Source: Methanoregulaceae archaeon (GTDB lineage Bacteria; Armatimonadota; Fimbriimonadia; Fimbriimonadales; Fimbriimonadaceae). From it: a stretch of DNA of 64,000 bases. The translations under genes and the position numbers were made by a program. Below the pieces are notes generated by a model that saw nothing but the letters and a program-made list of their open reading frames with translations, had not been told where the DNA came from and searched no databases. The DNA lies in NCBI GenBank assembly GCA_020850325.1, contig JADZEW010000016.1, positions 1 through 64,000 of the forward strand, in the 5' to 3' direction. The stretch's first letter is position 1, and each line of letters begins with the position of its first letter. Positions 1 through 64,000 of this stretch are shown here, in pieces.

Positions 1-93
1 TACTTCAAACTCTACAACTCAAAGCGTCTTCACTCGTCTCTTGGGATGAAGACCCCAGACCAGTTCTCGAAGGAACATGCAATCCTTCAATGA
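1..93 (+). CDS. IS3-family transposase OrfB, C-terminal 30 residues
   Basis: Frame 1 is open from the first base and stops at TGA 91-93. The visible protein tail reads YFKLYNSKRLHSSLGMKTP followed by a short DQFSKEH stretch. The block Y-N-x-x-R-x-H-S-x-L-G-x-x-T-P is the conserved C-terminal end of the rve integrase core of IS3-family transposases, downstream of the DDE catalytic residues, which lie outside the window. The gene is truncated by the window edge, not visibly by mutation. Confidence 0.8.
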   Translation, partial: YFKLYNSKRLHSSLGMKTPDQFSKEHAILQ

Positions 94-121
94 CCAAGAG
101 GTGTCTACGAAAAAGGGCTCA
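1..121 (+). mobile_element. Right end of an IS3-family insertion sequence
   Basis: The window opens inside an insertion sequence. The end of a transposase frame (1-93) is followed 8 bases later by TGTCTACGAAAAAGGGCTCA at 102-121, which resembles the inward-reading terminal inverted repeat of IS3-family elements (outer end ...CA). The left end and the rest of the element lie outside the window, so completeness and target duplication cannot be judged. Host sequence appears to resume at 122, about 100 bases before the next gene. Confidence 0.7.
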
Positions 122-128
122 CTCCAGC

Positions 129-158
129 TCACAGGCCTTCCCCTGCCCGGGGAAGGTG
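129..158. repeat. Palindromic repeat, family D, copy 1
   Basis: A perfect 8-bp inverted repeat, CCTTCCCC (136-143) and GGGGAAGG (149-156), with a 5-base loop. Its flanks TCACAGG and GTG match, in reverse orientation, the element at 50896-50927. Two copies of the same extended palindrome 50 kb apart suggest a REP-like dispersed repeat. It could also fold in RNA upstream of the oxidoreductase gene. Confidence 0.6.
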
Positions 159-219
159 TTTCTCTGCCCAGGTTTGGCGCGGTTGGGCTAAACTGCGCAT
201 CGGGTAGGAGGAAGGATTC

Positions 220-1536
220 GTGTCCAAAGGATTATCTCGACGTGAAGTTTTGCGCACGGCGGCGGTAGCGGCCGTCGGTGTGCCTCTTGTGGGTTCGGCA
301 ATGGCCGAGCAGCAACGAAAGTGGCTCCACAGCGAGCCCATCCGGTTCGGCATCATCGGAGTCGGTGGCAAGGGTTGGAGCGGCATGGAACAAGCCGCCC
401 AGTTCGGCGACATCGTGGCGCTCTGCGACGTGGATGTAGCTCCGCGGGCGAAGGGCATGGCTGAGCATCCGAAGGCCGCGGCGTTTACCGACTTTCGCCA
501 TATGATCGATGCCATGCGGGGCCGGGTGGATGCGGTGGTCATCAGCACCCCCGACCACGTTCACGCTCCCGCCGCGGCTTACGCGATGCGCGCGGGTCTA
601 CACGTGTATTGCGAGAAGCCGTTGTCGCGCACCATTTGGGAAGCGCGCCGGCTGCAGGAACTCGCCCGCCAGTTCAAGGTGCAGACGCAGATGGGCAACC
701 AGTTCACGTCGCACAACCCGCTGCGCAAGACCGCGGCCGCAATCCAGAAGGGACTGCTGGGCAAGGTCATCGAAATTCACTTGTGGACCGATCGCCCCGG
801 CGGCTGGTGGAAGCAGGGGGTGCCGCGACCCGAGGCGAAGATCGCGCCGAAGACCGTGGACTTCGATCTCTGGCTCGGCCCATCGCCGGATCGTCCCTTT
901 GCCGAGGGGTATCACCCGTTCTCCTGGCGCGGCTGGTGGGATTTTGGCACCGGTTCGCTCGGCGACATCGGCTGCCACAACTTCAACCTCGCCTTCCAAG
1001 CGCTCGACCTGCGCGACCCGCTCGCGGTGCAGGCGCAGACGTCCGGCCACAACCGCGACAGCTTCCCCGCGTGGTCGATCGTGACCTACGAGTTCGGCGC
1101 CCGCGGTGATCGCGCTCCGATGAAGCTGTATTGGTACGACGGCGGCAAGAAGCCTCCGGCGGAACTCGGCCCTGGGGTGGAGTTCGGCGGCAACGGCAGC
1201 CTGATCGTGTGCGAGAAGGGCACGCTGTACGCTCCGAACGAGTACGGCGGCGATCCGCGCCTGCTGAGCGGCGACCCGATTCCGGAGACCGACTTCGTCG
1301 AATCTCCCGGCCACATGGCCGAGTTCGCTCGCGCGATCAAGGAAGGCAAGCCGGCCAACTCGAACTTCCCCGACTACTCGGGACCGTTGACCGAGACCGT
1401 GCTTCTGGGCAATCTTGCGGTGTGGGCGGATGGCCCGCGCCTCGAGTGGGACTCGAAGCGGATGCAGGTCAAGGGCGGCGGCAAGGAGTACGACTCGCTG
1501 ATCCGACCGACGTACCGCCCCGGCTGGGCGTTGTAG
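220..1536 (+). CDS. Tat-exported Gfo/Idh/MocA-family oxidoreductase
   Basis: A 438-residue NAD(P)-dependent sugar or cyclitol dehydrogenase-type protein. The GTG start at 220 gives an N-terminus with the twin-arginine motif SRREVL (about residues 6-11), a hydrophobic stretch and an AMA cleavage region, so it is probably exported folded with bound cofactor. The Rossmann motif GIIGVGGKG lies near residue 44, the conserved EKP of the Gfo/Idh family at about 132-134, and a GDIGCH segment near 248-253 sits where the catalytic D/H pair usually is. The substrate cannot be read from sequence. The gene stands alone between an IS3 end and a strong hairpin. Such Tat-exported Gfo/Idh proteins are abundant in Planctomycetes and Armatimonadota. 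Confidence 0.9.
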   Translation: MSKGLSRREVLRTAAVAAVGVPLVGSAMAEQQRKWLHSEPIRFGIIGVGGKGWSGMEQAAQFGDIVALCDVDVAPRAKGMAEHPKAAAFTDFRHMIDAMRGRVDAVVISTPDHVHAPAAAYAMRAGLHVYCEKPLSRTIWEARRLQELARQFKVQTQMGNQFTSHNPLRKTAAAIQKGLLGKVIEIHLWTDRPGGWWKQGVPRPEAKIAPKTVDFDLWLGPSPDRPFAEGYHPFSWRGWWDFGTGSLGDIGCHNFNLAFQALDLRDPLAVQAQTSGHNRDSFPAWSIVTYEFGARGDRAPMKLYWYDGGKKPPAELGPGVEFGGNGSLIVCEKGTLYAPNEYGGDPRLLSGDPIPETDFVESPGHMAEFARAIKEGKPANSNFPDYSGPLTETVLLGNLAVWADGPRLEWDSKRMQVKGGGKEYDSLIRPTYRPGWAL

Positions 1537-1540
1537 CCTG

Positions 1541-1579
1541 AACTCCCCCTCTCCGCATCTTCTGCGGGGAGGGGGAGTT
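1541..1579 (+). terminator. Hairpin after the Gfo/Idh gene
   Basis: A 16-bp stem (AACTCCCCCTCTCCGC against GCGGGGAGGGGGAGTT, one G-T wobble) with a 7-base loop begins 4 bases after the stop codon. There is no T-rich tail, so it may block 3' decay or be a repeat instead of a classical intrinsic terminator. Confidence 0.5.
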
Positions 1580-1650
1580 CGATTCGATGCATGGTAGGGG
1601 TCAGAGTCACGCCTTCCGCCTTCACTCCTCGTGGGCCCAGATGTTGCGGT

Positions 1651-1701
1651 GCTCGAAGGCCCGAAGGGCCGAGAATCCCATAGCGAAGGGCGCAGCCCTG
1701 G
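1651..1701. repeat. Left palindromic flank of the RAYT-like element
   Basis: The stretch 1651-1701 is repeated in inverted orientation at 2241-2292 with few mismatches; the core GAAGGGCGCAGCCCTGG is identical. Each arm itself holds two small palindromes (GGCCC..GGGCC and AGGGC..GCCCT). The two arms bracket the IS200-like transposase frame. Paired REP-like palindromes around a single-strand transposase are typical of REP-associated tyrosine transposases. Confidence 0.7.
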
Positions 1702-1742
1702 TGCGTGCGCAGGAACCGCCGAGCGGCCCGTAGGGACGCGAT

Positions 1743-2188
1743 TCAATCCCAGAGGTAACGTTCGTCGAACTGCGTCCCTGACTCCTGCAATAGCCCTCGC
1801 AGTTCCTCCTGAAAGGTGACTTTGCGGTGGTGCTCCTCTTGTCCCTTGATGTAGGCGATGATCCGATCCGCCTCGGAAGGCCCTACCGAGAAGGCACCGT
1901 ATCCCGCTTGCCAAGCGAAGTCGGTCGGCCCCTTGGTCTTGATCCACTTCGATGTGCTCGTCTTCGTTTTCTCGACCACCTGGGAGAGAGACACCGTACG
2001 TGATAGGCGGAAGAGAATGTGGATGTGATCTTCCACGCCGCCTGTCTGAATCGAAGGGCAACCGAATTCGCCAAGACGCCGACCACATAGGGGTGCAACT
2101 CTTGACGGACCTCCGGTGTCAACCAAGGGGTCCGGTCTTTCGTGCTGAAGACGACATGGACCAGAACCGTGGCGAGGGACTGCGGCAT
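1743..2188 (-). pseudogene. IS200/RAYT-type Y1 transposase, frameshifted
   Basis: The ATG at 2188 starts a frame reading MPQSLATVLVHVVFSTKDR, the usual start of small IS200-like transposases, and runs into a second frame that ends at 1743 with ERYLWD. The second frame carries the HUH signature (VEDHIHILF) and the catalytic tyrosine in AYIKGQEEHHRK. The frames join if one T is missing in GAATTC near 2066-2071: restoring GAATTTC gives GVLANFGCPSI. The repaired protein is 148 residues, the normal family length. The single-base loss is either a real inactivation or a sequence error. The enzyme would act on single-stranded DNA at palindromes such as those flanking it. Confidence 0.85.
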
Positions 2189-2240
2189 TCCGAGATTGTA
2201 TCGCGACCCTTCAGGCCGCGGTCAATGGGGTTGATCGCGT

Positions 2241-2292
2241 CCAGGGCTGCGCCCTTCGCTGTTGGATTGTCGGCCCTTTGGGCCTGCGAAGC
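2241..2292. repeat. Right palindromic flank of the RAYT-like element
   Basis: Inverted partner of 1651-1701, about 50 bases upstream of the transposase start codon. It contains CCAGGGCTGCGCCCTTC, the exact reverse complement of the left-arm core. Together the arms define a unit of roughly 640 bases. Confidence 0.7.
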
Positions 2293-2303
2293 TCCACCGA
2301 GCA

Positions 2304-2333
2304 AACCCGAACCAACCCGAACCAACCCAAGCC
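2304..2333. repeat. Three tandem copies of a 10-mer
   Basis: AACCCGAACC occurs twice head to tail, followed by the variant AACCCAAGCC. The array abuts the 3' end of folE2. It is probably slippage-derived; no function is visible. Confidence 0.6.
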
Positions 2334-3124
2334 TACTTCGTCCGTTCGAGATACGCGTAGGCGTTGTGTGCGTGGATCGACTCGAAGTTCTCCACTTCGA
2401 TCTCGTACCACGTGATCCGCTCGTCGGCGTTGAACTTCAGCGCGACTTCGCGAACCATGTCCTCCACGAATCGCGGGTTCTCGTAAGCGTGCTCGGTGAC
2501 CCACTTCTCGTCTGGGCGCTTCAGCACCGGGAACAGCGCGCACGACGCGCTCGACTCGATCATCTCGATCACCTCTTCCAACCACACCATGTCGCGGAAG
2601 CGGATCTTGGCGGTTACCAGGCCGCGCTGGTTGTGCGCGCCGTACTTGCTGATCTCCTTCGAGCACGGGCAGAGTGTGGCGACTGGCACCTTGACCGCGA
2701 GGATGAAATCGTCGGTTCCGTTCGATTCGGCGATGAAGCCGCACTCGAACTCCATCATGCCTTCCTTGCCGGTGACGGGAGCCTTCTTCACCATGAAGAA
2801 CGGGAACGACACTTCGATGTGCGCGCGCTCGGCGGTCAGCCGCTCCTTCAGCGCCTTCAGCATGTTGGGCAGGGCGTGGATGCTCATCTCGCCCTTGTTC
2901 TCGTTCAGCACTTCAAGGAAGCGCGACATGTGCGTGCCCTTAAAGTGGTGCGGCAGATCGACGGTAAGCGTGAAGTTGCCAATCGTATGCTGGCGCTCGT
3001 TGGTTCGGTCGAGCACCACAATCGGGAACTTGACCCCGCGAACGCCCACCTTGTCGATCGCAATGTTGCGCGCATCGATGGAGTTCTGGATGTCGACGAG
3101 GGGAGTTTGGTTCGGCGTGCTCAT
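2333..3124 (-). CDS. folE2: GTP cyclohydrolase FolE2 (type IB)
   Basis: A 263-residue protein matching the GTP cyclohydrolase IB (COG1469/MptA-FolE2) family over its length. It converts GTP to 7,8-dihydroneopterin triphosphate, the entry step to folate and queuosine. Diagnostic segments are LCPCSKEIS (about residues 158-166, with the conserved metal-binding cysteine) and the C-terminal ESIHAHNAYA. FolE2 is the enzyme form that tolerates zinc limitation. No folate partner gene is adjacent; the neighbours are the RAYT element and a divergent FHA protein. Confidence 0.95.
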   Translation of the reverse strand: MSTPNQTPLVDIQNSIDARNIAIDKVGVRGVKFPIVVLDRTNERQHTIGNFTLTVDLPHHFKGTHMSRFLEVLNENKGEMSIHALPNMLKALKERLTAERAHIEVSFPFFMVKKAPVTGKEGMMEFECGFIAESNGTDDFILAVKVPVATLCPCSKEISKYGAHNQRGLVTAKIRFRDMVWLEEVIEMIESSASCALFPVLKRPDEKWVTEHAYENPRFVEDMVREVALKFNADERITWYEIEVENFESIHAHNAYAYLERTK

Positions 3125-3132
3125 GACGGTAT

Positions 3133-3147
3133 CGGGTGCTTCACCCG
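3133..3147 (-). promoter_or_regulatory. Small hairpin in the folE2 leader
   Basis: CGGGTG-CTT-CACCCG, a perfect 6-bp stem with a 3-base loop, ends 8 bases before the folE2 ATG. No clear ribosome binding site lies between it and the start. It could affect initiation; there is no evidence for a known riboswitch. Confidence 0.35.
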
Positions 3148-3215
3148 CCCCTCAACATACGCGATTTTTGTGAGGATCGTTTGTCTTAGGTTCACTCGGA
3201 CGCGTCTTATCCTCT

Positions 3216-4487
3216 GTGGGCCACATCCTCTTTACCGCCATTGTCGGCGCGCTCAGCGGCTTTTGCGCTTGGCTGATCAGCGAGCCGATGATGCCGCCGA
3301 TCTATGGCGATCCTCGCGGGCAGACCGCATCGCTTGTGTTTGTGGTCTTACTCGGCGCGTTCATCGCCGGGTCGGTGGGGGCGCTGACCGGCTATCGTCA
3401 GGGCAGCCGACGCCACCTGATCACCGGGTTGCTCATCGGCCTGGTCGCCGGGGCCATGGCGGGTTCCATCGGCGGCGCCGTGGGAGGCGGGCTAGCGTTC
3501 GCGCTGTTTCCGGGCTTCGACCGCGGGCTCGGGGTCTCGACCCTCCCCGGGCGTATCGTGCAGATCACTCCGCTAGGAGCATTGATCGGTCTGGCGATTG
3601 GGCTGCCGCTACGCTCGCCCAAGCAAGCGACGCTTGGGCTCATCGGCGGCGCGATCGGCGGGGCCATCGCGGGGGCCGCGTTCGATCCGCTAAGCGTCGC
3701 TTTGCAGAGCTTCACTCAACTGGCCCAAGGCGGCAACGAGATCGGCAAGCCCGGTCGGGCGGCGATGGCCGTGGTGCTCGGTGGCTCGATCGGGCTCTTC
3801 GTTTCGCTTGCTCGAGAAGTCGCAAAGACGGCATGGCTTCGTTTGCGGCTGGGCCGGAACGAGGGGCGGGAGTGGGTGGTCGATGCGCCCCAGACGTTCA
3901 TTGGCCGAGACGAGCGCGCCCACGTGCCGCTGTTCGGCGATGGGAACATCGCCCCGATGCACGCCTGCATTGTACGCCACGGACGCGACTACGTGATCCA
4001 CGACGGCGGCACCCCGCTGGGCATCATGGTCGATGGGCAGCGCGTGCCTCAGGCGGTTCTGAACCATGGTTCGGTGATCGAGATTGGGGGCCACACATTG
4101 GAGTTTTCTTTGAAAGGGGGAAGAGCCCCGGTGCGTCCGCCCGATCAAGTGAGCGCAGTTTCGGCTCCCGCGTCAGTCGTCATGCCGTCCGCCCCTGCCG
4201 CTCCGGCGGGCGCGAGCCTCACGATTCTGAATGGGCCGAATCCGGGGCAGCAGGTGCGGGTGGTCGATGCGGTTGAGATTGGCCGGGAGGCGAGTGGCCT
4301 TCGCTTAGACCATGACCGCAATGCGTCTCGCCGCCACGCTCGGATCGAGCTCAGCCCGTCCGGCCTCATGATCACCGATCTCGGCAGCACAAACGGCACC
4401 TTCGTCAACGATCAACGGATCACTCAGTCCCCGATCCGATCTGGGGATCGGATTCGGATTGGTGGAACCGAGTTGCGGGTTGACTAA
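3216..4487 (+). CDS. Membrane protein with two C-terminal FHA domains
   Basis: 423 residues from a GTG start. Residues 1-200 hold several Gly/Ala-rich hydrophobic segments (about 5-22, 40-58, 68-98, 118-130, 138-158, 183-198), likely membrane spans of glycine-zipper type. Two FHA phosphothreonine-binding domains follow. The first (about 226-300) is more diverged, with FIGRDERAHV and MHACIV. The second (about 335-423) is canonical, with EIGREASG, SRRHARIE and DLGSTNGTFVND. A membrane-tethered pair of FHA domains suggests recruitment of proteins phosphorylated by a Ser/Thr kinase, but no kinase or phosphatase gene is nearby. The target is unknown. Confidence 0.9.
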   Translation: MGHILFTAIVGALSGFCAWLISEPMMPPIYGDPRGQTASLVFVVLLGAFIAGSVGALTGYRQGSRRHLITGLLIGLVAGAMAGSIGGAVGGGLAFALFPGFDRGLGVSTLPGRIVQITPLGALIGLAIGLPLRSPKQATLGLIGGAIGGAIAGAAFDPLSVALQSFTQLAQGGNEIGKPGRAAMAVVLGGSIGLFVSLAREVAKTAWLRLRLGRNEGREWVVDAPQTFIGRDERAHVPLFGDGNIAPMHACIVRHGRDYVIHDGGTPLGIMVDGQRVPQAVLNHGSVIEIGGHTLEFSLKGGRAPVRPPDQVSAVSAPASVVMPSAPAAPAGASLTILNGPNPGQQVRVVDAVEIGREASGLRLDHDRNASRRHARIELSPSGLMITDLGSTNGTFVNDQRITQSPIRSGDRIRIGGTELRVD

Positions 4488-4559
4488 TGCAGCCGTGCTA
4501 CTGGGCCTAGGTCCTTATTGAAGGAGCGGGATGGATTCGTGCCCGCTTCATCAGACTCA

Positions 4560-4591
4560 GCGAGGGCACGAGTTCATCCCTCGCCCACAAA
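4560..4591 (-). repeat. Dispersed palindromic repeat, family A, copy 1
   Basis: Reads GCGAGGGCACGAGTTCATCC then CTCGCCCACAAA. The ends GCGAGGG and CCCTCGC can pair around an 11-base centre. The same sequence, in either orientation, occurs at 9843-9873, 28723-28752 and 28827-28857, always between genes. This copy sits between the convergent 3' ends of the FHA gene and the next lipoprotein gene. Confidence 0.75.
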
Positions 4592-4607
4592 TCAAGGGCG
4601 GGTTCGA

Positions 4608-5828
4608 TTACGCGCGCGATTCCAGCCGAACATCCGGCGATGCGAACGTCTCGTCGGTCTGGCCGCCGTCGTCGCTCAAGTCCGGACCGACGCTGTACAC
4701 GCGATAGTCAGTTCCGTCGGCACGATACGGGAACGGCTCACCGGAGTACGGATCAGTCGCCAAGTCGGCACCGAACTGCTTCAAATCCCGCGGGAACGGT
4801 TCGCCGGCTCGGGCGCGCTTCTGGAGCTCGGCTTCCAGGACCAGCAAGCGGGTGCGTGCGAGCGTGCTGTCGTACTGGTCGAGGAGCGGCCGCAGCGTCC
4901 CCACGCAATGTCGTGCAAATCTTCGCCAGGGGCGGCCGGGATCGTGGTCGGGCTTATTCAGGTCGTTGCGCTGGCCGCGGGGTAGCGCGGCAAGGGTGGC
5001 GTAGTAGCGAGCCTCTTGCTCAGCCTCATCGGCGAGTCCTTTGAAGAACGTGATCGCGCTCGCCGGTTCCTTGAGTTTCATCTCCTTGAGGCGGTCGACC
5101 GCGGCGCGGACGTCGGGGCCGAAACCCTTGACCAACTGCCCCCACGCTTCGTCGCGATAGGCGTCTTGAATCTGTTGGACCCCCGCGAGCAGGTTCAGCC
5201 GCTCGTGCTCGATGGTGTCCGAGAGGTCGGGCCGCTTCACGAGGACGTTGCCGATCCCGTTCGCAAGCTTGCTCAGATCCTCGGGCGACAACTTCGATAG
5301 GGCAGGTGAGATGGCTCGGCGGGCTTCGTCGCAGATTGCGAGCCCGAGCGAACCCTCCATGGCGCTGCCGCCCACGAGGTCCATCCCAAAGCGAGTGGCT
5401 AGGACCGCGCAGCGAACGGCGGCCTCATGATCGGATTCCCGAACCGCGGTCTCGATCTTCCAGACCAATCCTCGCCCGAGCAGGCGCCATGCGGCGACGT
5501 TGTCCGGTGATTCGAGAGGCGAGGTCGGCTTGAAACCCCAGCTCAGTTCGGCCCGCGAAGAACCTTGCGAAAGGGTCTTCAGTGCCGGCCCAATGAGCTT
5601 AAGACAGGCATCGCGCTTGCCGGGGGTGAAGTAGACCGTGGCGAGGTACTTGTTCGCCGCCGATTCGACCTGGTCGGCCGCCCGGGCATAGGCGACGTAG
5701 CGTCCTTCGGGGGAAGGCGTGGAGCCTGAACTGCGGAGCCAGTCCGGAAAGGCAAGCTCCGATCGAGCGCTGCAACCCGACAGCAGCGCGGTAAACGCTA
5801 TTCCAATAAGTCCCAATCGCCGATCCAT
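4608..5828 (-). CDS. Predicted lipoprotein of unknown function
   Basis: 406 residues with a lipoprotein signal (hydrophobic LGLIGIAFTALLSGC, cleavage before Cys19). The middle is mostly alpha-helical and charged, without a recognised domain. The C-terminal segment (about 365-400) reads DPYSGEPFPYRADGTDYRVY then SVGPDLSDDGG, the pattern seen at the calcium-binding tail of GspG-like pseudopilins and in many Planctomycetes/Armatimonadota secreted proteins. The gene is monocistronic and divergent from pilC. The function is unknown; envelope location is well supported. Confidence 0.8.
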   Translation of the reverse strand: MDRRLGLIGIAFTALLSGCSARSELAFPDWLRSSGSTPSPEGRYVAYARAADQVESAANKYLATVYFTPGKRDACLKLIGPALKTLSQGSSRAELSWGFKPTSPLESPDNVAAWRLLGRGLVWKIETAVRESDHEAAVRCAVLATRFGMDLVGGSAMEGSLGLAICDEARRAISPALSKLSPEDLSKLANGIGNVLVKRPDLSDTIEHERLNLLAGVQQIQDAYRDEAWGQLVKGFGPDVRAAVDRLKEMKLKEPASAITFFKGLADEAEQEARYYATLAALPRGQRNDLNKPDHDPGRPWRRFARHCVGTLRPLLDQYDSTLARTRLLVLEAELQKRARAGEPFPRDLKQFGADLATDPYSGEPFPYRADGTDYRVYSVGPDLSDDGGQTDETFASPDVRLESRA

Positions 5829-6019
5829 GGCGTATCACTCTCCGGCAACTCCTTGTTGCCGCTTGTATCTTAGCAGACTCCCCAAACCGCAGTTTGGATT
5901 CAAGACACCGCCTGACCGCAAAAACTTGCATCTCCTAGCAATTCTCCGTGTAGATGTCGGAGCGCAGATTCCGACAATCCCTTACAGGGCTCCAAGGGGG
6001 CCAGAGGAGAAGCACGCAG

Positions 6020-7222
6020 ATGCCGGTGTTTGCCTATACGGCGATCGACTCGTCGGGAAGAACCGTTAAGAGCACAATGGAAGCAGACAGCGAAACGCTG
6101 GTTCTGTCGAAACTGCGCGATCAGGCGATGCACTGCACCGATATCAAGGTCGCCAAGAAGGGCGGCTCGATTTCGGTGGGTCGCAAGAAGCTGAAGCCGA
6201 AGACGATCGTCGTTTTCTCGCGACAGTTCGCCACCATGATCGACTCGGGCATCCCGATCCTGCGTTGCTTGGACATTCTAAGCGGCCAGGCGAAGGATCA
6301 CCTCATGAAGGAGACGCTCGAGGCCGTCACGAACGACGTGAAGAGTGGTATGGCGCTGAACGAGGCGCTGCAAAAGCACCCGGCGGTCTTCAGCAAGCTC
6401 TATGTGAACATGATTCGCGCCGCCGAAGTCGGCGGCATCCTCGATCTGATCCTCGACCGTTTGGCTGGGTTCCTCGAGTACGAATCGGAGATCAGGGGCA
6501 AGATCAAGAGCGCGATGATGTACCCCGTGTTGGTCCTCGCTTTCTCGATCCTGATGCTCTTCATCCTGTTCTCATTTGTTCTGCCAAAGTTCAAAGAGAT
6601 CTTCACCGGAATGGATGTCGAACTGCCTCCCGTTACGGCGGCAATGTTCAAGTTCGGCGACTTCATGCAATCCAGTTGGTGGGTGATCATCCTTGCTGTT
6701 GGCGGCGTTTGGTTCGGCATCAAGCAGTGGGGCAAGACGCCCAACGGCCGATACAAGCTGGACTACATGAAGCTCAAAATGCCGATCATCGGCGAGCTTG
6801 CGCTCAAGATGTCGATTGCCCGCTTCACGCGGACCTTCGGCACCCTGATCAACAGCGGTGTTCCGATGCTTCGCAGTTTGGAGATCGTCGGCGAGACGAT
6901 GGACAACGCCGTCCTTACGGCAGCCATCGATCAGACGCGCAGCAGCATCCGTGAGGGACAGAAGCTGAGCGATCCGCTGACCAAATCCAACTTGTTTCCG
7001 ACCATGGTGACCTGTATGATCGACGTCGGCGAAGAGTCAGGACGACTCTCCGAGATGTTGGTCAAGGTTGGCGACTTCTACGATGCGGAAGTCGAAGCGA
7101 CCGTAAAGGGTTTGACGAGCATGATCGAGCCCGCGCTGATCATGTTCATGGGCGGGATCGTGGGATTCATCGCGATCTCCGTTATGACGCCCATCTTCAA
7201 GCTGGTCAACAGCGTGAAGTAA
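6020..7222 (+). CDS. pilC: Type IV pilus / type II secretion inner-membrane protein PilC/GspF
   Basis: 400 residues. The start at 6020 is preferred over an in-frame ATG at 5954 because AGAGGAG lies 10 bases upstream and the protein then begins MPVFAYTAIDSSGR, the normal family start. Two T2SSF domains (about 45-170 and 250-375) are present; the first carries FSRQFATMIDSGIPILRCLD and the second FTRTFGTLINSGVPMLRSLE. Hydrophobic spans lie near residues 170-195, 215-235 and 375-395. PilC/GspF forms the platform that couples the pilus or pseudopilus ATPase to assembly. The gene is isolated from other assembly genes; a pseudopilin gene lies at 13507. Confidence 0.93.
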   Translation: MPVFAYTAIDSSGRTVKSTMEADSETLVLSKLRDQAMHCTDIKVAKKGGSISVGRKKLKPKTIVVFSRQFATMIDSGIPILRCLDILSGQAKDHLMKETLEAVTNDVKSGMALNEALQKHPAVFSKLYVNMIRAAEVGGILDLILDRLAGFLEYESEIRGKIKSAMMYPVLVLAFSILMLFILFSFVLPKFKEIFTGMDVELPPVTAAMFKFGDFMQSSWWVIILAVGGVWFGIKQWGKTPNGRYKLDYMKLKMPIIGELALKMSIARFTRTFGTLINSGVPMLRSLEIVGETMDNAVLTAAIDQTRSSIREGQKLSDPLTKSNLFPTMVTCMIDVGEESGRLSEMLVKVGDFYDAEVEATVKGLTSMIEPALIMFMGGIVGFIAISVMTPIFKLVNSVK

Positions 7223-7235
7223 GGCATGAAGATTC

Positions 7236-7255
7236 GGGCCCCTTGGCCGGGGCCC
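7236..7255 (+). terminator. GC-rich hairpin after pilC
   Basis: GGGCCCC-TTGGCC-GGGGCCC, a perfect 7-bp stem, 13 bases after the pilC stop. It has no T tract. It separates pilC from the sigma factor gene and argues against the in-frame TTG at 7243 (inside the loop) as that gene's start. Confidence 0.5.
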
Positions 7256-7317
7256 ATGTGTTACGGCTGGGAGGCACGCGACCCAAGGACTGGGTCGCGA
7301 AAGAAATCGAGGGATTG

Positions 7318-8586
7318 ATGTCAATGGGAAAGGAATTTGATGCGGCCAATGATGGCGAATCGATTGTTCTGCGCTACCTGGAAACTCGGCGCGAAGACCT
7401 GAAGGATCTGGTCCTCGTGCAGTACTCAGGGATGGTCGAGCGGATTGCTCGGCGCTTCGCGGGGATCGAGCCCTTCGAGGATCTCGTCCAGGTTGGGTTT
7501 ATCGGACTGCTTAACGCGTTAACTAAGTTCGACCCGACGGCTGGAGTGCGCTTCAACACCTATGCGACCTACCTGGTAGCTGGGGAAATGAAGCACTACC
7601 TACGGGATCGGGCGCAGACCATTCGGCAACCGGCCTGGCTACAAGAACTGCGTCACAAGGTGACCAAGGCCGCTGGTTTGCTGCAGGCGAACCTCTGTCG
7701 TCAGCCGACCGAACGCGAAATTGCGGAACACCTCGGCGTGACGGAGGCTTCGGTTCGCGAAGTGTTCTTGACCCAAGAGATGCTCAAGCTCTCCTCGCTT
7801 GACACGACGCCGACAGACGACGACGGCGAATCGGAAGTCGAGCGATTGGATTCCAGCGACTACTGCGTCGAGCAGCTGAGCGTCGAGGATAGGTTGGTTC
7901 TCGAGCAGGCGATGAGCCAGCTGCGTGATCTCGAGCGCCAAGTCCTCGTGATGTTCCACTTCGACTCGCTCAGCCAGACCGAAATCGCGGCCCGCCTCGA
8001 CATCTCGGGCAACTACGTCTCCCATATCCTCCGCCAGTCGCTCGCCAAGCTCCGAAAGATCTTGCAGAAGGAGCAGGAGCAGGATCGGCTGCTCCGCCGA
8101 CAAGCGTCGGAGATCGATTACGACGTCATTGACGCCCTCACCGGCGCGTACACCGATGGGTTCTTCCGATCAAGGCTCGAAGAAGAAGTCCACCGAGCAT
8201 CCTGCAACAATGCGGCGGTCGGCGTGGTCGTTATTCGGTTCTCAGGCCTGGAGACTCTGCGCAAGTTCTACGGTGCCACCAGCGTCGATGACTTCCTGTC
8301 GGATGCGGCTGACTTCATCCGAGACTCGGTGCGACGTCTGGACCTTGTGTGCCGCCATGAAGAAACCGCGTTCGGGGTCATTCTTCCATCGTCGGGTCAC
8401 AATGTGCCTTTGATTCAGCGCCGCCTTGTGGGCAAAATCGTGAACTGGGTCAACCAACGCTACGCCCGCAACTCGCCGGTTCGTGTCGAGATTGGGCATG
8501 CGTCATTCCCCGAGTCGGGCCGGACGGGCAAGGAACTTCTCACCTCCGTGGTGATGGAGCCGATCATCATCAGCGAAGCCGCGTAA
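7318..8586 (+). CDS. Sigma-B/F/G-type sigma factor fused to a degenerate GGDEF domain
   Basis: 422 residues from ATG 7318 (GAGGG 6 bases upstream; a second ATG is at 7324). Region 2 lies at about 30-95 (DLVQVGFIGLLNALTKFDPT, RFNTYA), region 3 at about 100-160, and region 4 at about 195-250 with the helix-turn-helix LSQTEIAARLDISGNYVSHI. Residues 265-410 resemble a diguanylate cyclase fold: the opener DALTGAYTDGFF matches the D-x-L-T-x-x-x-N/D-R-R entry of GGDEF domains. The signature position reads RHEETAFGVILP instead of R-Y-G-G-D-E-F-x-x-L-L-P, so catalysis is unlikely. The tail may be a nucleotide or partner sensor controlling the sigma factor. Neighbours give no regulon clue. Confidence 0.85.
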   Translation: MSMGKEFDAANDGESIVLRYLETRREDLKDLVLVQYSGMVERIARRFAGIEPFEDLVQVGFIGLLNALTKFDPTAGVRFNTYATYLVAGEMKHYLRDRAQTIRQPAWLQELRHKVTKAAGLLQANLCRQPTEREIAEHLGVTEASVREVFLTQEMLKLSSLDTTPTDDDGESEVERLDSSDYCVEQLSVEDRLVLEQAMSQLRDLERQVLVMFHFDSLSQTEIAARLDISGNYVSHILRQSLAKLRKILQKEQEQDRLLRRQASEIDYDVIDALTGAYTDGFFRSRLEEEVHRASCNNAAVGVVVIRFSGLETLRKFYGATSVDDFLSDAADFIRDSVRRLDLVCRHEETAFGVILPSSGHNVPLIQRRLVGKIVNWVNQRYARNSPVRVEIGHASFPESGRTGKELLTSVVMEPIIISEAA

Positions 8587-8591
8587 GTTCG

Positions 8592-8611
8592 TGCGCAGTA
8601 CAATCTGCGCA
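8592..8611 (+). promoter_or_regulatory. Palindrome containing a -10 box at the kbl start
   Basis: TGCGCAG-TACAAT-CTGCGCA: a perfect 7-bp inverted repeat whose 6-base centre is a good -10 box (8599-8604). The ATG at 8611 follows the box by 6 bases, so the transcript would start at or next to the start codon. The palindrome could be an operator. Confidence 0.5.
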
Positions 8612-9816
8612 TGAACGCACGGTTTCAGGATTGGCTCGGCGACCAGCTGCAGACGTTGAAGGATCAGCACCTCTACAAGGTGCCCAAGATCCTCGAGTCG
8701 CCGGCCGGCGGACGGGTTCGCATGGACGGGCGCGAGGTCGTCAACCTGTCGAGCAACAACTACCTTGGGCTCGCCAACCATCCCAAGGTGCGCCAAGCGG
8801 CCCTTGACTCGATCGAGCGCTGGGGCGTCGGTGCAGGCGCAGTGCGCTGGATCGGCGGCACGATGAGTGTGCATGAAGAGCTGGAAGAGCGGCTCGCCAA
8901 GTTCAAGAAGACCGAAGCGGTGCTCGTCTTCACCGGTGGCTTCACTGCCAACTCCGGCTGCATCCCCGCCGTGCTGACCGACAAGGACGTTGTGATCTCC
9001 GACGAACTCAACCATGCGTCGATCATCGATGGCGTCCGGCTGTCCCCCGCCGCTTACCGAAAGTCCGAAGGGTGGGTGTACGCCCACAAGGACATGAACG
9101 ACCTTGAGCGCGCCCTGAAGCTCGCAAATGAGAAAGGATTCGCCAAAAAGTTGATCATTACCGATGGTGTGTTCAGCATGGATGGCGATATCGCCCCCAT
9201 GCCGGACATCGTCAACCTGGCCGAGCAGCACAATGCGATTGTCATGATCGACGACGCTCACGGGAGCGGAGTGCTGGGTGAACACGGCGCGGGAACGACG
9301 TCGCACTTCGGGCTCTATGGCCGCGTGGATATCCAGCTCGGCACGCTGAGCAAGGCGCTTGGCGTCATCGGCGGCTACATCGCGGGCTCGGCAAAGCTCA
9401 AGGATTGGCTGATCAACCGCGGCCGACCCTACCTATTCTCGACCGCCCATCCGCCCATGGTTGCTGCGGCGCTGATCGCCGCGCTCGATGTGATGGAGAA
9501 CGACCCCGAGCCGATGCGCAAGTTGTGGGACAACACCCGCAAGTGGAAGCAGATGCTCGCGGACAACGGCTTCGACACGATGGGCAGCGAGACTCCGATC
9601 ACCCCGGTCTACGTGGGTGACGAGGCGATGGCCCAAGAGATGGAGCGGCAGCTGTTCGAGGAAGGCGTCTACGCGCTGGCGATCGTGTTCCCGACCGTCG
9701 CGCGGGGCAAGGCAAGACTGCGCACGATGCCCAATGCCACCCACACGGAAGGAGACTTGGAGTTCGCGATCAAGGCGTTCTGCCGCGTGCGTGATCGGTT
9801 GATGGTCAAGGGATAA
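8611..9816 (+). CDS. kbl: Glycine C-acetyltransferase (KBL) / AONS-family PLP enzyme
   Basis: 401 residues, alpha-oxoamine synthase family. It carries the PLP-binding lysine in GTLSKALGVIGGYIAG (K248), the stacking histidine in DELNHASIID (H135), and IDDAHGSG (about 214-221). These enzymes condense glycine or alanine with an acyl-CoA. The TLSKA..GVIGGY signature and length fit Bacillus-type 2-amino-3-ketobutyrate CoA ligase (threonine catabolism) better than BioF, and no bio genes are adjacent. No threonine dehydrogenase gene is next to it either, so the substrate assignment is inference. A palindromic promoter overlaps the start. Confidence 0.85.
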   Translation: MNARFQDWLGDQLQTLKDQHLYKVPKILESPAGGRVRMDGREVVNLSSNNYLGLANHPKVRQAALDSIERWGVGAGAVRWIGGTMSVHEELEERLAKFKKTEAVLVFTGGFTANSGCIPAVLTDKDVVISDELNHASIIDGVRLSPAAYRKSEGWVYAHKDMNDLERALKLANEKGFAKKLIITDGVFSMDGDIAPMPDIVNLAEQHNAIVMIDDAHGSGVLGEHGAGTTSHFGLYGRVDIQLGTLSKALGVIGGYIAGSAKLKDWLINRGRPYLFSTAHPPMVAAALIAALDVMENDPEPMRKLWDNTRKWKQMLADNGFDTMGSETPITPVYVGDEAMAQEMERQLFEEGVYALAIVFPTVARGKARLRTMPNATHTEGDLEFAIKAFCRVRDRLMVKG

Positions 9817-9842
9817 CACCCGAGCGCCAAGCTCAAAGCTGC

Positions 9843-9873
9843 TTTGTGGGCGAGGGATGAGTCGTGCCCTCGC
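9843..9873 (+). repeat. Dispersed palindromic repeat, family A, copy 2
   Basis: TTTGTGGGCGAGGGATGAGT followed by CGTGCCCTCGC, in the intergenic space between the convergent kbl and mutL genes. It is the reverse complement of copy 1 at 4560 with only small differences, and its GCGAGGG/CCCTCGC arms can pair. Confidence 0.75.
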
Positions 9874-9884
9874 ACCTCCAAGGC

Positions 9885-11660
9885 CTAATGCCGATAGAAC
9901 TTCTTCAGCAGCTCATGCCGCGATAGCGTGATTGTGATCGGGCGTCCGTGCGGGCACAGGTACGGATTCTCGGTCGTCGCCAGATCGAGGATCAGCTTTT
10001 CCATCTCGGCATGCGACAGCGGGTCGCCGGCCTTCACCGCCATCTTGCACGCGCTCATGATCCAGATCTGCTCGCGGGTGGGGGTGAGCTTGCGCGAAAC
10101 CGCACTGTCGACCAGTTCGTCCACCACATCGCGCAGCACCCGCATCGGGTCCTTCCCCCGCAGCGCCGCCGGGACCGCGCGCACCACAAAGCTCTCGCCT
10201 CCGAATGGCTCGATGTCGAAACCCACGTCCACCACTTCTTGAAGCCGCTCGCGGAGCATCATCGCCGCCGGGCGGTCGAGGTGGAGCGTCTCGGGAGCGA
10301 GGAGCGTTTGCTTCTCGATGGCGTGCAGGCCCTTCAGGCCGCACAGATATTCGTAGAGGATGCGCTCGTGGGCGACGTGCTGGTCGATGATCACGATGCC
10401 GCGTGCGGTCTCCGCGATGATCAACGTGTCCATCGCCTGGCCGATCACCCGCAGCCCCTCAAGCAACTCAATGAACGGGAATCGCTCGCGATCGCCGGTC
10501 ACCCCGGGCGGCAGCGAGATCGAGCTCTCCGGCATCGGCACGGGCATCTCTAAAGGAGCCTGAGCCGCCATGGCCGCTTCAAAGATCCCCGCCCCGAACG
10601 TGCTCATCGGCGAGGGCATCGCCGCTTCGGCGAGCGCTTGGTTCGCGGCGGCGATCCCGGCCGCGTCGGGCATCATTCCGCTCTCCATCAGCGCCGCTCG
10701 GATGGCGGTGCGCACCGCGTCAAACGCCTGCCCTTCCTGCTGAAATCGAACCTCGCTCTTCGTGGGAGAGACGTTCACATCCACCCGCGCCGGATCGACC
10801 TCGATCATGAGCACCACGCCGGGGTATCGCTTCTCGGGAGTCAGGTCGCGGTATGCCTGATCCACCGCCGCGGTCAGCATCCGCGAGCGCACCGGCCGCC
10901 CATTCACATACACGTATTGGTAGGCGCGCGTCGGGCGGGTCATGTAGGGCGGGCTGACCCATCCGTGGACGCGCAGATTCGGGTGAACCAGCTCTGCCGG
11001 CACCATGCCTCTCGCCTGATCGCGCCCCCACAGTTCGGCAATCGCCTGCTGCAGATCGCCCGAGCCGGTGGTCGTCAGCGCCTGCTGGCCGTTGTGGATC
11101 ACGGTGAACGCCACGTGCGGATACGCCATCGCGTAGCGGGTGACATGCTCGAGCGCGGCCGAGAGCTCGGTCGTATCGCTCTTGAGGAACTTGAGCCGCG
11201 CAGGGGTGTTGAAGAACAGGTCCTCGACCGTGATCTCCGTCCCTCGCGGCCCGGCGACGCGGGCAACGCCTTGGATGGTCCCGCCCTCCACGCTGATTCG
11301 CGTGCGCCCGCTGTCGTCGGTTCCGGTCGAGAGCGTGAACCGCGACACCGACGCAATCGAGGGCACGGCCTCCCCGCGGAATCCCAGCGTCGAAACTAGG
11401 AGGAGATCATCGGCCGAGGTGATCTTCGACGTCGCGTGGCGCTGGAGCGCCATCTGCGCCTCGTCGGGAGCCATACCGATGCCGTCGTCACTGACTCGGA
11501 TGAGTGTCCGACCCGCATCGGAAAGCTCGACGGTCACCCGCGTCGCTCCCGCATCGAGCGCATTTTCGACGAGTTCCTTGACCACCGAGGCCGGGCGCTC
11601 GACGACCTCACCGGCCGCGATTTGGTTGACGGTGTGCGGATCGAGCAAACGAATCTTCAC
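9885..11660 (-). CDS. mutL: DNA mismatch repair protein MutL (endonuclease type)
   Basis: 591 residues from a GTG start. The N-terminal GHKL ATPase shows GEVVERPASVVKELVENALD (conserved Glu and Asn), DDGIGM and a TLGFRGEA segment. The C-terminal dimerisation/endonuclease domain keeps DQHVAHERILYE (residues 426-437, DQHA motif with V for A), SACKMAVKAG (about 536-545) and CPHGRP (569-574), which together build the zinc-containing nicking site found in bacteria without MutH. MutL should therefore incise DNA after MutS recognition. mutS is not in the window. The gene faces kbl and diverges from the poly-G gene at 11787. Confidence 0.96.
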   Translation of the reverse strand: MKIRLLDPHTVNQIAAGEVVERPASVVKELVENALDAGATRVTVELSDAGRTLIRVSDDGIGMAPDEAQMALQRHATSKITSADDLLLVSTLGFRGEAVPSIASVSRFTLSTGTDDSGRTRISVEGGTIQGVARVAGPRGTEITVEDLFFNTPARLKFLKSDTTELSAALEHVTRYAMAYPHVAFTVIHNGQQALTTTGSGDLQQAIAELWGRDQARGMVPAELVHPNLRVHGWVSPPYMTRPTRAYQYVYVNGRPVRSRMLTAAVDQAYRDLTPEKRYPGVVLMIEVDPARVDVNVSPTKSEVRFQQEGQAFDAVRTAIRAALMESGMMPDAAGIAAANQALAEAAMPSPMSTFGAGIFEAAMAAQAPLEMPVPMPESSISLPPGVTGDRERFPFIELLEGLRVIGQAMDTLIIAETARGIVIIDQHVAHERILYEYLCGLKGLHAIEKQTLLAPETLHLDRPAAMMLRERLQEVVDVGFDIEPFGGESFVVRAVPAALRGKDPMRVLRDVVDELVDSAVSRKLTPTREQIWIMSACKMAVKAGDPLSHAEMEKLILDLATTENPYLCPHGRPITITLSRHELLKKFYRH

Positions 11661-11667
11661 TCTGAAC

Positions 11668-11673
11668 AGTTTG
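11668..11673 (-). promoter_or_regulatory. Possible -10 box of mutL
   Basis: CAAACT on the minus strand, ending 7 bases before the GTG start codon. The spacing matches the TANNNT boxes seen at other first genes in the window, though the first base differs. No ribosome binding site is visible. Confidence 0.35.
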
Positions 11674-11731
11674 AAACTTCACACAACAACCATGCACAGC
11701 TACTCAGTTGAGAAAAACTTTGACAAATTCG

Positions 11732-11760
11732 TTGTAAGCAGGACAAAAGTGTTATATAGT
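11732..11760 (+). promoter_or_regulatory. Sigma-70-type promoter before the redox gene
   Basis: TTGTAA (11732-11737) and TATAGT (11755-11760) are separated by 17 bases in a markedly A/T-rich stretch; a perfect TTGACA lies at 11720-11725 but is too far from the -10. Transcription would begin near 11767, about 20 bases before the ATG at 11787. Confidence 0.5.
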
Positions 11761-11786
11761 ATAGAAAACCGTTGGATGCAAGCGCT

Positions 11787-13137
11787 ATGGTAGGCGGCAA
11801 CAACCCCCGGCAACGAATAGATCAGGTTCTTCGCGCGACGAGTTCAACTGTGATCGCGCTCATCGCGTTGTCTGCATATCTAACCGTCATGACTGTTGAA
11901 CGACTTCAACTCGAGACGTCTGGCTTCGCTGGCGGTGCACTCCTCCTCAGTTCGAGTCAATCCAATCTGGAACAGCAGTACAGCGACCTGTCCAAACATC
12001 TGCCAATCGTGGTGGCCGTCGAAGGCACTCCGCGCGGACAGATGCTGGAGGGCCAGGTGAAGATGCTCACGAAGGGGTCAGCGAGCGGGGGGGGGGGGGG
12101 CACCGCTTATCATTATGGACCAGGTGCGTCAACGCGGCGCCAGCGTATATTTTGGGCAAACGGGTGTTAATCTGGGGCTGGCACAACTCCATCAGAGTGA
12201 GACTGCTCGAGGCCGAAGTGTTGCGCCCCTTCTAGTCGGCTTCTCCGCTTTCCTCGTTGGGATAATGTGGCGGCCACAGCGTTTGGCAACGGCTTTGTTA
12301 GTTGGTTTAGCCGCCGTTGTCGCATCTGTTCGTTACTTCTACAAATGCGTGACTTGTCCTGATGTCGTGCTTCCCGTCCTGCAGGTTGATCTAACACTGG
12401 CAGGGGTAGTGTTGTTCACTGCCGCTTCGTTCCTGATCCTCCATTCACGGGCAACACTCGTGCCACACCTACTGTCTTTCGCTGTAGCCTATCAGTTGTA
12501 TCTACTCTTTGAGTTGGGGGCTGACTGCAGCCTATGCTTAGCGATCCTTGCGCTAATCACTCTGGCCACTACTGCGGAATCCATGAAACCCCTTGATTCA
12601 GATCCAGTTCGTATGAGGAAGTGGGCCCATCGTTCGCTCTGCGGCGCTGCAACTGCAACGGTAGCCCTGCTGTTTCTTGCCGGTCAGCATACAGGTCAGC
12701 AATTGGCAGCGACCCCGCAGGTAGCACCCAAGATTAATGCCGAAGCTCTTGTTGGTCAACACTGGGATCTGCTGCAGGTCGAAGGCCTTGTTCCAGAACA
12801 GGGCCCCTTCTTGCTCGTCATTGGCTCCTCTGAGTGCGCGCCTTGTCGTCTTGCATACCGATGGGCTGCAACCGACCTTAATCTGCCAACACATGCTGTA
12901 GAACCATTTGCTGATCGAAGCGGTGAGTCTGTTGCTCGTTCACGCGCATGGCTATCCGAGACCTCTCCAATTACTGCATCACCGACCCTAGCATTGATCG
13001 GATCTAGCGGACGGATTCTAGCCATTGAACAGGGCTGGGCAGAGAATGCGGCCGTAAAGGAGAGCTTGAAAAAAACAATGTTCTCGCTCGTTTCTACTGA
13101 CGTGGAAACGGCGAAGCAACAAGGAGAAGATCGATGA
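11787..13137 (+). CDS. VKOR/thioredoxin-like membrane protein, split at a poly-G tract
   Basis: Two frames join at a run of 14 G (12087-12100). As written, translation from ATG 11787 stops at TGA 12168-12170. With 13 G (or 16) the frame continues to 13137, giving about 449 residues. The restored protein has an N-terminal span (about 17-35), an extracytoplasmic segment with a Gly-rich linker encoded by the G tract, then four to five spans with two CxxC pairs (KCVTC near 187, DCSLC near 247), resembling the vitamin K epoxide reductase fold. A final thioredoxin-like domain with CAPC (near 351) follows. VKOR-thioredoxin fusions oxidise secreted proteins. The family assignment is moderate. The next gene, for a ten-cysteine secreted protein, overlaps it by 4 bases. 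The break is either phase variation or a homopolymer error. Confidence 0.65.
12087..12100 (+). repeat. Homopolymeric tract of 14 G inside a coding region
   Basis: Fourteen consecutive G interrupt the VKOR-like gene. Such tracts are classical slippage sites, and the number present places the downstream coding sequence out of frame by one base. It is by far the longest mononucleotide run I noticed in the window. Confidence 0.95.
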
Positions 13138-13457
13138 AATGGAAACTGGCCTTGCCGGCCCTAATCGGATTGGCCTGCGCAACCGCAATGGGGTCAAACC
13201 CTTGCCCCGCTAACGGTAAATCCATGGGCACCGCGATTCAACGTAAGTGCGAAAGCGGTGTCCCGAATTGCTCATTCTTGCTTCCGAATTATACTTCGGA
13301 TCGGGTATGCAACGTCTGGTGCTGCTATGATTACTCTGGCGCGCCGATGGGTTACTTGTTGGAGGGTTGTAGTGCTTGGGCACCCAATGGTTGTTGTAGC
13401 GACCTGAACCCAGGTTGGTTACCCAATGGGGCACCGATCTGCGACGACCCACTGTGA
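13134..13457 (+). CDS. Secreted cysteine-rich small protein
   Basis: 107 residues. A signal peptide (MKWKLALPALIGLACATAMG) probably ends after ATA, near residue 18-20; the LAC there does not make a proper lipobox. The mature part of about 88 residues contains ten cysteines, including two CC pairs (VWCCYDY and GCCSDL), and is rich in Asn, Gly, Pro and aromatic residues. I know no family match. The ATG overlaps the TGA of the redox gene (ATGA) and is preceded by AAGGAGAAG, so the two are probably translationally coupled. An even number of cysteines beside a disulfide-exchange membrane protein suggests an enzyme-client pair. The function is unknown. Confidence 0.75.
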   Translation: MKWKLALPALIGLACATAMGSNPCPANGKSMGTAIQRKCESGVPNCSFLLPNYTSDRVCNVWCCYDYSGAPMGYLLEGCSAWAPNGCCSDLNPGWLPNGAPICDDPL

Positions 13458-13466
13458 GAAGGGCAC

Positions 13467-13492
13467 GGATTCTGGTCGCATGACCAGAATCC
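13467..13492 (+). promoter_or_regulatory. Perfect 11-bp hairpin before the pseudopilin gene
   Basis: GGATTCTGGTC-GCAT-GACCAGAATCC lies between the cysteine-rich gene and the pseudopilin, ending 4 bases before the TAGGAG ribosome binding site. It could end or attenuate transcription from upstream, stabilise mRNA, or be an operator. It has no T tail. Confidence 0.55.
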
Positions 13493-13506
13493 GACTAGGA
13501 GATGAA

Positions 13507-14139
13507 ATGAGAAAGAACAAAGCCTTTACGCTCGTCGAGATGATCGTGGTCATTGCGATCATCGCCGTGCTGGCAGCACTCCTCGTACCCGTGGCCGCGC
13601 GAGCTCGAGCGTCTGGTCAAGAGACCGAGTGCCTAATGCGAATGCGTCAGGTGTACATCGCTCTAAAGCTGTACTCGGAGGATCATGGCTCGATGGCTCC
13701 ACCTGCGCCAGGCTTGGTGCCCTTGGCCCCCTATGCCAAGAGCGAGGCGGTTTTCCAGTGCCAGGTGGAGAACTCGATCAAGCCAAGAGCCGACGGACAA
13801 TATCGGGCGCAGTTGCTGGACCTGACCGAGAACGGCCCAGCCTCCCCATTTCGGATCAGCTACGGATATCTTGGCGACTACACGAACGAGACGATACTGG
13901 GTGTCTGGTCCAAGGTTGGCGCGCTTTCTAAAGTCGGCGTGATCGCCTGCCCCTGGCACGCGCCACTCAAGGGCGAGCAGAGTCCCTTGTTGAAGCATCT
14001 TCAACCCCGCGAAGGAGTTACCTTGCGAATTTGCAACGAGGGTAGCGTGTATAAGTGGCCAAAAGCTCTCTGGCGCCACATTAACACTGGCGATCTCTTC
14101 TTCCATCCGTATAGCGGGCGGGAGCTCTTCGGGCCATGA
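13507..14139 (+). CDS. Type II secretion/type IV pilin-like pseudopilin
   Basis: 210 residues from ATG 13507 (TAGGAG 5 bases upstream). The N-terminus MRKNKAFTLVEMIVVIAIIA is a prepilin peptidase site: cleavage would fall between A6 and F7 (Ala instead of the usual Gly), leaving Glu+5. After the hydrophobic helix comes ECLMRMRQVYIALKLYSED and DHGSMAP, the pattern of the abundant prepilin-like proteins of Planctomycetes and Armatimonadota. Two cysteines in the C-terminal half (CQVEN and ACPWHAP) may form a disulfide. It sits in the redox gene cluster and overlaps the next gene by 4 bases, so it may share its export route with pilC at 6020. Confidence 0.88.
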   Translation: MRKNKAFTLVEMIVVIAIIAVLAALLVPVAARARASGQETECLMRMRQVYIALKLYSEDHGSMAPPAPGLVPLAPYAKSEAVFQCQVENSIKPRADGQYRAQLLDLTENGPASPFRISYGYLGDYTNETILGVWSKVGALSKVGVIACPWHAPLKGEQSPLLKHLQPREGVTLRICNEGSVYKWPKALWRHINTGDLFFHPYSGRELFGP

Positions 14140-14459
14140 GGGCAGCCGTGTTTGCGTTAGTGTTAGTTGGATGCGCGAAGCCACCGCCCGTCGTGGTGGG
14201 TCATTCTCTTGTCCTGTCGGAAGCGAGGCTCCAAGTGGGCGCGGATGGGCAACTTGAAGTTTCTGGCAGCGTACAAAACCAAGGCACCGCCACGCAGGGC
14301 AGCATCGAGTTCGAAGTGTTTGATGCTACGGGCTCCCCTTCGGGATCGGTCATCGCGCGTTTCCCATCGGTGGACTCAGGCGCCACGAGAGAGTTCAGCG
14401 TGCCCGTGGGGCCGACCGTGAAAGGTTTTCGCCTCAAGCAGATCAAGACCGCACCCTAG
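14136..14459 (+). CDS. Small predicted lipoprotein
   Basis: 107 residues with a lipobox LVGC (Cys13) after a short hydrophobic stretch. The mature part (about 23-100) is a predicted all-beta domain: ...VSGSVQNQGTATQGSIEFEV... resembles FxLYD/CARDB-type immunoglobulin-like folds with the pattern of a sequence-variable beta sandwich. The ATG overlaps the pseudopilin stop (ATGA), so it is co-translated with it. A role in anchoring or assembling the pseudopilin is only suggested by position. Confidence 0.75.
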   Translation: MRAAVFALVLVGCAKPPPVVVGHSLVLSEARLQVGADGQLEVSGSVQNQGTATQGSIEFEVFDATGSPSGSVIARFPSVDSGATREFSVPVGPTVKGFRLKQIKTAP

Positions 14460-14565
14460 ACCTGACACTTCTCCGTAAAGAACATGGGCTCATGATGCCG
14501 ATGATTCTATTGTATCGCCCACCGCGCAACATTGCCGGGGGCGGTTATGGCTGCGGACAGGGTCT

Positions 14566-15429
14566 ATGTTCACGTTTATCGGCATCATCATCGCGCTGGT
14601 CGCCACCATGCTGGGTTACGTCATGCACGGTGGCAAAGTCGCCGTCTTGATGCAGGTCACCGAGTTCATCATCATCGGCGGTTGCGGCCTCGGCTCGTTT
14701 CTTGCCGCCCACGGGATGAAGAATTTCCAGGGGGCGATCAAGGCCGTGATGGGGCTCCTCAAGCCCGACCCCTACACCAAGGGCGCCTACCTCGACGTGC
14801 TGAAGATGATGTTCCAGCTGTTCAACGTCGCGCGAAAGGAAGGACTCCTCGGCCTCGAACAGCACATCGAGGACCCTGAGAAGAGCGAGATCATCAAGAA
14901 GTTTCCGTCGTTCCTCAACAACCACCACGCCAAAGATTTCTTCTGCGACACGATGAAGGTCATCTTGACCGGCGCGGTCGGGCCGCATGACCTCTCGGAG
15001 ATGATGGAGATCGACCTGGAGACCGCCCACCAAGAGCAGATGGTGCCCGCGACGGCGATCCAGACGGTGGGCGATGCGATGCCGGGCTTCGGCATCGTCG
15101 CGGCGGTTTTGGGCGTTATCATCACGATGGGCAAGATCGCCGAGGGTGACCCGTCCGCGATTGGCCAGTCGGTTGCCGCGGCGCTGGTTGGTACGTTCCT
15201 GGGGATTCTGCTCGCCTACGGTATGTTCGCGCCGATTGCGAAGGCGATCGAGCTTCGCTTAGCGGCCGAGAGCAGCTACATGAACTGCATTCGGTTCGCG
15301 CTGTTCAGCTTCGCCCGTGGCGAGTCGCCGATCACGTGCGTCGAGTTCGCTCGCCGCAATATCGAGCCGTCCGTCCGCCCTGGATTTGCCGAAATGGAAT
15401 CGGCGGTGAAGGAGAAACCGGCCGCGTAG
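14566..15429 (+). CDS. motA: Flagellar motor stator protein MotA
   Basis: 287 residues with four membrane spans (about 2-20, 28-48, 168-190, 200-222) and the cytoplasmic loop typical of MotA between spans 2 and 3. The N-terminus MFTFIGIIIALVATMLGYVM HGG and the segment GDAMPGFGIVAAVLGVIITM (conserved proline) are characteristic of the proton-driven stator family. It would form the MotA5-MotB2 ion channel with the gene product 154 bases downstream. No other flagellar genes are in the window. Confidence 0.93.
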   Translation: MFTFIGIIIALVATMLGYVMHGGKVAVLMQVTEFIIIGGCGLGSFLAAHGMKNFQGAIKAVMGLLKPDPYTKGAYLDVLKMMFQLFNVARKEGLLGLEQHIEDPEKSEIIKKFPSFLNNHHAKDFFCDTMKVILTGAVGPHDLSEMMEIDLETAHQEQMVPATAIQTVGDAMPGFGIVAAVLGVIITMGKIAEGDPSAIGQSVAAALVGTFLGILLAYGMFAPIAKAIELRLAAESSYMNCIRFALFSFARGESPITCVEFARRNIEPSVRPGFAEMESAVKEKPAA

Positions 15430-15440
15430 GCTGCGGGAGC

Positions 15441-15534
15441 GTGGGTGTCGGATGTTGGATATCGAATGTCGCGGGAGAGAACTGACAAAACTCGACGACT
15501 GGATTCCAGCGACATCCCACATCCGACATTCCAC
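15441..15534. repeat. Inverted repeat, family B, between motA and motB
   Basis: Arms 15441-15463 (GTGGGTGTCGGATGTTGGAT...) and 15511-15534 (GACATCCCACATCCGACATT...) are near-perfect reverse complements separated by about 47 bases. Related arms occur at 48081-48100 and 48280-48300. The transcript of motA-motB would carry a long stem-loop here, possibly affecting relative expression. Confidence 0.6.
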
Positions 15535-15583
15535 TTCCAAACAGACTAGCACGCCAAAAACCAACACACCAACAGGCTAAACG

Positions 15584-16525
15584 ATGGAAGGCACCCCGAT
15601 CATCATCAAGAAGAAGAAGGCGCACGGCCATGGCCACCACGGCGGCTCGTGGAAGGTTGCCTACGCCGACTTCGTGACCGCCATGATGGCGTTCTTCATG
15701 GTGATGTGGATTCTCGGCCTCTCCGATGAATCCAAGGCGCAGATTTCCGGCTATTTCAACGATCCGTTGGGCTACTCGAAGACCGCGCCGATGAGCCGCA
15801 ACATCGTTCGATTTCCCGGAACGCCGATCACCCAGTCCGGCACGGTCAAGCACCAAGGGGTCGAGATCATCCAAGACAACAAGCGGCAGGTGATCATGGT
15901 CATGGGCAAGGTGATGCAAGCGCTGGAAACGGCGGCCAAGAAGGGCGATGAATCGGGCATCGGCAAGGCCGATCTCAAGGCCATGCTCGACAGCGTGAGC
16001 ATCGAGATGACTCCGGAAGGACTTCGCATCGAGTTTCGCGAGGACAAGGGAGCCGTCTTCTTCGAGAGCGGCTCGTCCACCTTGCGGAAGGAGGCTCGCA
16101 TTTTGGTCGGTCAGATCGCCCCCATCCTTGCGGAAGCCAGTCGGCCGATGAAGATCGAGGGCCACACCGATGCCGTGCCGTACGCGCGCACCGACTATGA
16201 CAACTGGGACCTTAGCCAAGACCGGGCCAACTCCTTGCGCCGCGAACTCATGACGGGCGGGGTCGGCCAGAGTCAGTTTCTGAGCGTGTCGGGCTACGCG
16301 GACACGCAGCTTCGCGACCCGGACAAGCCTTCGAGTTCGGTCAACCGTCGCGTTTCAATTCTGCTGCCGATTCCTCAGGGGGCGACCCCGGGTGCCATGA
16401 CCGAGATCGCCCAGCCGAACATCCGGGAGAAGGCGATCGAACTAAGGCCGACGATCGACATCACCAAGGATAAACCCGTTCAGGACAACAAGCCCAAAAA
16501 GAAGGGTTTCTGGGACGGGCGCTAA
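15584..16525 (+). CDS. motB: Flagellar motor stator protein MotB
   Basis: 313 residues. A His/Lys-rich N-terminus precedes the single span with the proton-accepting aspartate in YADFVTAMMAFFMVMWIL (about 29-46). Residues 150-270 form an OmpA-like peptidoglycan-binding domain with FFESGSSTLR, IEGHTDAVPY and DNWDLSQDRANSLRRELM. This is the complete partner of motA upstream. The stop codon overlaps that of the convergent nucleotidyltransferase gene. Confidence 0.94.
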   Translation: MEGTPIIIKKKKAHGHGHHGGSWKVAYADFVTAMMAFFMVMWILGLSDESKAQISGYFNDPLGYSKTAPMSRNIVRFPGTPITQSGTVKHQGVEIIQDNKRQVIMVMGKVMQALETAAKKGDESGIGKADLKAMLDSVSIEMTPEGLRIEFREDKGAVFFESGSSTLRKEARILVGQIAPILAEASRPMKIEGHTDAVPYARTDYDNWDLSQDRANSLRRELMTGGVGQSQFLSVSGYADTQLRDPDKPSSSVNRRVSILLPIPQGATPGAMTEIAQPNIREKAIELRPTIDITKDKPVQDNKPKKKGFWDGR

Positions 16526-17439
16526 TCCCAGAGGATCGCGTCCATCACGTCGCCCTCGCGAACTACGGTTCCGCCGAGGATCGCATGGCGGATCGTCCCG
16601 GTGACCTGAACGTTTGCGTCGGGCAGGACGACGCAATCGACGAGTCGGGTCGCTGAAACCTTCGCGCCATCTCCGATCACCACGCTCTCGGTAACTTCAC
16701 CCTGGACTTCCGCGGCGCCGACGAGCGACTTACCGCCCGTTAGAAATGCGCTGGTCTCGAGGAAAGAATCGAGCGTCCCCGTATCAAACCACGTGCCCTC
16801 GTAGACTCCGGCAAGCACGAGGTGGCCCCCATCGATCAGCCTCTGGATCGCGTCGGTGATCTCGTACTCGCCGCGGGCGCTGGGCGGCAATCCCGGCAGC
16901 ACACCCCAGATTTCCGGGCCAAAGAAGTACAGCCCCGCCATCGCCAGATTGCTCTCCGGCTCCTTCGGCTTTTCGACCAGTTTCGTGATCCGCTCGCCAT
17001 CCACATTCGCCACGCCGAAGCGGCTTGGATCCTCGACCGGCTTCACAATGTTTAGGTTTGCCGCGCCACTCTCAATAAATCGCTTTGCGTGCTGAATAAA
17101 GCCCTCGCTGTAGATGGCGTCACCCAGGTACATCACGAACGGCTCTCGATCGATAAAGGATTCGGCGAACGTCAGCGCATGGGCGAGCCCCTTGGGCTCG
17201 GTCTGACGGACGTAAGAGAGTTCGAGGCCGAACGCTGAACCATCGCCCAGCGCGGCTCGCATTTCCCCTTCGTTGTCGCCGACCACGATCGCGATTTCGC
17301 GCACTCCGATCTCCTTGAGCCGATCGAAGGCGTACTCAAGGGTCGGGCGGTTCGCGATGGGTAGCAGGGGCTTCGGAATGTGGTGAGTAACGGGAAACAA
17401 TCGCGAGCCTTTGCCCGCCGCGAGAATAACGCCCTTCAT
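16522..17439 (-). CDS. Sugar-1-phosphate nucleotidyltransferase (RfbA/GlmU-like)
   Basis: 305 residues. The N-terminal nucleotidyltransferase signature is MKGVILAAGKGSRLFPVT with KPLLPIANRP; Mg-binding D in VMYLGDAIYSE and substrate segment GLYFFGPEIW, EYEITDAIQ and GTWFDTGT follow. Residues 240-305 are hexapeptide-like (left-handed beta helix) repeats, as in long-form glucose-1-phosphate thymidylyl- or uridylyltransferases. It would activate a sugar for surface polysaccharide. No rml or other sugar genes flank it, so the exact nucleotide is unassigned. Stops overlap with motB by 3 bases. Confidence 0.88.
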   Translation of the reverse strand: MKGVILAAGKGSRLFPVTHHIPKPLLPIANRPTLEYAFDRLKEIGVREIAIVVGDNEGEMRAALGDGSAFGLELSYVRQTEPKGLAHALTFAESFIDREPFVMYLGDAIYSEGFIQHAKRFIESGAANLNIVKPVEDPSRFGVANVDGERITKLVEKPKEPESNLAMAGLYFFGPEIWGVLPGLPPSARGEYEITDAIQRLIDGGHLVLAGVYEGTWFDTGTLDSFLETSAFLTGGKSLVGAAEVQGEVTESVVIGDGAKVSATRLVDCVVLPDANVQVTGTIRHAILGGTVVREGDVMDAILWD

Positions 17440-17447
17440 TGTTGAAG

Positions 17448-17453
17448 AGGATA
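17448..17453 (-). promoter_or_regulatory. Possible -10 box of the nucleotidyltransferase gene
   Basis: TATCCT on the minus strand ends 8 bases before the ATG at 17439, consistent with a leaderless or nearly leaderless transcript. No ribosome binding site is seen. Confidence 0.35.
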
Positions 17454-17491
17454 CACCCGCGCCCGAAGCAACGGCTGTGGCTCGGCGTGGC

Positions 17492-17497
17492 TAAAAT
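17492..17497 (+). promoter_or_regulatory. Possible -10 box of the GYF-domain gene
   Basis: TAAAAT ends 5 bases before the GTG start at 17503, placing the expected transcription start at the start codon itself. Confidence 0.4.
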
Positions 17498-17502
17498 GGA
17501 GC

Positions 17503-18078
17503 GTGCGGTACTTCGTGTACGCCCCGAACGGCCAGCGCTTCGGCCCGGCTGACTTGATGACCCTCCAGCAGTGGGTGTCGGAGGGCCGCGTGTTGCCTAA
17601 CTCGATGCTCGAAGAGGAGCTGGGCGGAAACCGCATGGCGGCATCGACCGTAAGCGGACTTCAGTTCCCGGCCAACGCCCCGTACGCGAACCAACACATC
17701 CCGCCGAACATGTCCGGCGTCGGCACGCCAGGGCCCTTCAGCGATCCTTCGCCTCCGCAGCCGAGTTCGTACGCCCCCTATCACCGGCCGGGACAGGAAG
17801 CGGGGCCACCCCGCACGCCCCCCGAACTCACCACGGCCTGGGTCTGCAGCTCGATCTCTGCGTTTCTCGTCTTCAGTTGCGGGTGCTTTCCACTGCTGGG
17901 CTTTGTGGCGACCGCGCTGGCCGTCGCCGGAGTGATGAGCGGGAAGAAGGCCCGCGACAACGGCCATCCGCAGGGGAATGCGGCGTACATCTTCTCGATC
18001 GTGATGCTCGTGCTCTCGATCTTGTCCGCAATCGGGGGGACCATCTTTATGCTCGTCGGTTTTGGCGGGTTCTTCTAG
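17503..18078 (+). CDS. GYF_2/DUF4339-type membrane protein
   Basis: 191 residues from a GTG start. Residues 1-55 (MRYFVYAPNGQRFGPADLMT, LQQWVSEGRVLPNSML) are a GYF_2 (DUF4339) domain, a small proline-peptide-binding fold found in many bacterial membrane proteins. A Pro/Ser-rich linker (about 60-108) is followed by two hydrophobic segments (about 112-142 and 157-188) of DUF4190 type. The linker contains PPQPSS and PPRTPPE tracts that its own GYF domain could bind. The function is unknown. Its stop overlaps that of waaA by 4 bases. Confidence 0.82.
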   Translation: MRYFVYAPNGQRFGPADLMTLQQWVSEGRVLPNSMLEEELGGNRMAASTVSGLQFPANAPYANQHIPPNMSGVGTPGPFSDPSPPQPSSYAPYHRPGQEAGPPRTPPELTTAWVCSSISAFLVFSCGCFPLLGFVATALAVAGVMSGKKARDNGHPQGNAAYIFSIVMLVLSILSAIGGTIFMLVGFGGFF

Positions 18079-19331
18079 CGTTCTCGGGCCGCTTCCGCGA
18101 TGGCGAGGGCGTATCGTCGGCTGGCTCCGGCGTTCTCCTCGACAAAGCGCCGACCGGCTTCGCCCATCTGGGACGCACGGGCTCGGTCTTGGAGTAGCTC
18201 CCGAATCGTGCTTGTGAGATCCGAGGGGGTAATGACCTCTCGCGAAGCCCCAAGCGCCAGAGAGGCACTGGCCACGTCGCGGAAGTTGGCCATATGCGGG
18301 CCGTGCAGCACCGGCTTGCCGTGGGCGAGCGCTTGGAGCAGGTTCTGCCCGCCGTAGTCGCCGAATCCACCGCCGATGATCACCACGTCGGCGAGTGCAT
18401 ACACCTTCGCGAGTTCGCCGTAGGTGTCCAGCACGATGTAGCGACCCCGCTCGGCCCGGCTGCGGCGGGCGGTTACTCCGAACGCCTGGGCCATCGTTGC
18501 CGCCACCGCGTCGGCTCGCTCCAAGTGGCGCGGGGCCCACACGACCGCGACCTCCTTCGCCAGGGGTTCGAGTGCACTAACGACAAACTTCTCTTCATCT
18601 TCGCCCCGGGTCGAGCCGATGACCACGATCGGCACGCCCTCCGGCAGTCCGAGCAACGCGCGCCACTCGGCGGGGTCGGCGTCGAGCCCGTCGACCGCCT
18701 GATCGAACTTGCAGTTGCCGAACACCTCGGGCTGCTTCGCCCCGAGATTCGCGATCCGGTCCGAGTCTCCCGCGGTTTGCATGAGCGTGCGGTCGAGGTA
18801 GCCGAGCATCGATCGGTAGAAGAACTTGATCGGCCGCGATCGCCGGAACGAGCGGTCGCTGATTCGCCCATTCAGCAGCAGCGTCTTCGCGCCCATTGCT
18901 TTGGCCGCCCAAAGGAAGTTCAGCCAGAGTTCGGTCTCCATGATCGCAACCACGCTCGGACGAACGCGGCTCATCGCCGCCAGTTGGAACCTCGCCAGGT
19001 CGATAGGGAAGTAGACAAGTTCGTCGTAGAGATCGACCGCATGCTCGCGCGCCGTATGGTGGCCGCTGCTCGTGGTCACCGAGAGCAGCAAGAAGTGATC
19101 CGGGAGCAGCGCCCGCACCTGACGCAGGATCGGCAGCACCGCCATGACCTCGCCGACTGAAACCGCGTGGATCCAAATCGCCGGCTTATCCCGCGGGATC
19201 TGGACGTGCATATAGTTGCCGGTGCGCTCCTTCCAGTTCGGAGCCTCCGCGCGTCGGCTCGAGCGGATCAGCATCCAGGTGAGCCAGATCGGGCTCAGCA
19301 GGAGCGCCAGCAGGTTGTAGATCAGGAACAT
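18075..19331 (-). CDS. waaA: 3-deoxy-D-manno-octulosonic acid (Kdo) transferase
   Basis: 418 residues, GT-B glycosyltransferase family 30. The N-terminal membrane anchor (about 1-22) is followed by the GT30 domain with WIHAVSVGEVMA (catalytic Glu), SVTTSSGHHTAREH and IMETELWLNFL. The C-terminal half shows VIGSTRGEDEEK and GGFGDYGGQNLLQALAHGKP, the CMP-Kdo side. It adds Kdo to lipid A precursor, implying lipopolysaccharide. The gene overlaps purC by 10 bases and is last in a three-gene minus operon. The LptC/OstA-like gene at 46644 fits the same pathway. Confidence 0.93.
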   Translation of the reverse strand: MFLIYNLLALLLSPIWLTWMLIRSSRRAEAPNWKERTGNYMHVQIPRDKPAIWIHAVSVGEVMAVLPILRQVRALLPDHFLLLSVTTSSGHHTAREHAVDLYDELVYFPIDLARFQLAAMSRVRPSVVAIMETELWLNFLWAAKAMGAKTLLLNGRISDRSFRRSRPIKFFYRSMLGYLDRTLMQTAGDSDRIANLGAKQPEVFGNCKFDQAVDGLDADPAEWRALLGLPEGVPIVVIGSTRGEDEEKFVVSALEPLAKEVAVVWAPRHLERADAVAATMAQAFGVTARRSRAERGRYIVLDTYGELAKVYALADVVIIGGGFGDYGGQNLLQALAHGKPVLHGPHMANFRDVASASLALGASREVITPSDLTSTIRELLQDRARASQMGEAGRRFVEENAGASRRYALAIAEAARER

Positions 19332-20224
19332 GGCAGGGGCTGCCCGACGATTCGGGCATAGGCCTCCAGATACTTCTCGCGTGTTTTGGCGACGATGTCG
19401 TCGGGCAACGCTGGGCCGGGCGGCTGCTTGTCAAAGCCGATGCTCTCCAAGTAGTCGCGCACGAATTGCTTGTCGTAGCTGGGCTGGGGGCCACCGGGTG
19501 CGTATGTCTCGGTGTTCCAGTAGCGTGAACTGTCGGGGGTCAGTGCCTCATCGATCCAGATGATCCCATCGGCGGTCTCGCCGAACTCGAACTTGGTGTC
19601 GGCGAGGATAAGGCCGTGGCGCGCGACCTCCTCGGCGGCTCGTTCGTAGATCGTGAGCGTGGTGTCCCGCAACCACACCGCAGCTTCGTAACCGACGAGG
19701 TCCACCGCTTGGGTCCAGCTCAGGTTCTCGTCATGTCCGGATTCCGCCTTGGTCGCCGGGGTGAAGATCGGCTCCGGAAGCCGGTCGCCGTCGCGGAGCC
19801 CCTCGGGCAAGGCAAGGCCGTGAACGGAGCCGCCGGACTGGCGATACTCCTTGTAGAGCGACCCCGCCAGGTAGCCGCGGGCCACGCACTCCATCTTGAC
19901 CGGGGTGGCCTTGCGGGCCAGCGTGCAGCGTCCCGCCAGGCTCGGATGCCAGTCGCCTACGCGCTCGGCGATCGCGTCGTCTTCGGTCGTGATGACGTGG
20001 TTGGGGCACTCATCAGAGAACTTCTCGAACCAGTAGGCGCTCATCAGGTTGAGCACCCGACCCTTGTCGGGAATGCCGTTCGCCATGATCACATCGAATG
20101 CTGAGATGCGGTCGGTGGTGACGATCAGCAACTCTTCGCCGAGGTCGTACAGTTCACGCACCTTGCCCACTCCCTTCGGAGCAGGGAGTTGAGTCAAGGT
20201 CGAAGTCAGCAATGCTTCGGTCAT
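19322..20224 (-). CDS. purC: Phosphoribosylaminoimidazole-succinocarboxamide synthase
   Basis: 300 residues, SAICAR synthetase. Signatures are KVRELYDLGEELLIVTTDRI, CVARGYLAGSLYKEYR and DTKFEFGETADGIIWIDEA, with the C-terminal QPSYDKQFVRDYLESIGFDK typical of the longer (yeast-like) form. It joins aspartate to CAIR in purine synthesis using ATP. The start codon overlaps the end of the FAD oxidoreductase gene by 4 bases and the stop overlaps waaA, so the three are one transcript. Confidence 0.96.
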   Translation of the reverse strand: MTEALLTSTLTQLPAPKGVGKVRELYDLGEELLIVTTDRISAFDVIMANGIPDKGRVLNLMSAYWFEKFSDECPNHVITTEDDAIAERVGDWHPSLAGRCTLARKATPVKMECVARGYLAGSLYKEYRQSGGSVHGLALPEGLRDGDRLPEPIFTPATKAESGHDENLSWTQAVDLVGYEAAVWLRDTTLTIYERAAEEVARHGLILADTKFEFGETADGIIWIDEALTPDSSRYWNTETYAPGGPQPSYDKQFVRDYLESIGFDKQPPGPALPDDIVAKTREKYLEAYARIVGQPLPCS

Positions 20225-21411
20225 GGGGCTTCGAAGGTATCGATGGGTTGGCCGATATGCTCAGCGAGGCGATCCGAGATCGGGTCGAGCGACGGCTCAT
20301 CGTGGCTGACGGCGATGCCCATCGCGAGCTTGCCGTCGGCGTCGGCGTACAGTTCGATGAACTCCCCGGCGGCTCGATCACCGATCATCTTGGCGGGTTG
20401 GGCATTTTCGGGGTGGCCGCGCAAGATCATGTGCAGATCGAGGAAGTCGGTCCAGAAGTAGGGCACCTTGGCAAAGGCTTCATCGCCTCCGGCCATGTTG
20501 CCTCCGGCGGTCGTGCCCTGCCACTTCGCATTCAGGTGATGCTCGCCGCTGAGTCCCATGGGGTGGCCCGGGCGGAAGGCCGCGTCGCCGCAGGCGTAGA
20601 TCGCCGGGTCCGCCGTGCGCAGATGATCATCCACCACGATGCCGTGCTTGGCATCGGTCTCAAGACCGGCCGCATCCGCAAGATCGACGTTAGGCAGGAT
20701 TCCCGTGCCCAACACCACCAAGTCAGCGGCGAACGTGCGACCATCGACGAGGTGCACAACCGGTCCGGCTTCGATGCGATCGAAGGCCACCCCGAGTTGA
20801 ACGTCGGCACCGGCGTCGCGGAATGCCTGGGCGATTCGGTCACCGGTTTCCCGGCTTGCGAAGCTGGTCCAGAAACTGGCGTCGCGCGAGAGGATCGTGA
20901 CCGCTTTGCCGAGCCCCAACGCGACCGAAGCAACTTCGCCGGCGATGTAGCCCGAGCCGATGATGACGATCGAACTAGCCGGGTGGAGCGCCTGGCGGAT
21001 GGCTTCGGCATCGTCCATCGTCCGCAGGCAGTGCGCCAGTTCAACTCCGGGAAACTCGGGCCTTGCCGCGCGGCAGCCAGTGGCCAGCAGGAGCTTCTCG
21101 TAAGTGACCTTCCGGCCGTCGTCGGTGGTTACGGTCTTGGCGCCTCGGTCGATGGCGGTCGCCCGGGTTCCGAGCCAGCGATCGATCTTGTTCTCTTCGT
21201 AGAAGCTCTCGTATTTGCTGGAGATGTCGTCAAGGTCGACGGCGAGGTTTCGGATGTAGCCCTTCGAAAGCGGCGGACGGTCGTAGGGCACGTGGGGTTC
21301 GTCGCGAATCATCAAGATGCGGCCTTCGGCATCGTGCTCGCGGATGGCTTGGGCGGCGGTGACGCTGGCCACGCCTCCACCGATTAAGACGTAACGGGCT
21401 TGCTCGCTCAC
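20221..21411 (-). CDS. NAD(P)/FAD-dependent oxidoreductase (ferredoxin reductase/AIF-like)
   Basis: 396 residues from GTG 21411; upstream in-frame codons cross the tRNA-Leu gene, so the longer frame is rejected. FAD-binding GGGVASVTAAQAIRE starts near residue 9, DRPPLSKGYI is the second conserved block, and NAD(P)-binding IIGSGYIAGEVASVALGLG lies near 150. The FAD C-terminal motif YACGDAAF is at about 285. These features match rubredoxin/ferredoxin reductase and apoptosis-inducing-factor-like enzymes. The electron partner is unknown. It heads the operon with purC and waaA and may have a near-leaderless transcript from the palindrome at 21417-21445. Confidence 0.9.
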   Translation of the reverse strand: MSEQARYVLIGGGVASVTAAQAIREHDAEGRILMIRDEPHVPYDRPPLSKGYIRNLAVDLDDISSKYESFYEENKIDRWLGTRATAIDRGAKTVTTDDGRKVTYEKLLLATGCRAARPEFPGVELAHCLRTMDDAEAIRQALHPASSIVIIGSGYIAGEVASVALGLGKAVTILSRDASFWTSFASRETGDRIAQAFRDAGADVQLGVAFDRIEAGPVVHLVDGRTFAADLVVLGTGILPNVDLADAAGLETDAKHGIVVDDHLRTADPAIYACGDAAFRPGHPMGLSGEHHLNAKWQGTTAGGNMAGGDEAFAKVPYFWTDFLDLHMILRGHPENAQPAKMIGDRAAGEFIELYADADGKLAMGIAVSHDEPSLDPISDRLAEHIGQPIDTFEAP

Positions 21412-21416
21412 GATAG

Positions 21417-21445
21417 GGGAGTATACGGCCCGTCGGTATACTCCC
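21417..21445. promoter_or_regulatory. Palindromic divergent promoter region
   Basis: GGGAGTATAC (21417-21426) and GTATACTCCC (21436-21445) form a perfect 10-bp inverted repeat with a 9-base centre. Each arm contains TATACT reading outward: on the plus strand it would serve tRNA-Leu (9 bases downstream of the repeat), on the minus strand the FAD oxidoreductase gene. The symmetry could be a shared operator or just two mirrored -10 boxes. Confidence 0.5.
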
Positions 21446-21453
21446 GCCGCTGG

Positions 21454-21536
21454 CCCCGGGTGGCGGAATGGTAGACGCAGCGGACTTAAAATCCGTTGAC
21501 TGTAAGGTCGTGTGGGTTCAAGTCCCACCCTGGGGA
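21454..21536 (+). tRNA. tRNA-Leu (anticodon UAA)
   Basis: 83 bases. The acceptor stem CCCCGGG pairs with CCTGGGG (one G-T), discriminator A at 21536. D-arm GGCGGAATGGTAGACGC, anticodon stem GCGGA/TCCGT with loop CTTAAAA (anticodon TAA at 21487-21489), a long class II variable arm, and T-arm GTGGG-TTCAAGT-CCCAC are all present. CCA is not encoded (ACCCG follows). Reads UUA leucine codons. Confidence 0.95.
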
Positions 21537-21585
21537 CCCGCCTCATTCTCTGCAACGTCGATGGATCGCTTCGCGTCCTCAAGGT

Positions 21586-22368
21586 GTGAGTTCGCGCCGG
21601 TTTACCGAGAAGCAGATGGCGGACATCATCCGTCGTGCGGTCGAGATTCAGTCCGGCCATTCCGGCTCGTCGGCGCGCGAGGGCATTTCCGAGGAAGAAC
21701 TGCGTCTTGCCGCGGCCGAACTCGGCATCGAGTCGGGCGCGATCTCGGCAGCGCTTTCCTTGGCCGACGCGGAGGGGGACTCCGAGAGGGCAAACTTCTG
21801 GGGTGGCCCCACGCGTTACGAGTCCGAGCGAGTCCTCAACGGGACCATCACCGAGGATCAGTGGGAAGAGACGGTAGCCGACCTCCGACGAGCGTTCGAG
21901 GAGCCGGGAACGATCGAGCGGCGCGGGGACACCTTCGAGTGGTCGGGAACGGGGGGCGGTCTCGACTACAACACGATCACCCTTCGCCAGTCCGGAGATA
22001 CCGTTCGTCTCTCGTCCGCTTCTACCGGAGCCGGTCTCGGCACCCTGGCTTACCTTTTAGGAATCATCCCGGTCTTCATCACCGTTGCCGTGCTTTCCAA
22101 GCTCGGGCTGGCCGCTCCGTTCGCGGCAATGGCAATCTTCGCGGCGATTAGTTTGATGTTCCTCGCGGCCAGGCAGGCTACACTTGCCGCCACCCGGCGG
22201 CGTCGACGTTTGATCGCTGGGGTCTTTGATCGCATCCAATCCCGGCTGGATTCAGACAACTCAGATCTTCGCACGAATCTCGCCGAATCGACGCCCTTCC
22301 TCGCGCCGATTGCCGAGGGCACCGGACAGTCCACCAGTCCCGGCGACTCTGGTCGCGGTATGCCATAG
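21586..22368 (+). CDS. Two-span membrane protein of unknown function
   Basis: 260 residues from GTG 21586; the open frame extends upstream only through the tRNA, so this is the first sensible start (ATG 21616 is the alternative). Residues 1-60 (RRFTEKQMADIIRRAVEIQ, SEEELRLAAAELGIESGAI) form a helical N-terminal module seen in many 2TM-type bacterial proteins. A soluble middle part is followed by two membrane spans (about 146-166 and 172-192) and a basic, disordered tail. It precedes the CPBP protease gene by 6 bases, so the two are probably cotranscribed. Confidence 0.75.
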   Translation: MSSRRFTEKQMADIIRRAVEIQSGHSGSSAREGISEEELRLAAAELGIESGAISAALSLADAEGDSERANFWGGPTRYESERVLNGTITEDQWEETVADLRRAFEEPGTIERRGDTFEWSGTGGGLDYNTITLRQSGDTVRLSSASTGAGLGTLAYLLGIIPVFITVAVLSKLGLAAPFAAMAIFAAISLMFLAARQATLAATRRRRRLIAGVFDRIQSRLDSDNSDLRTNLAESTPFLAPIAEGTGQSTSPGDSGRGMP

Positions 22369-22374
22369 TCAATC

Positions 22375-23748
22375 GTGGAGTTCGACCTCACGCGTGATCC
22401 TGTCCCGAAAGATTCCCACCGGCCCGGTGTCGGCTGGTTCGCGCTGTTCATCCTGATCGGACTCCTGATCCTCGTCCAGCTCGAGGGCTACCTGAACCGA
22501 GATGTCGGGAAGGGCGATGCACGTGCCGCGAGCAACGTCGAGCGATCCCTGCGAATGTCGATGGAGTACTCGGCGGCGATGCGAGGCATGCTTGGCCAGC
22601 GGGCTCCCAAAGAGGACTACTCGAGGCTGCGGTCGGAGATCGCGCCTCTGGAAGTGAAGGGCGCGGGGGAGAAGGCCGCGATTGTGGCGGTCGCAATACG
22701 TCGGCTCAATGGAGATGATCCCCGACCTGAGTCGCTGGCGACCTTGGAAAACTCGAAGGACGCCAAGGTTCGGCAGTTGGCGACGCTGCTCAAGAACCCC
22801 GATCTTCAAGAGCCGGAGATTCGCGCCCTCAAGGAAAAGATTCCCGAAGAGTTCTCGGCTCAGCTGGTTTGGGCGTTGAGGCTAGAGGAGCTTGGAGTCG
22901 ACGATGCCCGGCTCGAGGTGGTCTCCCCGGATCGGGGCAAGCGGCTGTTCTTCTTCGCGATTGTGCTCATTCTTGCCGGTGGGCTGGGTGTAGTCGCGTG
23001 GATCGCTTATGCCGTGGCTCGCCTGTCCGGCAAGTTGCGGCCGATTGGGCACTCAGCCGATCCCCTCTCGTCCCAGAACGCAGACCGTATGGCGGGTCGC
23101 GCAACTCAGCTTCTGGCCCTGTTCTTCCTCGTCCCCTTCGTGATCGTGATGATCGTGGGGTCCAAGTCGCCGAAGGGAACCAGCATCGTGCTTGCGTTGC
23201 TGGTGATTGGGCTCAGCCTTGCCCTGCTGACGCTGCCGATTTTCGGCAAGCGGCTGACCTTCGAGCAAGTCGGTTTGCGACACCCGAAGCGCAAGAGCGA
23301 CTACCTGTGGGTCATCGGCGCACTCCTTGCCGAGATTCCTCTGTTGGTGGTGCTTGCGGCAATCTCGTTTCCGCTTCAGCAGTTCTTCCCGGCTCCCGAG
23401 CACCCCATCACCGTTCGGCTGGCCCAGGAAACCGACCTGTGGACGCTCATCGGCACCTTTGTTTCGGCCTCGTTGATGGCCCCGATCGTCGAGGAGATCA
23501 TCTTCCGTGGCTTAGTCACCCCCGCGATGGCCAAGCTGTTCCGGTCGACGGCGATCGGCGTGGTGGTTGCCGCGCTGTGCTTTGCCGCCATCCATCCGAC
23601 GGGTATTCCCGCTTGGCTGCCCTTGGCCGGGGTTGGCTTCATGAGCTCGCTGCTCGCCTACCAAACGGGTTCATTGATGCCCTCGATTTTCTTCCACGGC
23701 GTCCACAATGCGGCGATTCTGACGCTCACCCTCGCGGTCCTTTCTTGA
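22375..23748 (+). CDS. CPBP-family intramembrane glutamic protease
   Basis: 457 residues from a GTG start. An N-terminal span (about 18-38) and a long soluble helical region (about 45-180) precede about eight membrane spans. The C-terminal CPBP/Abi (Rce1-like) domain carries the catalytic motif EEIIFRG (about 377-383), the histidine in CFAAIHPTG, and FFHGVHNAAI with the third conserved His/Asn. Rce1-like enzymes cleave within or near membrane segments; in bacteria, roles include immunity to peptides and signalling. The substrate is unknown. The extracellular or cytosolic N-terminal extension is unusual and may be a binding domain. Confidence 0.88.
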   Translation: MEFDLTRDPVPKDSHRPGVGWFALFILIGLLILVQLEGYLNRDVGKGDARAASNVERSLRMSMEYSAAMRGMLGQRAPKEDYSRLRSEIAPLEVKGAGEKAAIVAVAIRRLNGDDPRPESLATLENSKDAKVRQLATLLKNPDLQEPEIRALKEKIPEEFSAQLVWALRLEELGVDDARLEVVSPDRGKRLFFFAIVLILAGGLGVVAWIAYAVARLSGKLRPIGHSADPLSSQNADRMAGRATQLLALFFLVPFVIVMIVGSKSPKGTSIVLALLVIGLSLALLTLPIFGKRLTFEQVGLRHPKRKSDYLWVIGALLAEIPLLVVLAAISFPLQQFFPAPEHPITVRLAQETDLWTLIGTFVSASLMAPIVEEIIFRGLVTPAMAKLFRSTAIGVVVAALCFAAIHPTGIPAWLPLAGVGFMSSLLAYQTGSLMPSIFFHGVHNAAILTLTLAVLS

Positions 23749-23754
23749 CTTCGG

Positions 23755-23760
23755 TAAACT
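23755..23760 (+). promoter_or_regulatory. Possible -10 box of nuoA
   Basis: TAAACT ends 6 bases before the GTG start of nuoA (23767), placing the expected transcription start at the start codon. No ribosome binding site is visible. Confidence 0.4.
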
Positions 23761-23766
23761 TCGCGC

Positions 23767-24225
23767 GTGGAATCGTACATCGGGATTCTCGTCTTGGTGG
23801 CGGTCGCGGCGATTGTCTGCGTCGCGATGGTCTCGCTCAGCTGGGTGCTGGGGCCAAAGAAGGTCACGCCCTACAAGAGTTCGCCTTACGAGTGCGGCGT
23901 GACGCCGGAGGGCTCGGCCCGCGAGCGCTTCCCGATCAAGTTCTATTTGGTCGCGATTCTCTTCATCTTGTTTGACATCGAAGTCATCTTCCTGTGGAGC
24001 TGGATGACCATCTATCGAGACTCCGAGGTCTCGTTCCAGCTGTTCAGCTTCATCGAGATGCTGGTCTACATGTCCACGTGGATTCTTGGCTACATTTATG
24101 CGGTTCGGGTCGGCGCAATCGACTGGGATGAGACCACATCCCTCGACCCCGCCAAGCTTGAGGACACGGTCCTGCCAAAGCTCGAAGCCAAGCCGGTACT
24201 GCAGCCCGCAACGGAGGGATCGTAA
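23767..24225 (+). CDS. nuoA: NADH-quinone oxidoreductase subunit A
   Basis: 152 residues from GTG. Three membrane spans (about 3-25, 60-82, 88-112) and the conserved [17 protein letters not shown] and [19 protein letters not shown] segments identify complex I subunit A. The C-terminal extension of about 35 residues after the third span is longer than in E. coli. nuoC begins 3 bases after the stop codon. Confidence 0.94.
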
Positions 24226-24228
24226 CCC

Positions 24229-24834
24229 ATGGGCGCACCGATGGTGGGTGAAGAGCGGCTGGAGGCCGTGCGGGTTCGCGAGAAGCTGCCGAACGCGCTG
24301 ATCAAGGTCAAGACGTTCCGCGATGAGACGTTTCTGTGCGTGCGGCGCGAGTCCATCCGCGACGTCATCTCGTTGCTCAAGGACGATCCCGATCTCGACT
24401 ACAGCTACTTCTCGGAGTGCGTCGGGGCCGACTACAGCACATGGACGCACGAGCGCGACCTCGAGGGCCGATTCGAAGTTATCTACAACCTCATGTCGCT
24501 CAAACACTACTCGCGCATCTTCGTGAAGGTGGCGGTGGACGACGGGCAGACGATTCCTACGCTGAGAGACATCTTCCTGGGCGCCGAGTATCCCGAGCGC
24601 GAGATTGCCGACCTTTACGGCGTGGTGTTCGAGGGCAATACCGACCACCCCGGCCGGTTCCTTTTGCCTGACGACTGGATCGGCTTTCCGCTTCGCAAGG
24701 AGTATCCGCTCGGTGGCGAGGACGTGAACTTCGCCCGAGGCGACCGCGGCCCCGCGGTCGAGGACGTCTCTATGCCCCACGCGGGTGAGAGCTTCGAGGG
24801 CAAGACCGGCTCCGAAGACGTTTCGGGTCGGTAA
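24229..24834 (+). CDS. nuoC: NADH-quinone oxidoreductase subunit C
   Basis: 201 residues of the 30-kDa subunit family, with the signature YPEREIADLYGVVFEGNTDH then RFLLPDDW (about 124-152). It forms part of the hydrophilic arm of complex I. The C-terminal 35 residues are Gly/Asp/Glu-rich. In most bacteria nuoB lies between nuoA and nuoC; here the two are joined directly and the next gene is an unrelated minus-strand fic, so the remaining complex I genes must be elsewhere. Confidence 0.93.
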   Translation: MGAPMVGEERLEAVRVREKLPNALIKVKTFRDETFLCVRRESIRDVISLLKDDPDLDYSYFSECVGADYSTWTHERDLEGRFEVIYNLMSLKHYSRIFVKVAVDDGQTIPTLRDIFLGAEYPEREIADLYGVVFEGNTDHPGRFLLPDDWIGFPLRKEYPLGGEDVNFARGDRGPAVEDVSMPHAGESFEGKTGSEDVSGR

Positions 24835-24879
24835 ACACGTATTTGCTCCTCTTCTCCACTCGCGAGGAGCGGTTGGGTG

Positions 24880-26028
24880 CTATCCAAGAACTTCTAGAAT
24901 GTCTTTCGAAATGAAGACTTTGGGGGTGCGTTGCGATGGGAACTCGGCGAGAATTCCTAGCTCAACCAACTTGACAACGGCCATTTTTGCACCTGCGTAA
25001 GTTCGGGTTGTCGTCCTCGCTGCATCACTGACGGTCGTAGCTGGTGAGGAGAAGAGCATGTCCGTAAGTTCAAAGCACTGTGCGGATGCCTTTGCATCCT
25101 GCAACCTCTTCCTAAACTCCTCGCGCAGACTCATGAGTCGCTCTGATCGGCTGATTGCGTCCAACGCTTGAACCCTGACGGCCTCGAGAAAGAACGCAAA
25201 CCACCCTTCCCAATCTCCTTTCCGACTCACTTGGCTTAGTCGCTCGTAGTACTCCGACCTCCTGGCTTCGAAGAAGGCGCTTAGATAGAGCAAGGGTTCG
25301 GGCAAGAGCGGTCGCGATTCCACTGGGTCGGCGCACATCAACAGCGTGATGAGAAGCCTTCCGATACGCCCGTTGCCATCAAGAAACGGGTGGATAGCCT
25401 CGAACTGGTAGTGGACGATCGCGTATCTGATTAGGGCTGGCAGCGTGGGAGGCGAGTGCAAGTATGCCTCGAGGCGACCGAGATGGTCCATCAGGGCGGC
25501 GGGGGGCGGCGGAATGTAACTTGCTTCGTCCAGCGTACAGCCTGGGGCACCGATCCAGTTCTGCGACCTGCGGAACTCGCCAGGTGTCTTAGTCGGGTCG
25601 ACCAGCATCAAACGGTGCAGATCCCGTAGCAATCTCAAGCTGAGCGGAAAGTCCCTTAGAGATCTCAGGCCGTGCTCCAACGCCCGAACATAGTTCATTA
25701 CCTCGTTTACATCTGAAGTGTTTGCTTGACTCTGGTTGGACGCTTCAAAAATCAGTAGGTCTGAGAGGGATGCCTGAGTACCCTCAATCTTGCTCGAAAG
25801 CACAGCCTCCTTTCGCATGAATGGGCTGATCAGCAGGTGAGGATTAGGTAGGGTTTTTGCTACGCCTGCCAACTCGCTCAAGGCACGATCGGCTGCAGAT
25901 AGCGCGCTGTAGAGCTCCCAAGTTGGTCGAACTTCTGGGGGAACTTCACCAGGATGGGCGGCCAAGTAGCCGCTAGGCTCCTGGATGAGCTTCACGAAGG
26001 CGTTTGCGTCAAAATCCTCACGCTTCAT
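24880..26028 (-). CDS. Fic-family AMP transferase with internal inhibitory helix
   Basis: 382 residues. The complete active-site motif HPFLDGNGRIGR spans 213-224 (catalytic His, Mg-binding Asp, phosphate-binding loop). The N-terminal segment SSKIEG (78-83) matches the S/T-x-x-x-E-G/N inhibitory helix of class II Fic proteins, whose Glu blocks ATP; no separate antitoxin gene is adjacent. A winged-helix-like C-terminus (about 315-382) could bind DNA. The protein would AMPylate a cellular target. The coding sequence is A/T-richer than its neighbours and separates nuoAC from anything downstream, so it may be acquired. Confidence 0.92.
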   Translation of the reverse strand: MKREDFDANAFVKLIQEPSGYLAAHPGEVPPEVRPTWELYSALSAADRALSELAGVAKTLPNPHLLISPFMRKEAVLSSKIEGTQASLSDLLIFEASNQSQANTSDVNEVMNYVRALEHGLRSLRDFPLSLRLLRDLHRLMLVDPTKTPGEFRRSQNWIGAPGCTLDEASYIPPPPAALMDHLGRLEAYLHSPPTLPALIRYAIVHYQFEAIHPFLDGNGRIGRLLITLLMCADPVESRPLLPEPLLYLSAFFEARRSEYYERLSQVSRKGDWEGWFAFFLEAVRVQALDAISRSERLMSLREEFRKRLQDAKASAQCFELTDMLFSSPATTVSDAARTTTRTYAGAKMAVVKLVELGILAEFPSQRTPKVFISKDILEVLG

Positions 26029-26062
26029 CGCAACGCGATTGTACCGCGAGATTCAGTGGGCC

Positions 26063-26119
26063 ATTATACTTTGATCGTTAAAAATATAAGGTGGACGTAT
26101 GGATTGAAGCAAAGTATAA
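26063..26119 (-). promoter_or_regulatory. fic promoter region with an inverted repeat
   Basis: TTATACTTTG (26064-26073) and CAAAGTATAA (26110-26119) are perfect 10-base inverted copies 36 bases apart in a distinctly A/T-rich stretch. On the minus strand the first arm gives CAAAGTATAAT, with a consensus -10 TATAAT at 26068-26063, about 34 bases before the fic start. The symmetric second arm may be an operator half-site, possibly for the Fic winged-helix domain (inference). Confidence 0.5.
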
Positions 26120-26130
26120 CGTCGGCAGAT

Positions 26131-26670
26131 TCACGAGCGATCCGAAACGGGCCGATACGTCGCCTGAACCAAACCGCTCGGGAAACTGCGTGACCTCGTC
26201 AGCGTCCATCGCTGACGAAACTCGGGCAGGCCGTCGAACAGCCGCACTCCCTCACCCAGGATCATCGGCACCCAGGAGAGCGTTAGCTCATCGACGAGAC
26301 CTTCGGCGAGACCCTGCCGCACGATAGAGCCGCCGTCGAGATACACCCCGTGTACGCCTTCATCTCCGAGCTGGCTCAGGAGATCCGGGAGCGTTCCGTT
26401 GGCACATTCGACCCGATCGTCATCAATCTCCCCATGAGTCATGACGAGGCAGCGCTTACCCTCGAAAGGCCACGGGTCGAAGTTGGCGATCGCGTCGTAG
26501 GTGTTCCGGCCCATAAGCAGCGCGTCGGTCTTGGCCATGAGATCCGCGTAGCCGGTGTCCTCCGGCGGATCGGTACTCACGCATTCCAGCCACGAGAGAT
26601 CATGGTCTCTCCCCGCGATGCAGCCATCGAGGCTGACTCCCAGAAACACGCGGACGATGGGCCGATGCAT
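26131..26670 (-). CDS. RibD C-terminal/dihydrofolate reductase-like protein
   Basis: 179 residues of the RibD_C (bacterial bifunctional deaminase-reductase C-terminal) family: VRVFLGVSLDGCIAG at the start, DALLMGRNTYDAI (about 49-61) and YLDGGSIVRQGLAEGLVDEL (about 109-128, NADPH-binding GG). Stand-alone members are NADPH-dependent reductases of uncertain substrate; this one lacks the deaminase half needed for riboflavin synthesis. It lies between fic and tmRNA with no obvious partner. Confidence 0.85.
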   Translation of the reverse strand: MHRPIVRVFLGVSLDGCIAGRDHDLSWLECVSTDPPEDTGYADLMAKTDALLMGRNTYDAIANFDPWPFEGKRCLVMTHGEIDDDRVECANGTLPDLLSQLGDEGVHGVYLDGGSIVRQGLAEGLVDELTLSWVPMILGEGVRLFDGLPEFRQRWTLTRSRSFPSGLVQATYRPVSDRS

Positions 26671-26683
26671 GAGTGAAGAACTT

Positions 26684-27040
26684 TGGTGGAGGCGGCGGGA
26701 ATTGAACCCGCTTCCAAAACCGTCGCCCCTTCCGTTACCACGAGCGTCTCCCCTGTTCTTTTCTCGGCGGCGATCTCTCCCGGGGCCGGCTGATCACTCG
26801 CTCAGTTCGATTTATTTAACCAGGCTTGCTACGAACAGAAGCTCACCCAGCGGTCCGGATTTGATTAGACCCGAACTCTCCCCTACCGGCTCGAGGAGGG
26901 CGGATCCGCAGTCCTAGTAACTAGGCCGCGAAGGCGTAATTGTTATTCGCAACTACTTGTTTTGCCGCTTTTAACGAGGCCAACGGCGCCTCGGCTCGCA
27001 ACTGAAAGTCGAACCGGCCCTGTCGAACCCGTTCGCCCCC
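26684..27040 (-). ncRNA. ssrA: Transfer-messenger RNA (tmRNA)
   Basis: 357 bases. The 5' end GGGGGCG (27040 downwards) pairs with CGCCTCC near the 3' end, which finishes with the T-arm GCGGGTTCAATTCCCGC and an encoded CCA (26684-26686). The 5' part GAACGGGTTCGACAGG is the usual tmRNA opening. The tag frame occupies 26965-26921: codons give AKQVVANNNYAFAA then TAG, followed by a second in-frame-like TAG region. The tag ends in the hydrophobic AFAA expected to be read by ClpXP. It rescues stalled ribosomes together with SmpB, which is not in the window. Confidence 0.95.
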
Positions 27041-27071
27041 AACTGTCTGATCATTATGACGCTAGGCACGC

Positions 27072-27947
27072 CTAACCCGTTCCCGACAGCAGGGCTTTCG
27101 CTCGGGCGATGGAGCGGGGAACCGCGGTCAGGCAGTCTTCGGTGCCTTCGTATTCCACGCTGAGCCAGCCGTCGAATCCAGCATCTCGCAGCGCGTCAAG
27201 ACAACCCGCGAGGTCGACAACGCCTTCGCCGAGACACGAGCCCAAGTAGCGCTTCCCCGCCAATGAGGTGAACGCCCAGCCCTCGTGGCTCGCGGGAGCT
27301 TCCGAGAAATCCTTGAAATGCGCCATGTAGGCGAAGGCGGCTTCAGCCCGAACGGCATCGGCGGGCGAATCGTCGACCAGCACGAAGTTGCCGAAGTCGG
27401 GGTTTGCGCCCAGCGCGGCGTGGCCCGTTCGGTCGCGCACTTCTTCGATCAGTGCGCGCACCTGCTCGCCCCGTCCCGCCAGTTTTCCGTGATTCTCTAG
27501 CGCCAGCTTCATGCCACGCTCGTGCGCATAATCCGCTCCCGAACAGAGTCCTTCGACGATCCACGCCCGGGCATCCTCGAAGGTGATGCCCTCGCGCACA
27601 TCGCCGGCAAACACGCGAACGACGCCCGCGCCGTAGTGAAGCGCTTCGTCAACGCCGAACCGGATACGATCAACCTGAGCTTCGCGATCTGCAGGATCGG
27701 ACTGGGCGAGATTGTTTCCCACCGAGAAGATCGGAACCGGCAACCCGGTCTCGGCCAGCGCTAGTGCCGCCAAGCCTCGGTCGTGATCGCGGGCTTCTTC
27801 ATCGCGGCCGTTGTCCTTGTAGAAGAAGTCGAGCAGTTCCACCCCTTCCGCCCCATCCGCCTTGGCGCGATGGATGAAGCTGGGAAGGTCGATACGGCCA
27901 TCCTTGACCGCCCCAAAGTAGGAATACATCGAAACCGCGAGACGCAT
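27072..27947 (-). CDS. Sugar phosphate isomerase/epimerase, TIM barrel
   Basis: 291 residues of the AP endonuclease 2/xylose isomerase-like family. The N-terminus MRLAVSMYSYFGAVK, GAEGVELLDFFY, ALENHGKLAG (about 154-163, metal-binding Glu-x-H), ALGANPDFGNFVL and LSVEYEGTED place the metal ligands on successive barrel strands. Members isomerise or epimerise sugars or inosose compounds. The Gfo/Idh protein at 220 is a common partner class but is far away. The stop-start junction with the upstream zinc-ribbon gene is a 1-base overlap, so both are cotranscribed. Confidence 0.87.
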   Translation of the reverse strand: MRLAVSMYSYFGAVKDGRIDLPSFIHRAKADGAEGVELLDFFYKDNGRDEEARDHDRGLAALALAETGLPVPIFSVGNNLAQSDPADREAQVDRIRFGVDEALHYGAGVVRVFAGDVREGITFEDARAWIVEGLCSGADYAHERGMKLALENHGKLAGRGEQVRALIEEVRDRTGHAALGANPDFGNFVLVDDSPADAVRAEAAFAYMAHFKDFSEAPASHEGWAFTSLAGKRYLGSCLGEGVVDLAGCLDALRDAGFDGWLSVEYEGTEDCLTAVPRSIARAKALLSGTG

Positions 27948-28165
27948 CAGGCCTCGTTTGTTTCGGCTTCGACTTCGGCTTCGACTTCAACCTCGGCTTC
28001 AGGCTCATCGAGCTTGGCTGAGGGGTGGAGGGCTTCGTCGAAGTTAATGAAGGCGATGTTCTTCGTCTGCCGATTCGGGCAGTTGTTGCACACGAACTCC
28101 ACCTTGATCCCCTGCATCCAATCCGGAATCTTCTCGATCGCTTTCCCGCACGAACATCGAACCAT
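27947..28165 (-). CDS. Small zinc-ribbon-like protein
   Basis: 72 residues. Residues 4-32 hold CSCGKAIEK and FVCNNCPNRQ, four to five cysteines in a C-x-C...C-x-x-C arrangement typical of a treble-clef or ribbon zinc site. The C-terminal third is an acidic repeat (EPEAEVEVEAEVEAE) encoded by tandem six-base units. GGAAAG lies 6 bases before the ATG. It is cotranscribed with the isomerase gene and overlaps the 3' part of the upstream membrane protein gene in another frame. No function can be assigned. Confidence 0.7.
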   Translation of the reverse strand: MVRCSCGKAIEKIPDWMQGIKVEFVCNNCPNRQTKNIAFINFDEALHPSAKLDEPEAEVEVEAEVEAETNEA

Positions 28166-28430
28166 GATTACTTTCCTTGCCGGTCGTTTCGCCCACCACC
28201 TCTCGGTAATGTTGGACGGTTTGGCGGTGGCTCAGCAAGCCGTTGACCAGCATCAAAACGGCTCCCGAAAAGTAGATCAGCACCACCAGATGATCTTCAC
28301 GCTTCTGGCCGGGATCGCGAATGGCGTCGGGACCTTTGATCAGCCCGACAACCCCGACCACAAACAGGATCGCCGCAATCCAGAAATACGTGTTCTTCCA
28401 CCAGGTGGGAACGGGAGGGGTGCGGCTCAC
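28044..28430 (-). CDS. Small two-span membrane protein
   Basis: 128 residues. Two hydrophobic segments (about 16-32, FWIAAILFVVGVVGLI, and 47-62, LVVLIYFSGAVLMLVNGLL) are separated by a basic loop and followed by a charged tail. The last 41 codons (28165-28044) overlap the zinc-ribbon gene in a different frame and look like run-on without conserved character, so the functional part probably ends near residue 85. Alternatively a frameshift moved the original stop. No family recognised. Confidence 0.6.
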   Translation of the reverse strand: MSRTPPVPTWWKNTYFWIAAILFVVGVVGLIKGPDAIRDPGQKREDHLVVLIYFSGAVLMLVNGLLSHRQTVQHYREVVGETTGKESNHGSMFVRESDREDSGLDAGDQGGVRVQQLPESADEEHRLH

Positions 28431-28463
28431 AAGCGAAGAGTATACCGCTTGGGGGTTTCAGAC

Positions 28464-28649
28464 TCAAACCCGAAGGTCGATTTGCTGCCCTTTGCCCGAG
28501 AGCATCTTCAGCATCTCGGCAGCTTGCGCTTCCTGAGATTGAAGCGACTTCTTGAGCAGAGCCACCTGGAGTTGGGCTCTCATGCCGTCGGTCGCGTCCG
28601 CACTCTGCACAGCTTGCAGGGCGGCTTGGGTTGCGCCATTGATGTTCAT
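28464..28649 (-). CDS. YjfB-like putative motility protein
   Basis: 61 residues from ATG 28649 (a longer frame upstream lacks family-like sequence). The protein is one amphipathic helix-rich unit: LQVALLKKSLQSQEAQAAEM then LKMLSG resembles the short YjfB_motility family (start M-x-I, then ...VALLKKAMDxxxxQAxxLLxxM). Members occur in flagellated bacteria; the function is not established. With motA/motB at 14566-16525 it hints at a flagellated host. Moderate confidence because the protein is so short. Confidence 0.6.
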   Translation of the reverse strand: MNINGATQAALQAVQSADATDGMRAQLQVALLKKSLQSQEAQAAEMLKMLSGKGQQIDLRV

Positions 28650-28650
28650 C

Positions 28651-28881
28651 GCCAGACGTAGTGTCGGCAGATTGGGGCGATTCCTGCAGGGGGTAGGTGT
28701 TCCCACCCGTCAACCTCATGCGTTGTAGGCGAGGGATGCGTTGTGCCCTCGCATCGCATATGATTCGACCGCGAACACCTAGGTCGGCACCCAACTACGA
28801 TCTTGCTCCAAATGAGAGATGGCTGGGTCAGGGCACAACACATACCTCACCCACAAACCAAGTTGGGGTCGAGCGTTCCGG
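28651..28881. repeat. Intergenic region with two inverted family A repeats
   Basis: Copy 3 (28723-28752, TTGTAGGCGAGGGATGCGTT...) and copy 4 (28827-28857, GTCAGGGCACAACACATACC...) are inverted relative to each other about 75 bases apart. This is the arrangement of a bacterial interspersed mosaic element and would fold into a large cruciform or RNA hairpin between two minus-strand genes. No open frame here looks coding. Confidence 0.7.
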
Positions 28882-29553
28882 CTAGTTCCGGAACACCCAT
28901 TCCTCAAGGTCGCTGGGAGACACGCGGTGGGCGGCAGGCTCGGTGTCCTCGACGAGTTGCTCGTCGATGAGGGGGATCAGCCCGGCGAGCCGGTCCAAGG
29001 TGTCGGTCATCTCCAGCATCCGCTGCTTGTCCAGGTTCGATATCGGCAGCGTGTTTGCGATTGCGAACGAGAGATGCAACGGCTCGTCGGGCAGACGGAC
29101 CCGCACCTCCATGTCGCGGCGCGCCAACTTCATCTTCACCCAGGACTGAAAATCCTCACGGGCTCGCATAACGAGTGCATCCCGGCGCGGCGAGTCCTCA
29201 AGCTCGATCTCCTCGACTTGCTCGACGAATCCGACCAGATAGGGCTTGGACTCCTCCAGGCGCCGGATTCGGAATCGCTCGGAGCCATGAACCTGGATGT
29301 CCATCGTGCCGTCGTCGTAGCTGTCGACCTTGAGGATACGCACCAGTGTGCCAACCAAATGGGGGTCGGCCGGACCGCCGACTTCGGTGCCGCTGCGGAT
29401 CAAAACAATGCCCAGCGGACGGTCTTCGCGCAAGCAGTCGTGAACTAATTGGCGGTAGCGTTCTTCAAACACATGGAGCCGCATCGGCACGAAGGGGAAC
29501 AGCACCGTGCTGATCGGAAAGAGGGGCAGTTCTTCAAGTGGCGGTTGGGCCAT
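28882..29553 (-). CDS. LON substrate-binding domain protein
   Basis: 223 residues. The N-terminal domain (1-120) matches the Lon protease substrate-binding (PUA-like) fold: ELPLFPISTVLFPFVPMRLH, FEERYRQLVHDCL and GTLVRILKVDSYDDGTMDI. The ATPase and protease domains are absent, as in stand-alone LON-domain proteins, and the rest is helical. These proteins may act as substrate adaptors or regulators. Minus-strand -10 TATAAT at 29570-29565 lies 11 bases before the ATG. Divergent from the histidine kinase. Confidence 0.9.
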   Translation of the reverse strand: MAQPPLEELPLFPISTVLFPFVPMRLHVFEERYRQLVHDCLREDRPLGIVLIRSGTEVGGPADPHLVGTLVRILKVDSYDDGTMDIQVHGSERFRIRRLEESKPYLVGFVEQVEEIELEDSPRRDALVMRAREDFQSWVKMKLARRDMEVRVRLPDEPLHLSFAIANTLPISNLDKQRMLEMTDTLDRLAGLIPLIDEQLVEDTEPAAHRVSPSDLEEWVFRN

Positions 29554-29614
29554 GCCTGTATTGCATTATAACGCCCGTTCCGCTAAATCCCCTTTGGGAT
29601 GCGGAAGGTAATCT

Positions 29615-31357
29615 ATGGGGGATTTGTCGGATATGATTGGAGCAACGGAGAGTATGTCGGAACCCAACGAGCTGCCCGAATCGGATGAGTTGCTGAAGCA
29701 GCTCGAGGATGCGAAGAACCGCATCCAAGAACTGGAGACCAGACTCTCATCGGAGAGTAGGCAACACGCGAGAGCGGAAGGACAGCTTGAAGTCACTCCG
29801 ATTAATGAAGCGGACGTCACCCTGCGCCGGCTTGTCCAGCGCATCGCGATGATCCTCCAGGCCGAGAAAATCGCGATCATGTTCTACGACCGCGAGCGCG
29901 GCGAACTGATCGGCATCCCACCCGCTTACGGCATCGAAGAGGATCGCTTGTCCTTGTTCCGGGTCCGAGCCACGCAAGGTGTCTCGGGTCAGGTGTTCCG
30001 CGACAGCGAGCCGCTGATCTTCCACGACGCGACCAACGATCCGCGCACCCAGAAGGACCCGTTCTCGTTGCTGCACGTCTCGAACGGAATCACGGTCCCG
30101 CTCGTCATCGAGAAGCGAGACGAAGAGAACCGAGTCATCGAGCGCACGACGATCGGCGTCTTGCACGCGTTCAATAAGCGCCACGGTGAGGATTTCAATG
30201 ACGAGGACGTTCGCCTCCTCGAGCGGATGGCGCGAAACGTCGGCTCGATTATCGCCAATCTCCAGCTCTACCGAGAGGTTGTTGAAGAGCGCGAAGAACT
30301 CCTCCAGACGTTCGAGTCTCTCGCTGCAGGTCTTATGCTGGTCTCGCCCGAAGGGCGCATCAGCCAGATCAACGCTTCTGCCCGTGCGATCTTCGGCATC
30401 GACGCTGAGGCGCTGGGTAAGAACTACCTGGACGTCATCCGCGACGATAATCGCGACCAGCTCCGCGAAGTGCTTCAGTCCGCGATGCGCGGCGACGAGA
30501 ACATCAGCCAGGACATCATCGTCAATATCGCCAACGTCGAGCGGCACTACCAAGTGCAGGCCGCGCAGGTGCGAAGCGACGAAGGCAAGGACCTCGGCGT
30601 GGTCGCCATCTTCATCGACGTCACCGATATTCGGATGATCGACAAGATGAAGTCCAGCTTCGTCGCGATGGCATCGCACGAGTTGCGCACTCCGCTCACC
30701 GCGATCAAGGGCTTTGTCAGCACGTTGCTCATGGACGACGGCTTCTCTAACGAAGAGCGCCGGGAGTTCTACATGATCATTGATCAGGAGTGCGACCGGT
30801 TGACGCGCCTCATCAACGACTTGCTGAACACTTCGCGCATCGAAGCCGGTGAGTCGCTGAAACCGAACTACACTCGGGTCGATGCCAAAGCGTTGCTGGA
30901 AAAAGTCGTTCTCATTCAGCGACAGTCGACGCACAAGCACCAGATCAAGCTGGACATTCGAAGCGAAATCCCGAAAATCATCGGCGACGAGGACAAGCTC
31001 GACCAGATTCTCACCAACCTGCTCAACAACGCGATCAAGTACTCACCCAACGGGGGCGACATTACGGTTCATGCCGTGGTAGAGGACGATCATCTTTTGG
31101 TCGGCGTCGAGGACCAGGGACTCGGCATTCCCAAGGACCACCAGGCCAAGGTTTTCGACAAGTTCCACCGAGTCAACAATGAAGACAATCGGCGGATCTA
31201 CGGCACCGGTCTCGGGCTGTACTTGGTCAAGCACCTGGTCGAGTCCGTCCACATGGGCAAGATCTGGGTGGAGTCGGAAGTCGGAAAGGGTTCGACGTTC
31301 CTCTTCCGCATCCCGATCGAGATCGACATCGAGAACGCGAAGGCGATCAACCACTAG
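29615..31357 (+). CDS. GAF/PAS sensor histidine kinase
   Basis: 580 residues with GGAAGG 6 bases before ATG 29615. A coiled-coil-like segment (about 15-55) is followed by a GAF domain (about 70-215, ligand sensor), a PAS domain (about 225-340), HisKA with SHELRTPLTAIKGFV (H355 autophosphorylated), and HATPase with N (NLLNNAIKYSPNGG), G1 (DQGLGIPKD), F (FDKFHRV) and G2 (GTGLGLYLV) boxes. No membrane segment is visible, so it is a soluble kinase. No response regulator is adjacent. The thioesterase gene follows after 3 bases, suggesting cotranscription. Confidence 0.95.
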   Translation: MGDLSDMIGATESMSEPNELPESDELLKQLEDAKNRIQELETRLSSESRQHARAEGQLEVTPINEADVTLRRLVQRIAMILQAEKIAIMFYDRERGELIGIPPAYGIEEDRLSLFRVRATQGVSGQVFRDSEPLIFHDATNDPRTQKDPFSLLHVSNGITVPLVIEKRDEENRVIERTTIGVLHAFNKRHGEDFNDEDVRLLERMARNVGSIIANLQLYREVVEEREELLQTFESLAAGLMLVSPEGRISQINASARAIFGIDAEALGKNYLDVIRDDNRDQLREVLQSAMRGDENISQDIIVNIANVERHYQVQAAQVRSDEGKDLGVVAIFIDVTDIRMIDKMKSSFVAMASHELRTPLTAIKGFVSTLLMDDGFSNEERREFYMIIDQECDRLTRLINDLLNTSRIEAGESLKPNYTRVDAKALLEKVVLIQRQSTHKHQIKLDIRSEIPKIIGDEDKLDQILTNLLNNAIKYSPNGGDITVHAVVEDDHLLVGVEDQGLGIPKDHQAKVFDKFHRVNNEDNRRIYGTGLGLYLVKHLVESVHMGKIWVESEVGKGSTFLFRIPIEIDIENAKAINH

Positions 31358-31360
31358 CCC

Positions 31361-31789
31361 GTGCGTACGGTCACGCTAGAGTCCATTCGGGTTCGCTACG
31401 GCGAGACCGACCAGATGGGCCACGCCTATTACGCCAACTACTTGTATTGGTTCGAGCAAGCGCGCGGAGCGTGGTGTCGCGATCGGGGTTTCACCTACAA
31501 CCAGTTGGAGGGCATGGGCTACTTGCTGCCCGTGGTCGAGGTTCATGCCCGTTACAAGGGGGAGATCCGGTACGACGACCTCATCACCGTCAAGGTTTCG
31601 ATGCCCGAGATCAAGCGGGCAGCGATGCGGTTTGAGTACCAGATCGTCGATGGCGATGGCCGCCTGCTAACCGAAGGGTACACGTGGCACGTGCTGATGG
31701 GCTCGGAGCGCAAAGCGATCTCGATTCCTCCCGAGGTGCGCGAAATGCTCGATCGCGATCCCGATGCCTTCGAAACGGTGACCGACTAG
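31361..31789 (+). CDS. Hotdog-fold acyl-CoA thioesterase (YbgC/FadM-like)
   Basis: 142 residues from GTG. The active-site segment GETDQMGHAYYANYLYWFEQ (about 14-33, Asp and His/Tyr of the 4-hydroxybenzoyl-CoA thioesterase family) and MRFEYQIVDGDGRLLTEGY are typical. It hydrolyses acyl-CoA or acyl-ACP thioesters; the substrate is unassigned. It directly follows the histidine kinase gene and its last bases overlap the convergent DUF3817 gene. Confidence 0.88.
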   Translation: MRTVTLESIRVRYGETDQMGHAYYANYLYWFEQARGAWCRDRGFTYNQLEGMGYLLPVVEVHARYKGEIRYDDLITVKVSMPEIKRAAMRFEYQIVDGDGRLLTEGYTWHVLMGSERKAISIPPEVREMLDRDPDAFETVTD

Positions 31790-32082
31790 TCTTCGCCGTG
31801 GCGGAGCGAGCGATCGAACAGGAAGGGGCCAAAGGGCATGACGGAGGCGACCCCGCCCATCACCACCCGGCCAAACGTCCAGCGATAATGCCTCCACGCG
31901 ATAGCGAGGACGGCCAGATAGAGAATCCACAGGAAACCGTGGGCGGTGCCGATGATGGTGACGGCCAGCGGCTGCCCGGCCAGGTACTTCAGCGGCATCG
32001 CGATACCCAAAAGCAGCAGAAAAGACGTCCCTTCCAAAAAGCCAACCGAACGGAGCCGCGCGAGCGGCGAATCCCACTTCAT
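31786..32082 (-). CDS. DUF3817 small membrane protein
   Basis: 98 residues with three hydrophobic segments (about 15-32, 40-60, 68-90). LRSVGFLEGTSFLLLLGIAM, PLAVTIIGTAHGFLWILY and the histidine in TAHGFLW match the DUF3817 family of unknown function, often near transport or lipid genes. Overlaps the stop of the thioesterase gene by 4 bases. Confidence 0.85.
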   Translation of the reverse strand: MKWDSPLARLRSVGFLEGTSFLLLLGIAMPLKYLAGQPLAVTIIGTAHGFLWILYLAVLAIAWRHYRWTFGRVVMGGVASVMPFGPFLFDRSLRHGED

Positions 32083-32227
32083 TCAGTAGATGATTATGAT
32101 GGAGTCCTGGGGTTCGATACTGGTCGAATCCCCCAGTTCATCGCGTGCAATCTTGACCATTCACGACTTTGGCGGCAGACGGATGCTGGAGTTCGTCGTA
32201 TTCTAGGGTGGGCCGAACGACGATCGA

Positions 32228-33112
32228 ATGGGAACGCCGATAACTGCAACGACGCCGTGGGCAACTGCGGAGGATTGGGAAGCGTGCCGCGCCCTGCATC
32301 GCAGGTTTGGCACCACGTACTACTTCTCAACTCGGTTGTTTCCGCGTGCTGTTCGGCCGCGGGTGCATGCGCTGTATGGCTTCGTACGGGTTCCCGACGA
32401 GTGGGTTGACCACGCCTCGCCGCTGCGGGCAAACGCCGCCGAGAAGCTGGCGGCTTATCGCCGTGAGACGATCGAGGGCTTCCGGGGCCAACGCCCCAAT
32501 GAACCCGTGTTGCGCGCCTTTCTCGATGTAGCTCGCGAGTGCGGGATGACCCCATCCGAGCCGTTACTCTTTCTCGATGCGATGGAGAGCGACCTGACGG
32601 TCACGCGGTATCGCACTTATGCCGACTTGGAGAGATACATGCGGGGCAGCGCGAGCGCGGTGGGTTTGATGCTGTGCGACATCATGGGCGTCCAGCGGAC
32701 CGCAGCCATCACGGAGGGCGCCATGGCGTTAGGCGAGGCCATGCAACTGACCAACTTCCTTCGCGACGTCGGCGAGGATTTGGGTCGAGGGCGTATCTAT
32801 CTGCCTCTCGAGGACATGGATCGGTTTGGCGTCACGGTGGAGGATCTCATCAACCGCCGTAAGTCTCCCGAGTTCATCGAGCTGATGGACTTTGAGATCC
32901 GTCGGGCCAGGAAGCTCTACGAGGTCGCTGACCGTTCGATTCCTGAGTTGCCGCGAGCCATGCAACGCCCAGTTCGGTTATCGAGAGTGCTCTACAGCCG
33001 CATACTCAACCGCATCGAGTCGTCGGGCTACGATGTCTTCCATCACCGTGCGCGTACGTCCTCGACTGAGAAGCTCACCGCCGCAGTTGGCGTGCTGATT
33101 TCCCGAAAGTAG
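32228..33112 (+). CDS. Phytoene/squalene synthase family protein
   Basis: 294 residues, head-to-head prenyl synthase (trans-isoprenyl diphosphate) fold. Both Mg-binding Asp motifs are present: DEWVD (about 58-62) and DVGEDLGRGRIYLP (about 179-192), with LTNFLRDVGED. It would condense two geranylgeranyl or farnesyl diphosphates to phytoene or (pre)squalene. No desaturase, cyclase or other carotenoid/hopanoid gene adjoins, so the product is unassigned. It is followed by a hairpin that belongs to the opposite-strand lipoprotein. Confidence 0.9.
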   Translation: MGTPITATTPWATAEDWEACRALHRRFGTTYYFSTRLFPRAVRPRVHALYGFVRVPDEWVDHASPLRANAAEKLAAYRRETIEGFRGQRPNEPVLRAFLDVARECGMTPSEPLLFLDAMESDLTVTRYRTYADLERYMRGSASAVGLMLCDIMGVQRTAAITEGAMALGEAMQLTNFLRDVGEDLGRGRIYLPLEDMDRFGVTVEDLINRRKSPEFIELMDFEIRRARKLYEVADRSIPELPRAMQRPVRLSRVLYSRILNRIESSGYDVFHHRARTSSTEKLTAAVGVLISRK

Positions 33113-33116
33113 GCAC

Positions 33117-33153
33117 AAAAAAAGGGAAGTCCAAGGCAAGCCTTGGACTTCCC
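33117..33153 (-). terminator. Intrinsic terminator of the small lipoprotein gene
   Basis: Perfect 13-bp stem GGGAAGTCCAAGG / CCTTGGACTTCCC with loop CAAG. On the minus strand it is followed by seven T (33123-33117), a textbook intrinsic terminator. It begins 17 bases after the stop codon of the 42-residue lipoprotein. Confidence 0.9.
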
Positions 33154-33169
33154 GTTGTCTCAAGCGAAC

Positions 33170-33298
33170 TTACTCGCCTTCGGTCTTGGGAGCTTCCGTG
33201 GTAGCAGCGCCCTCTTCGGCCTTCTCACCACCACCGCAACCGGACATAACGACGCTAACTGCCGTCAAAGCGAGCAGAATCGCGAAAACCTTCTTCAT
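33170..33298 (-). CDS. 42-residue predicted lipoprotein
   Basis: A complete small gene on the minus strand: MKKVFAILLALTAVSVVMSG then C at residue 21, followed by GGGEKAEEGAATTEAPKTEG-E and TAA. The signal peptide is clear; the lipobox VMSGC has Met at -3, slightly unusual. The mature peptide is only about 22 residues, Gly/Glu/Thr-rich. The gene has the best ribosome binding site in the window (AGGAGGTG, 9 bases before ATG) and a textbook terminator, so it is probably strongly expressed. It resembles the small entericidin-like or Lpp-type lipoproteins only in design, not in sequence. Confidence 0.85.
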   Translation of the reverse strand: MKKVFAILLALTAVSVVMSGCGGGEKAEEGAATTEAPKTEGE

Positions 33299-33465
33299 AT
33301 GTTCACACCTCCTAACTGTTGAACGCGGTTAAATCCGCATCCGCCTTTTATACCCGGTCGCAGTGCGTATTGCAACCCCGCCGGCTTACCCTTGAGACGC
33401 AAGACCGGGCCAATGGGTTGCAGGGGCGCGGCAAAATTGTGTGCAGGTCACTCACAATCTAACTC

Positions 33466-34650
33466 GTGGATGCCGCTCTCATCCGAAATTTAGACGCCAA
33501 CTACGTGCTGGGCACCTACCGACGACAGGCACCGCTCTTCGTTCGCGGCGAGGGCGTGTGGATGTTCGACAGCGACGGAAATCGTTATCTTGACCTGCTG
33601 GCTGGCATTGCCGTGGATCAACTCGGACATGCCCACCCGGCGATGATCGAGACCATCGAGCGCCAGGCGCGAACTCTGCTGCACACCTCGAACATCTTGC
33701 TAACCGCTCCGCAAGCCCAACTCGCGGGCAAGCTCCATGAAGTGATGGGCTGCGACCGGTCGTTCTTTGCCAACTGCGGGGCTACCGCCATCGAAGCAGC
33801 GCTCAAGATCGCAAAGAAGCGCGGACAGCCGGACCGCACGGAGATCGTCTGCCTAGAGCGGAGCTTCCACGGACGAACCCTCGGCGCCCTCAGCGCGACC
33901 ATGCAGCCGAAGTATCAGGATCAGTTTCGTCCGCTCGTACCGGGATTCATCAAGGTGCCAGCGAATGACGAGGCCGCGCTGGATGCCGCCGTGTCCGAGC
34001 GTACGGCCGCGGTGATCGTGGAGCCTATCCAAGGTGAAGGCGGGCTTACGGTCATCACTGAGACCTTCCTGCGTGCCGTTCGCGCCAAAACGCAGGACGT
34101 GGGGGCGCTCATGATCGTTGACGAAGTCCAAACGGGCGTGGGCCGAACCGGCCATTGGCTGGCTATCCAGCGGTTCGGCATCCAGCCGGACATTGTTGCT
34201 CTTGCGAAGGGTCTGGGTTCGGGGGTGCCGATCGGGGCGTGCCTGACTTACGGTGATGCGAGCCATGTCCTTGAGCCCGGCGATCATGGCAGCACGTACG
34301 GAGGAAACCCATTCGTGTGCTCGGTGGCGCTGACCGTGCTTAAGACCATCGAGCGGGAGGGGCTCATGGAGAATGCCCGCGAGCGCGGGCGGCAACTCGC
34401 CGACGGCCTTCGCCGTATCGGCGGGCCGATCGTTGAGGTCCGGGGCGAGGGCCTCATGCGGGGTGCTGTTCTGGATCGTCCGATCGCTCGTGACCTCGTG
34501 CGATGGGGAATGGGTAAGGGCATCATCCTGAACGCGACCGACGATAATACGCTGCGCTTCGTTCCGCCGCTCATCATCGAAGCTAAGCACATCGATCTCG
34601 CTCTCGATCTTATCGACACGGGTTTGAGGGAACTCGCACAGGCGGCTTGA
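33466..34650 (+). CDS. argD: Acetylornithine/succinylornithine-type aminotransferase
   Basis: 394 residues from GTG, class III PLP aminotransferase. PLP contacts are visible: FFANCGATAIEAALKIAKK (about 100-118), FHGRTLGALSAT, VDEVQTGVGRTG (Asp219) and the Schiff-base lysine in ALAKGLGSGVPIGACL (K248). Length and the ArgD-like C-terminus (GLMRGAVLD, FVPPLII) favour acetylornithine transaminase of arginine synthesis. No other arg genes adjoin. A CACAAT box 7 bases before the start may be its -10. Confidence 0.88.
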   Translation: MDAALIRNLDANYVLGTYRRQAPLFVRGEGVWMFDSDGNRYLDLLAGIAVDQLGHAHPAMIETIERQARTLLHTSNILLTAPQAQLAGKLHEVMGCDRSFFANCGATAIEAALKIAKKRGQPDRTEIVCLERSFHGRTLGALSATMQPKYQDQFRPLVPGFIKVPANDEAALDAAVSERTAAVIVEPIQGEGGLTVITETFLRAVRAKTQDVGALMIVDEVQTGVGRTGHWLAIQRFGIQPDIVALAKGLGSGVPIGACLTYGDASHVLEPGDHGSTYGGNPFVCSVALTVLKTIEREGLMENARERGRQLADGLRRIGGPIVEVRGEGLMRGAVLDRPIARDLVRWGMGKGIILNATDDNTLRFVPPLIIEAKHIDLALDLIDTGLRELAQAA

Positions 34651-34708
34651 GGTTCTTTCGAACGTGACCGGAAGCAAAGCACCTCGGCCCCGCGCCAAAA
34701 TCAATCCT

Positions 34709-35563
34709 ATGCGACTTGCATCCCTTGCCCTTACCGGACTCGCCGTGCTGAGTCTCATGGTGGGTTGCGCCAAGCCCGATTCGGGCGTTGGCGGTCAGCC
34801 CGCGCCCAAGGTGTACAAGAGCGTCGTTAGCTTGTCGCCTAGTTCGTCAGAGATTGCGGGGATCGTCTTCTTGCGTGAGTTCCGTGGACGCTCTGAGAGC
34901 TGCGATCAGCCGGGCCACGTGAAGGAAGCTCCGGTCGTGATGAAGGGCCTGAAGCCTGATTACGAGAAAATCGTCGCTATCAAGCCGGACTGCGTGGTCT
35001 ATGATCCTGACCTCTTCCAGCAGTCGGACATTGACAAGTTCAAGGAACTGGGGATCGACACCTTCCCGCTGGGGAAAGGCGATACCGTGGACGAGTTCAT
35101 CGACATGATCTACGAGTTCTCGAAGTTCACTCAAGCCGAGACGCTCGGCTCGGAATATGTCGACAAGATCGTACGCGAGCGGTCCACCGCCTTGGCGTCT
35201 GCGCCGACTCCCCCGGTCTCGGTCGCGATGCTGATGTCGAGCAACGGGGCCGAGCACATGATCAGCGGCACCGAGAGCTTCATTGCCGACGTTATTCGCT
35301 CTGGTGGCGGCAAGCCGGTGGGCCCCTCTGGGCGTCTCTTCATGACCATGAATGCTGAGTCATTCATGGCGATGGACCCGGACATCGTCATTGTTGCGGG
35401 TGCGCCCGACGGTTTCTTGAACGACCCTCGCTTTAAGAATATGTCGGCAGTCAAGCGGAAGACGGTTTACGGAACCAACCCCTCGGTGGCGTTGCGCAAG
35501 GGTGCGTTCGTGGAGCGGTTTATCAAGCGAGTCAGCGAACTCGTACAAAACTTCAAGCGTTAG
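34709..35563 (+). CDS. ABC transporter substrate-binding lipoprotein (BtuF-like)
   Basis: 284 residues from ATG 34709; the frame extends upstream but without a signal peptide. The lipobox MVGC (Cys20) is followed by a helical-backbone metal/cobalamin/siderophore binding protein fold: VYKSVVSLSPSSSEIAGIVF, LKPDYEKIVAIKPDCVVYDP and FKELGIDTFPLG. Such proteins deliver cobalamin, haem or siderophores to BtuCD-type permeases; no permease or ATPase is adjacent. mtnP starts 16 bases downstream, so cotranscription is likely and a link to cobalamin/methionine metabolism is conceivable (inference). Confidence 0.85.
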   Translation: MRLASLALTGLAVLSLMVGCAKPDSGVGGQPAPKVYKSVVSLSPSSSEIAGIVFLREFRGRSESCDQPGHVKEAPVVMKGLKPDYEKIVAIKPDCVVYDPDLFQQSDIDKFKELGIDTFPLGKGDTVDEFIDMIYEFSKFTQAETLGSEYVDKIVRERSTALASAPTPPVSVAMLMSSNGAEHMISGTESFIADVIRSGGGKPVGPSGRLFMTMNAESFMAMDPDIVIVAGAPDGFLNDPRFKNMSAVKRKTVYGTNPSVALRKGAFVERFIKRVSELVQNFKR

Positions 35564-35579
35564 AAACGAGGAAATCTGG

Positions 35580-36425
35580 ATGAGTAAAGCGGAAATTGGC
35601 GTGTTCGGTGGTTCGGGCTTTTACAGCCTCTTGAATGATGTTCGTGAGGTCAAGGTGGATACGCCCTATGGCCCCCCCAGCGACAGTTTAATGCTGGCGA
35701 CGGTCAATGGACGCAAGGTCGCCTTCTTGCCCCGCCACGGACGGAACCACACGCTTCCGCCGCACAAGATTAACTTCCGGGCCAACGTGTGGGCCATGCG
35801 CTCGCTCGGAGTTCAGGCGATCATCAGCCCTTGTGCTGCGGGGTCGCTTCAGCCGCACGTCAAGCCGGGCGATTTCGTCGTGTGCGACCAGTTCGTCGAT
35901 CGCACGAATGGCCGCGCCGACACGTTCTTCGATGGCCCCATCGTCACCCACATCTCGCCTGCGGATACCTACAGCAAGGAACTCCGTCAACTGGCCGTCG
36001 ATTCAATCCGACAGCACGGCATCAAGTGCCACGACGGCGGCACCGTCGTCGTCATCCAGGGCCCCAGATTTAGCACCAAGAGCGAAAGCAAGTGGTTCCA
36101 CGACGCCGGCTGGGAAGTTATCAACATGACCCAGTATCCCGAGGCGTACCTCTGCCGTGAGCTCGGGATGGCGGTGGTCAACATCTCGCTGATCACCGAT
36201 TACGACAGCGGCGTGTTCACAGGAACCGAAGCGGTCAATGCCCACGACGTGCTTGAAGTGTTCACCAAGAACGCGGAACGGATCAAGTCTGTGGTCCTCG
36301 ACCTCATCGGGAAGATGCCCGCTGACCTATCGACCCTCGGCGCCCGCCAGGGCCTCGAGTTCAGCCGTGGCGACGGCCATGCCCAGAGCCCGGATGACAT
36401 CCGGCTCTTTGAGGTCCTCGATTAG
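35580..36425 (+). CDS. mtnP: S-methyl-5'-thioadenosine phosphorylase
   Basis: 281 residues from ATG 35580 with GAGGAAA upstream (the frame extends back into the previous gene). Purine nucleoside phosphorylase family 2: GVFGGSGFYSLL, LPRHGRNHTLPPHKINFRAN (phosphate and substrate), NMTQYPEAYLCRELGMAVVN and ITDYDSG. It phosphorolyses methylthioadenosine in the methionine salvage pathway. The TAG stop is immediately followed by the ATG of the next gene. Human-type MTAP signature residues are conserved; adenosine phosphorylase is the alternative. Confidence 0.93.
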   Translation: MSKAEIGVFGGSGFYSLLNDVREVKVDTPYGPPSDSLMLATVNGRKVAFLPRHGRNHTLPPHKINFRANVWAMRSLGVQAIISPCAAGSLQPHVKPGDFVVCDQFVDRTNGRADTFFDGPIVTHISPADTYSKELRQLAVDSIRQHGIKCHDGGTVVVIQGPRFSTKSESKWFHDAGWEVINMTQYPEAYLCRELGMAVVNISLITDYDSGVFTGTEAVNAHDVLEVFTKNAERIKSVVLDLIGKMPADLSTLGARQGLEFSRGDGHAQSPDDIRLFEVLD

Positions 36426-39086
36426 ATGAGCGCGCTGATCACGACGCTCTTTGCCCTCGCGATCAGCGCCCAAGCTCCCGCGCTTCGCCCGGTGACTCTG
36501 GGTGAGCGCATTATCACACCGAAGCTTCCCACGTGGACGGCCCTAGAGACTCCCGCCACGAGTGGCGATGCTTACATTTTTCCGAGTGCGAGAGGCAATC
36601 ACGTCGCCCCCATGAAGGGCACCACGTGGGCAGAACTGGCCACCGACGCCGGGGTTGCGGACGAAGGGGCCACGATTTGGCCGACGCAGATCTTCATCAT
36701 CGACCGCACCGATCACTTCGGGCTTCGCGGTCTTTGGCGGCAACGCCGAGGTGACTTCTTCACCGACGACTTGCGCGCGATCGAGCAAGAGACCGCCCTC
36801 TTCGTAAACATGGTCCGCATTGCGACCAAGGGCAAAGTTCGAATCGCGCCGACTTGGACACTCGATGAGGATGTCCAGTTCGGTGGCGACGATGACCTCG
36901 TCGGGCCGGAGATGCTACGGTCGCTGTTGACCCCGTTGTTGCCGAACGGCCACCGATCCGTCCTCGTGTTGCACCCCGCTTTCCTCGATCGCGAGGTTCT
37001 CGGCGAGGTCGACGGCACGCCGTTCGCTTCGATCGCCTTCTATCGCCACGCCGATGCGGCCCGACCGGGACAAGTTGCTCGGGCGATGTTCAATGCCTGG
37101 GCCGCGACCCTGCCCTACCACCTGCGCGAAGCGGGTTGGATGGTGCCCGACAGCCTGTACTGGCCCCTTCCTGCGCCCGCTTGGGGGGCTCCCGCGCCGA
37201 TCGCCGATCTCTCGTTGGTGCCTGGAGAACTCTTCGCTCCTTCAGCGGCCAAGGGATTCGCGGATCGGCTTCCGCCCTTGCGGACCGAGGCGCAGCCTTG
37301 GGAGACCGTCCGCGACGATCCGTGGTCGCAACTTCCTCGTTGGAAGGCGGACCCGATGCCGAACTTGCCCCCAGGTGCGGTTCCGGGCATTATCCAACTC
37401 GTCAATACGTCGTTGGTTCCGCCTACGCTGGCGGATTGGATGGCCAAGCACTCGCCCGGTCGAGCCACCGGAACCGTCGAACTCGCCGGACGCACTTACA
37501 TTGTTTTTCAGGAACGGCACCGAGACCTTGAGGTCACCCCGGGACGTTCGAATCTTGATCCTGAGGTTCGCGACGCGCAGAGTCTGACGTTCAGTCCTGG
37601 ACAGGGTGAGAGACTCCCGGTCAGTGGATGGTTCGAGGTGAAGACGGTGGGCGATCCGGATCGTGGGTCGGTCGCCGAAGTCCGAGAACTCTCCGTCCGC
37701 CGGTCGGGCTGGATTCGCATGCTGGGCGCAGTGGATGCCGCGAAGACGCCGTTCCTAGAGTTCTGGCTCAAACCGCGCGCTACGGTGTGGCCGCTCGATG
37801 TCTGGCTCGATACGGGCGATTCGCAGGGTGTCACCTTCCGAATGTTTGGCGGTACGCCCGCTGAACTTGATTTGGGCACGGTCCCAAACTCGCTCAAACT
37901 CCGTGAGGAGCCAGCATGGCAGCGAGTTGTGATCGAGATCGGCAAAGCCACCACCCGGCCGATCCGGGCGATTTACCTGCGCGTGCCACCGAGTGCGCTC
38001 CTCGACCAGATGCCGCGCACGGCGCCTCCCGCGCTGCTCATGGACGACTTCGAAGTCCGCGAGACAGCCACCGCATCGGTGACCGAGATCGCCGCGCCCG
38101 CGAAACCGATCACACCAGCGGCAGATTCAACTCTGCCGGAGGATCGAGCGCGGTTCATCGCCATGGCCTCTCGCGACCAAGCCGCAGTGATAGCCAAGCT
38201 GCTTGAAGATCCGAACGACCTCGTGAGGCAGAACGCGCTCGCATTCTTCATTCAAACCAAGCAGATCCCTCCCGCCATCGAGCCGCTGGTTCCGCTGGCG
38301 AGCCACTTCAACTCTCGCACCGCCAAAATGGCGAGCGAACTTCTCGCTCAGAGCGGTTCGCGGGTTGCGACAGACGGATTGCGCCGTGCGATCCAGTTTG
38401 GGATTGGTGACTTCACGAAGGGCATGGCGGCCAACGCGATGCCGCGGATCGATGACCGAAAGATCTTGGGCGAGATGACGCTGCTGCTCAACGTAAAGAG
38501 CCCAGCGGGTCGTGCCGCCGCAGTGCGGGGTCTCTCTCGCCAGAGCTTCCCAGAGGCTGACCTGATCCTCATGAGTTTCCTCAATGACACCGATCCCCGG
38601 GTGCGTTACGAGGTCGTGCGGACCCTACGGCTGGAACAAGATTCGGTGTTGAGTCGGTTGCAGACGGTCGCCCAAATGGATCTTAGCGAGAGCGTGCGCG
38701 CGCTTGCCAACGCCCGGCTCCTGGGGACGAAGATCGGAACCAGGGTTTGGCCCGTAGCGGCCAAGGACCTGAGTCGATGGGTTCGCATTTTGACGTTGCG
38801 CCAGGCTCCGCCCTCTCCGGCGCAGCGCAGTCTGGCTCTCGCCGCCGTGGCAGATGAAGATCCGCTCGTCGCTGTCGCCGGACTTGAGGCGATGATGGCG
38901 ACGGCGAAAGCCGATCCGCCTACGGGATTAGACGTCAAGAGTCGGGACCCGAGGGTCTGGACCGCATGGTTTAGGCTTGCGATCGAGGCTAATCTGGCGG
39001 TTCCCGCCGATGCGGTGTCGCAGGCGGAGTCGAGCCGTTTTGAAGAACTTGCCGCCCTGGCCAGAAAGTTGAAGGGGCGTTCGTGA
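36426..39086 (+). CDS. Large secreted protein with HEAT-like C-terminal repeats
   Basis: 886 residues. A signal peptide (LITTLFALAISAQA) ends near residue 16. Residues 20-590 show no domain I recognise; a segment near 380-560 (VSGWFEVKTV, LEFWLKPR, MDDFEVRET) has the look of a carbohydrate-binding or beta-sandwich module. Residues 600-860 are helical repeats (RARFIAMASRDQAAVIAKLL, DPRVRYEVVRTLRLEQD, DEDPLVAVAGLEAMMA), typical of HEAT-like scaffolds. It starts at the mtnP stop (zero gap) but is probably functionally linked to the secreted proteins and proteases that follow. Function unknown. Confidence 0.75.
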   Translation: MSALITTLFALAISAQAPALRPVTLGERIITPKLPTWTALETPATSGDAYIFPSARGNHVAPMKGTTWAELATDAGVADEGATIWPTQIFIIDRTDHFGLRGLWRQRRGDFFTDDLRAIEQETALFVNMVRIATKGKVRIAPTWTLDEDVQFGGDDDLVGPEMLRSLLTPLLPNGHRSVLVLHPAFLDREVLGEVDGTPFASIAFYRHADAARPGQVARAMFNAWAATLPYHLREAGWMVPDSLYWPLPAPAWGAPAPIADLSLVPGELFAPSAAKGFADRLPPLRTEAQPWETVRDDPWSQLPRWKADPMPNLPPGAVPGIIQLVNTSLVPPTLADWMAKHSPGRATGTVELAGRTYIVFQERHRDLEVTPGRSNLDPEVRDAQSLTFSPGQGERLPVSGWFEVKTVGDPDRGSVAEVRELSVRRSGWIRMLGAVDAAKTPFLEFWLKPRATVWPLDVWLDTGDSQGVTFRMFGGTPAELDLGTVPNSLKLREEPAWQRVVIEIGKATTRPIRAIYLRVPPSALLDQMPRTAPPALLMDDFEVRETATASVTEIAAPAKPITPAADSTLPEDRARFIAMASRDQAAVIAKLLEDPNDLVRQNALAFFIQTKQIPPAIEPLVPLASHFNSRTAKMASELLAQSGSRVATDGLRRAIQFGIGDFTKGMAANAMPRIDDRKILGEMTLLLNVKSPAGRAAAVRGLSRQSFPEADLILMSFLNDTDPRVRYEVVRTLRLEQDSVLSRLQTVAQMDLSESVRALANARLLGTKIGTRVWPVAAKDLSRWVRILTLRQAPPSPAQRSLALAAVADEDPLVAVAGLEAMMATAKADPPTGLDVKSRDPRVWTAWFRLAIEANLAVPADAVSQAESSRFEELAALARKLKGRS

Positions 39087-39124
39087 CACCTCCGGATTTT
39101 CGCGGCGTAAGATAGAGACATAGC

Positions 39125-40354
39125 ATGAAGACCAAGAATCACTGGATTGCCACCTCGATCGTGGTGGGCGGGGCGCTTTCAGCAACCCTCGGAATGGTCG
39201 TACGCGATCGGATGGACTTGCCGATCGTCGAAAGGGTCGCCTTCGGCGACGCAGGCCCACTGGTTGCATCGCGGGACAACAGCCAGGATTTGACCGAGAT
39301 TCCCGAGCGCGAGTACTTCGAGCAAATGTCGGAGTTGCTCAAGCGCGAGTATGTGGACCCGATCACCGATGACCAGAAACTGATTGCGGGGTCGGTTCGC
39401 GGCATGGTGAGCAGCCTCGAAGATCCGCGGTCGCTTTTCATGGATGCCGAGTCGTTCACGGTCTTTCAGAATGCCCGGCAAGGGAAGTACGAGGGAATCG
39501 GTGCCGACTTCAAGCTGATCATGCCGGCCAAGGCTGCCAATGCGACCGAGAACGTCTTCTCTCGTGTACCCAGACTCGCCATCGCCGCCATCGCCCCCGG
39601 CGGGCCTGCTGCCCAATCGGGCCTCAAACCCGGCGATGTCGTCGACTCCGTCGATGGGCATTGGGTCGTGAACAACGACTTGCTCGACGAGTTTCGTGCG
39701 CTGCAAAAAAAGGTGCTCGCGAAAGAAGCCCCGGCCGACGAACTCACCAAGATGCGCGAAGAACTTCGTAAGCGCATGGAGCGCAGCATGATGCCCATGC
39801 GGGCGCGCGAGCGGCTTGTGACAGGTGATAGTGGCAACGTCGACATCGTGGTTACGCGCCAAGGCAAGCCAGTCGAGGTCAAGCTCGCTAAGTCCACGAC
39901 GAGCGTCGAAGCGGTCCGTGTGGAAGACGGCACGTTTATCGTCCACCTTCAAGCGGGCGTTGGACCCGCACTGGCCGAGCGGTTGCCCAAGAGTGGCCAA
40001 GTCAAGCTCGACTTGCGCAACAACGCCTTTGCTGACAGCGCAACGCTGAACGAAGCGCTGAAGGCGCTCGCGCCCAGCGGGACCTATGGAGTGCTCGCCA
40101 ATGAGCGAGGCAAAACAACGCCGATCTCGGTGACCGAGGGGCGAGCCGACAAGCTCACCTACACGATCATCGTCGATCGATCGACGTCCGGTGCTGCGGA
40201 GATTTTGGCGCTGGCGCTCGCCGAGAAGGGTCTGGCTAAGTTGGAAGGCGGATCGGTCGCCGGAGATCCGTCGCTCACCGAGGTGGTCAAACTACCGGAT
40301 GGCAGCGGGTTCACCCTGCACCGGGGCTCCTACCGATCGGAGGTGAAGAAGTGA
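39125..40354 (+). CDS. S41-like PDZ protein lacking catalytic residues (pseudoprotease)
   Basis: 409 residues. An N-terminal anchor (about 8-26), an N-terminal helical domain with YFEQMSELLKREYVDP, a PDZ domain (about 115-260; AAIAPGGPAAQSGLKPGDVV) with an inserted coiled-coil-like charged helix (about 195-230), and a C-terminal S41 core. At the nucleophile site, where S41 enzymes have S-A-S-A-S-E-I, this protein reads STSGAAEIL; the Lys motif (S-x-G-K-x-x-x-Q in its neighbour) is replaced by VAGDPSLTEVV, and the D-V-R-G-N-P-G-G block is LDLRNNAF. It is therefore probably inactive. The next gene, an intact S41 protease, overlaps it by 4 bases (GTGA). Confidence 0.82.
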   Translation: MKTKNHWIATSIVVGGALSATLGMVVRDRMDLPIVERVAFGDAGPLVASRDNSQDLTEIPEREYFEQMSELLKREYVDPITDDQKLIAGSVRGMVSSLEDPRSLFMDAESFTVFQNARQGKYEGIGADFKLIMPAKAANATENVFSRVPRLAIAAIAPGGPAAQSGLKPGDVVDSVDGHWVVNNDLLDEFRALQKKVLAKEAPADELTKMREELRKRMERSMMPMRARERLVTGDSGNVDIVVTRQGKPVEVKLAKSTTSVEAVRVEDGTFIVHLQAGVGPALAERLPKSGQVKLDLRNNAFADSATLNEALKALAPSGTYGVLANERGKTTPISVTEGRADKLTYTIIVDRSTSGAAEILALALAEKGLAKLEGGSVAGDPSLTEVVKLPDGSGFTLHRGSYRSEVKK

Positions 40355-41601
40355 AGCAGTTGAGGCTCGCTCTTGGTGCGGTTGTTGTGTTTGGTTTGAT
40401 GTTCACGTTGGGTTACGCTTGGCGTGACCTGCAGACCGGTCGGTTGCCCAAGATGCAGGCGGTAACGACGCTGCTCGGCGTGACCCCCGACGGGCGCAGC
40501 ATGGCCCCGGCCGATCAGTTTCAGCAGATCTTCCGCAAGATCTCTAACGATTACGCCCGCCCAGTTGAATCCAAGAAGCTGAAGTATGCGGCGATGGGCG
40601 GCATGATGGCCTCGCTCGGCGACCCACACACCGTGTTCCTCGAGCCGAAGCAAGCCCAAGAGTTCTCGCTTGAGACCCGGGCCAACTTCGTGGGGGTTGG
40701 GGCGCGCCTTGCTCCCGATTCGCTCGGAGCGAAGGTCGTGGTCGTTTTTGAGGACGGCCCCGCGTCCAAAGCTGGACTCAAGCCTGGAGATACGATCAGC
40801 GCCGTCGATGACGAAGCCTGTGCGGGCAAGGACATCGACGTGATCGTCGGAAGCATCCGCGGCAAAGAAGGCACGACGGTAAAGATTACAGTTTTGCGCC
40901 CAAATGTAGACAAACCGATCGACATTACGTGCCGACGTGCACGGATCGTGACGCCCACCGTCGAGGGACGAATCCTCGAAGGTGAGAAGATCGGCTACCT
41001 GAGCGTGGCTCAGTTTGCGGAACCGACAACCGAGCAGTTCGATAGGATGCTCGACCGGCTCGAAGCGCAGGGCATGAAGGGTCTGATCATCGATGTCCGC
41101 GGCAACCCGGGTGGGTTGCTCGAAGTTGCCAAGGATATGCTCTCGCGGTTCGTCGAGCGGAAGGTCGTCGTCAAGATGAAGGGCCGCCGCGGTGCCGAAG
41201 AGGTGGTGTCTACGGATTCAGGCCAAGTTCGCTTCGCTACCCTGCCGATCGTGGTTCTCCAGAACGAAGAATCGGCGAGCGCCTCCGAGATCTTTGCCGG
41301 CGTGTTGCAGGATTATCGAAGGGCGACGCTCGTAGGCGATCATTCTTACGGAAAGGCGTCGGTCCAGAATGTGATTCCGCTCATCGACTCGGCGAGTGTC
41401 AAGCTAACCATTGCGCGCTACTTCCTTCCGAGCGGCCGCGACATCAGCCGCAAGGTGGATGAAGATGGCACTTACGTGAGTGGTGGACTTCAGCCTGACG
41501 TGAAGGCGGAACTCGGTGCGAATGCCGAGGGAGTCTTTGGCGATCCGAAGACCGATACCCAGTTGCAGAAGGCAATGGAGATCATTCGCGGCAAAATGTA
41601 A
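40351..41601 (+). CDS. S41-family C-terminal processing protease
   Basis: 416 residues from GTG. An N-terminal anchor (about 6-24) places it on the outer face of the inner membrane. A PDZ domain (about 95-190; VFEDGPASKAGLKPGDTISA) precedes the S41 core with VRGNPGGLLEVA, the catalytic serine in NEESASASEIFAGVL (about 305-319) and the lysine in HSYGKASVQNVIP. CtpA-type enzymes trim proteins at nonpolar C-termini in the envelope. It follows and overlaps the inactive paralogue and precedes three secreted proteins, which are plausible substrates (inference). Confidence 0.92.
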   Translation: MKQLRLALGAVVVFGLMFTLGYAWRDLQTGRLPKMQAVTTLLGVTPDGRSMAPADQFQQIFRKISNDYARPVESKKLKYAAMGGMMASLGDPHTVFLEPKQAQEFSLETRANFVGVGARLAPDSLGAKVVVVFEDGPASKAGLKPGDTISAVDDEACAGKDIDVIVGSIRGKEGTTVKITVLRPNVDKPIDITCRRARIVTPTVEGRILEGEKIGYLSVAQFAEPTTEQFDRMLDRLEAQGMKGLIIDVRGNPGGLLEVAKDMLSRFVERKVVVKMKGRRGAEEVVSTDSGQVRFATLPIVVLQNEESASASEIFAGVLQDYRRATLVGDHSYGKASVQNVIPLIDSASVKLTIARYFLPSGRDISRKVDEDGTYVSGGLQPDVKAELGANAEGVFGDPKTDTQLQKAMEIIRGKM

Positions 41602-41632
41602 AACGCGCTCCAAGGAGGGGCGTCCAACTATC

Positions 41633-42973
41633 GTGAGCAAAGTCAGATGGATGAGCGCCCTCGTGGCGGCCGTGGTGATCCTCGCTTGTGGCGGCGGCGA
41701 CGACAGTCGGGGCCGCGGCACGGTTGCGGGCAACGTTTCGGATCTAGACGGCAACCCGGTGCGCGGAGGACTGATCTTCGCCAATGGCGATCGCGCCAAG
41801 TCGACCCGGACGAACTCGACCGGTGCCTACTTGTTGCTGAACGTCCGCGAGGGCAACTCGCGCGTCTCAGCGGAGATCACGAAGAACGGCGTTACCTACT
41901 ACGGCGAGAATGTCATCGCTGTGTTCGCGAACGAGGCCTCGAAGAGTCTCAACATCACGGTTGGCCGAGCCGACCAGTTAGCCAAACTCACGGGCACCGT
42001 TCGAAATCGGTTCAGCGATCCGGTGGAAGGGGCGCGGGTGTTCGCCAACTCGGGTGATCTCAGCAGTTCGATGGCGGTGACCGACAAGAACGGTCGTTAC
42101 ACGATCAACGCGTTGCACCCCAACCGACCCTACACGATCCAGGCCAGCGCTCTGGGCTTTGACTCCGACACGGATTCGTTTACCTTGGGCATCCGGCAGG
42201 AGCGGCGTCAGGACTTCGTACTCTCCAATCCGCGCGACGTCGGATTCAACCCTCCGAACGATCTCTCGGCCGTGGCGTGGACATCCCCGAAGGAAGTGAC
42301 CCGCTCGCCGCAGGCCGCCCGAACTCATGAGGCCATCAAGCAGATGCTCGATCCTCGGCGAGCGGAACGCGCCAAAACCCGCCGTCCGATGGTCACCGCG
42401 CTGGGTAACTGGATCGAAGTCGATCTCTACTGGACTCCGATCGTCAACGACTCCTTGCTTGGGTACGGCATCTACCGTGGCGTCGAGGCGCAAGGGCAGA
42501 CGCGAGGCATCGAGTTCCTGCGCGATCCACTCGCTGGTTTCTTCGCCGACCAAGATCAAGATCTTCGCGAAGGTCGAGCTTACTTCTATGAGATCACCGC
42601 GCTGAACGTGCTTTACCCCGACACCTTCAACAGCGAGAGCGATTTCTCGAATCGGTTCGGCGTTCGGCCGATTGGAGACATGACCGTCCGAAGCGTCAGC
42701 AAGAACCCGTTGCGCTTCAACTGGAATGTCGCCAGCGGTGCCGAACGATATGTCGTCTATGTGTACGATCGCTTGCCCGACTTCGGCGTGTCGCCGCTCT
42801 GGCCAGTGACTCAAGCCGAGTTCGATGCAGCGACGACGACTGGGACCTCGCTAACCTACACCGGACCGACGCTGGGAGCGGGAACCCACTACTACTTCGT
42901 CGTTGCTCTGGACTCCCGCGATGGCAACGACGCGGTTTCGGTCAGCCCCGTCATCAGCTTCACAGCAAACTAA
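41633..42973 (+). CDS. Lipoprotein with carboxypeptidase-regulatory-like and FN3-like domains
   Basis: 446 residues from GTG 41633 (AAGGAGGGG upstream; ATG 41651 is possible). The lipobox ILAC (Cys about 19) is followed by GGGDDSRGRG. Two carboxypeptidase D regulatory-like beta-sandwich domains lie at about 27-105 (VAGNVSDLDGNPVRGGLIFA, TNSTGAYLLLNV) and 117-200 (GTVRNRFSDPVEGARVFA, TDKNGRYTINAL). Two FN3-like modules follow (about 250-330 and 355-445; NWIEVDLYWTPIVNDSLLG and LRFNWNVASGAERYVVYVYD). An outer-surface adhesion or scaffold lipoprotein is likely. It is grouped with the next two envelope genes and shares the same beta-sandwich style. Confidence 0.8.
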   Translation: MSKVRWMSALVAAVVILACGGGDDSRGRGTVAGNVSDLDGNPVRGGLIFANGDRAKSTRTNSTGAYLLLNVREGNSRVSAEITKNGVTYYGENVIAVFANEASKSLNITVGRADQLAKLTGTVRNRFSDPVEGARVFANSGDLSSSMAVTDKNGRYTINALHPNRPYTIQASALGFDSDTDSFTLGIRQERRQDFVLSNPRDVGFNPPNDLSAVAWTSPKEVTRSPQAARTHEAIKQMLDPRRAERAKTRRPMVTALGNWIEVDLYWTPIVNDSLLGYGIYRGVEAQGQTRGIEFLRDPLAGFFADQDQDLREGRAYFYEITALNVLYPDTFNSESDFSNRFGVRPIGDMTVRSVSKNPLRFNWNVASGAERYVVYVYDRLPDFGVSPLWPVTQAEFDAATTTGTSLTYTGPTLGAGTHYYFVVALDSRDGNDAVSVSPVISFTAN

Positions 42974-43070
42974 CGAGGTTGAATAGAACTTACGTCGCGG
43001 ACGCGAACGTCCAGAGATTGGTGGGGGCTGACGAGAAGTCGGTCCCCATCACGTTGTTTGAGATAGCCTC

Positions 43071-45800
43071 ATGAACACTTTGCGAACCCTTGCCGCCGCC
43101 GCGCTGACTCTAGCGTCGACGCTGATCGTCGCCCAAAGCGGCCTGTGGGTGGAGATCGATCCAACCCGGTCCCCTTCGGGACGCGCCACGCAGGTCGATG
43201 AGGCCGTGCGTCAGTTCGGCCGGAACGTCGCCGCCGTCACCCGCAAGCCGAGGCTTCGACAGCAACGGGCGGGGCGGTGGGATTCTCGGGTTCCGTTCTC
43301 TCTTCCAACGACCGTGCATCTTTCCTCGCGCGGCCGGGCCCTGGCCCCCGCGCGTCGCGCGCCGGGTGATATCAGCCTCGTGTTCGACGCCGCGGGCGAT
43401 CGCGCATTTCCGCAGGCCTATCGCGACTTGCTCCAAAACGCCTTCGACGTCGCCAAGCCGACCCTCGATGTGGTGTTCGGGCAAGCGTCTTCAGCCGGTC
43501 CCGTGTTGGTGAAGAACTTCGATGCCGACATTGGAGACCGCGACGCGGTCGTCGGCGGTTACTTCATGCCGAACAACGGCTCCGGCCAGCCCGAGATCCG
43601 GTTCCCGGTGTACGCCAGCAGCGAAGCCGCGACCGTCAACTTCATCCATTGTCTGCTCCTCGCCTACATCGGCCCGAACGCATACGGATTCGATGCCTTC
43701 CAGGAGGGCCTCGTCCGTGCCGCGACGATGAAAGTGTGCCGAACACCGGGCGCGCTTCCGGCGACGTTGGATGGCAATCTCGTCGAGAGCGTGCTGGACA
43801 ACACCTACGATGTCGGCGCGTTTTACGACTGGTTCAACCAGCGCGCACTGGCGGGTCCCCAGTTCATCGCCAACAACCTGCGGCCCGACCCCCTGCCCGC
43901 GGGCGGCAGTTTGGGCGGCGTTTACTTGCTCCGCTATCAGATGGCCGGATCGGCTTGGCAGAAACTGGTGTCCGAGAACGCAGGATTCCTCGCCGAGTTC
44001 AATCGCCGTTACTACTTGAGTCCCGGTGCGGGGTCGGATCCTGCTCAGCTGGTGGCGATCGCCCAAGCCGCTCTCGACACCGTCAAGGGTCTCGCCAACT
44101 CGCGGGTGGAAGGCCTGCTCTTCGCCGATTGGTTCCGTCGTCAGTACATCCTCGACACGCTACCGATCCGTGGACGACGATTGCTCGTTCAGCCCATTCC
44201 GATCACCGGCGGACTCGGCGGTTCGGACTTCGGCGTGTTTGATGTCAGCGCGACCTACTTCCTGTCCCAGGCTGGCAACAATGAATCGCTTCTGAGTGCC
44301 ACCGCGTATCCGATTTTCTGGGACCACGAGTTTAACCGCGTCTTCCCGGGTCCCCAAGAGGATGTGATGCCGATTGCTGGCGCTTATGGCTCGGTGACCC
44401 CCAACCTGCCGAATCTCTACGGCGGCTCGCCTTATCGGGCGACGGTGGACATTCCCGTTGCCGACCAGGTTGCCCGGGCGTACCTGCCGGCGGGCAGCAT
44501 CGCCACCGCCACCAATCCCGTCCCGAACAACCTCTACGGAACGGTCTCGGGCTTGGCGCTTCCTCAAGGAAGCACGGCGCGCTTCCGCGCGTTCATTAAT
44601 ACCACCCAGATCGCCGATGTACCGGTTGCGCGCGGCGCCTTCGGGGCACGCGTGACGCTGGCCTCGTATCTGAACTACGTTCGGCTGCGAGTCGAAGTGG
44701 TCGAAGTCGCCGGAGCAACCGAGACGATCCGTCTCACCCGGTACGTGAACAAGGGCCCCGGTGAACTGGCTCTCGACCTGCGCGTTAACGGCGAGGTCAC
44801 CTATACGCCGTCCGGTGGGCTGCTGCGCGGAATCCAGACCATCGGACTCCCGTTTGAGCCCTACGCTAGCGACGCCGCCCAGATCCTCGGTCTCCCTGCG
44901 AATCAGGTTCAGCTCGCCCGGTACGATTCAACCACCGTCACCTACGATCTGTATCCGAACACCGGCGCGGTCAGCCAAGGCGCGGGGTACTTCCTACGAT
45001 TGAATACAGCGCAACCTGGCTTCATCGTTCGGGGGCTCGGCCATCCGCGGACGCCGGTCGTCGTCAAGCTACGGCCGGGCTGGAACCTCATCTCGAACCC
45101 GCTGAACGAGAACGTGCCCTTCACCCGCGTATTCGTGGTCAAGACCACCCTCTCCCCCGAGCGATACACCGATGTCCGAGGGAGTGACGTGGGCACCGAA
45201 ATGTTCGGATTCGTTCGCGGATCGAACGACCCCGCTTCGGGGGTCCCGGAGACCGGAACCATGGTCGCCGCGACCGCGTTCGAAGCAGCCAAGGCGTACT
45301 ACGTCCGAGTCCTGGCTCCCGAAGGGGTCAGCTTGGTGTTCTTCCCGGCGGGCATGTCGTCGATGCCGGTTCCGCCCCGGGCCGCTCTTCCGCCGCCCGT
45401 CAGCTGGCAGATGCGCTTGAACTTGCTGGGCACTCGGGCACTGGCGTTCGTGGGCCAATCCTCAACCGCGACGCCGCTGATCGACCCTCGTGAGGATGCG
45501 CCGATGGCTCCGCGCACTGGCGGCCTTCAGATCACGGTTGACGGAGCCGCTCCGCTGTATCGCGACATGCGCCGGCTGAATGCGCCGAGCACCTACCGGG
45601 TGCGGCTGGAGGGTCTGACGCGTGGCAACTACTATCAATTGGCGTTCGCTTCCGCCCAAGGTCAAGCGCCGCCGTTCTTGCTGGTGGATCGGACCACCGG
45701 ACGGGTGCTGTTTATGAGAGCCGGACAAGTGCACGCCTTCAGCGCAGTGTCACCGACGATGACCTTCGAAGTTCACGTCCACGGAGGCACGGGGTGGTAA
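43071..45800 (+). CDS. Large secreted surface protein of unknown function
   Basis: 909 residues with a signal peptide (LRTLAAAALTLASTLIVAQS, cut near 21). The first 330 residues, with DISLVFDAAGD and NFIHCLLLAYIGPNAYGFDA, suggest a folded N-terminal domain without catalytic motifs I can name. Beta-rich segments follow (about 430-620), then a domain with RPGWNLISNPLNENVPFTRV (about 665-685), a pattern of many bacterial surface proteins that end in bacterial Ig-like modules. The next lipoprotein gene starts within its stop codon (TAATG), so they are coupled. Probably an exposed or cell-wall-associated protein. Confidence 0.72.
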   Translation: MNTLRTLAAAALTLASTLIVAQSGLWVEIDPTRSPSGRATQVDEAVRQFGRNVAAVTRKPRLRQQRAGRWDSRVPFSLPTTVHLSSRGRALAPARRAPGDISLVFDAAGDRAFPQAYRDLLQNAFDVAKPTLDVVFGQASSAGPVLVKNFDADIGDRDAVVGGYFMPNNGSGQPEIRFPVYASSEAATVNFIHCLLLAYIGPNAYGFDAFQEGLVRAATMKVCRTPGALPATLDGNLVESVLDNTYDVGAFYDWFNQRALAGPQFIANNLRPDPLPAGGSLGGVYLLRYQMAGSAWQKLVSENAGFLAEFNRRYYLSPGAGSDPAQLVAIAQAALDTVKGLANSRVEGLLFADWFRRQYILDTLPIRGRRLLVQPIPITGGLGGSDFGVFDVSATYFLSQAGNNESLLSATAYPIFWDHEFNRVFPGPQEDVMPIAGAYGSVTPNLPNLYGGSPYRATVDIPVADQVARAYLPAGSIATATNPVPNNLYGTVSGLALPQGSTARFRAFINTTQIADVPVARGAFGARVTLASYLNYVRLRVEVVEVAGATETIRLTRYVNKGPGELALDLRVNGEVTYTPSGGLLRGIQTIGLPFEPYASDAAQILGLPANQVQLARYDSTTVTYDLYPNTGAVSQGAGYFLRLNTAQPGFIVRGLGHPRTPVVVKLRPGWNLISNPLNENVPFTRVFVVKTTLSPERYTDVRGSDVGTEMFGFVRGSNDPASGVPETGTMVAATAFEAAKAYYVRVLAPEGVSLVFFPAGMSSMPVPPRAALPPPVSWQMRLNLLGTRALAFVGQSSTATPLIDPREDAPMAPRTGGLQITVDGAAPLYRDMRRLNAPSTYRVRLEGLTRGNYYQLAFASAQGQAPPFLLVDRTTGRVLFMRAGQVHAFSAVSPTMTFEVHVHGGTGW

Positions 45801-46660
45801 TGCGCTGGATCGCCTTGATGATTGCCATCGTCGTCATCGCCGCCTGTGGAGGCGGGGGTGGCGGTGGGGGTGCGGCTACGGTAACGCTGGTTGGTCGCGT
45901 GCTCAGCATCGAGACCGCGGGCGGCACCGTTCCCTCGTCGAGCGTCCAGGTTGGTGCGGTGAGCGCGCTGACCAGCGCCGATGGCACCTTCCAGATGACC
46001 GTCCCGACCGGAACCGCTGCCGTACTCATCGACACCCGATCCGCTTGGGGAACCTTCACCTACACCTTCCCAGCGGCCATTTCGGGCACGGTCGATGTTG
46101 GCGATCTCTGGGTCGGCCCGGGCAAGGTCCAGGTGCGCGGCCGCGTCGTGAGCTCGGCCACCGGCCAACCGATCGAGGCCGCGATCGTGAACTTCGCCGG
46201 GCGACGCGCCACGACGAACGTGAACGGGCAGTTCGCGCTGAGCGATGTCGCCTACTCGCAAGCCACGTTAACCGCGTTTTGGGGCATTGTCGGCAATACC
46301 AACCGCACTGGCTTCTTCCGGACGGACTGGACCGCGGCACCGAATCAGGCCATCGCCGGGGTTGTCACCGTCGGCGATATCCTGATGACGCCAAGTGATG
46401 ATATCAATCCGCCTCCTCTGCCGTATAACCTATGGGGGCGCGTGAGTCCGACCGCACAAGCGCCGGGCACCATTGTGACCCTCAAGGAAGCCGGGGTGGC
46501 GATCCGCATTACAACCGTCAACGACGATTCGAGTTACTTCTTCTGGGCTGGCCCAGGAACGTACACGATCGAGTTCCAGAAGGGCACCCTGACTGCGAAC
46601 GCTAACGCTACGATCAACACGCCCGACGAGGTGGTCCGCCGAGATGTCACGCTCCAATAA
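45800..46660 (+). CDS. Lipoprotein with repeated carboxypeptidase-regulatory-like domains
   Basis: 286 residues from ATG 45800, overlapping the previous TAA by one base (GTG 45794 is an alternative). The lipobox IAAC is followed by eight consecutive glycines, a flexible spacer common in this genome's lipoproteins. Three related beta-sandwich units cover about 30-105, 110-200 and 205-286: VTLVGRVLSIETAGGTVPSS, VQVRGRVVSSATGQPIEAAI and NLWGRVSPTAQAPGTIVTLK, the carboxypeptidase regulatory-like pattern (G-R/T-V...). A companion to the 909-residue protein on the cell surface is plausible. No enzyme motif. Confidence 0.8.
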   Translation: MRWIALMIAIVVIAACGGGGGGGGAATVTLVGRVLSIETAGGTVPSSSVQVGAVSALTSADGTFQMTVPTGTAAVLIDTRSAWGTFTYTFPAAISGTVDVGDLWVGPGKVQVRGRVVSSATGQPIEAAIVNFAGRRATTNVNGQFALSDVAYSQATLTAFWGIVGNTNRTGFFRTDWTAAPNQAIAGVVTVGDILMTPSDDINPPPLPYNLWGRVSPTAQAPGTIVTLKEAGVAIRITTVNDDSSYFFWAGPGTYTIEFQKGTLTANANATINTPDEVVRRDVTLQ

Positions 46661-48062
46661 TGACCCTGCTGGTTATCGCTCGGGACGCAAAGCCCGCGTG
46701 ATCGGGTGGGTCGGCGGCATCGCCATCGGATTGGTGGCGATGACCGCTGTGGTTCCAATCCTGGGCAAAGACGCGTTCGCCGGCTATCGCGAGCCCCAAG
46801 GGGTGCTTGGGGGCGAAACCGGGGTACGGATGGAGGACGTCGGCTTCCGCTCGTACCAAAAGGGCGAGTTGGTTGCGCAGGCCGATCTCGACCGAGTCGA
46901 CGTTCGCCGCGATCGCCAGTTCTTTGATATCCAGGGTGTTCACAACGGCTTTGTAATCTCCAAAGAGGGCCGAATCGACTTCGACGCGCCGTCGGCCACC
47001 TACGATCAGATCGTGCAGTCGCTTCGGTTTGGTGCGGGGGTCAAGGTGAAGAGCGATGATTTCGACCTGTTCGCGCCGAAGCTGAACCTGAGCCAACTCC
47101 ATAAGAACCTTCAGGCTCCCGGTCCGGTGACCGGCCAGCTCAAGGGCGGCACGGTGTCGGCGATGAATCTGAAGTACACGATGGACAAGCGCGAGTTCGT
47201 CGGCGGGCCCATCAAGTGGCAGGGCGTCCTACCGAAGGAGATTCAAGACACGCCGATCGCCCAGGATAAGAAGCCCTGGAACATCGAGGGCGGCGGCGTC
47301 AAGACGAATCAGACCACGCTGACTTGGACGAACGGCCGCGCGACCGACGGGGAGATCATCGTTAAGGCGCCGCGCATCGAGCAGGATCGCAGGACGGAAG
47401 TGCTCACCTGCACCGGTCCGGTGTACTACTTCTCGAAGAAGGTCAACTTGGTTGCTGACAAAGCCGTGATCTACCGCAAGGAGAAGCGCGCGGTGCTCAG
47501 CGGCAATGTTCGCATGTTGGTGAAGCCGAAGTCGGCGGCCGATCTGACCGAGCAGGAGATTCCGCCCTTCCGCCCGGATGTCCCGGCGGCGATCGCGCAG
47601 AACCGACCGGCCGCACCGCAATCGGCCGAGGACCAGCAGCAGAAAGACCTCGATGAAGCGTTGCGCAGTTCGAAATCGGTGCGCGACTACCCCTCGATGA
47701 TCAAGGCGGTCGAGATCGACTATGTGTACGCTGAGGGCCGCCGCCGCGGCGTGATCACCGGCTCTCCTGAGGCGTACCAGGAGTTTGCTGACGGCAAGCG
47801 CTGGCGCCGAATCCAGGCCTTCCGTGGGATCTACGACGGCGAAGTGGAGACGCTGCGTCTGGAGAGCACCCCGCAAAAGGTGGACGTGCTGCTGAAGAAC
47901 TCGATCGGCGACGATTTGATTGGCGACTGGTTCCTCGTGTCGACCAAAGAAGACGACGAAGAGTGGGAAGGCGAGAAGGTCAAGGGCGTCGTGATGGCGG
48001 ACGAAGACGAGTTGCCGAAGGACAAGAAAACCCCACCCCCGACCGGATCCGGCGGCGGGTAG
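46644..48062 (+). CDS. LptC/OstA-like lipopolysaccharide transport protein
   Basis: 472 residues overlapping the previous gene by 17 bases. An N-terminal membrane anchor (about 20-42) precedes an LptC-like beta region (about 60-200; RRDRQFFDIQGVHNGFVISK) and an OstA/LptA-like region (about 215-440) with repeats such as EVLTCTGPVYYFSKKVNLVA and KAVIYRKEKRAVLSGNVRML. A Pro-rich, acidic tail ends the protein. LptA/LptC form the periplasmic bridge carrying lipopolysaccharide; fusion of both in one chain would be unusual. waaA at 18075 supports an LPS-bearing outer membrane. The lptB/F/G genes are not adjacent. Confidence 0.75.
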   Translation: MSRSNNDPAGYRSGRKARVIGWVGGIAIGLVAMTAVVPILGKDAFAGYREPQGVLGGETGVRMEDVGFRSYQKGELVAQADLDRVDVRRDRQFFDIQGVHNGFVISKEGRIDFDAPSATYDQIVQSLRFGAGVKVKSDDFDLFAPKLNLSQLHKNLQAPGPVTGQLKGGTVSAMNLKYTMDKREFVGGPIKWQGVLPKEIQDTPIAQDKKPWNIEGGGVKTNQTTLTWTNGRATDGEIIVKAPRIEQDRRTEVLTCTGPVYYFSKKVNLVADKAVIYRKEKRAVLSGNVRMLVKPKSAADLTEQEIPPFRPDVPAAIAQNRPAAPQSAEDQQQKDLDEALRSSKSVRDYPSMIKAVEIDYVYAEGRRRGVITGSPEAYQEFADGKRWRRIQAFRGIYDGEVETLRLESTPQKVDVLLKNSIGDDLIGDWFLVSTKEDDEEWEGEKVKGVVMADEDELPKDKKTPPPTGSGGG

Positions 48063-48338
48063 CTGCTTCTGGGATGTTGAGTGTCGGATCTGGGGTGTCG
48101 CTCCGGCTACGACGCCTCTGTGGGCGAGGGGCGGCGCCTCGTCGCCGCCAGAACCGAGGCTCCGACAAGCGGAGCCCTCCCGCGTTCGGGACGAACCAAC
48201 GGCGCCGTACGATGGCTCCCGCGCGCCTCGTGGGCTTTCTGCAATCTGAACCCTTGCCTCCGCGATTGCCCCACATGCCACATCCCACATCCGGACCCAC
48301 GCAACGTTAAGCCAACGACAAGGCCTGCGCAGATCGCC
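48063..48338. repeat. Intergenic region with family B arms and family C copy 1
   Basis: About 280 bases without a credible gene. 48081-48100 (GTGTCGGATCTGGGGTGTCG) and 48280-48300 (CACATCCCACATCCGGACCC...) resemble the family B arms between motA and motB. In between, 48201-48237 (GGCGCCGTACGATGGCTCCC, then GCGCGCCTCGTGGG) is family C, repeated at 52658-52694. 48115-48150 also contains TGTGGGCGAGGGG, reminiscent of family A. The region looks like a mosaic of mobile palindromes. Confidence 0.6.
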
Positions 48339-48344
48339 TAAACT
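48339..48344 (+). promoter_or_regulatory. Possible -10 box of the phosphoesterase gene
   Basis: TAAACT ends 7 bases before ATG 48352. No ribosome binding site follows; a leaderless or near-leaderless transcript is expected. Confidence 0.4.
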
Positions 48345-48351
48345 GCCAGAC

Positions 48352-50895
48352 ATGCGTAGGTGCGCCCTCATCGTCGTCCTCGGCTCGCTCGTCATCAGCG
48401 CTTGCGACAAGCCCCGTCGGGTGGGAGACTCCGGCCCGGAGGGGATCCGCGTCGCGACCGGCCAAGACCTCCGCCCCGCTGGCAAGAGCATCACCTTCCC
48501 CGGGCGCCCGGTGGACATCGCGCTGAGCAAGGACGGCCGCTACCTCTTCGCCAAGGACGACGATGGCCTCGTCGTGATCCATGCGCGAACGCACGAGGTG
48601 CTTCAAGAACTCGTGCTCCCCGGCGGCACCTCGGGCGCGGGCATCGTGGTCGATGCCGACGGCGGGGTGTGGCTCAGCAGCGCTCAGTCGGAAATCCAGC
48701 GTGCGGTAGCCAAAGATGGTAAGTACGACTGGGACCGCAAGATCACGCTGCCTAAGCCGAAAGTCGGCGGTCACGCGTATCCCTGCGGCATGCAGATCGT
48801 CGGCGATCGGCTCATCGTCGCGCTCTCTCGTAGCAACTCGGTGGGTGTCGCCAACTGGAAGACCGGCACCTTCGAGAAAGAACTCCCGGTCCACATCGCA
48901 CCGTTCTCGGTGGCGGTCGAGGCGGACGGCAAGACGGCCTGGGCGTCGTGTTGGGGCGGCCCCCAGCCCAAGGAAGGCCTGATGCAAGCCTCGTCGGGAT
49001 CGATGGTCAGCGTCGACGCGCGTGGCGTGGTCAAGGCAGCCAGCGTGGTGCGGCTCGATCTGGCTACGGGCGCGATCCAGCCGGTCGAAGTCGCGCTGCA
49101 ACCGATGCAGATGGTGTTCCACCCCGATGGCAAGCGGATGTTCGTCGCCCATGGCAACGCCGACGAAGTCTCGGTGATCGACCGCAAGGCGAACAAGCGG
49201 ATCGGACGCATCACCGTCAAGCCCGACGCGAAGTTGCCGTGGGGCTCGATGCCTAACGCGGTTGCGCTCAGCGAAGATGGCGAGACGCTGTTCACAGCCA
49301 ACGGTGGCGACAACGCGGTCGGCGTCGTCGATGTCGAGAGCGGCAAGGTGAAGGGGTTTATCCCGGCGGGTTGGTATCCGGGGGCGCTTCTCGTTCGCGG
49401 TGACTCGCTCTGGATCGCGAACATCAAGGGTCTCGGCACTCGCGAGCAGCGCAAAGACGGCAACTACTCGGTGTACGACACGACCGGCCTCATCAGCCTG
49501 GTGACGATTCCGGGCGAAGACGAACTCGCGAAGATGACGGTGATCGCCAAGGAAGCCTCCGGCGTTCATGACTCGCTGGTCGCGATGGCCCGGGGCACCT
49601 CAGTGTCGAAGCATCCGATCCCCGAGAAGCTGGGTGAGCGGAGCCCGATCGAACACGTTGTGTACATCCTCAAGGAGAACCGAACCTACGATCAGATCTT
49701 CGGCGACGTCAAGGAAGCTGACGGCGATCCCAAGCTGTGTATCTTTGGCGAAGACGTGACGCCCAACCACCACGCACTCGCCCGTGAGTTTGGGTTGCTC
49801 GACAACTTCTACTGCAACGGCGTATTGAGCGCAGATGGCCACTCGTGGGCGATGGAAGGCGCGGTTACCGGCTATCTCGAGAAGTCGTTCGGCGGGTTCA
49901 CGCGAAGCTACCCCTACGGCGGCGACGACTCGATCAACGCTGCCACAACGGGTTATCTCTGGGACCACGTCCTCGGCGCGGGCTTGACCTTCCAGAACTT
50001 CGGCGAGTTCGACGACGCGAAGCCGAACCCCAAGCGCACATGGCTCGAGCTTTACCGTGAGCACCAGAGCGGGAAGCTGACCACGAAGTACCCGAAACGG
50101 ATGTTCGTCGACCGGTTGATCACGTACACCGACCCTGATTTTCCCGGCTGGAACATGGAGATCCCCGAGCAGATTCGGGCCGACATCTTCCTCGAGAAGT
50201 TTGCCAAGCAGGATCGGATGGCGAACATGACGATCATCTACTTGCCGCAGGATCACACCTCGGGGACGAGCGAGAACCAGCCGACGCCGCGAGCTTGCGT
50301 GGCGGACAACGATCTCGCGTTGGGCCGTATCGTCGAGGCGCTCTCGAAGTCGAAGTATTGGCCGACGATGGCGATCTTCGTGATCGAGGATGATCCTCAG
50401 AATGGCTTCGATCACATCGACGGCCACCGCTCGATCTGCCTCGTGGTCAGCCCCTACTCGAAGCGCGGCTCGGTGAACTCCGACTTCTTCAACCAGACCT
50501 CGGCCCTGCACACGATGTTGCGAATCCTCGGCATCAAGCCCATGACCTCGTTCACATCGGCCTCGCCGGTGATGACGAGTTGCTTCACCGAGACGCCCGA
50601 CTTTACGCCCTACACGCTGCGTCCGGCCAAGATCGCCCTTGACGAACTGAACAAGCCGAAGTCGGCGATGAACGCGTTCGAGCGCAAATGGGCCGATCTC
50701 AGCGAGGCTCAAGACCTGAGCAAGATGGATGCGATCGAGGACGACACGATGAACCGCATTCTGTGGCACTCGGTCCGAGGGACCGAGCCCTACCCCGCGG
50801 CGTGGGCGGGGGCCCACGGCCGGGGCTTAGACAAGAAGGGCCTCAAGCGCGACCCGCGGAAGTCGGACGAAGAGGAAGAGGACGAGGAAGAGTAA
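48352..50895 (+). CDS. Beta-propeller/phosphoesterase fusion lipoprotein
   Basis: 847 residues. A lipobox ISAC (Cys16) anchors the protein. Residues 40-395 form a YVTN/YncE-type beta propeller (VDIALSKDGRYLFAKDDDGL, MVFHPDGKRMFVAHGNADEV, AVALSEDGETLFTANGGDNA). Residues 420-770 are a phosphoesterase (PF04185) domain of the alkaline phosphatase superfamily: IEHVVYILKENRTYDQIFGD (nucleophile Thr region), DGHSWAMEG, IEDDPQNGFDHIDGHRS (metal-binding Asp/His). The tail KSDEEEEDEEE is strongly acidic. Such fusions cleave phosphate esters or phospholipids outside the cell. The gene is isolated. Confidence 0.9.
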   Translation: MRRCALIVVLGSLVISACDKPRRVGDSGPEGIRVATGQDLRPAGKSITFPGRPVDIALSKDGRYLFAKDDDGLVVIHARTHEVLQELVLPGGTSGAGIVVDADGGVWLSSAQSEIQRAVAKDGKYDWDRKITLPKPKVGGHAYPCGMQIVGDRLIVALSRSNSVGVANWKTGTFEKELPVHIAPFSVAVEADGKTAWASCWGGPQPKEGLMQASSGSMVSVDARGVVKAASVVRLDLATGAIQPVEVALQPMQMVFHPDGKRMFVAHGNADEVSVIDRKANKRIGRITVKPDAKLPWGSMPNAVALSEDGETLFTANGGDNAVGVVDVESGKVKGFIPAGWYPGALLVRGDSLWIANIKGLGTREQRKDGNYSVYDTTGLISLVTIPGEDELAKMTVIAKEASGVHDSLVAMARGTSVSKHPIPEKLGERSPIEHVVYILKENRTYDQIFGDVKEADGDPKLCIFGEDVTPNHHALAREFGLLDNFYCNGVLSADGHSWAMEGAVTGYLEKSFGGFTRSYPYGGDDSINAATTGYLWDHVLGAGLTFQNFGEFDDAKPNPKRTWLELYREHQSGKLTTKYPKRMFVDRLITYTDPDFPGWNMEIPEQIRADIFLEKFAKQDRMANMTIIYLPQDHTSGTSENQPTPRACVADNDLALGRIVEALSKSKYWPTMAIFVIEDDPQNGFDHIDGHRSICLVVSPYSKRGSVNSDFFNQTSALHTMLRILGIKPMTSFTSASPVMTSCFTETPDFTPYTLRPAKIALDELNKPKSAMNAFERKWADLSEAQDLSKMDAIEDDTMNRILWHSVRGTEPYPAAWAGAHGRGLDKKGLKRDPRKSDEEEEDEEE

Positions 50896-50927
50896 TCACC
50901 TTCCCCTTTTCAGGGGAAGGCCTGTGA
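50896..50927. repeat. Palindromic repeat, family D, copy 2
   Basis: CCTTCCCC (50899-50906), loop TTTTCA, GGGGAAGG (50913-50920), flanked by TCA and CCTGTGA. It is the reverse complement of 129-158 including flanks. It starts immediately after the phosphoesterase stop and may serve as its terminator. Confidence 0.65.
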
Positions 50928-51108
50928 GCGAAAGCGAACAGGGATGGGGTGAAGAAGCCGGCTTGCCACCCCACCTCTTCGCGCGAGGCGCGAAGGTCCT
51001 CCCCTGCAAGGAGAGGAATGGACGCTTCCCTTGCAGGCTCAGGCCTTGTCAGCGAACTGCCTCCCGCGAGAGAAAAGCAACTTTGGCGTTCGCTTTGGAG
51101 CAGCGCGC
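50928..51108. other. Intergenic region, no gene found
   Basis: Roughly 180 bases between the family D palindrome and the sulfatase promoter. It contains short GC-rich inverted segments (for example CTTCGCGCGAGGCGCGAAG around 50980-50998, a perfect 8-bp stem) but no credible frame or RNA gene. Confidence 0.5.
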
Positions 51109-51114
51109 TATCAT
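51109..51114 (+). promoter_or_regulatory. Possible -10 box of the sulfatase gene
   Basis: TATCAT ends 6 bases before ATG 51121, with CCCTCC between, so no ribosome binding site is available. A leaderless transcript is expected. Confidence 0.45.
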
Positions 51115-51120
51115 CCCTCC

Positions 51121-52599
51121 ATGATCCTTGCGGCCTCCCTGATGCTCACATGGGTGGCCGCGCCTCCGAACGTGGTTCTCATCCTCGTCGACGACCTCGG
51201 TTGGCAAGACACGTCGCTCTCCTTCGGCGTAAATCCGAAGGTCGTCGGCCGTCATTTCCGAACGCCGAATCTGGAAGCGCTCGCCAAACGTGGCGTTCAG
51301 GTGAACCAGGCGTACTCGGCAAGTCCCGTGTGCACGCCGTCCCGCGTCGCGATTCTAACGGGTCAAAATCCGGCGCGAAACAAGATCACCACCTGGGTAC
51401 ACAGTGGCCAAGAGACCGAGTCGCCTTATCCAGGTTTGGACTTGTCGCGCTGGAACACGAAGGGGTTTCAGCCGGGCGATGCGGCCACTCTTCCTGACGC
51501 ATTCCGCAGTGCGGGCTACCGCACCATTCAGATCGGCAAGGCGCACTTTGGCGCAGCGGGAACACCCGGCGCGAACCCGCTCAACCTCGGCTTCGACCGC
51601 AGCATCGCGGGAAACGCGGCGGGCCATCCAAGCAGCTACTACGGTCTGGAGAACTTCGCCGCCCCACGCAAACCCGGCGAGACCACGGCAAAGCACAACG
51701 ATGTCCCTGGCCTTGAGGCGTACCACGGCAAGGATGTGTTCCTCGAAGAAGCACTCGCGAGCGAGGCATCCCGCGAGATCGAACAGGCGGCCAAAGATCG
51801 GAAGCTGTTTTTCCTCTGGTATTCGCCGTATGCGGTGCACACGCCCATTCAGCCGAACAAGAAGCTGCTGAAGAACTATCGCGGTATCAATGATCACGAG
51901 GCCGCCTATGCTACGCTCGTCGAGTCGGTCGATCGTGGTCTGGGAACCCTGGTTCAGGCCCTGAAGAAGTCGGGCCAGCTTGAGAATACGATCATCGTGT
52001 TTACGAGCGACAACGGAGGCCTGTCCGCTAGCGCGCGGGGTGGATATCCGAACCTGCACAACCTGCCCCCCCGTAGCGGCAAGGGCTCGGCTTACGAAGG
52101 CGGAACCCGGGTGCCTCTCGTGTTTGCTGGCCCCGGCGTCGCGTCTGGGAGAAGCTTCAACCGGCTCTGGATGACTTCGACCGACTTACCGGCGACGCTC
52201 GCCGGATTGGCGGGATTGAAGTTCAGTGCCGTCGACGGCCGGTCATTCTCTGCTAACTTGCAGTCAGGCGAAGACCGCGATCGGACCGGGGCGTTCGTCT
52301 GGCACTTTCCGCACTATCGTGGCGGAGGTGGTCCCGGCTTGGAACCGTTCTCCTCGGTGCGGTTGGGAGATTTCAAGGCAATCTTCTTTTACGGAGCCCG
52401 CCGATGGGAGCTCTACAATTTGAAGAACGACCTCGGCGAAACGAACGATGTCGGGTGGCGTCAGTCGGCCAAGCTCCGGGACCTCGCCGGCTGGATGGAT
52501 GTGTCGTTGAGGGAAATGAGCGCCCAGATTCCGCTGGGGGCGACGACAGGCAAGCCAGTCAGTCTTGAACCTCCCTCGACCGGAGATACAAACAAGTGA
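51121..52599 (+). CDS. Secreted arylsulfatase-family protein
   Basis: 492 residues from ATG 51121, with a short signal peptide (about 1-14). Metal-binding NVVLILVDDLGWQDTS (about 17-32) and the formylglycine site CTPSRVAILTG (C71-x-P-S-R75) mark an active S1-type sulfatase; H/K sites appear in GKAHFGAAG and TSDNGG (about 300). An anaerobic or oxygen-dependent maturase would convert Cys71; none is adjacent. It would remove sulfate from polysaccharides or other esters. No glycan operon is nearby. Confidence 0.93.
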   Translation: MILAASLMLTWVAAPPNVVLILVDDLGWQDTSLSFGVNPKVVGRHFRTPNLEALAKRGVQVNQAYSASPVCTPSRVAILTGQNPARNKITTWVHSGQETESPYPGLDLSRWNTKGFQPGDAATLPDAFRSAGYRTIQIGKAHFGAAGTPGANPLNLGFDRSIAGNAAGHPSSYYGLENFAAPRKPGETTAKHNDVPGLEAYHGKDVFLEEALASEASREIEQAAKDRKLFFLWYSPYAVHTPIQPNKKLLKNYRGINDHEAAYATLVESVDRGLGTLVQALKKSGQLENTIIVFTSDNGGLSASARGGYPNLHNLPPRSGKGSAYEGGTRVPLVFAGPGVASGRSFNRLWMTSTDLPATLAGLAGLKFSAVDGRSFSANLQSGEDRDRTGAFVWHFPHYRGGGGPGLEPFSSVRLGDFKAIFFYGARRWELYNLKNDLGETNDVGWRQSAKLRDLAGWMDVSLREMSAQIPLGATTGKPVSLEPPSTGDTNK

Positions 52600-52657
52600 G
52601 AGCGGGCTAACCCATCGATCGCGCATTGACGCGGTGATTCTCCGCTGGGTTACTGCA

Positions 52658-52694
52658 GGCGCGGTACGATGGCCCCCGCACGCCTCGTGGATTT
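52658..52694. repeat. Dispersed repeat, family C, copy 2
   Basis: GGCGCGGTACGATGGCCCCC followed by GCACGCCTCGTGGATTTTC, about 30 of 37 positions identical to 48201-48237 in the same orientation. It lies between the sulfatase and tRNA-Ile genes. The function is unknown; a short interspersed element is the simplest reading. Confidence 0.6.
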
Positions 52695-52768
52695 TCCGAA
52701 CGCAACGTCGTCTGCCCAAACAAGCTTACGAGCTAACCTGCCAAACAGGCCAAAAGAGAAAAGCGTTC

Positions 52769-52845
<77 letters not shown>

Positions 52846-52849
52846 GAAC

Positions 52850-52883
52850 GGTTGGGCATTGTACCCCAACCCACCGATATACT
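52850..52883. promoter_or_regulatory. Divergent promoters of tRNA-Ile and ppx
   Basis: On the minus strand TACAAT (52863-52858) lies 12 bases before the tRNA, in the loop of a perfect inverted repeat GGTTGGG (52850-52856) / CCCAACC (52865-52871). On the plus strand TATACT (52878-52883) ends 6 bases before the ppx ATG. Both boxes sit in a 40-base gap. Confidence 0.5.
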
Positions 52884-52889
52884 CAACCT

Positions 52890-53813
52890 ATGCCCCCTCG
52901 AATCCTCGCGAGCGCCGACATCGGCAGCAACACGGTGCACCTGCTCGTAGCTGAGGTGGATGGCGACCAAGTCAGCCGCTTGGGCGACACCAACGAGTGG
53001 ATCTCGCTCGGGGAAATCGTGGGACGGGAGGGCAAGATTCCCGATGCGCTCGCGGACCGTCTTATCAAGACCCTCGACACCTTTCGCCGGCAGGCGGCGA
53101 GCCAAGGCGCGGAGGCGATCTATGTTTTCGGCACCGAGGCGTTGCGCCGGGCCAGCAACCAAGAGCGTGTGCTTAAAGCGGTGCGGGTGGCGACCGGAAT
53201 CAAGGTCGAAATCATCTCGGGGCCGCAGGAAGCGGAACTTGGCTTGCGTGGCGCTTGGCTCGACTGCGAAGGGTCGGGGCCCTTTGTGATGGTCGAGGTT
53301 GGCGGAGGTAGCGCCCAGGTCGCGTTATGCACGGTCGACAAAAAGGGCAAGCCCCAGATCGAGCATGAGGTTTCCCTCCCCATCGGAACCGGGACGTTGC
53401 TTGCCCACCACAACTTGACCGCCCCGGTAAGCGACGAAGCATACGTCGCCCTACAGTCCGAAATCGAGGCGAGGTTCGCCGAGCTCCCGTCGATCGATGC
53501 CGTGCGCATGATCGCATGCGGCGGCGTGGCCCGCGGGTTGTGGCGGGCGTTGCACCCGGACGGCGAGCGTGAGATGGCGGCGGCCGAACTGGATTACTTG
53601 ATTTGGTCCACCCGACGGCTTCCGCAAGACATCATCGGTGATCGGTTCTCCGTCAAGCCGAAGCGCGCGGCTACCCTGCTGCCCGGGGCGACCGTTTACC
53701 GAACCCTCATGCGGCGCTACGGATTCAACGAGTTCACGATCAGCCGATTCGGAGTTCGCGAGGGCGCGATCCTCGGCATGGCGAAGGGAACCATCCCCGG
53801 CCGGGCGCTCTGA
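52890..53813 (+). CDS. ppx: Ppx/GppA-family exopolyphosphatase
   Basis: 307 residues, actin-like ATPase fold. ASADIGSNTVHLLVAEVDGD (about 7-26) and VMVEVGGGSAQVALCTVD (about 136-153) are the phosphate-binding loops; FGTEALRRASN lies between. It carries only the core, without the C-terminal HD-like domain of E. coli Ppx/GppA. It would hydrolyse polyphosphate or pppGpp; adjacency to ppk favours polyphosphate. The transcript is probably leaderless. Confidence 0.92.
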   Translation: MPPRILASADIGSNTVHLLVAEVDGDQVSRLGDTNEWISLGEIVGREGKIPDALADRLIKTLDTFRRQAASQGAEAIYVFGTEALRRASNQERVLKAVRVATGIKVEIISGPQEAELGLRGAWLDCEGSGPFVMVEVGGGSAQVALCTVDKKGKPQIEHEVSLPIGTGTLLAHHNLTAPVSDEAYVALQSEIEARFAELPSIDAVRMIACGGVARGLWRALHPDGEREMAAAELDYLIWSTRRLPQDIIGDRFSVKPKRAATLLPGATVYRTLMRRYGFNEFTISRFGVREGAILGMAKGTIPGRAL

Positions 53814-53877
53814 ACGTCTTAACTTTCACATCGAGCTTTGCCAGACATACTCCTGATCCAACGGCCGGGAGTGGAAC

Positions 53878-55965
53878 ATGACAGAAGGGGCAACTGGAAT
53901 GACCAAGAACGCGAAGCGAAAGCGGCCAGCGATCAACGAGAAGTACTTCAATCGCGAATCGAGCTGGCTCCAGTTCAACCGTCGCGTGCTCGAAGAGGCC
54001 AAGAACCCCGACAACCCTCTGCTCGAGCGCCTCAAGTTCCTCGCGATCTTCGAGTCGAACCTCGACGAGTTCTACATGGTCCGCGTCTCGGGCCTTATCG
54101 AGCAGTACGAGAGCGGAGTCGTTGAGCCGTCCGCCGACGGGCTCAGCCCGAACGAGCAGCTCGAACTCATCTCGAACGAGGCTTATCCGCTGCGACAAGC
54201 CGCGGCCGCGCTTTGGGAAGATGAGCTTCGTCCGCTGCTGAAGGAGCAAGGGGTCAGCATCATCGCTTATCGGGACCTACCCGAAGCGAAGCGGACCGAT
54301 TTGGACCTCTTGTTCCGACAAGAGATCTTCCCGGTGTGTACGCCGCTGATTCTCGATCCGGCACCATCCGTCCCGTTCATCTCAAATCGATCGCTGAACC
54401 TCGTGGTTGTGCTCGGCGACGAGACGGGCGGTAGCCGTCTTGCCCGGGTGAAGATCCCTGACGTCACCCCTCGCGCGATCCGTGTTTCCAAGCGTCGCCA
54501 CGAATACGTGCTCCTCGAAGACGTGATCCGCCACAACCTTGCGCAACTTTTCCCGGGAGTGAGCATCGTTTCCGCTCATATGTTCCGGGTCATCCGCGAT
54601 GCGGACATCGAAATCAGAGAGTTGGAAGCCGGAGACTTGATTGAATCGATCGAGCAGACGATACGGCTGCGGCGATTCGGCGACCCCGTGCTGCTCGAAG
54701 TCGATGAAGGGATGCCCGAGGAAGTCCGCCGGAAACTGATGCACTTGCTCAACCTGGAGGAGAGCGATACGTTCCAGGTGCAGGGCATTCTAGGTTTCGA
54801 TGTGTTCTGGCAGATTGCCGCGATCGACAAGCCCTCGCTGCGCTACCGTCCTCACCATCCATTCCTCGCCGAGAACCTATCCAGCCACCGCACGCTATTC
54901 GGCACGATCAAGGAAGCGGATGTGATCGTCCACCATCCCTTTGACAGCTTCCGCACCGTGGAGGAGTTTGTCAACTCCGCCGCCCAGGATCCTCGCGTGA
55001 TTGGCATCAAGCAGACGCTGTACCGAGTAGGTCGCGAGTCGCCGATTGTCGAGTCGCTCCTGAAGGCGGCCGAGTCAGGCAAGCAAGTTGCGGTCTTGGT
55101 CGAACTCAAAGCCCGGTTCGACGAGAGCAACAACCTCGTGTGGGCTCGCGCCCTGGAGCGCGCCGGTGTCCACGTCACCTATGGCTTCCCCGAGCTGAAG
55201 ACCCACTGCAAGCTGTGCTTGGTGGTACGGCGCGAGGAAGAGGGCATCGCCACCTACGCCCACATTGGCACCGGCAACTATAACCCAACGACGGCGCGGC
55301 TGTACACCGACCTCGGCCTCTTTACCGCCGATCCGGAGATCACGCAAGACGTTGCCGAGCTGTTCAACTACCTCACCGGGTTCTCAAAGCAGCGGGTGTA
55401 TAGACGGCTCATGGTCGCTCCGATCAACCTGCGTACGGGGGTGTTGGAACGCATCCGGCGGGAAACCACGATCGCCCGGCGCGGAGCGCCGGCGCGGATC
55501 ATGTTCAAGCTCAACTCGCTCGTCGATCCCGAGTTGGTCGATGCGCTGAACGAAGCCGCCGAGGCGGGCGTCAAAGTTGATCTGATCGTGCGCGGGATCT
55601 GCTGCCTGCGCCCTCGCGCGGGAGTCCACGTGGTGTCGGTCGTGGGTCGGTTCCTTGAGCACAGCCGGTTGCTCTACTTCGAGAACGGAGGTAGTCCGGA
55701 GGTGTGGCTCGGTAGCGCGGATCTGATGCGGCGCAATCTCGACCGTCGGATCGAAGTCCTCGCGCCGGTAAGGAGACCCGAGCAGATCGCCTATCTCCGC
55801 GACGAACTTCTCGCGAAGTACCTCGAGGACAACACGAACGCGTGGGTGCTGCATGCGGATGGGCACTACGAGCGGCGGACGCCCGGCAAGCGGACGTTCT
55901 CGGTGCAGAGTTACCTCATGGCGCATCCGACGACGAGATCGCTCTTCCCAACCCAAGAAGGCTAG
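53878..55965 (+). CDS. ppk1: Polyphosphate kinase 1
   Basis: 695 residues from ATG 53878 (GGGAG 8 bases upstream; ATG 53899 also possible). N-terminal YFNRESSWLQFNRRVLEEAK, head domain, and the two catalytic-core domains are all present. Autophosphorylated His443 lies in LKTHCKLCLVVRREE, YAHIGTGNYNPTTARLYTDL follows, and the second key histidine His595 is in GRFLEHSRLLYFENG. It reversibly makes polyphosphate from ATP. It forms a unit with ppx, controlling polyphosphate turnover. The length is normal for the family. Confidence 0.96.
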   Translation: MTEGATGMTKNAKRKRPAINEKYFNRESSWLQFNRRVLEEAKNPDNPLLERLKFLAIFESNLDEFYMVRVSGLIEQYESGVVEPSADGLSPNEQLELISNEAYPLRQAAAALWEDELRPLLKEQGVSIIAYRDLPEAKRTDLDLLFRQEIFPVCTPLILDPAPSVPFISNRSLNLVVVLGDETGGSRLARVKIPDVTPRAIRVSKRRHEYVLLEDVIRHNLAQLFPGVSIVSAHMFRVIRDADIEIRELEAGDLIESIEQTIRLRRFGDPVLLEVDEGMPEEVRRKLMHLLNLEESDTFQVQGILGFDVFWQIAAIDKPSLRYRPHHPFLAENLSSHRTLFGTIKEADVIVHHPFDSFRTVEEFVNSAAQDPRVIGIKQTLYRVGRESPIVESLLKAAESGKQVAVLVELKARFDESNNLVWARALERAGVHVTYGFPELKTHCKLCLVVRREEEGIATYAHIGTGNYNPTTARLYTDLGLFTADPEITQDVAELFNYLTGFSKQRVYRRLMVAPINLRTGVLERIRRETTIARRGAPARIMFKLNSLVDPELVDALNEAAEAGVKVDLIVRGICCLRPRAGVHVVSVVGRFLEHSRLLYFENGGSPEVWLGSADLMRRNLDRRIEVLAPVRRPEQIAYLRDELLAKYLEDNTNAWVLHADGHYERRTPGKRTFSVQSYLMAHPTTRSLFPTQEG

Positions 55966-56010
55966 TTTGAGGTGGGGAGCACAGGCTGGAGCTCCGACAA
56001 TCCTCTCTAG

Positions 56011-57360
56011 ATGGAGCGTGCGACCAAAGCTGAGATTCTCGCCGCACTGAGCCATGCGCTCGATCTGGTCGAAGGTCAGCCCGAGGGGCATGCGGTTCGC
56101 ACGTGTCTGCTGGCCTCGCGGATTGCCGAAGAAATGGCGTTGTCGGATCAAGACCGCGATAGCCTCTACTTTGCGGCATTGCTCAAAGACTCGGGCTGTT
56201 CGAGCAACTCCGCCCGAATCCACAAGATCTTCGGTGGAGACGAGATGCTGGTCAAGCAGGGCGTCAAGACCGTCGATTGGTCGAGCCCCCTGGAGTCCAT
56301 CAAGTACGCGATCGGCGCGACCGAAAGAGGCAACGGAGTTGTCTCGAAGCTTCGACGGATGCTTGGCAACTTAGGGCCACCCGCCAAAGTGATGGATGAG
56401 GTGACCCTTGCGAGGTGTACTCAGGGCGCGGCCATCGCGAGGAAGCTCCGGTTCGAGGAGGCCGTAGCCCAGGCGGTGGAACACCTCGACGAGCACTGGG
56501 ATGGTCGAGGCTCTCCTCGCCACTTGCGCGGCAGTGAGATTCCGCTTCTTGCTCGAATCCTCGGCCTAGCGCAGACCCTCGAAGTGTTCTTCACCACCTT
56601 CGGGCTGACCGCGGCCATGGACATGCTCGACCGGCGCGAGGGCACCTGGTTTGACCCGGAAACCGCGAATGCGGCTCGGTCTTTGGCTGGCGATCGAGGG
56701 TTCTGGGAGCTTCTCCGCGCTCATGCGGAGGAGTCGCTTCAGCACCTGCCGATCGGGGCCGCATCGGCCGTGGCCGATGAGACGGACATTGATCAGATCT
56801 GCGTCGCCTTCGCCATGATCGTCGATGCCAAGTCGAGTTTCACTGCCGCCCATTCATCGCGCGTGACCGATGTTGCGGTCGAGCTTGGCATGCTGTTCGA
56901 GTTCGATCACGAGCGCCTGCGGACCCTCCGGCGGGCGGCACTGCTACATGATATCGGCAAACTGGGGGTTCCGAACTCGATCCTGGAGAAGCCGGGCCGA
57001 CTCGACGCTGGGGAGTTCGATCGCGTTCAGCAGCACCCTCGCCATAGCTTTGAGATTCTCAAGCCGATTCGGGCATTCGACCGCGTCGCCGACATCGCCG
57101 CCGCCCACCACGAGCGACTCGATGGCAGCGGCTATTGGCGCGGATTGACGGCCAGTGAACTCGACCTGGACATGCGGATCCTCGCGGTGGCCGACGTGTT
57201 CGACGCGCTCAGCGCGGAACGGCCCTACCGCGAAGCCCTCCCGCTCCCGGAGGTGTTCGCCATCATGGATCGTGAGGCCGGGACCGGATTGGATGCGGCG
57301 TGCGTGGATGCGCTTCGCGCCCGGAAGATGAAGGGCATAGCGATGCCGCAAGCCGCTTGA
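56011..57360 (+). CDS. Tandem HD-GYP-like protein
   Basis: 449 residues with two HD-type domains. The first (about 15-230) has HAVRTCLLASRIAEEM and LLKDSGCSSNS, where the HD pair is replaced by KD, and HLDEHWDGRGSP for the GYP block. The second (about 275-445) keeps LLHDIGKLGVPNSILEKPGR (HD near 313), HHERLDGSGYW and VADVFDALSAERPYR, but GYP reads GYW. The family includes c-di-GMP phosphodiesterases; here the second domain might be active and the first regulatory. No receiver domain is attached. Starts close after ppk1; shares no obvious operon signal. Confidence 0.85.
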   Translation: MERATKAEILAALSHALDLVEGQPEGHAVRTCLLASRIAEEMALSDQDRDSLYFAALLKDSGCSSNSARIHKIFGGDEMLVKQGVKTVDWSSPLESIKYAIGATERGNGVVSKLRRMLGNLGPPAKVMDEVTLARCTQGAAIARKLRFEEAVAQAVEHLDEHWDGRGSPRHLRGSEIPLLARILGLAQTLEVFFTTFGLTAAMDMLDRREGTWFDPETANAARSLAGDRGFWELLRAHAEESLQHLPIGAASAVADETDIDQICVAFAMIVDAKSSFTAAHSSRVTDVAVELGMLFEFDHERLRTLRRAALLHDIGKLGVPNSILEKPGRLDAGEFDRVQQHPRHSFEILKPIRAFDRVADIAAAHHERLDGSGYWRGLTASELDLDMRILAVADVFDALSAERPYREALPLPEVFAIMDREAGTGLDAACVDALRARKMKGIAMPQAA

Positions 57361-57401
57361 TTGCTGAACTGCGGTCGAGTTCGCGCGTCTACACAGGTGT
57401 G

Positions 57402-58826
57402 ATGGGGTTTCAGACCGATCGAGACAAGGTAGCGCATCTCTTGCGGCGCTTCGGATTCGGAGCCAGCGAGGCGGAGCTCGACTTCTACGCGAAGGACGGC
57501 GTCAAGGGAGCGATCGATATCCTGCTGAATCCCGACAAGATCGACGAGGCACCGATCCCTCCGATTACCGACTTCAAGAACAACAACAACACCGTACAGA
57601 TGCCCGCCGTTCAGGGCCACTGGGTGTTGCGGATGGTCATGACCCGTCGACCGTTGGTCGAGAAGATGACCTTGTTCTGGCACGATCACTTCGCCACCAG
57701 CGCGGCCAAAGTGAATCAGCCGCCCAACATGTATCACCACGTCGACACGTTGCGCCAGGGCGCACTGGGCAACTTTCTCGAGCTTCTCACCAATGCCAGC
57801 AAGGATCCGGCGATGCTCTTCTGGCTGGACAACCAGGAAAACGTGCGCGGCAAGCCCAACGAGAACTTCGCCCGCGAGGTGATGGAGCTGTTCACCTTGG
57901 GCATCGGCCACTACACCGAGAAAGATGTCCAGGAAGCGGCACGCGCTTTCACCGGTTGGACCTTCCGCCGACGGCCCCGCCGACCCGACGCCGAGGGCGA
58001 GATCGACTTCCGCGGCGCGGATTACGTCTTCAATCGCCGCAACTTCGACGACACCGAGAAGACGATCCTGGGCAAGACGGGCAGCTTCACAGGCGAGCAG
58101 GTGCTGGAGATGCTCGCCAGCCATCCCCAGACCGCTCGGCACTTGGCGAAGAAGCTGTGGGAGTTCTTCGTGTATCCGAACCCCGAGCCCGCGGTCGTCG
58201 AGCGGATCGCGACCGCCTTCGTTCGCAATGGGATGATGATTGGCCCGACGTTGCGGGCGATCATGGAGTCGCCCGAGTTCTTTTCACCCAAGGCATATCG
58301 CAAGGTTGTCAAAACGCCGATCGATATCACCGTGGTGACGATGCGTCAACTCGGTGTCGGCGGCTTCATTGAAGCGACCCTGGAGCGGCAAGAGGCCCGC
58401 GCCGTTCAGATCATGCGAGTTACGCTCGGCGCGGCCCAGCAGGCGTCGAAGGCCATGGGGATGGACCTCATGTTCCCGCCGGACGTCGCGGGCTGGGAGT
58501 GGGGGCCGGCGTGGATCACCTCGGCGACCATGGTCGAGCGCATCGCGTGGTCAGACCGCCTCTTTGGCCAGGTTCAAGCAGGGACGCGGCGCGCCCAGAT
58601 CAACATCCCGCTGGGCCAACTAATGACGGTGGAGGCCTCGCCTAGCGCGTTCGTCGGTCAGCTGCTGTCGATCTTCGATGCCGATCTGCCCGCCGCAAAG
58701 CGCGCCACGCTCGATAAGGCGGCCACCGAGGCCGCGGAGGGCTCGATCACCCCGCGCAACGCGAATGTCGTCGCAAGCCGAGTCTGTCGACTCATTTTCG
58801 GCGCACCCGAGTTTCAGTTCGCGTAG
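57402..58826 (+). CDS. DUF1800 family protein
   Basis: 474 residues from ATG 57402 (the frame extends into the previous gene without homology). Typical DUF1800 blocks are VAHLLRRFGFGASEAELDFY, MTLFWHDHFATSAAKV, DNQENVRGKPNENFAREVME then LFTLGIGHYTEKDVQEAARA (about 148-185) and MFPPDVAGWEWGPAWI. The family is common in secreted-protein-rich bacteria and is usually paired with a DUF1501 gene; here the partner is missing and an esterase follows instead. No signal peptide is obvious. The function is unknown. Confidence 0.92.
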   Translation: MGFQTDRDKVAHLLRRFGFGASEAELDFYAKDGVKGAIDILLNPDKIDEAPIPPITDFKNNNNTVQMPAVQGHWVLRMVMTRRPLVEKMTLFWHDHFATSAAKVNQPPNMYHHVDTLRQGALGNFLELLTNASKDPAMLFWLDNQENVRGKPNENFAREVMELFTLGIGHYTEKDVQEAARAFTGWTFRRRPRRPDAEGEIDFRGADYVFNRRNFDDTEKTILGKTGSFTGEQVLEMLASHPQTARHLAKKLWEFFVYPNPEPAVVERIATAFVRNGMMIGPTLRAIMESPEFFSPKAYRKVVKTPIDITVVTMRQLGVGGFIEATLERQEARAVQIMRVTLGAAQQASKAMGMDLMFPPDVAGWEWGPAWITSATMVERIAWSDRLFGQVQAGTRRAQINIPLGQLMTVEASPSAFVGQLLSIFDADLPAAKRATLDKAATEAAEGSITPRNANVVASRVCRLIFGAPEFQFA

Positions 58827-58837
58827 AATAAATCCTT

Positions 58838-59665
58838 ATGCTGTCCGCTCTCGTACTGCTGCTACTGAATGAGCCTCGCGTCGAGGCGGATGTCACCTAT
58901 GCCACGGTGGCGGGGACCGAGCTGAAGCTCGACCTCTACCACCCGCCGTCTGACGCGCCAAAGACTAACGCCGCGGTGGTGGTCATTCACGGTGGCGCCT
59001 GGATGTCAGGCGACCGCAAGCAAATGAAAGACCTTTCGATTCAGCTTGCAAAGCGGGGCATGCTGGCGGCTTCCGTGCAATATCGGCTGGCCCCCAAGTC
59101 GGTATGGCCGGCGATGCTCGACGACGTCCAGACCGCAACTCGCTACCTGCGCGCGAACGCAGGAAAGCTCGGCTTTGACCCCAACCGCCTGGGTGCGGCC
59201 GGAGCAAGTGCGGGCGGACACCTGGCGATCTTCCTCGGATCGCGCGAGACTCGAGACAAGAAGCCGACTCACTTTGCCGATCAATCGAGCCGGGTCCATG
59301 CGGTTCTCAACCTCTTCGGCCCCACCGACATGTCGCGCGACTTTCCGGCGAATCTCGATATGATGTTCCAACTGGTCTTGGGCAAGCCGAAAGCCCAGGC
59401 TGCCGAGGAGATTCGCGACGCGAGTCCGATCAACTTCATCGACAAGAACTCGGCTCCGATGTTCATCTATCAAGGGCTCGCCGATCCGCTGGTGAATCCA
59501 AACCAGAGCCGATACCTCGAGGCGAAGCTGAAGGAGGTCGCCGTCCCGGTTCAGGCGGTGTATCTCAAGGATGTCCAGCACAACGTGCCCATGACCAACC
59601 CCAAGGTTCGGGAGACGATGGAGCAGGGCATCGAGTGGCTGGCCACGCATCTGACTAAGCGGTAA
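58838..59665 (+). CDS. Secreted alpha/beta-hydrolase (esterase)
   Basis: 275 residues with a hydrophobic N-terminus (LSALVLLLLNEP). Serine hydrolase fold: oxyanion motif VVVIHGGAWMSGDRKQ (about 48-63), nucleophile in AAGASAGGHLAIFLG (G-A-S-A-G, about 126-140), acid in GLADPLVNPNQS and His in DVQHNVPMTNP. It resembles BD-FAE/kynurenine formamidase-like esterases acting on small esters or acetylated sugars. TAGAAT 8 bases before the start is a possible -10. It is followed by the redoxin fusion after 9 bases, so the two may be cotranscribed. Confidence 0.9.
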   Translation: MLSALVLLLLNEPRVEADVTYATVAGTELKLDLYHPPSDAPKTNAAVVVIHGGAWMSGDRKQMKDLSIQLAKRGMLAASVQYRLAPKSVWPAMLDDVQTATRYLRANAGKLGFDPNRLGAAGASAGGHLAIFLGSRETRDKKPTHFADQSSRVHAVLNLFGPTDMSRDFPANLDMMFQLVLGKPKAQAAEEIRDASPINFIDKNSAPMFIYQGLADPLVNPNQSRYLEAKLKEVAVPVQAVYLKDVQHNVPMTNPKVRETMEQGIEWLATHLTKR

Positions 59666-59674
59666 CAACGACCC

Positions 59675-61615
59675 ATGACGGCACTCATTGCACTCCTCTT
59701 GCTTTCGGCTACCGACGACTCCCGTGCGCACCGGATCGATCCTGCGTCGGTGGGGGTCGGCAGCGTAGTCCCCAGCTTGTCGCTCCGCGATCTCGATGGC
59801 AAGTCGCATCAGTTGGGAGGCGCCAAGACGACGGTTGTCATTCTCACGAGTACGACGTGCCCGCTCACGAAGAAATACGGCCCGACCTTGGCAATGCTCG
59901 AGTCCGCCTACCGGCCCAAAGGCGTGCAGTTCGTGTTCGTCAACCCTACGACCTCAGAGTCTGTCGCTGATCAGAAGGCTGACCGAGCGCGCCTGAAGCT
60001 GGTCGGCCCCTATGTGAATGACCCCGAAGTCGCCAGGACGTTGGGCGCAAAGACGACGACCGAAGCGTTCGTCCTCGATAGCGCGCGTCGCCTCGTTTAC
60101 CGCGGCGCGGTCGATGATCAGTACGGGATTGGCTACGCCCTCGCCCAGCCTCGCGAGCAGTATCTGTCCAAAGCAATCGACGCGGTGCTCAAGGGTGAAG
60201 GGCCCAACCCCGCAGCGACGTGGTCTCCCGGCTGTATGCTGGAGCTTCCGGCTCCAAAGAAGGCCGCGGCCACCTACTTCAACCGAATCGCCACAATCAT
60301 GCAGGACAACTGTGGCGAGTGCCACCGCCCGGGCGGGGTGGCCCCGTTCTCGCTGCTGACCTACCAAGATGTCAAGGACCGGGCGCCGATGATCAAGTAC
60401 GTCGTCGACCGAGGCATCATGCCGCCTTGGTTTGCTGAAGACGATCCCAAGCAAGGGCCATGGAAGAACAACCGCGCGCTTTCCGCCCAGGATAAGACTG
60501 ACCTTTACGCCTGGATCGATAGCGGCGCACCCAAGGGCGACGAGCGCGACGCTCCCAAGCCGCGAACCTATACGACCGGCGAGTGGACGATCGGCAAGCC
60601 CGACGCGACCTTCCAGCTACCGAAGCCGATCGATATCAAGGCGACCGGCATCATGCCGTATCAGGAAGTCTTTATCGAGACTCAGTTCACCGAAGAGAAG
60701 TGGATCGAGGCGATGGAGGTCATCCCGACCGCCCGCCAGGTGGTCCACCACGTCTTGATATTCGTCTATCCTCCCGGTGGCCGCCGCAGCCTGTTCAGCG
60801 GCGGAGTCGGCGAGGAAATCGAGGGCTTCTTTGCCGCGTACGTGCCGGGCACGAACGCGATTCGATATCCGGACGGCATGGCGAAGCGGGTTCCCGCCGG
60901 TTCGAGGCTGAAGTTCCAGTTGCACTACACGCCGAACGGTACCGCTACCAATGACCAAACCAAGCTCGGACTGGTGTTCGCGAAAAAGCCGGTCGAGCAT
61001 GAGGTGCGCACGGTCGGTATCGCCAACCTCGGCTTGAACATCCCTCCAGGTGCGCCGAATCACCCCCACACCGGCAAGGTGAACGTGCCGTATGACGTTC
61101 GGGTGCTGTCGATGATCCCCCACATGCACGTGCGCGGAAAGGCGGCTCGCTATGAACTTATCAATCCCGACGGCTCGCGGAGACGCCTGCTCGAAGTCCC
61201 CCGATACGATTTCAACTGGCAGCTGCCCTACGAGTATCGCGAGCCGCTCCTCGTGAAGAAGGGAAGCCAGCTCGAATACACCGCCTGGTACGACAACAGC
61301 AAGGATAATCCCGCCAACCCCGACCCGACCAAGCGGGTGCGTTGGGGGCTGCAGACCTACGACGAGATGCATCTGGGCTACGTGGAGTACTACATTCCCG
61401 GGCTTAAGCCAGGGTCGAGCGACCCCGGTCTCCGCCCTCAAATCTTCGGCGGAAGCAACTTGATCGAAGCCATGTTCCGCGCGATGGACCGCAATGGCGA
61501 CGGCTTTTTGACCGCCGAGGAAGCCGGCAACTCGTGGGCGCGATTGCGAAGTGGCGACGCGAACGGTGATGGCAAGATCAGCCTCGAAGAGGCCAAAGCC
61601 GCACTTGGCGGATAG
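59675..61615 (+). CDS. Redoxin/cytochrome c/copper-monooxygenase-like/EF-hand fusion
   Basis: 646 residues. A short signal peptide precedes a thioredoxin-like redoxin domain (about 28-170; VVILTSTTCPLTKKYGPTLA, a single Cys in place of CxxC). A c-type haem site CGECHR (C213-x-x-C216-H217) follows. Residues 300-590 resemble copper type II ascorbate-dependent monooxygenases (DBM/PHM): HH at 358-359, H417 in LHYTPNG, HMH at 483-485, and a possible Met ligand in YDEMHLGY. Two EF-hand loops (DRNGDGFLTAEE near 605, DANGDGKISLEE near 628) end the protein. The gene may share a transcript with the esterase. The chemistry is probably copper-dependent oxidation fed by the haem module (inference). Confidence 0.85.
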   Translation: MTALIALLLLSATDDSRAHRIDPASVGVGSVVPSLSLRDLDGKSHQLGGAKTTVVILTSTTCPLTKKYGPTLAMLESAYRPKGVQFVFVNPTTSESVADQKADRARLKLVGPYVNDPEVARTLGAKTTTEAFVLDSARRLVYRGAVDDQYGIGYALAQPREQYLSKAIDAVLKGEGPNPAATWSPGCMLELPAPKKAAATYFNRIATIMQDNCGECHRPGGVAPFSLLTYQDVKDRAPMIKYVVDRGIMPPWFAEDDPKQGPWKNNRALSAQDKTDLYAWIDSGAPKGDERDAPKPRTYTTGEWTIGKPDATFQLPKPIDIKATGIMPYQEVFIETQFTEEKWIEAMEVIPTARQVVHHVLIFVYPPGGRRSLFSGGVGEEIEGFFAAYVPGTNAIRYPDGMAKRVPAGSRLKFQLHYTPNGTATNDQTKLGLVFAKKPVEHEVRTVGIANLGLNIPPGAPNHPHTGKVNVPYDVRVLSMIPHMHVRGKAARYELINPDGSRRRLLEVPRYDFNWQLPYEYREPLLVKKGSQLEYTAWYDNSKDNPANPDPTKRVRWGLQTYDEMHLGYVEYYIPGLKPGSSDPGLRPQIFGGSNLIEAMFRAMDRNGDGFLTAEEAGNSWARLRSGDANGDGKISLEEAKAALGG

Positions 61616-61689
61616 AATCCCGACTCTTAATACACCCATCGGGGGCCCTCGGACGTCAAACTGACTAGGGGAGCGTCCCCGCTAGAACC

Positions 61690-63276
61690 TTGAGCGAAAC
61701 CAACCTGAACCACGACGGCTTGAAGCAGTTTTTCGACGTGCTGCCCGCGGTTGTCCGCGAGCGAATCGAGCGAGACGCTGGCTACGAGGGCCTGATTGAA
61801 GTTGTTCTCGACTACGGCCGTCCCGCGGAAGCCCGCTATCGCGATCGGACGGAGCGGATGGACGATGTCATCGTGACCGAACACGACATTGAGTTCGTGA
61901 TTAGGCAAATCGGCGACTTCGGTTCCGATAACCGCGCTGGTATCGAGCGAACCCTGCACCGCATCTCGTGCATGCGCAACCGGCACAACAAGGTCATCGG
62001 TCTCACGTGCCGCGTGGGCCGCGCCGTCGAAGGCACCATCGATATCATCGACGACATCGTGCGGGCGGGACAGTCGATCCTATTGCTCGGACGTCCAGGC
62101 GTGGGCAAGACCACCAAGCTCCGCGAGGTGGCGCGGGTGCTCGCCGACGAAGTCGGCAAGCGCGTGGTAATCGTCGATACGTCGAACGAAATCGCGGGCG
62201 ATGGCGACATTCCGCATCCCGGGATCGGATCGGCCCGGCGGATGCAGGTGCCGTCTGCTCCGCTCCAGCACCAGGTGATGATCGAGGCGGTGGAGAACCA
62301 CATGCCGGAAGTCATCGTGATCGACGAGATCGGCAACGAATCCGAGGCGATGGCGGCGCGGACAATCGCTGAGCGCGGCGTTCAGTTGGTGGGCACCGCT
62401 CACGGCCAGACCCTTGAGAACCTCATGCTCAACCCCTCGCTGGCCGACCTGATCGGCGGCATCCAGGCGGTGACCCTGTCCGACGACGAGGCCCGCCGCC
62501 GTGGAACGCAGAAGACCGTTCTCGAGCGCAAAGCTCCGCCGACCTTCGACGTCGTTATAGAACTGCTGGACTACGAGCGCCTCGCGGTGCACGCGAACGT
62601 ACAGAAGACGGTCGATCTGATTTTGCGGGGCATTCCGCCCAAGCCGGAGATTCGCGTGCGAACGATCCATGGCGAGTACGAGGTCGTTCAGCAAGCCGAG
62701 AGCAAGGACGTCAAGGAACCGAGTTTCAACGAGCGCTTCCCGGCGCTGGCCCGCCGCCCTGAGCCCGAGCCTGAGGCACCACCCGTCGAATCCGCGGCCA
62801 AGCAAGGTGGGCTGGTCCGCATCTATCCGTTCGGCATCGCCCGAACACGCCTCGAGCGGGCGATCCGCGAGAAGCGCGCACCGGCGTTTGTCTGCACAGA
62901 CATCACCCAGGCCGACGCGATCATGGCGATCCGCTCGACCTACCAGAATCGCCCCAAGAAGCTGCAGGAAGCGGCCGGTAAGCCCATCCCTGCGGTGGTC
63001 GTGAAGTCGAACACGTTCTCGCAGATTTCGGGAGCGCTGGACGAGATCCTCCGCCGAGCGGGCGAAGGTCCGGACTCCGAGTCGGAGGCGATGGAAGAAG
63101 TGCTGAAAGCGGTGGAGACGGTACTACAAACCGGGAAGCCGTTTGAGCTGACGCCCCAGCCAGCGCCGATTCGAAAGCTGCAGCATCAGGTGACGGAAGC
63201 CCGGAGACTCGCAAGCGAAGCGGTGGGCGAGGAGCCCAACCGACGGATTCGCGTATTGCCGACCCGGCTATCGTAA
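61690..63276 (+). CDS. AAA ATPase with R3H domain (SpoIIIAA/Ycf45-like)
   Basis: 528 residues from TTG 61690 (no ATG is near). Residues 20-290 are a Ycf45/SpoIIIAA-type P-loop ATPase: [20 protein letters not shown] (Walker A, about 127-146), [10 protein letters not shown] and [20 protein letters not shown] (Walker B). A central segment (about 365-470) is of unknown fold; residues 480-528 match an R3H nucleic-acid-binding module ([20 protein letters not shown]). Family members occur in cyanobacteria, plastids and many bacteria; the role is unknown but DNA or RNA related. Overlaps the convergent ruvC by 9 bases. Confidence 0.9.
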
Positions 63277-63747
63277 CGCGGTCCGCGAGCGGAAAGCGTG
63301 GCAAATCGCGATCGCCAGCGCATCGGAGACATCATCCGGCTTGGGAGCCTGCGCCAAGCTAAGCAGCTTGGTGACCATGAACTGAACCTGCTTCTTGTCG
63401 GCGTTGCCTTGACCGACCACCGCCTGCTTGATCTCCGGTGGCGCGTACTCAGTCCAGGGCTTGCCAAGAGAAGCCCCGGCGAGCAGGATCACCCCGATGG
63501 CCTTGGCGACATCGAACGCGGTGGTCCGGTTCGCGGCGAACACGAGCCGCTCGATGGCGAGCGAGTCAGGCTGAGTTCGCTCGATCAACTCCCGCATCTG
63601 GTCGTGCAAAAGCGTCAGCCGGTCGGCGATCTCGATGCGCGGCGTCTCGATGAGGCCGTACTCGACCGCCTGTAGCTTTGAGCCCTCGCGGCGCACGAGT
63701 CCAAATCCCACGCGCTCCAGTCCGGGATCGACGCCGAGGATCAGCAT
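63268..63747 (-). CDS. ruvC: Holliday junction resolvase RuvC
   Basis: 159 residues. The RNase H-like fold with acidic catalytic residues: [14 protein letters not shown] (D7), [20 protein letters not shown] (Glu) and [16 protein letters not shown] (Asp pair). It cuts four-way junctions with RuvAB, which are not in the window. It starts 4 bases after the tdk stop, so tdk-ruvC are cotranscribed. Confidence 0.96.
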
Positions 63748-63751
63748 TTCA

Positions 63752-64000
63752 CTAGCCCGCGCCTCGCTTCTTGCGAGTGCGAATCTCGAAGCAGTTGCGG
63801 CACCGAGCTTCGTACGCCTCGGTCGCGCCGATCAGAATGATCGGGTCGTCACGGTGTGCCGGGCGCCCGTCGATCGTGCGGTAGGTGTGGGAGGCGGGTG
63901 CGCCGCACTTCATGCAGATCGCGCGAAGCTTGACCACCTCGTCGGCGATCGCGAGGAGCGTCGCCATCGGCCCGAACGGCTCGCGGCGAAAGTCTTGATC
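63752..64000 (-). CDS. tdk: Thymidine kinase, C-terminal part
   Basis: Open to the window edge: the frame begins [20 protein letters not shown] and continues to [12 protein letters not shown] and ...[16 protein letters not shown]. The order D-Q-D-F-R, A-D-x-V-x-K-L and the paired C-x-x-C zinc ligands are those of the C-terminal lasso and zinc-ribbon of type II thymidine kinase (Tdk). The P-loop N-terminal part lies outside. An internal ATG at 63967 is not the start. Cotranscribed with ruvC. Confidence 0.93.

Follow-up and report, generated by a model that had tools for sequence, protein, structure and literature searches.

Enzymes that form disulfides are in known cases encoded beside one multi-cysteine exported protein, as BdbA/BdbB are beside sublancin and MauD/MauE beside MauA. 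Bacterial VKOR-Trx oxidases (PF07884; Synechococcus VKOR, 3kp9) hold two cysteine pairs in a membrane helix bundle, which is followed by a periplasmic thioredoxin (Trx) domain. In Neisseria, pilC, an accessory gene of the type IV pilus, is phase-variable and contains a tract of 9-20 G (PMC5953494); it is one of several Neisseria contingency genes whose tracts have such lengths. The Verru_Chthon pseudopilin cassettes (TIGR02596, TIGR02599) are multi-gene sets that encode prepilin-like proteins in an environmental phylum. Here we describe a gene cassette of Armatimonadota that resembles each of these systems in part. As with sublancin and MauA, a disulfide enzyme gene adjoins the gene for a multi-cysteine exported protein, hereafter the client; the enzyme shares the paired cysteines and the domain order of VKOR-Trx oxidases; a homopolymeric G tract of a length similar to that of pilC lies within a gene reading frame of a pilus-associated set; and the match to the Verru_Chthon proteins is one of the N-terminal motif only.

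Layout of the locus

The window, that is, the whole stretch of DNA analysed, covers 64 kb (bases 1-64000 of contig 16) of a genome of 3.5 Mb in 41 contigs that is 98% complete (G000). The first-pass annotation of this DNA had proposed an A/T-richer island of four genes joined by 4-base overlaps or a hairpin gap, with three CxxC pairs in a membrane protein, ten mature cysteines in a secreted protein and a pseudopilin, and all of these features were found in the sequence (Table 1). The GC content of the cassette is 55.7% vs. 61.4% for the window, which ranks it 2nd lowest among 307 segments of equal length, and its GC3 is 0.49-0.69 vs. 0.83-0.86 in two neighbouring genes. ATGA overlaps join enzyme to client (13134-13137) and pseudopilin to lipoprotein (14136-14139). 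According to the ORF list, translation from 11787 is out of frame past the G tract and ends at 12170. The downstream enzyme frame, with an internal ATG at 12115, extends from 12061 to 13137. Of the CxxC sites, KCVTC (12346-12357) and DCSLC (12526-12537) lie in the VKOR-like bundle and CAPC (12835-12846) in the Trx domain. Elsewhere in the window, a PilC/GspF-like type IV pilus platform protein, read from its translation only, is encoded at 5954-7222, ~4.6 kb upstream of the cassette, and a tmRNA with the tag ANNNYAFAA lies on the minus strand at 26684-27040. An Rfam scan of the 64 kb returned tmRNA and tRNAs and nothing else.

Table 1. Features of the cassette and its flanks, with positions in the window
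Feature	Position	Strand	Description
mutL	9885-11660	minus	flanks cassette; named from its translation
promoter-like site TTGTAA-17-TATAGT	11732..11760	+	ahead of cassette; from a consensus scan alone, count no higher than in shuffles
5' part of Trx-VKOR-Trx gene	11787..12170	+	TM1 and most of the degenerate N-terminal thioredoxin-like domain; ORF
G14 tract	12087..12100	+	candidate phase-variation site inside enzyme gene
3' part of Trx-VKOR-Trx gene	12101..13137	+	VKOR-like membrane bundle and C-terminal Trx domain
secreted cysteine-rich protein, 107 aa	13134..13457	+	presumed client; ORF; ten Cys past signal peptide
intercistronic hairpin	13466..13493	+	12-bp stem, 4-nt loop; by folding, -21.6 kcal/mol, z -3.7 to -5.9
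pseudopilin, 210 aa	13507..14139	+	prepilin N-methylation motif; kin to cassette pseudopilins of relatives
FxLYD-domain lipoprotein, 107 aa	14136..14459	+	co-directional; ATGA overlap with pseudopilin
motA-like gene	from 14566		flanks cassette on the other side from mutL; named from its translation

The enzyme, its presumed client and their distribution

With the PF07884 model no cassette enzyme reaches an E value of 0.1, and the window enzyme was not recovered in a survey that found the housekeeping VKOR genes. Nonetheless, the proposal that it is a VKOR-thioredoxin enzyme is borne out by profiles, since a profile of the enzyme family recovers PF07884-positive VKOR-Trx proteins (E about 1e-10), and profile-profile comparison (hhalign) aligns the family with VKOR-Trx (prob 97, E 4e-11) over the second cysteine pair and the Trx motif. 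Human VKOR gives a weak alignment in which the expected helices are paired. In relatives, the enzyme gene is a single ORF of 410-458 aa. Six cysteines, making up three CxxC pairs, are invariant in an alignment of 15 members (numbered by its first row), namely C193/C196 and C255/C258 in the membrane bundle and C364/C367 in the C-terminal Trx domain, where P411 is likewise invariant. For an intact relative of 410 aa, AF2 with an alignment of six sequences gave a model of mean pLDDT 64.5. It has a helix (residues 10-42), a beta-alpha-beta-alpha-beta-beta-alpha domain (45-120), six more helices, with a CxxC after helix two and before helix five, and a C-terminal Trx domain; the order of the helices is that of VKOR topology. 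By structure comparison, the model contains a Trx/GST-N-like fold at 39-128 and a CcmG/ResA-like fold at 301-410, where it matches CcmG 3kh9 (Z 8.2, 102 residues, rmsd 3.0). In a separate search, the C-terminal domain matched glutaredoxin 5cax (E 3e-4). Synechococcus VKOR 3kp9 aligns with residues 148-409 at Z 8.0 and an rmsd of 13 A, the confidence of the model being low within the bundle.

The assignment of the cassette enzyme as a divergent Trx-VKOR-Trx protein is well supported. Its layout of TM1, a periplasmic thioredoxin-like domain that is cysteine-less in most members, a VKOR helix bundle and a C-terminal thioredoxin domain is, to our knowledge, undescribed so far. Judging from the sequences, the cysteine-less state of the N-terminal domain is probably derived, because the G111 relatives still carry a CxxC there (CPEC, CPGC). 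An ordinary housekeeping VKOR is encoded elsewhere in the genome (C28:90750), as it is in 80/85 genomes of the family, and a dedicated role fits the cassette enzyme better than a general one.

The presumed client has cysteines at residues 24, 39, 46, 59, 63, 64, 79, 87, 88 and 103, all past the signal peptide, and an eleventh (C15) inside it. Searches of Pfam, NCBIfam and PDB returned no family for it, and a fold from single-sequence AF2 (pLDDT 49) was set aside. Used alone as a query, the client finds few and distant matches, but around these the genes are arranged as in the window cassette. The family consists of small, very divergent proteins on a conserved cysteine scaffold, and the distances among clients are correlated with those among enzymes (Mantel r 0.30, p 0.002). 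In one relative (L152, G018:C19, 3846-4865), a single frame runs from the VKOR part into a Cys-rich domain, and the Trx domain is lost.

Family profiles combined with neighbourhood annotation gave about 27 cassettes in 21/291 genomes of the phylum, and these genomes represent more than one order and a number of families. As a rule, the VKOR-like enzyme is followed by the cysteine-rich protein and then by the pseudopilin and a small membrane protein in either order, with frequent start/stop overlaps or near-overlaps between the genes. All 19 confident client homologues in the 291 genomes (cutoff E <= 1e-6; all have E <= 3e-7) directly adjoin a cassette VKOR-like gene; a pseudopilin is nearly always present as well, in line with the pilin-like partner foreseen by the first-pass annotation, and the small TM protein is often to nearly always there. 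Regular occurrence of the client without a VKOR gene was not seen, and among the weaker matches one lacks a VKOR-like neighbour (G274). Six genomes (G009, G014, G020, G031, G033, G111) hold two different cassettes each, which suggests that these sets multiply or move as units. Queries of plasmids with the enzyme, of phages with the client and of viral contigs with the pseudopilin returned no relative, leaving a plasmid or phage origin unsupported.

The enzyme, client and pseudopilin are the conserved members of the four-gene set as first proposed. The fourth gene, which encodes a lipoprotein with the lipobox LVGC and an FxLYD domain (32.5 bits vs. a cutoff of 23), is absent from the neighbourhoods of the other cassettes and is local to the window, and the small membrane protein had not been foreseen. 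The latter, of 140-165 residues with ~3-4 predicted TM segments, is encoded by most relatives and is missing from the window cassette; Pfam searches with it found nothing. It is fused to the pseudopilin in G022, G039 and G064. The pilin-like portion of the G064 fusion no longer carries the prepilin motif, and this speaks against a function of that member in a pilus. The window pseudopilin passes the N_methyl model PF07963 (34.4 bits vs. a cutoff of 21.2). Its conserved part, searched against 84,980 species, is found at 11 loci, all in Armatimonadota or unclassified bacterial MAGs, and at three of these (L080, L086, L087) enzyme and client are absent. Stems like that of the hairpin between client and pseudopilin occur at the same place in G120, G151, G153, G033 and G022. 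Since the hairpin is recurrent and not universal (about 6/19 cassettes), we do not count it as a defining part. An intrinsic or classical terminator was ruled out, given that the hairpin has no T run and is missing from the terminator list; it may set the ratio of client to pilin.

G tracts in the enzyme gene and at other cysteine-rich loci

The two enzyme frames of the window join if the tract has 13 or 16 G (one removed or two added), and 13 G give a protein of about 449 aa. In G020, the enzyme carries G10 at a neighbouring loop and is one G out of frame, and a second enzyme copy in the same genome carries G9 and is in frame; the enzyme of G163 has an in-frame G11 before TM1. Variation in tract length is known from a between-species comparison at one site, where three congeneric species have G10 (G162), G11 (G163) and G24 (G161), the last of which borders the end of its contig and could stem from a sequencing error. 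Enzyme genes of other genera carry tracts as well, at sites that differ. Genome-wide, tracts of at least G10 are rare (8 in G000, 2 in G020 and 4 in G163). For the six genomes counted, random placement would give 0.011 VKOR genes with such a tract, and three were seen (Poisson P 2e-7); because these genomes were partly chosen for tracts already seen, we prefer a conservative count (24 genomes, 8 tracts each), which gives P 6e-5. This recurrence, far above chance, agrees with the phase switch proposed by the first-pass annotation. Going by the tracts themselves, slippage probably turns the set on and off by shifting the enzyme out of frame, and since the enzyme stop overlaps the client start, the coupling at the ATGA would probably lower client translation as well. 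Even when the gene is OFF, internal restart at the ATG at 12115 could still yield the VKOR-Trx core.

Tracts of this kind also mark other pseudopilin loci. We inspected the 32 pseudopilin loci of G000, which account for its 42 N_methyl matches. A small secreted Cys-rich neighbour is present at four, the window (G14), L160 (G13), L161 (G12) and L200 (G9); thus 4/4 loci with such a neighbour have G9-G14, and none of the other 28 has a tract of at least G8 (p 3e-5). A fifth neighbour called by the heuristic (L182) is a spurious arginine-rich frame; if it is counted, the figures are 4/5 vs. 0/27. At L160 (G000:C8:77500-82600, 1166-2597), G13 (C13 on the coding strand) lies ~70 bp ahead of the gene for a secreted 10-Cys protein of 77 aa, which is followed by a 186-aa TM protein and a pseudopilin, VKOR being absent. 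At L161 (G000:C8:163600-168700, 2574-3750), G12 lies upstream of a pseudopilin, after which comes a 127-aa secreted protein with 12 Cys. At L200 (G000:C35:67200-71200, 1386-2881), an in-frame G9 sits near the start of a TM-anchored CASC protein, to which Pfam assigns no family, and a pseudopilin and an 8-Cys secreted protein follow; this could be a Trx-like version of the cassette. Two Cys-rich/TM/pseudopilin sets of G014, L170 (C2) and L172 (C6), have G10 just ahead of, or G11 (C11 on the coding strand) within, the Cys-rich gene. The client profile does not recover these non-window clients, and VKOR is absent from their loci.

The existence of analogous pilin-linked Cys-rich cassettes without VKOR, in G000 and another genome, implies that the enzyme is an optional module and not strictly required. 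The earlier claim of an enzyme coupled to one dedicated client is supported for the client family proper, by its adjacency in all 19 cases, and does not extend to these analogous sets. There seems to be a broader class in which G tracts are linked to Cys-rich and pseudopilin genes, with the window cassette as its form that includes a VKOR. Four further loci (L166 and L167 in G163, L163 and L164 in G000) have G10-G12 within or close to the start of genes whose predicted products are secreted proteins or lipoproteins, which suggests a wider set of contingency genes in the phylum. A bolder extension, which we put forward tentatively and hold to be somewhat doubtful, is that phase-variable, pilin-linked disulfide-knot cassettes occur phylum-wide, that the folding enzyme would be switched in place of the displayed protein, and that parallel cassettes with and without VKOR would form a combinatorial switchboard for the surface or secreted repertoire.

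The tracts could instead be neutral slippage sites in the dying gene of a dispensable cassette, the frameshift being a pseudogene lesion or an assembly error. About 9/27 cassettes have a broken VKOR gene, in several of them through an IS insertion, a deletion or a stop that lies outside any G tract, and the spread through the phylum is patchy, as the 21 genomes among 291 attest; the G24 of G161, with its place at a contig end, would also suit such an account. In L073 (G014:C3, 5106-6870), and at a contig end in L015, an IS3-like element interrupts the enzyme gene, and there is a further frameshift in the 3' half. Because such breaks are unrelated to G tracts, decay is part of the story and loss of the enzyme seems to be tolerated. 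Nevertheless, the copies in the window and in G020 are one G from an open frame and free of any other lesion, the client, the pseudopilin and the cysteines remain intact, and tracts exceed chance by far both in the enzyme gene and at all Cys-rich/pseudopilin loci of G000. We therefore regard decay as an improbable explanation of the cassette as a whole.

Proposed function and comparison with known systems

On balance, we lean towards a phase-variable cassette for the oxidative folding and display of a disulfide-rich secreted or pilus-displayed protein. The client would be co-translated with the enzyme and exported by Sec, and the C-terminal CxxC of the inner-membrane enzyme would take electrons from client cysteine pairs and pass them through the two VKOR CxxC pairs to quinone, so that the client gains four to five disulfides. 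The oxidized client may then be handled by its dedicated pseudopilin, joined in most relatives by the small membrane protein, and by type IV pilus/type II machinery of the cell, and a pilus-like fibre would finally display it or serve as its route of release. We infer with some force both the specific link of enzyme to client and the switch. The client might be a toxin, an adhesin or a pilus tip, as first suggested, or an antigen.

Release is the main competitor to display. Here, the same enzyme-client pair would feed a type II-like pseudopilus that exports the folded product, which might be bacteriocin-like, an enzyme inhibitor or a signal, and the G tract would restrict production to some cells. 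The pilus-type machinery of the genome (a prepilin peptidase, 4 secretins and 42 N_methyl proteins) fits display, and its peptidase and secretins would serve such export as well; the size, signal peptide and high sequence turnover of the client suit a released effector. Substrates of type II secretion complete their folding and disulfides before export, which also speaks for release. On the other hand, no obvious immunity-like gene is present, unless it is the small TM protein, which the window copy lacks, and type II secretion is not known to give each client a pseudopilin of its own. Two points favour display: a pseudopilin of the same family nearly always adjoins the client, and exposed proteins typically show phase variation and diverge rapidly around a cysteine scaffold; the abundance of pseudopilins in the genome is a point against a special pilus link. 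Weighing these arguments, we consider release unlikely.

In a third explanation, VKOR-Trx matures the client, a periplasmic protein that binds metal or acts in redox reactions, in the manner of MauA, for which MauD/MauE offer the precedent of dedicated membrane and Trx maturation of one multi-disulfide protein, with the pseudopilin a mere structural neighbour. The cassettes contain no dehydrogenase, cytochrome or metal gene, and phase variation and fast divergence are ill-suited to a metabolic enzyme, which makes this explanation highly improbable.

The cassette bears on several questions. Disulfide machinery is usually treated as housekeeping, and on/off control of a surface or secreted protein through a switchable oxidase devoted to a single client would be unusual. 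Armatimonadota are free-living and poorly studied, and likely phase variation in such a phylum would be a rare case. The cassette would also assign a function to part of the large pseudopilin complement of the phylum, for which a count of 79 was reported in Fimbriimonas ginsengisoli (PMC4072686). Two protein families, the client and the small membrane protein, are defined here, and neither has a known relative.

In the freely accessible journal literature covered by our search, neither the cassette nor phase variation in Armatimonadetes has been described; this and the family searches with the client agree with the initial impression that the set fits no known system. Compared with VKOR-Trx oxidases, the cassette enzyme misses the Pfam VKOR model, has an extra N-terminal TM and a degenerate Trx domain, and is client-linked, G-tract-bearing and encoded in addition to a separate housekeeping VKOR. 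The sublancin and MauA pairs differ from the cassette in client family, which is unrelated, and in the Sec signal peptide, the pseudopilin partner and the G tract. Unlike pilC of Neisseria, where the tract lies in the pilus gene, the cassette has its tract in a disulfide enzyme (or, at other loci, in or near Cys-rich genes) and not in a PilC/PilY1 homologue, and its switching is putative. The window pseudopilin scores far below the family cutoffs of the Verru_Chthon models, and we know of no VKOR or Cys-rich client in those cassettes. The parts of the cassette are thus of known kinds, and it is their conserved combination that is new.
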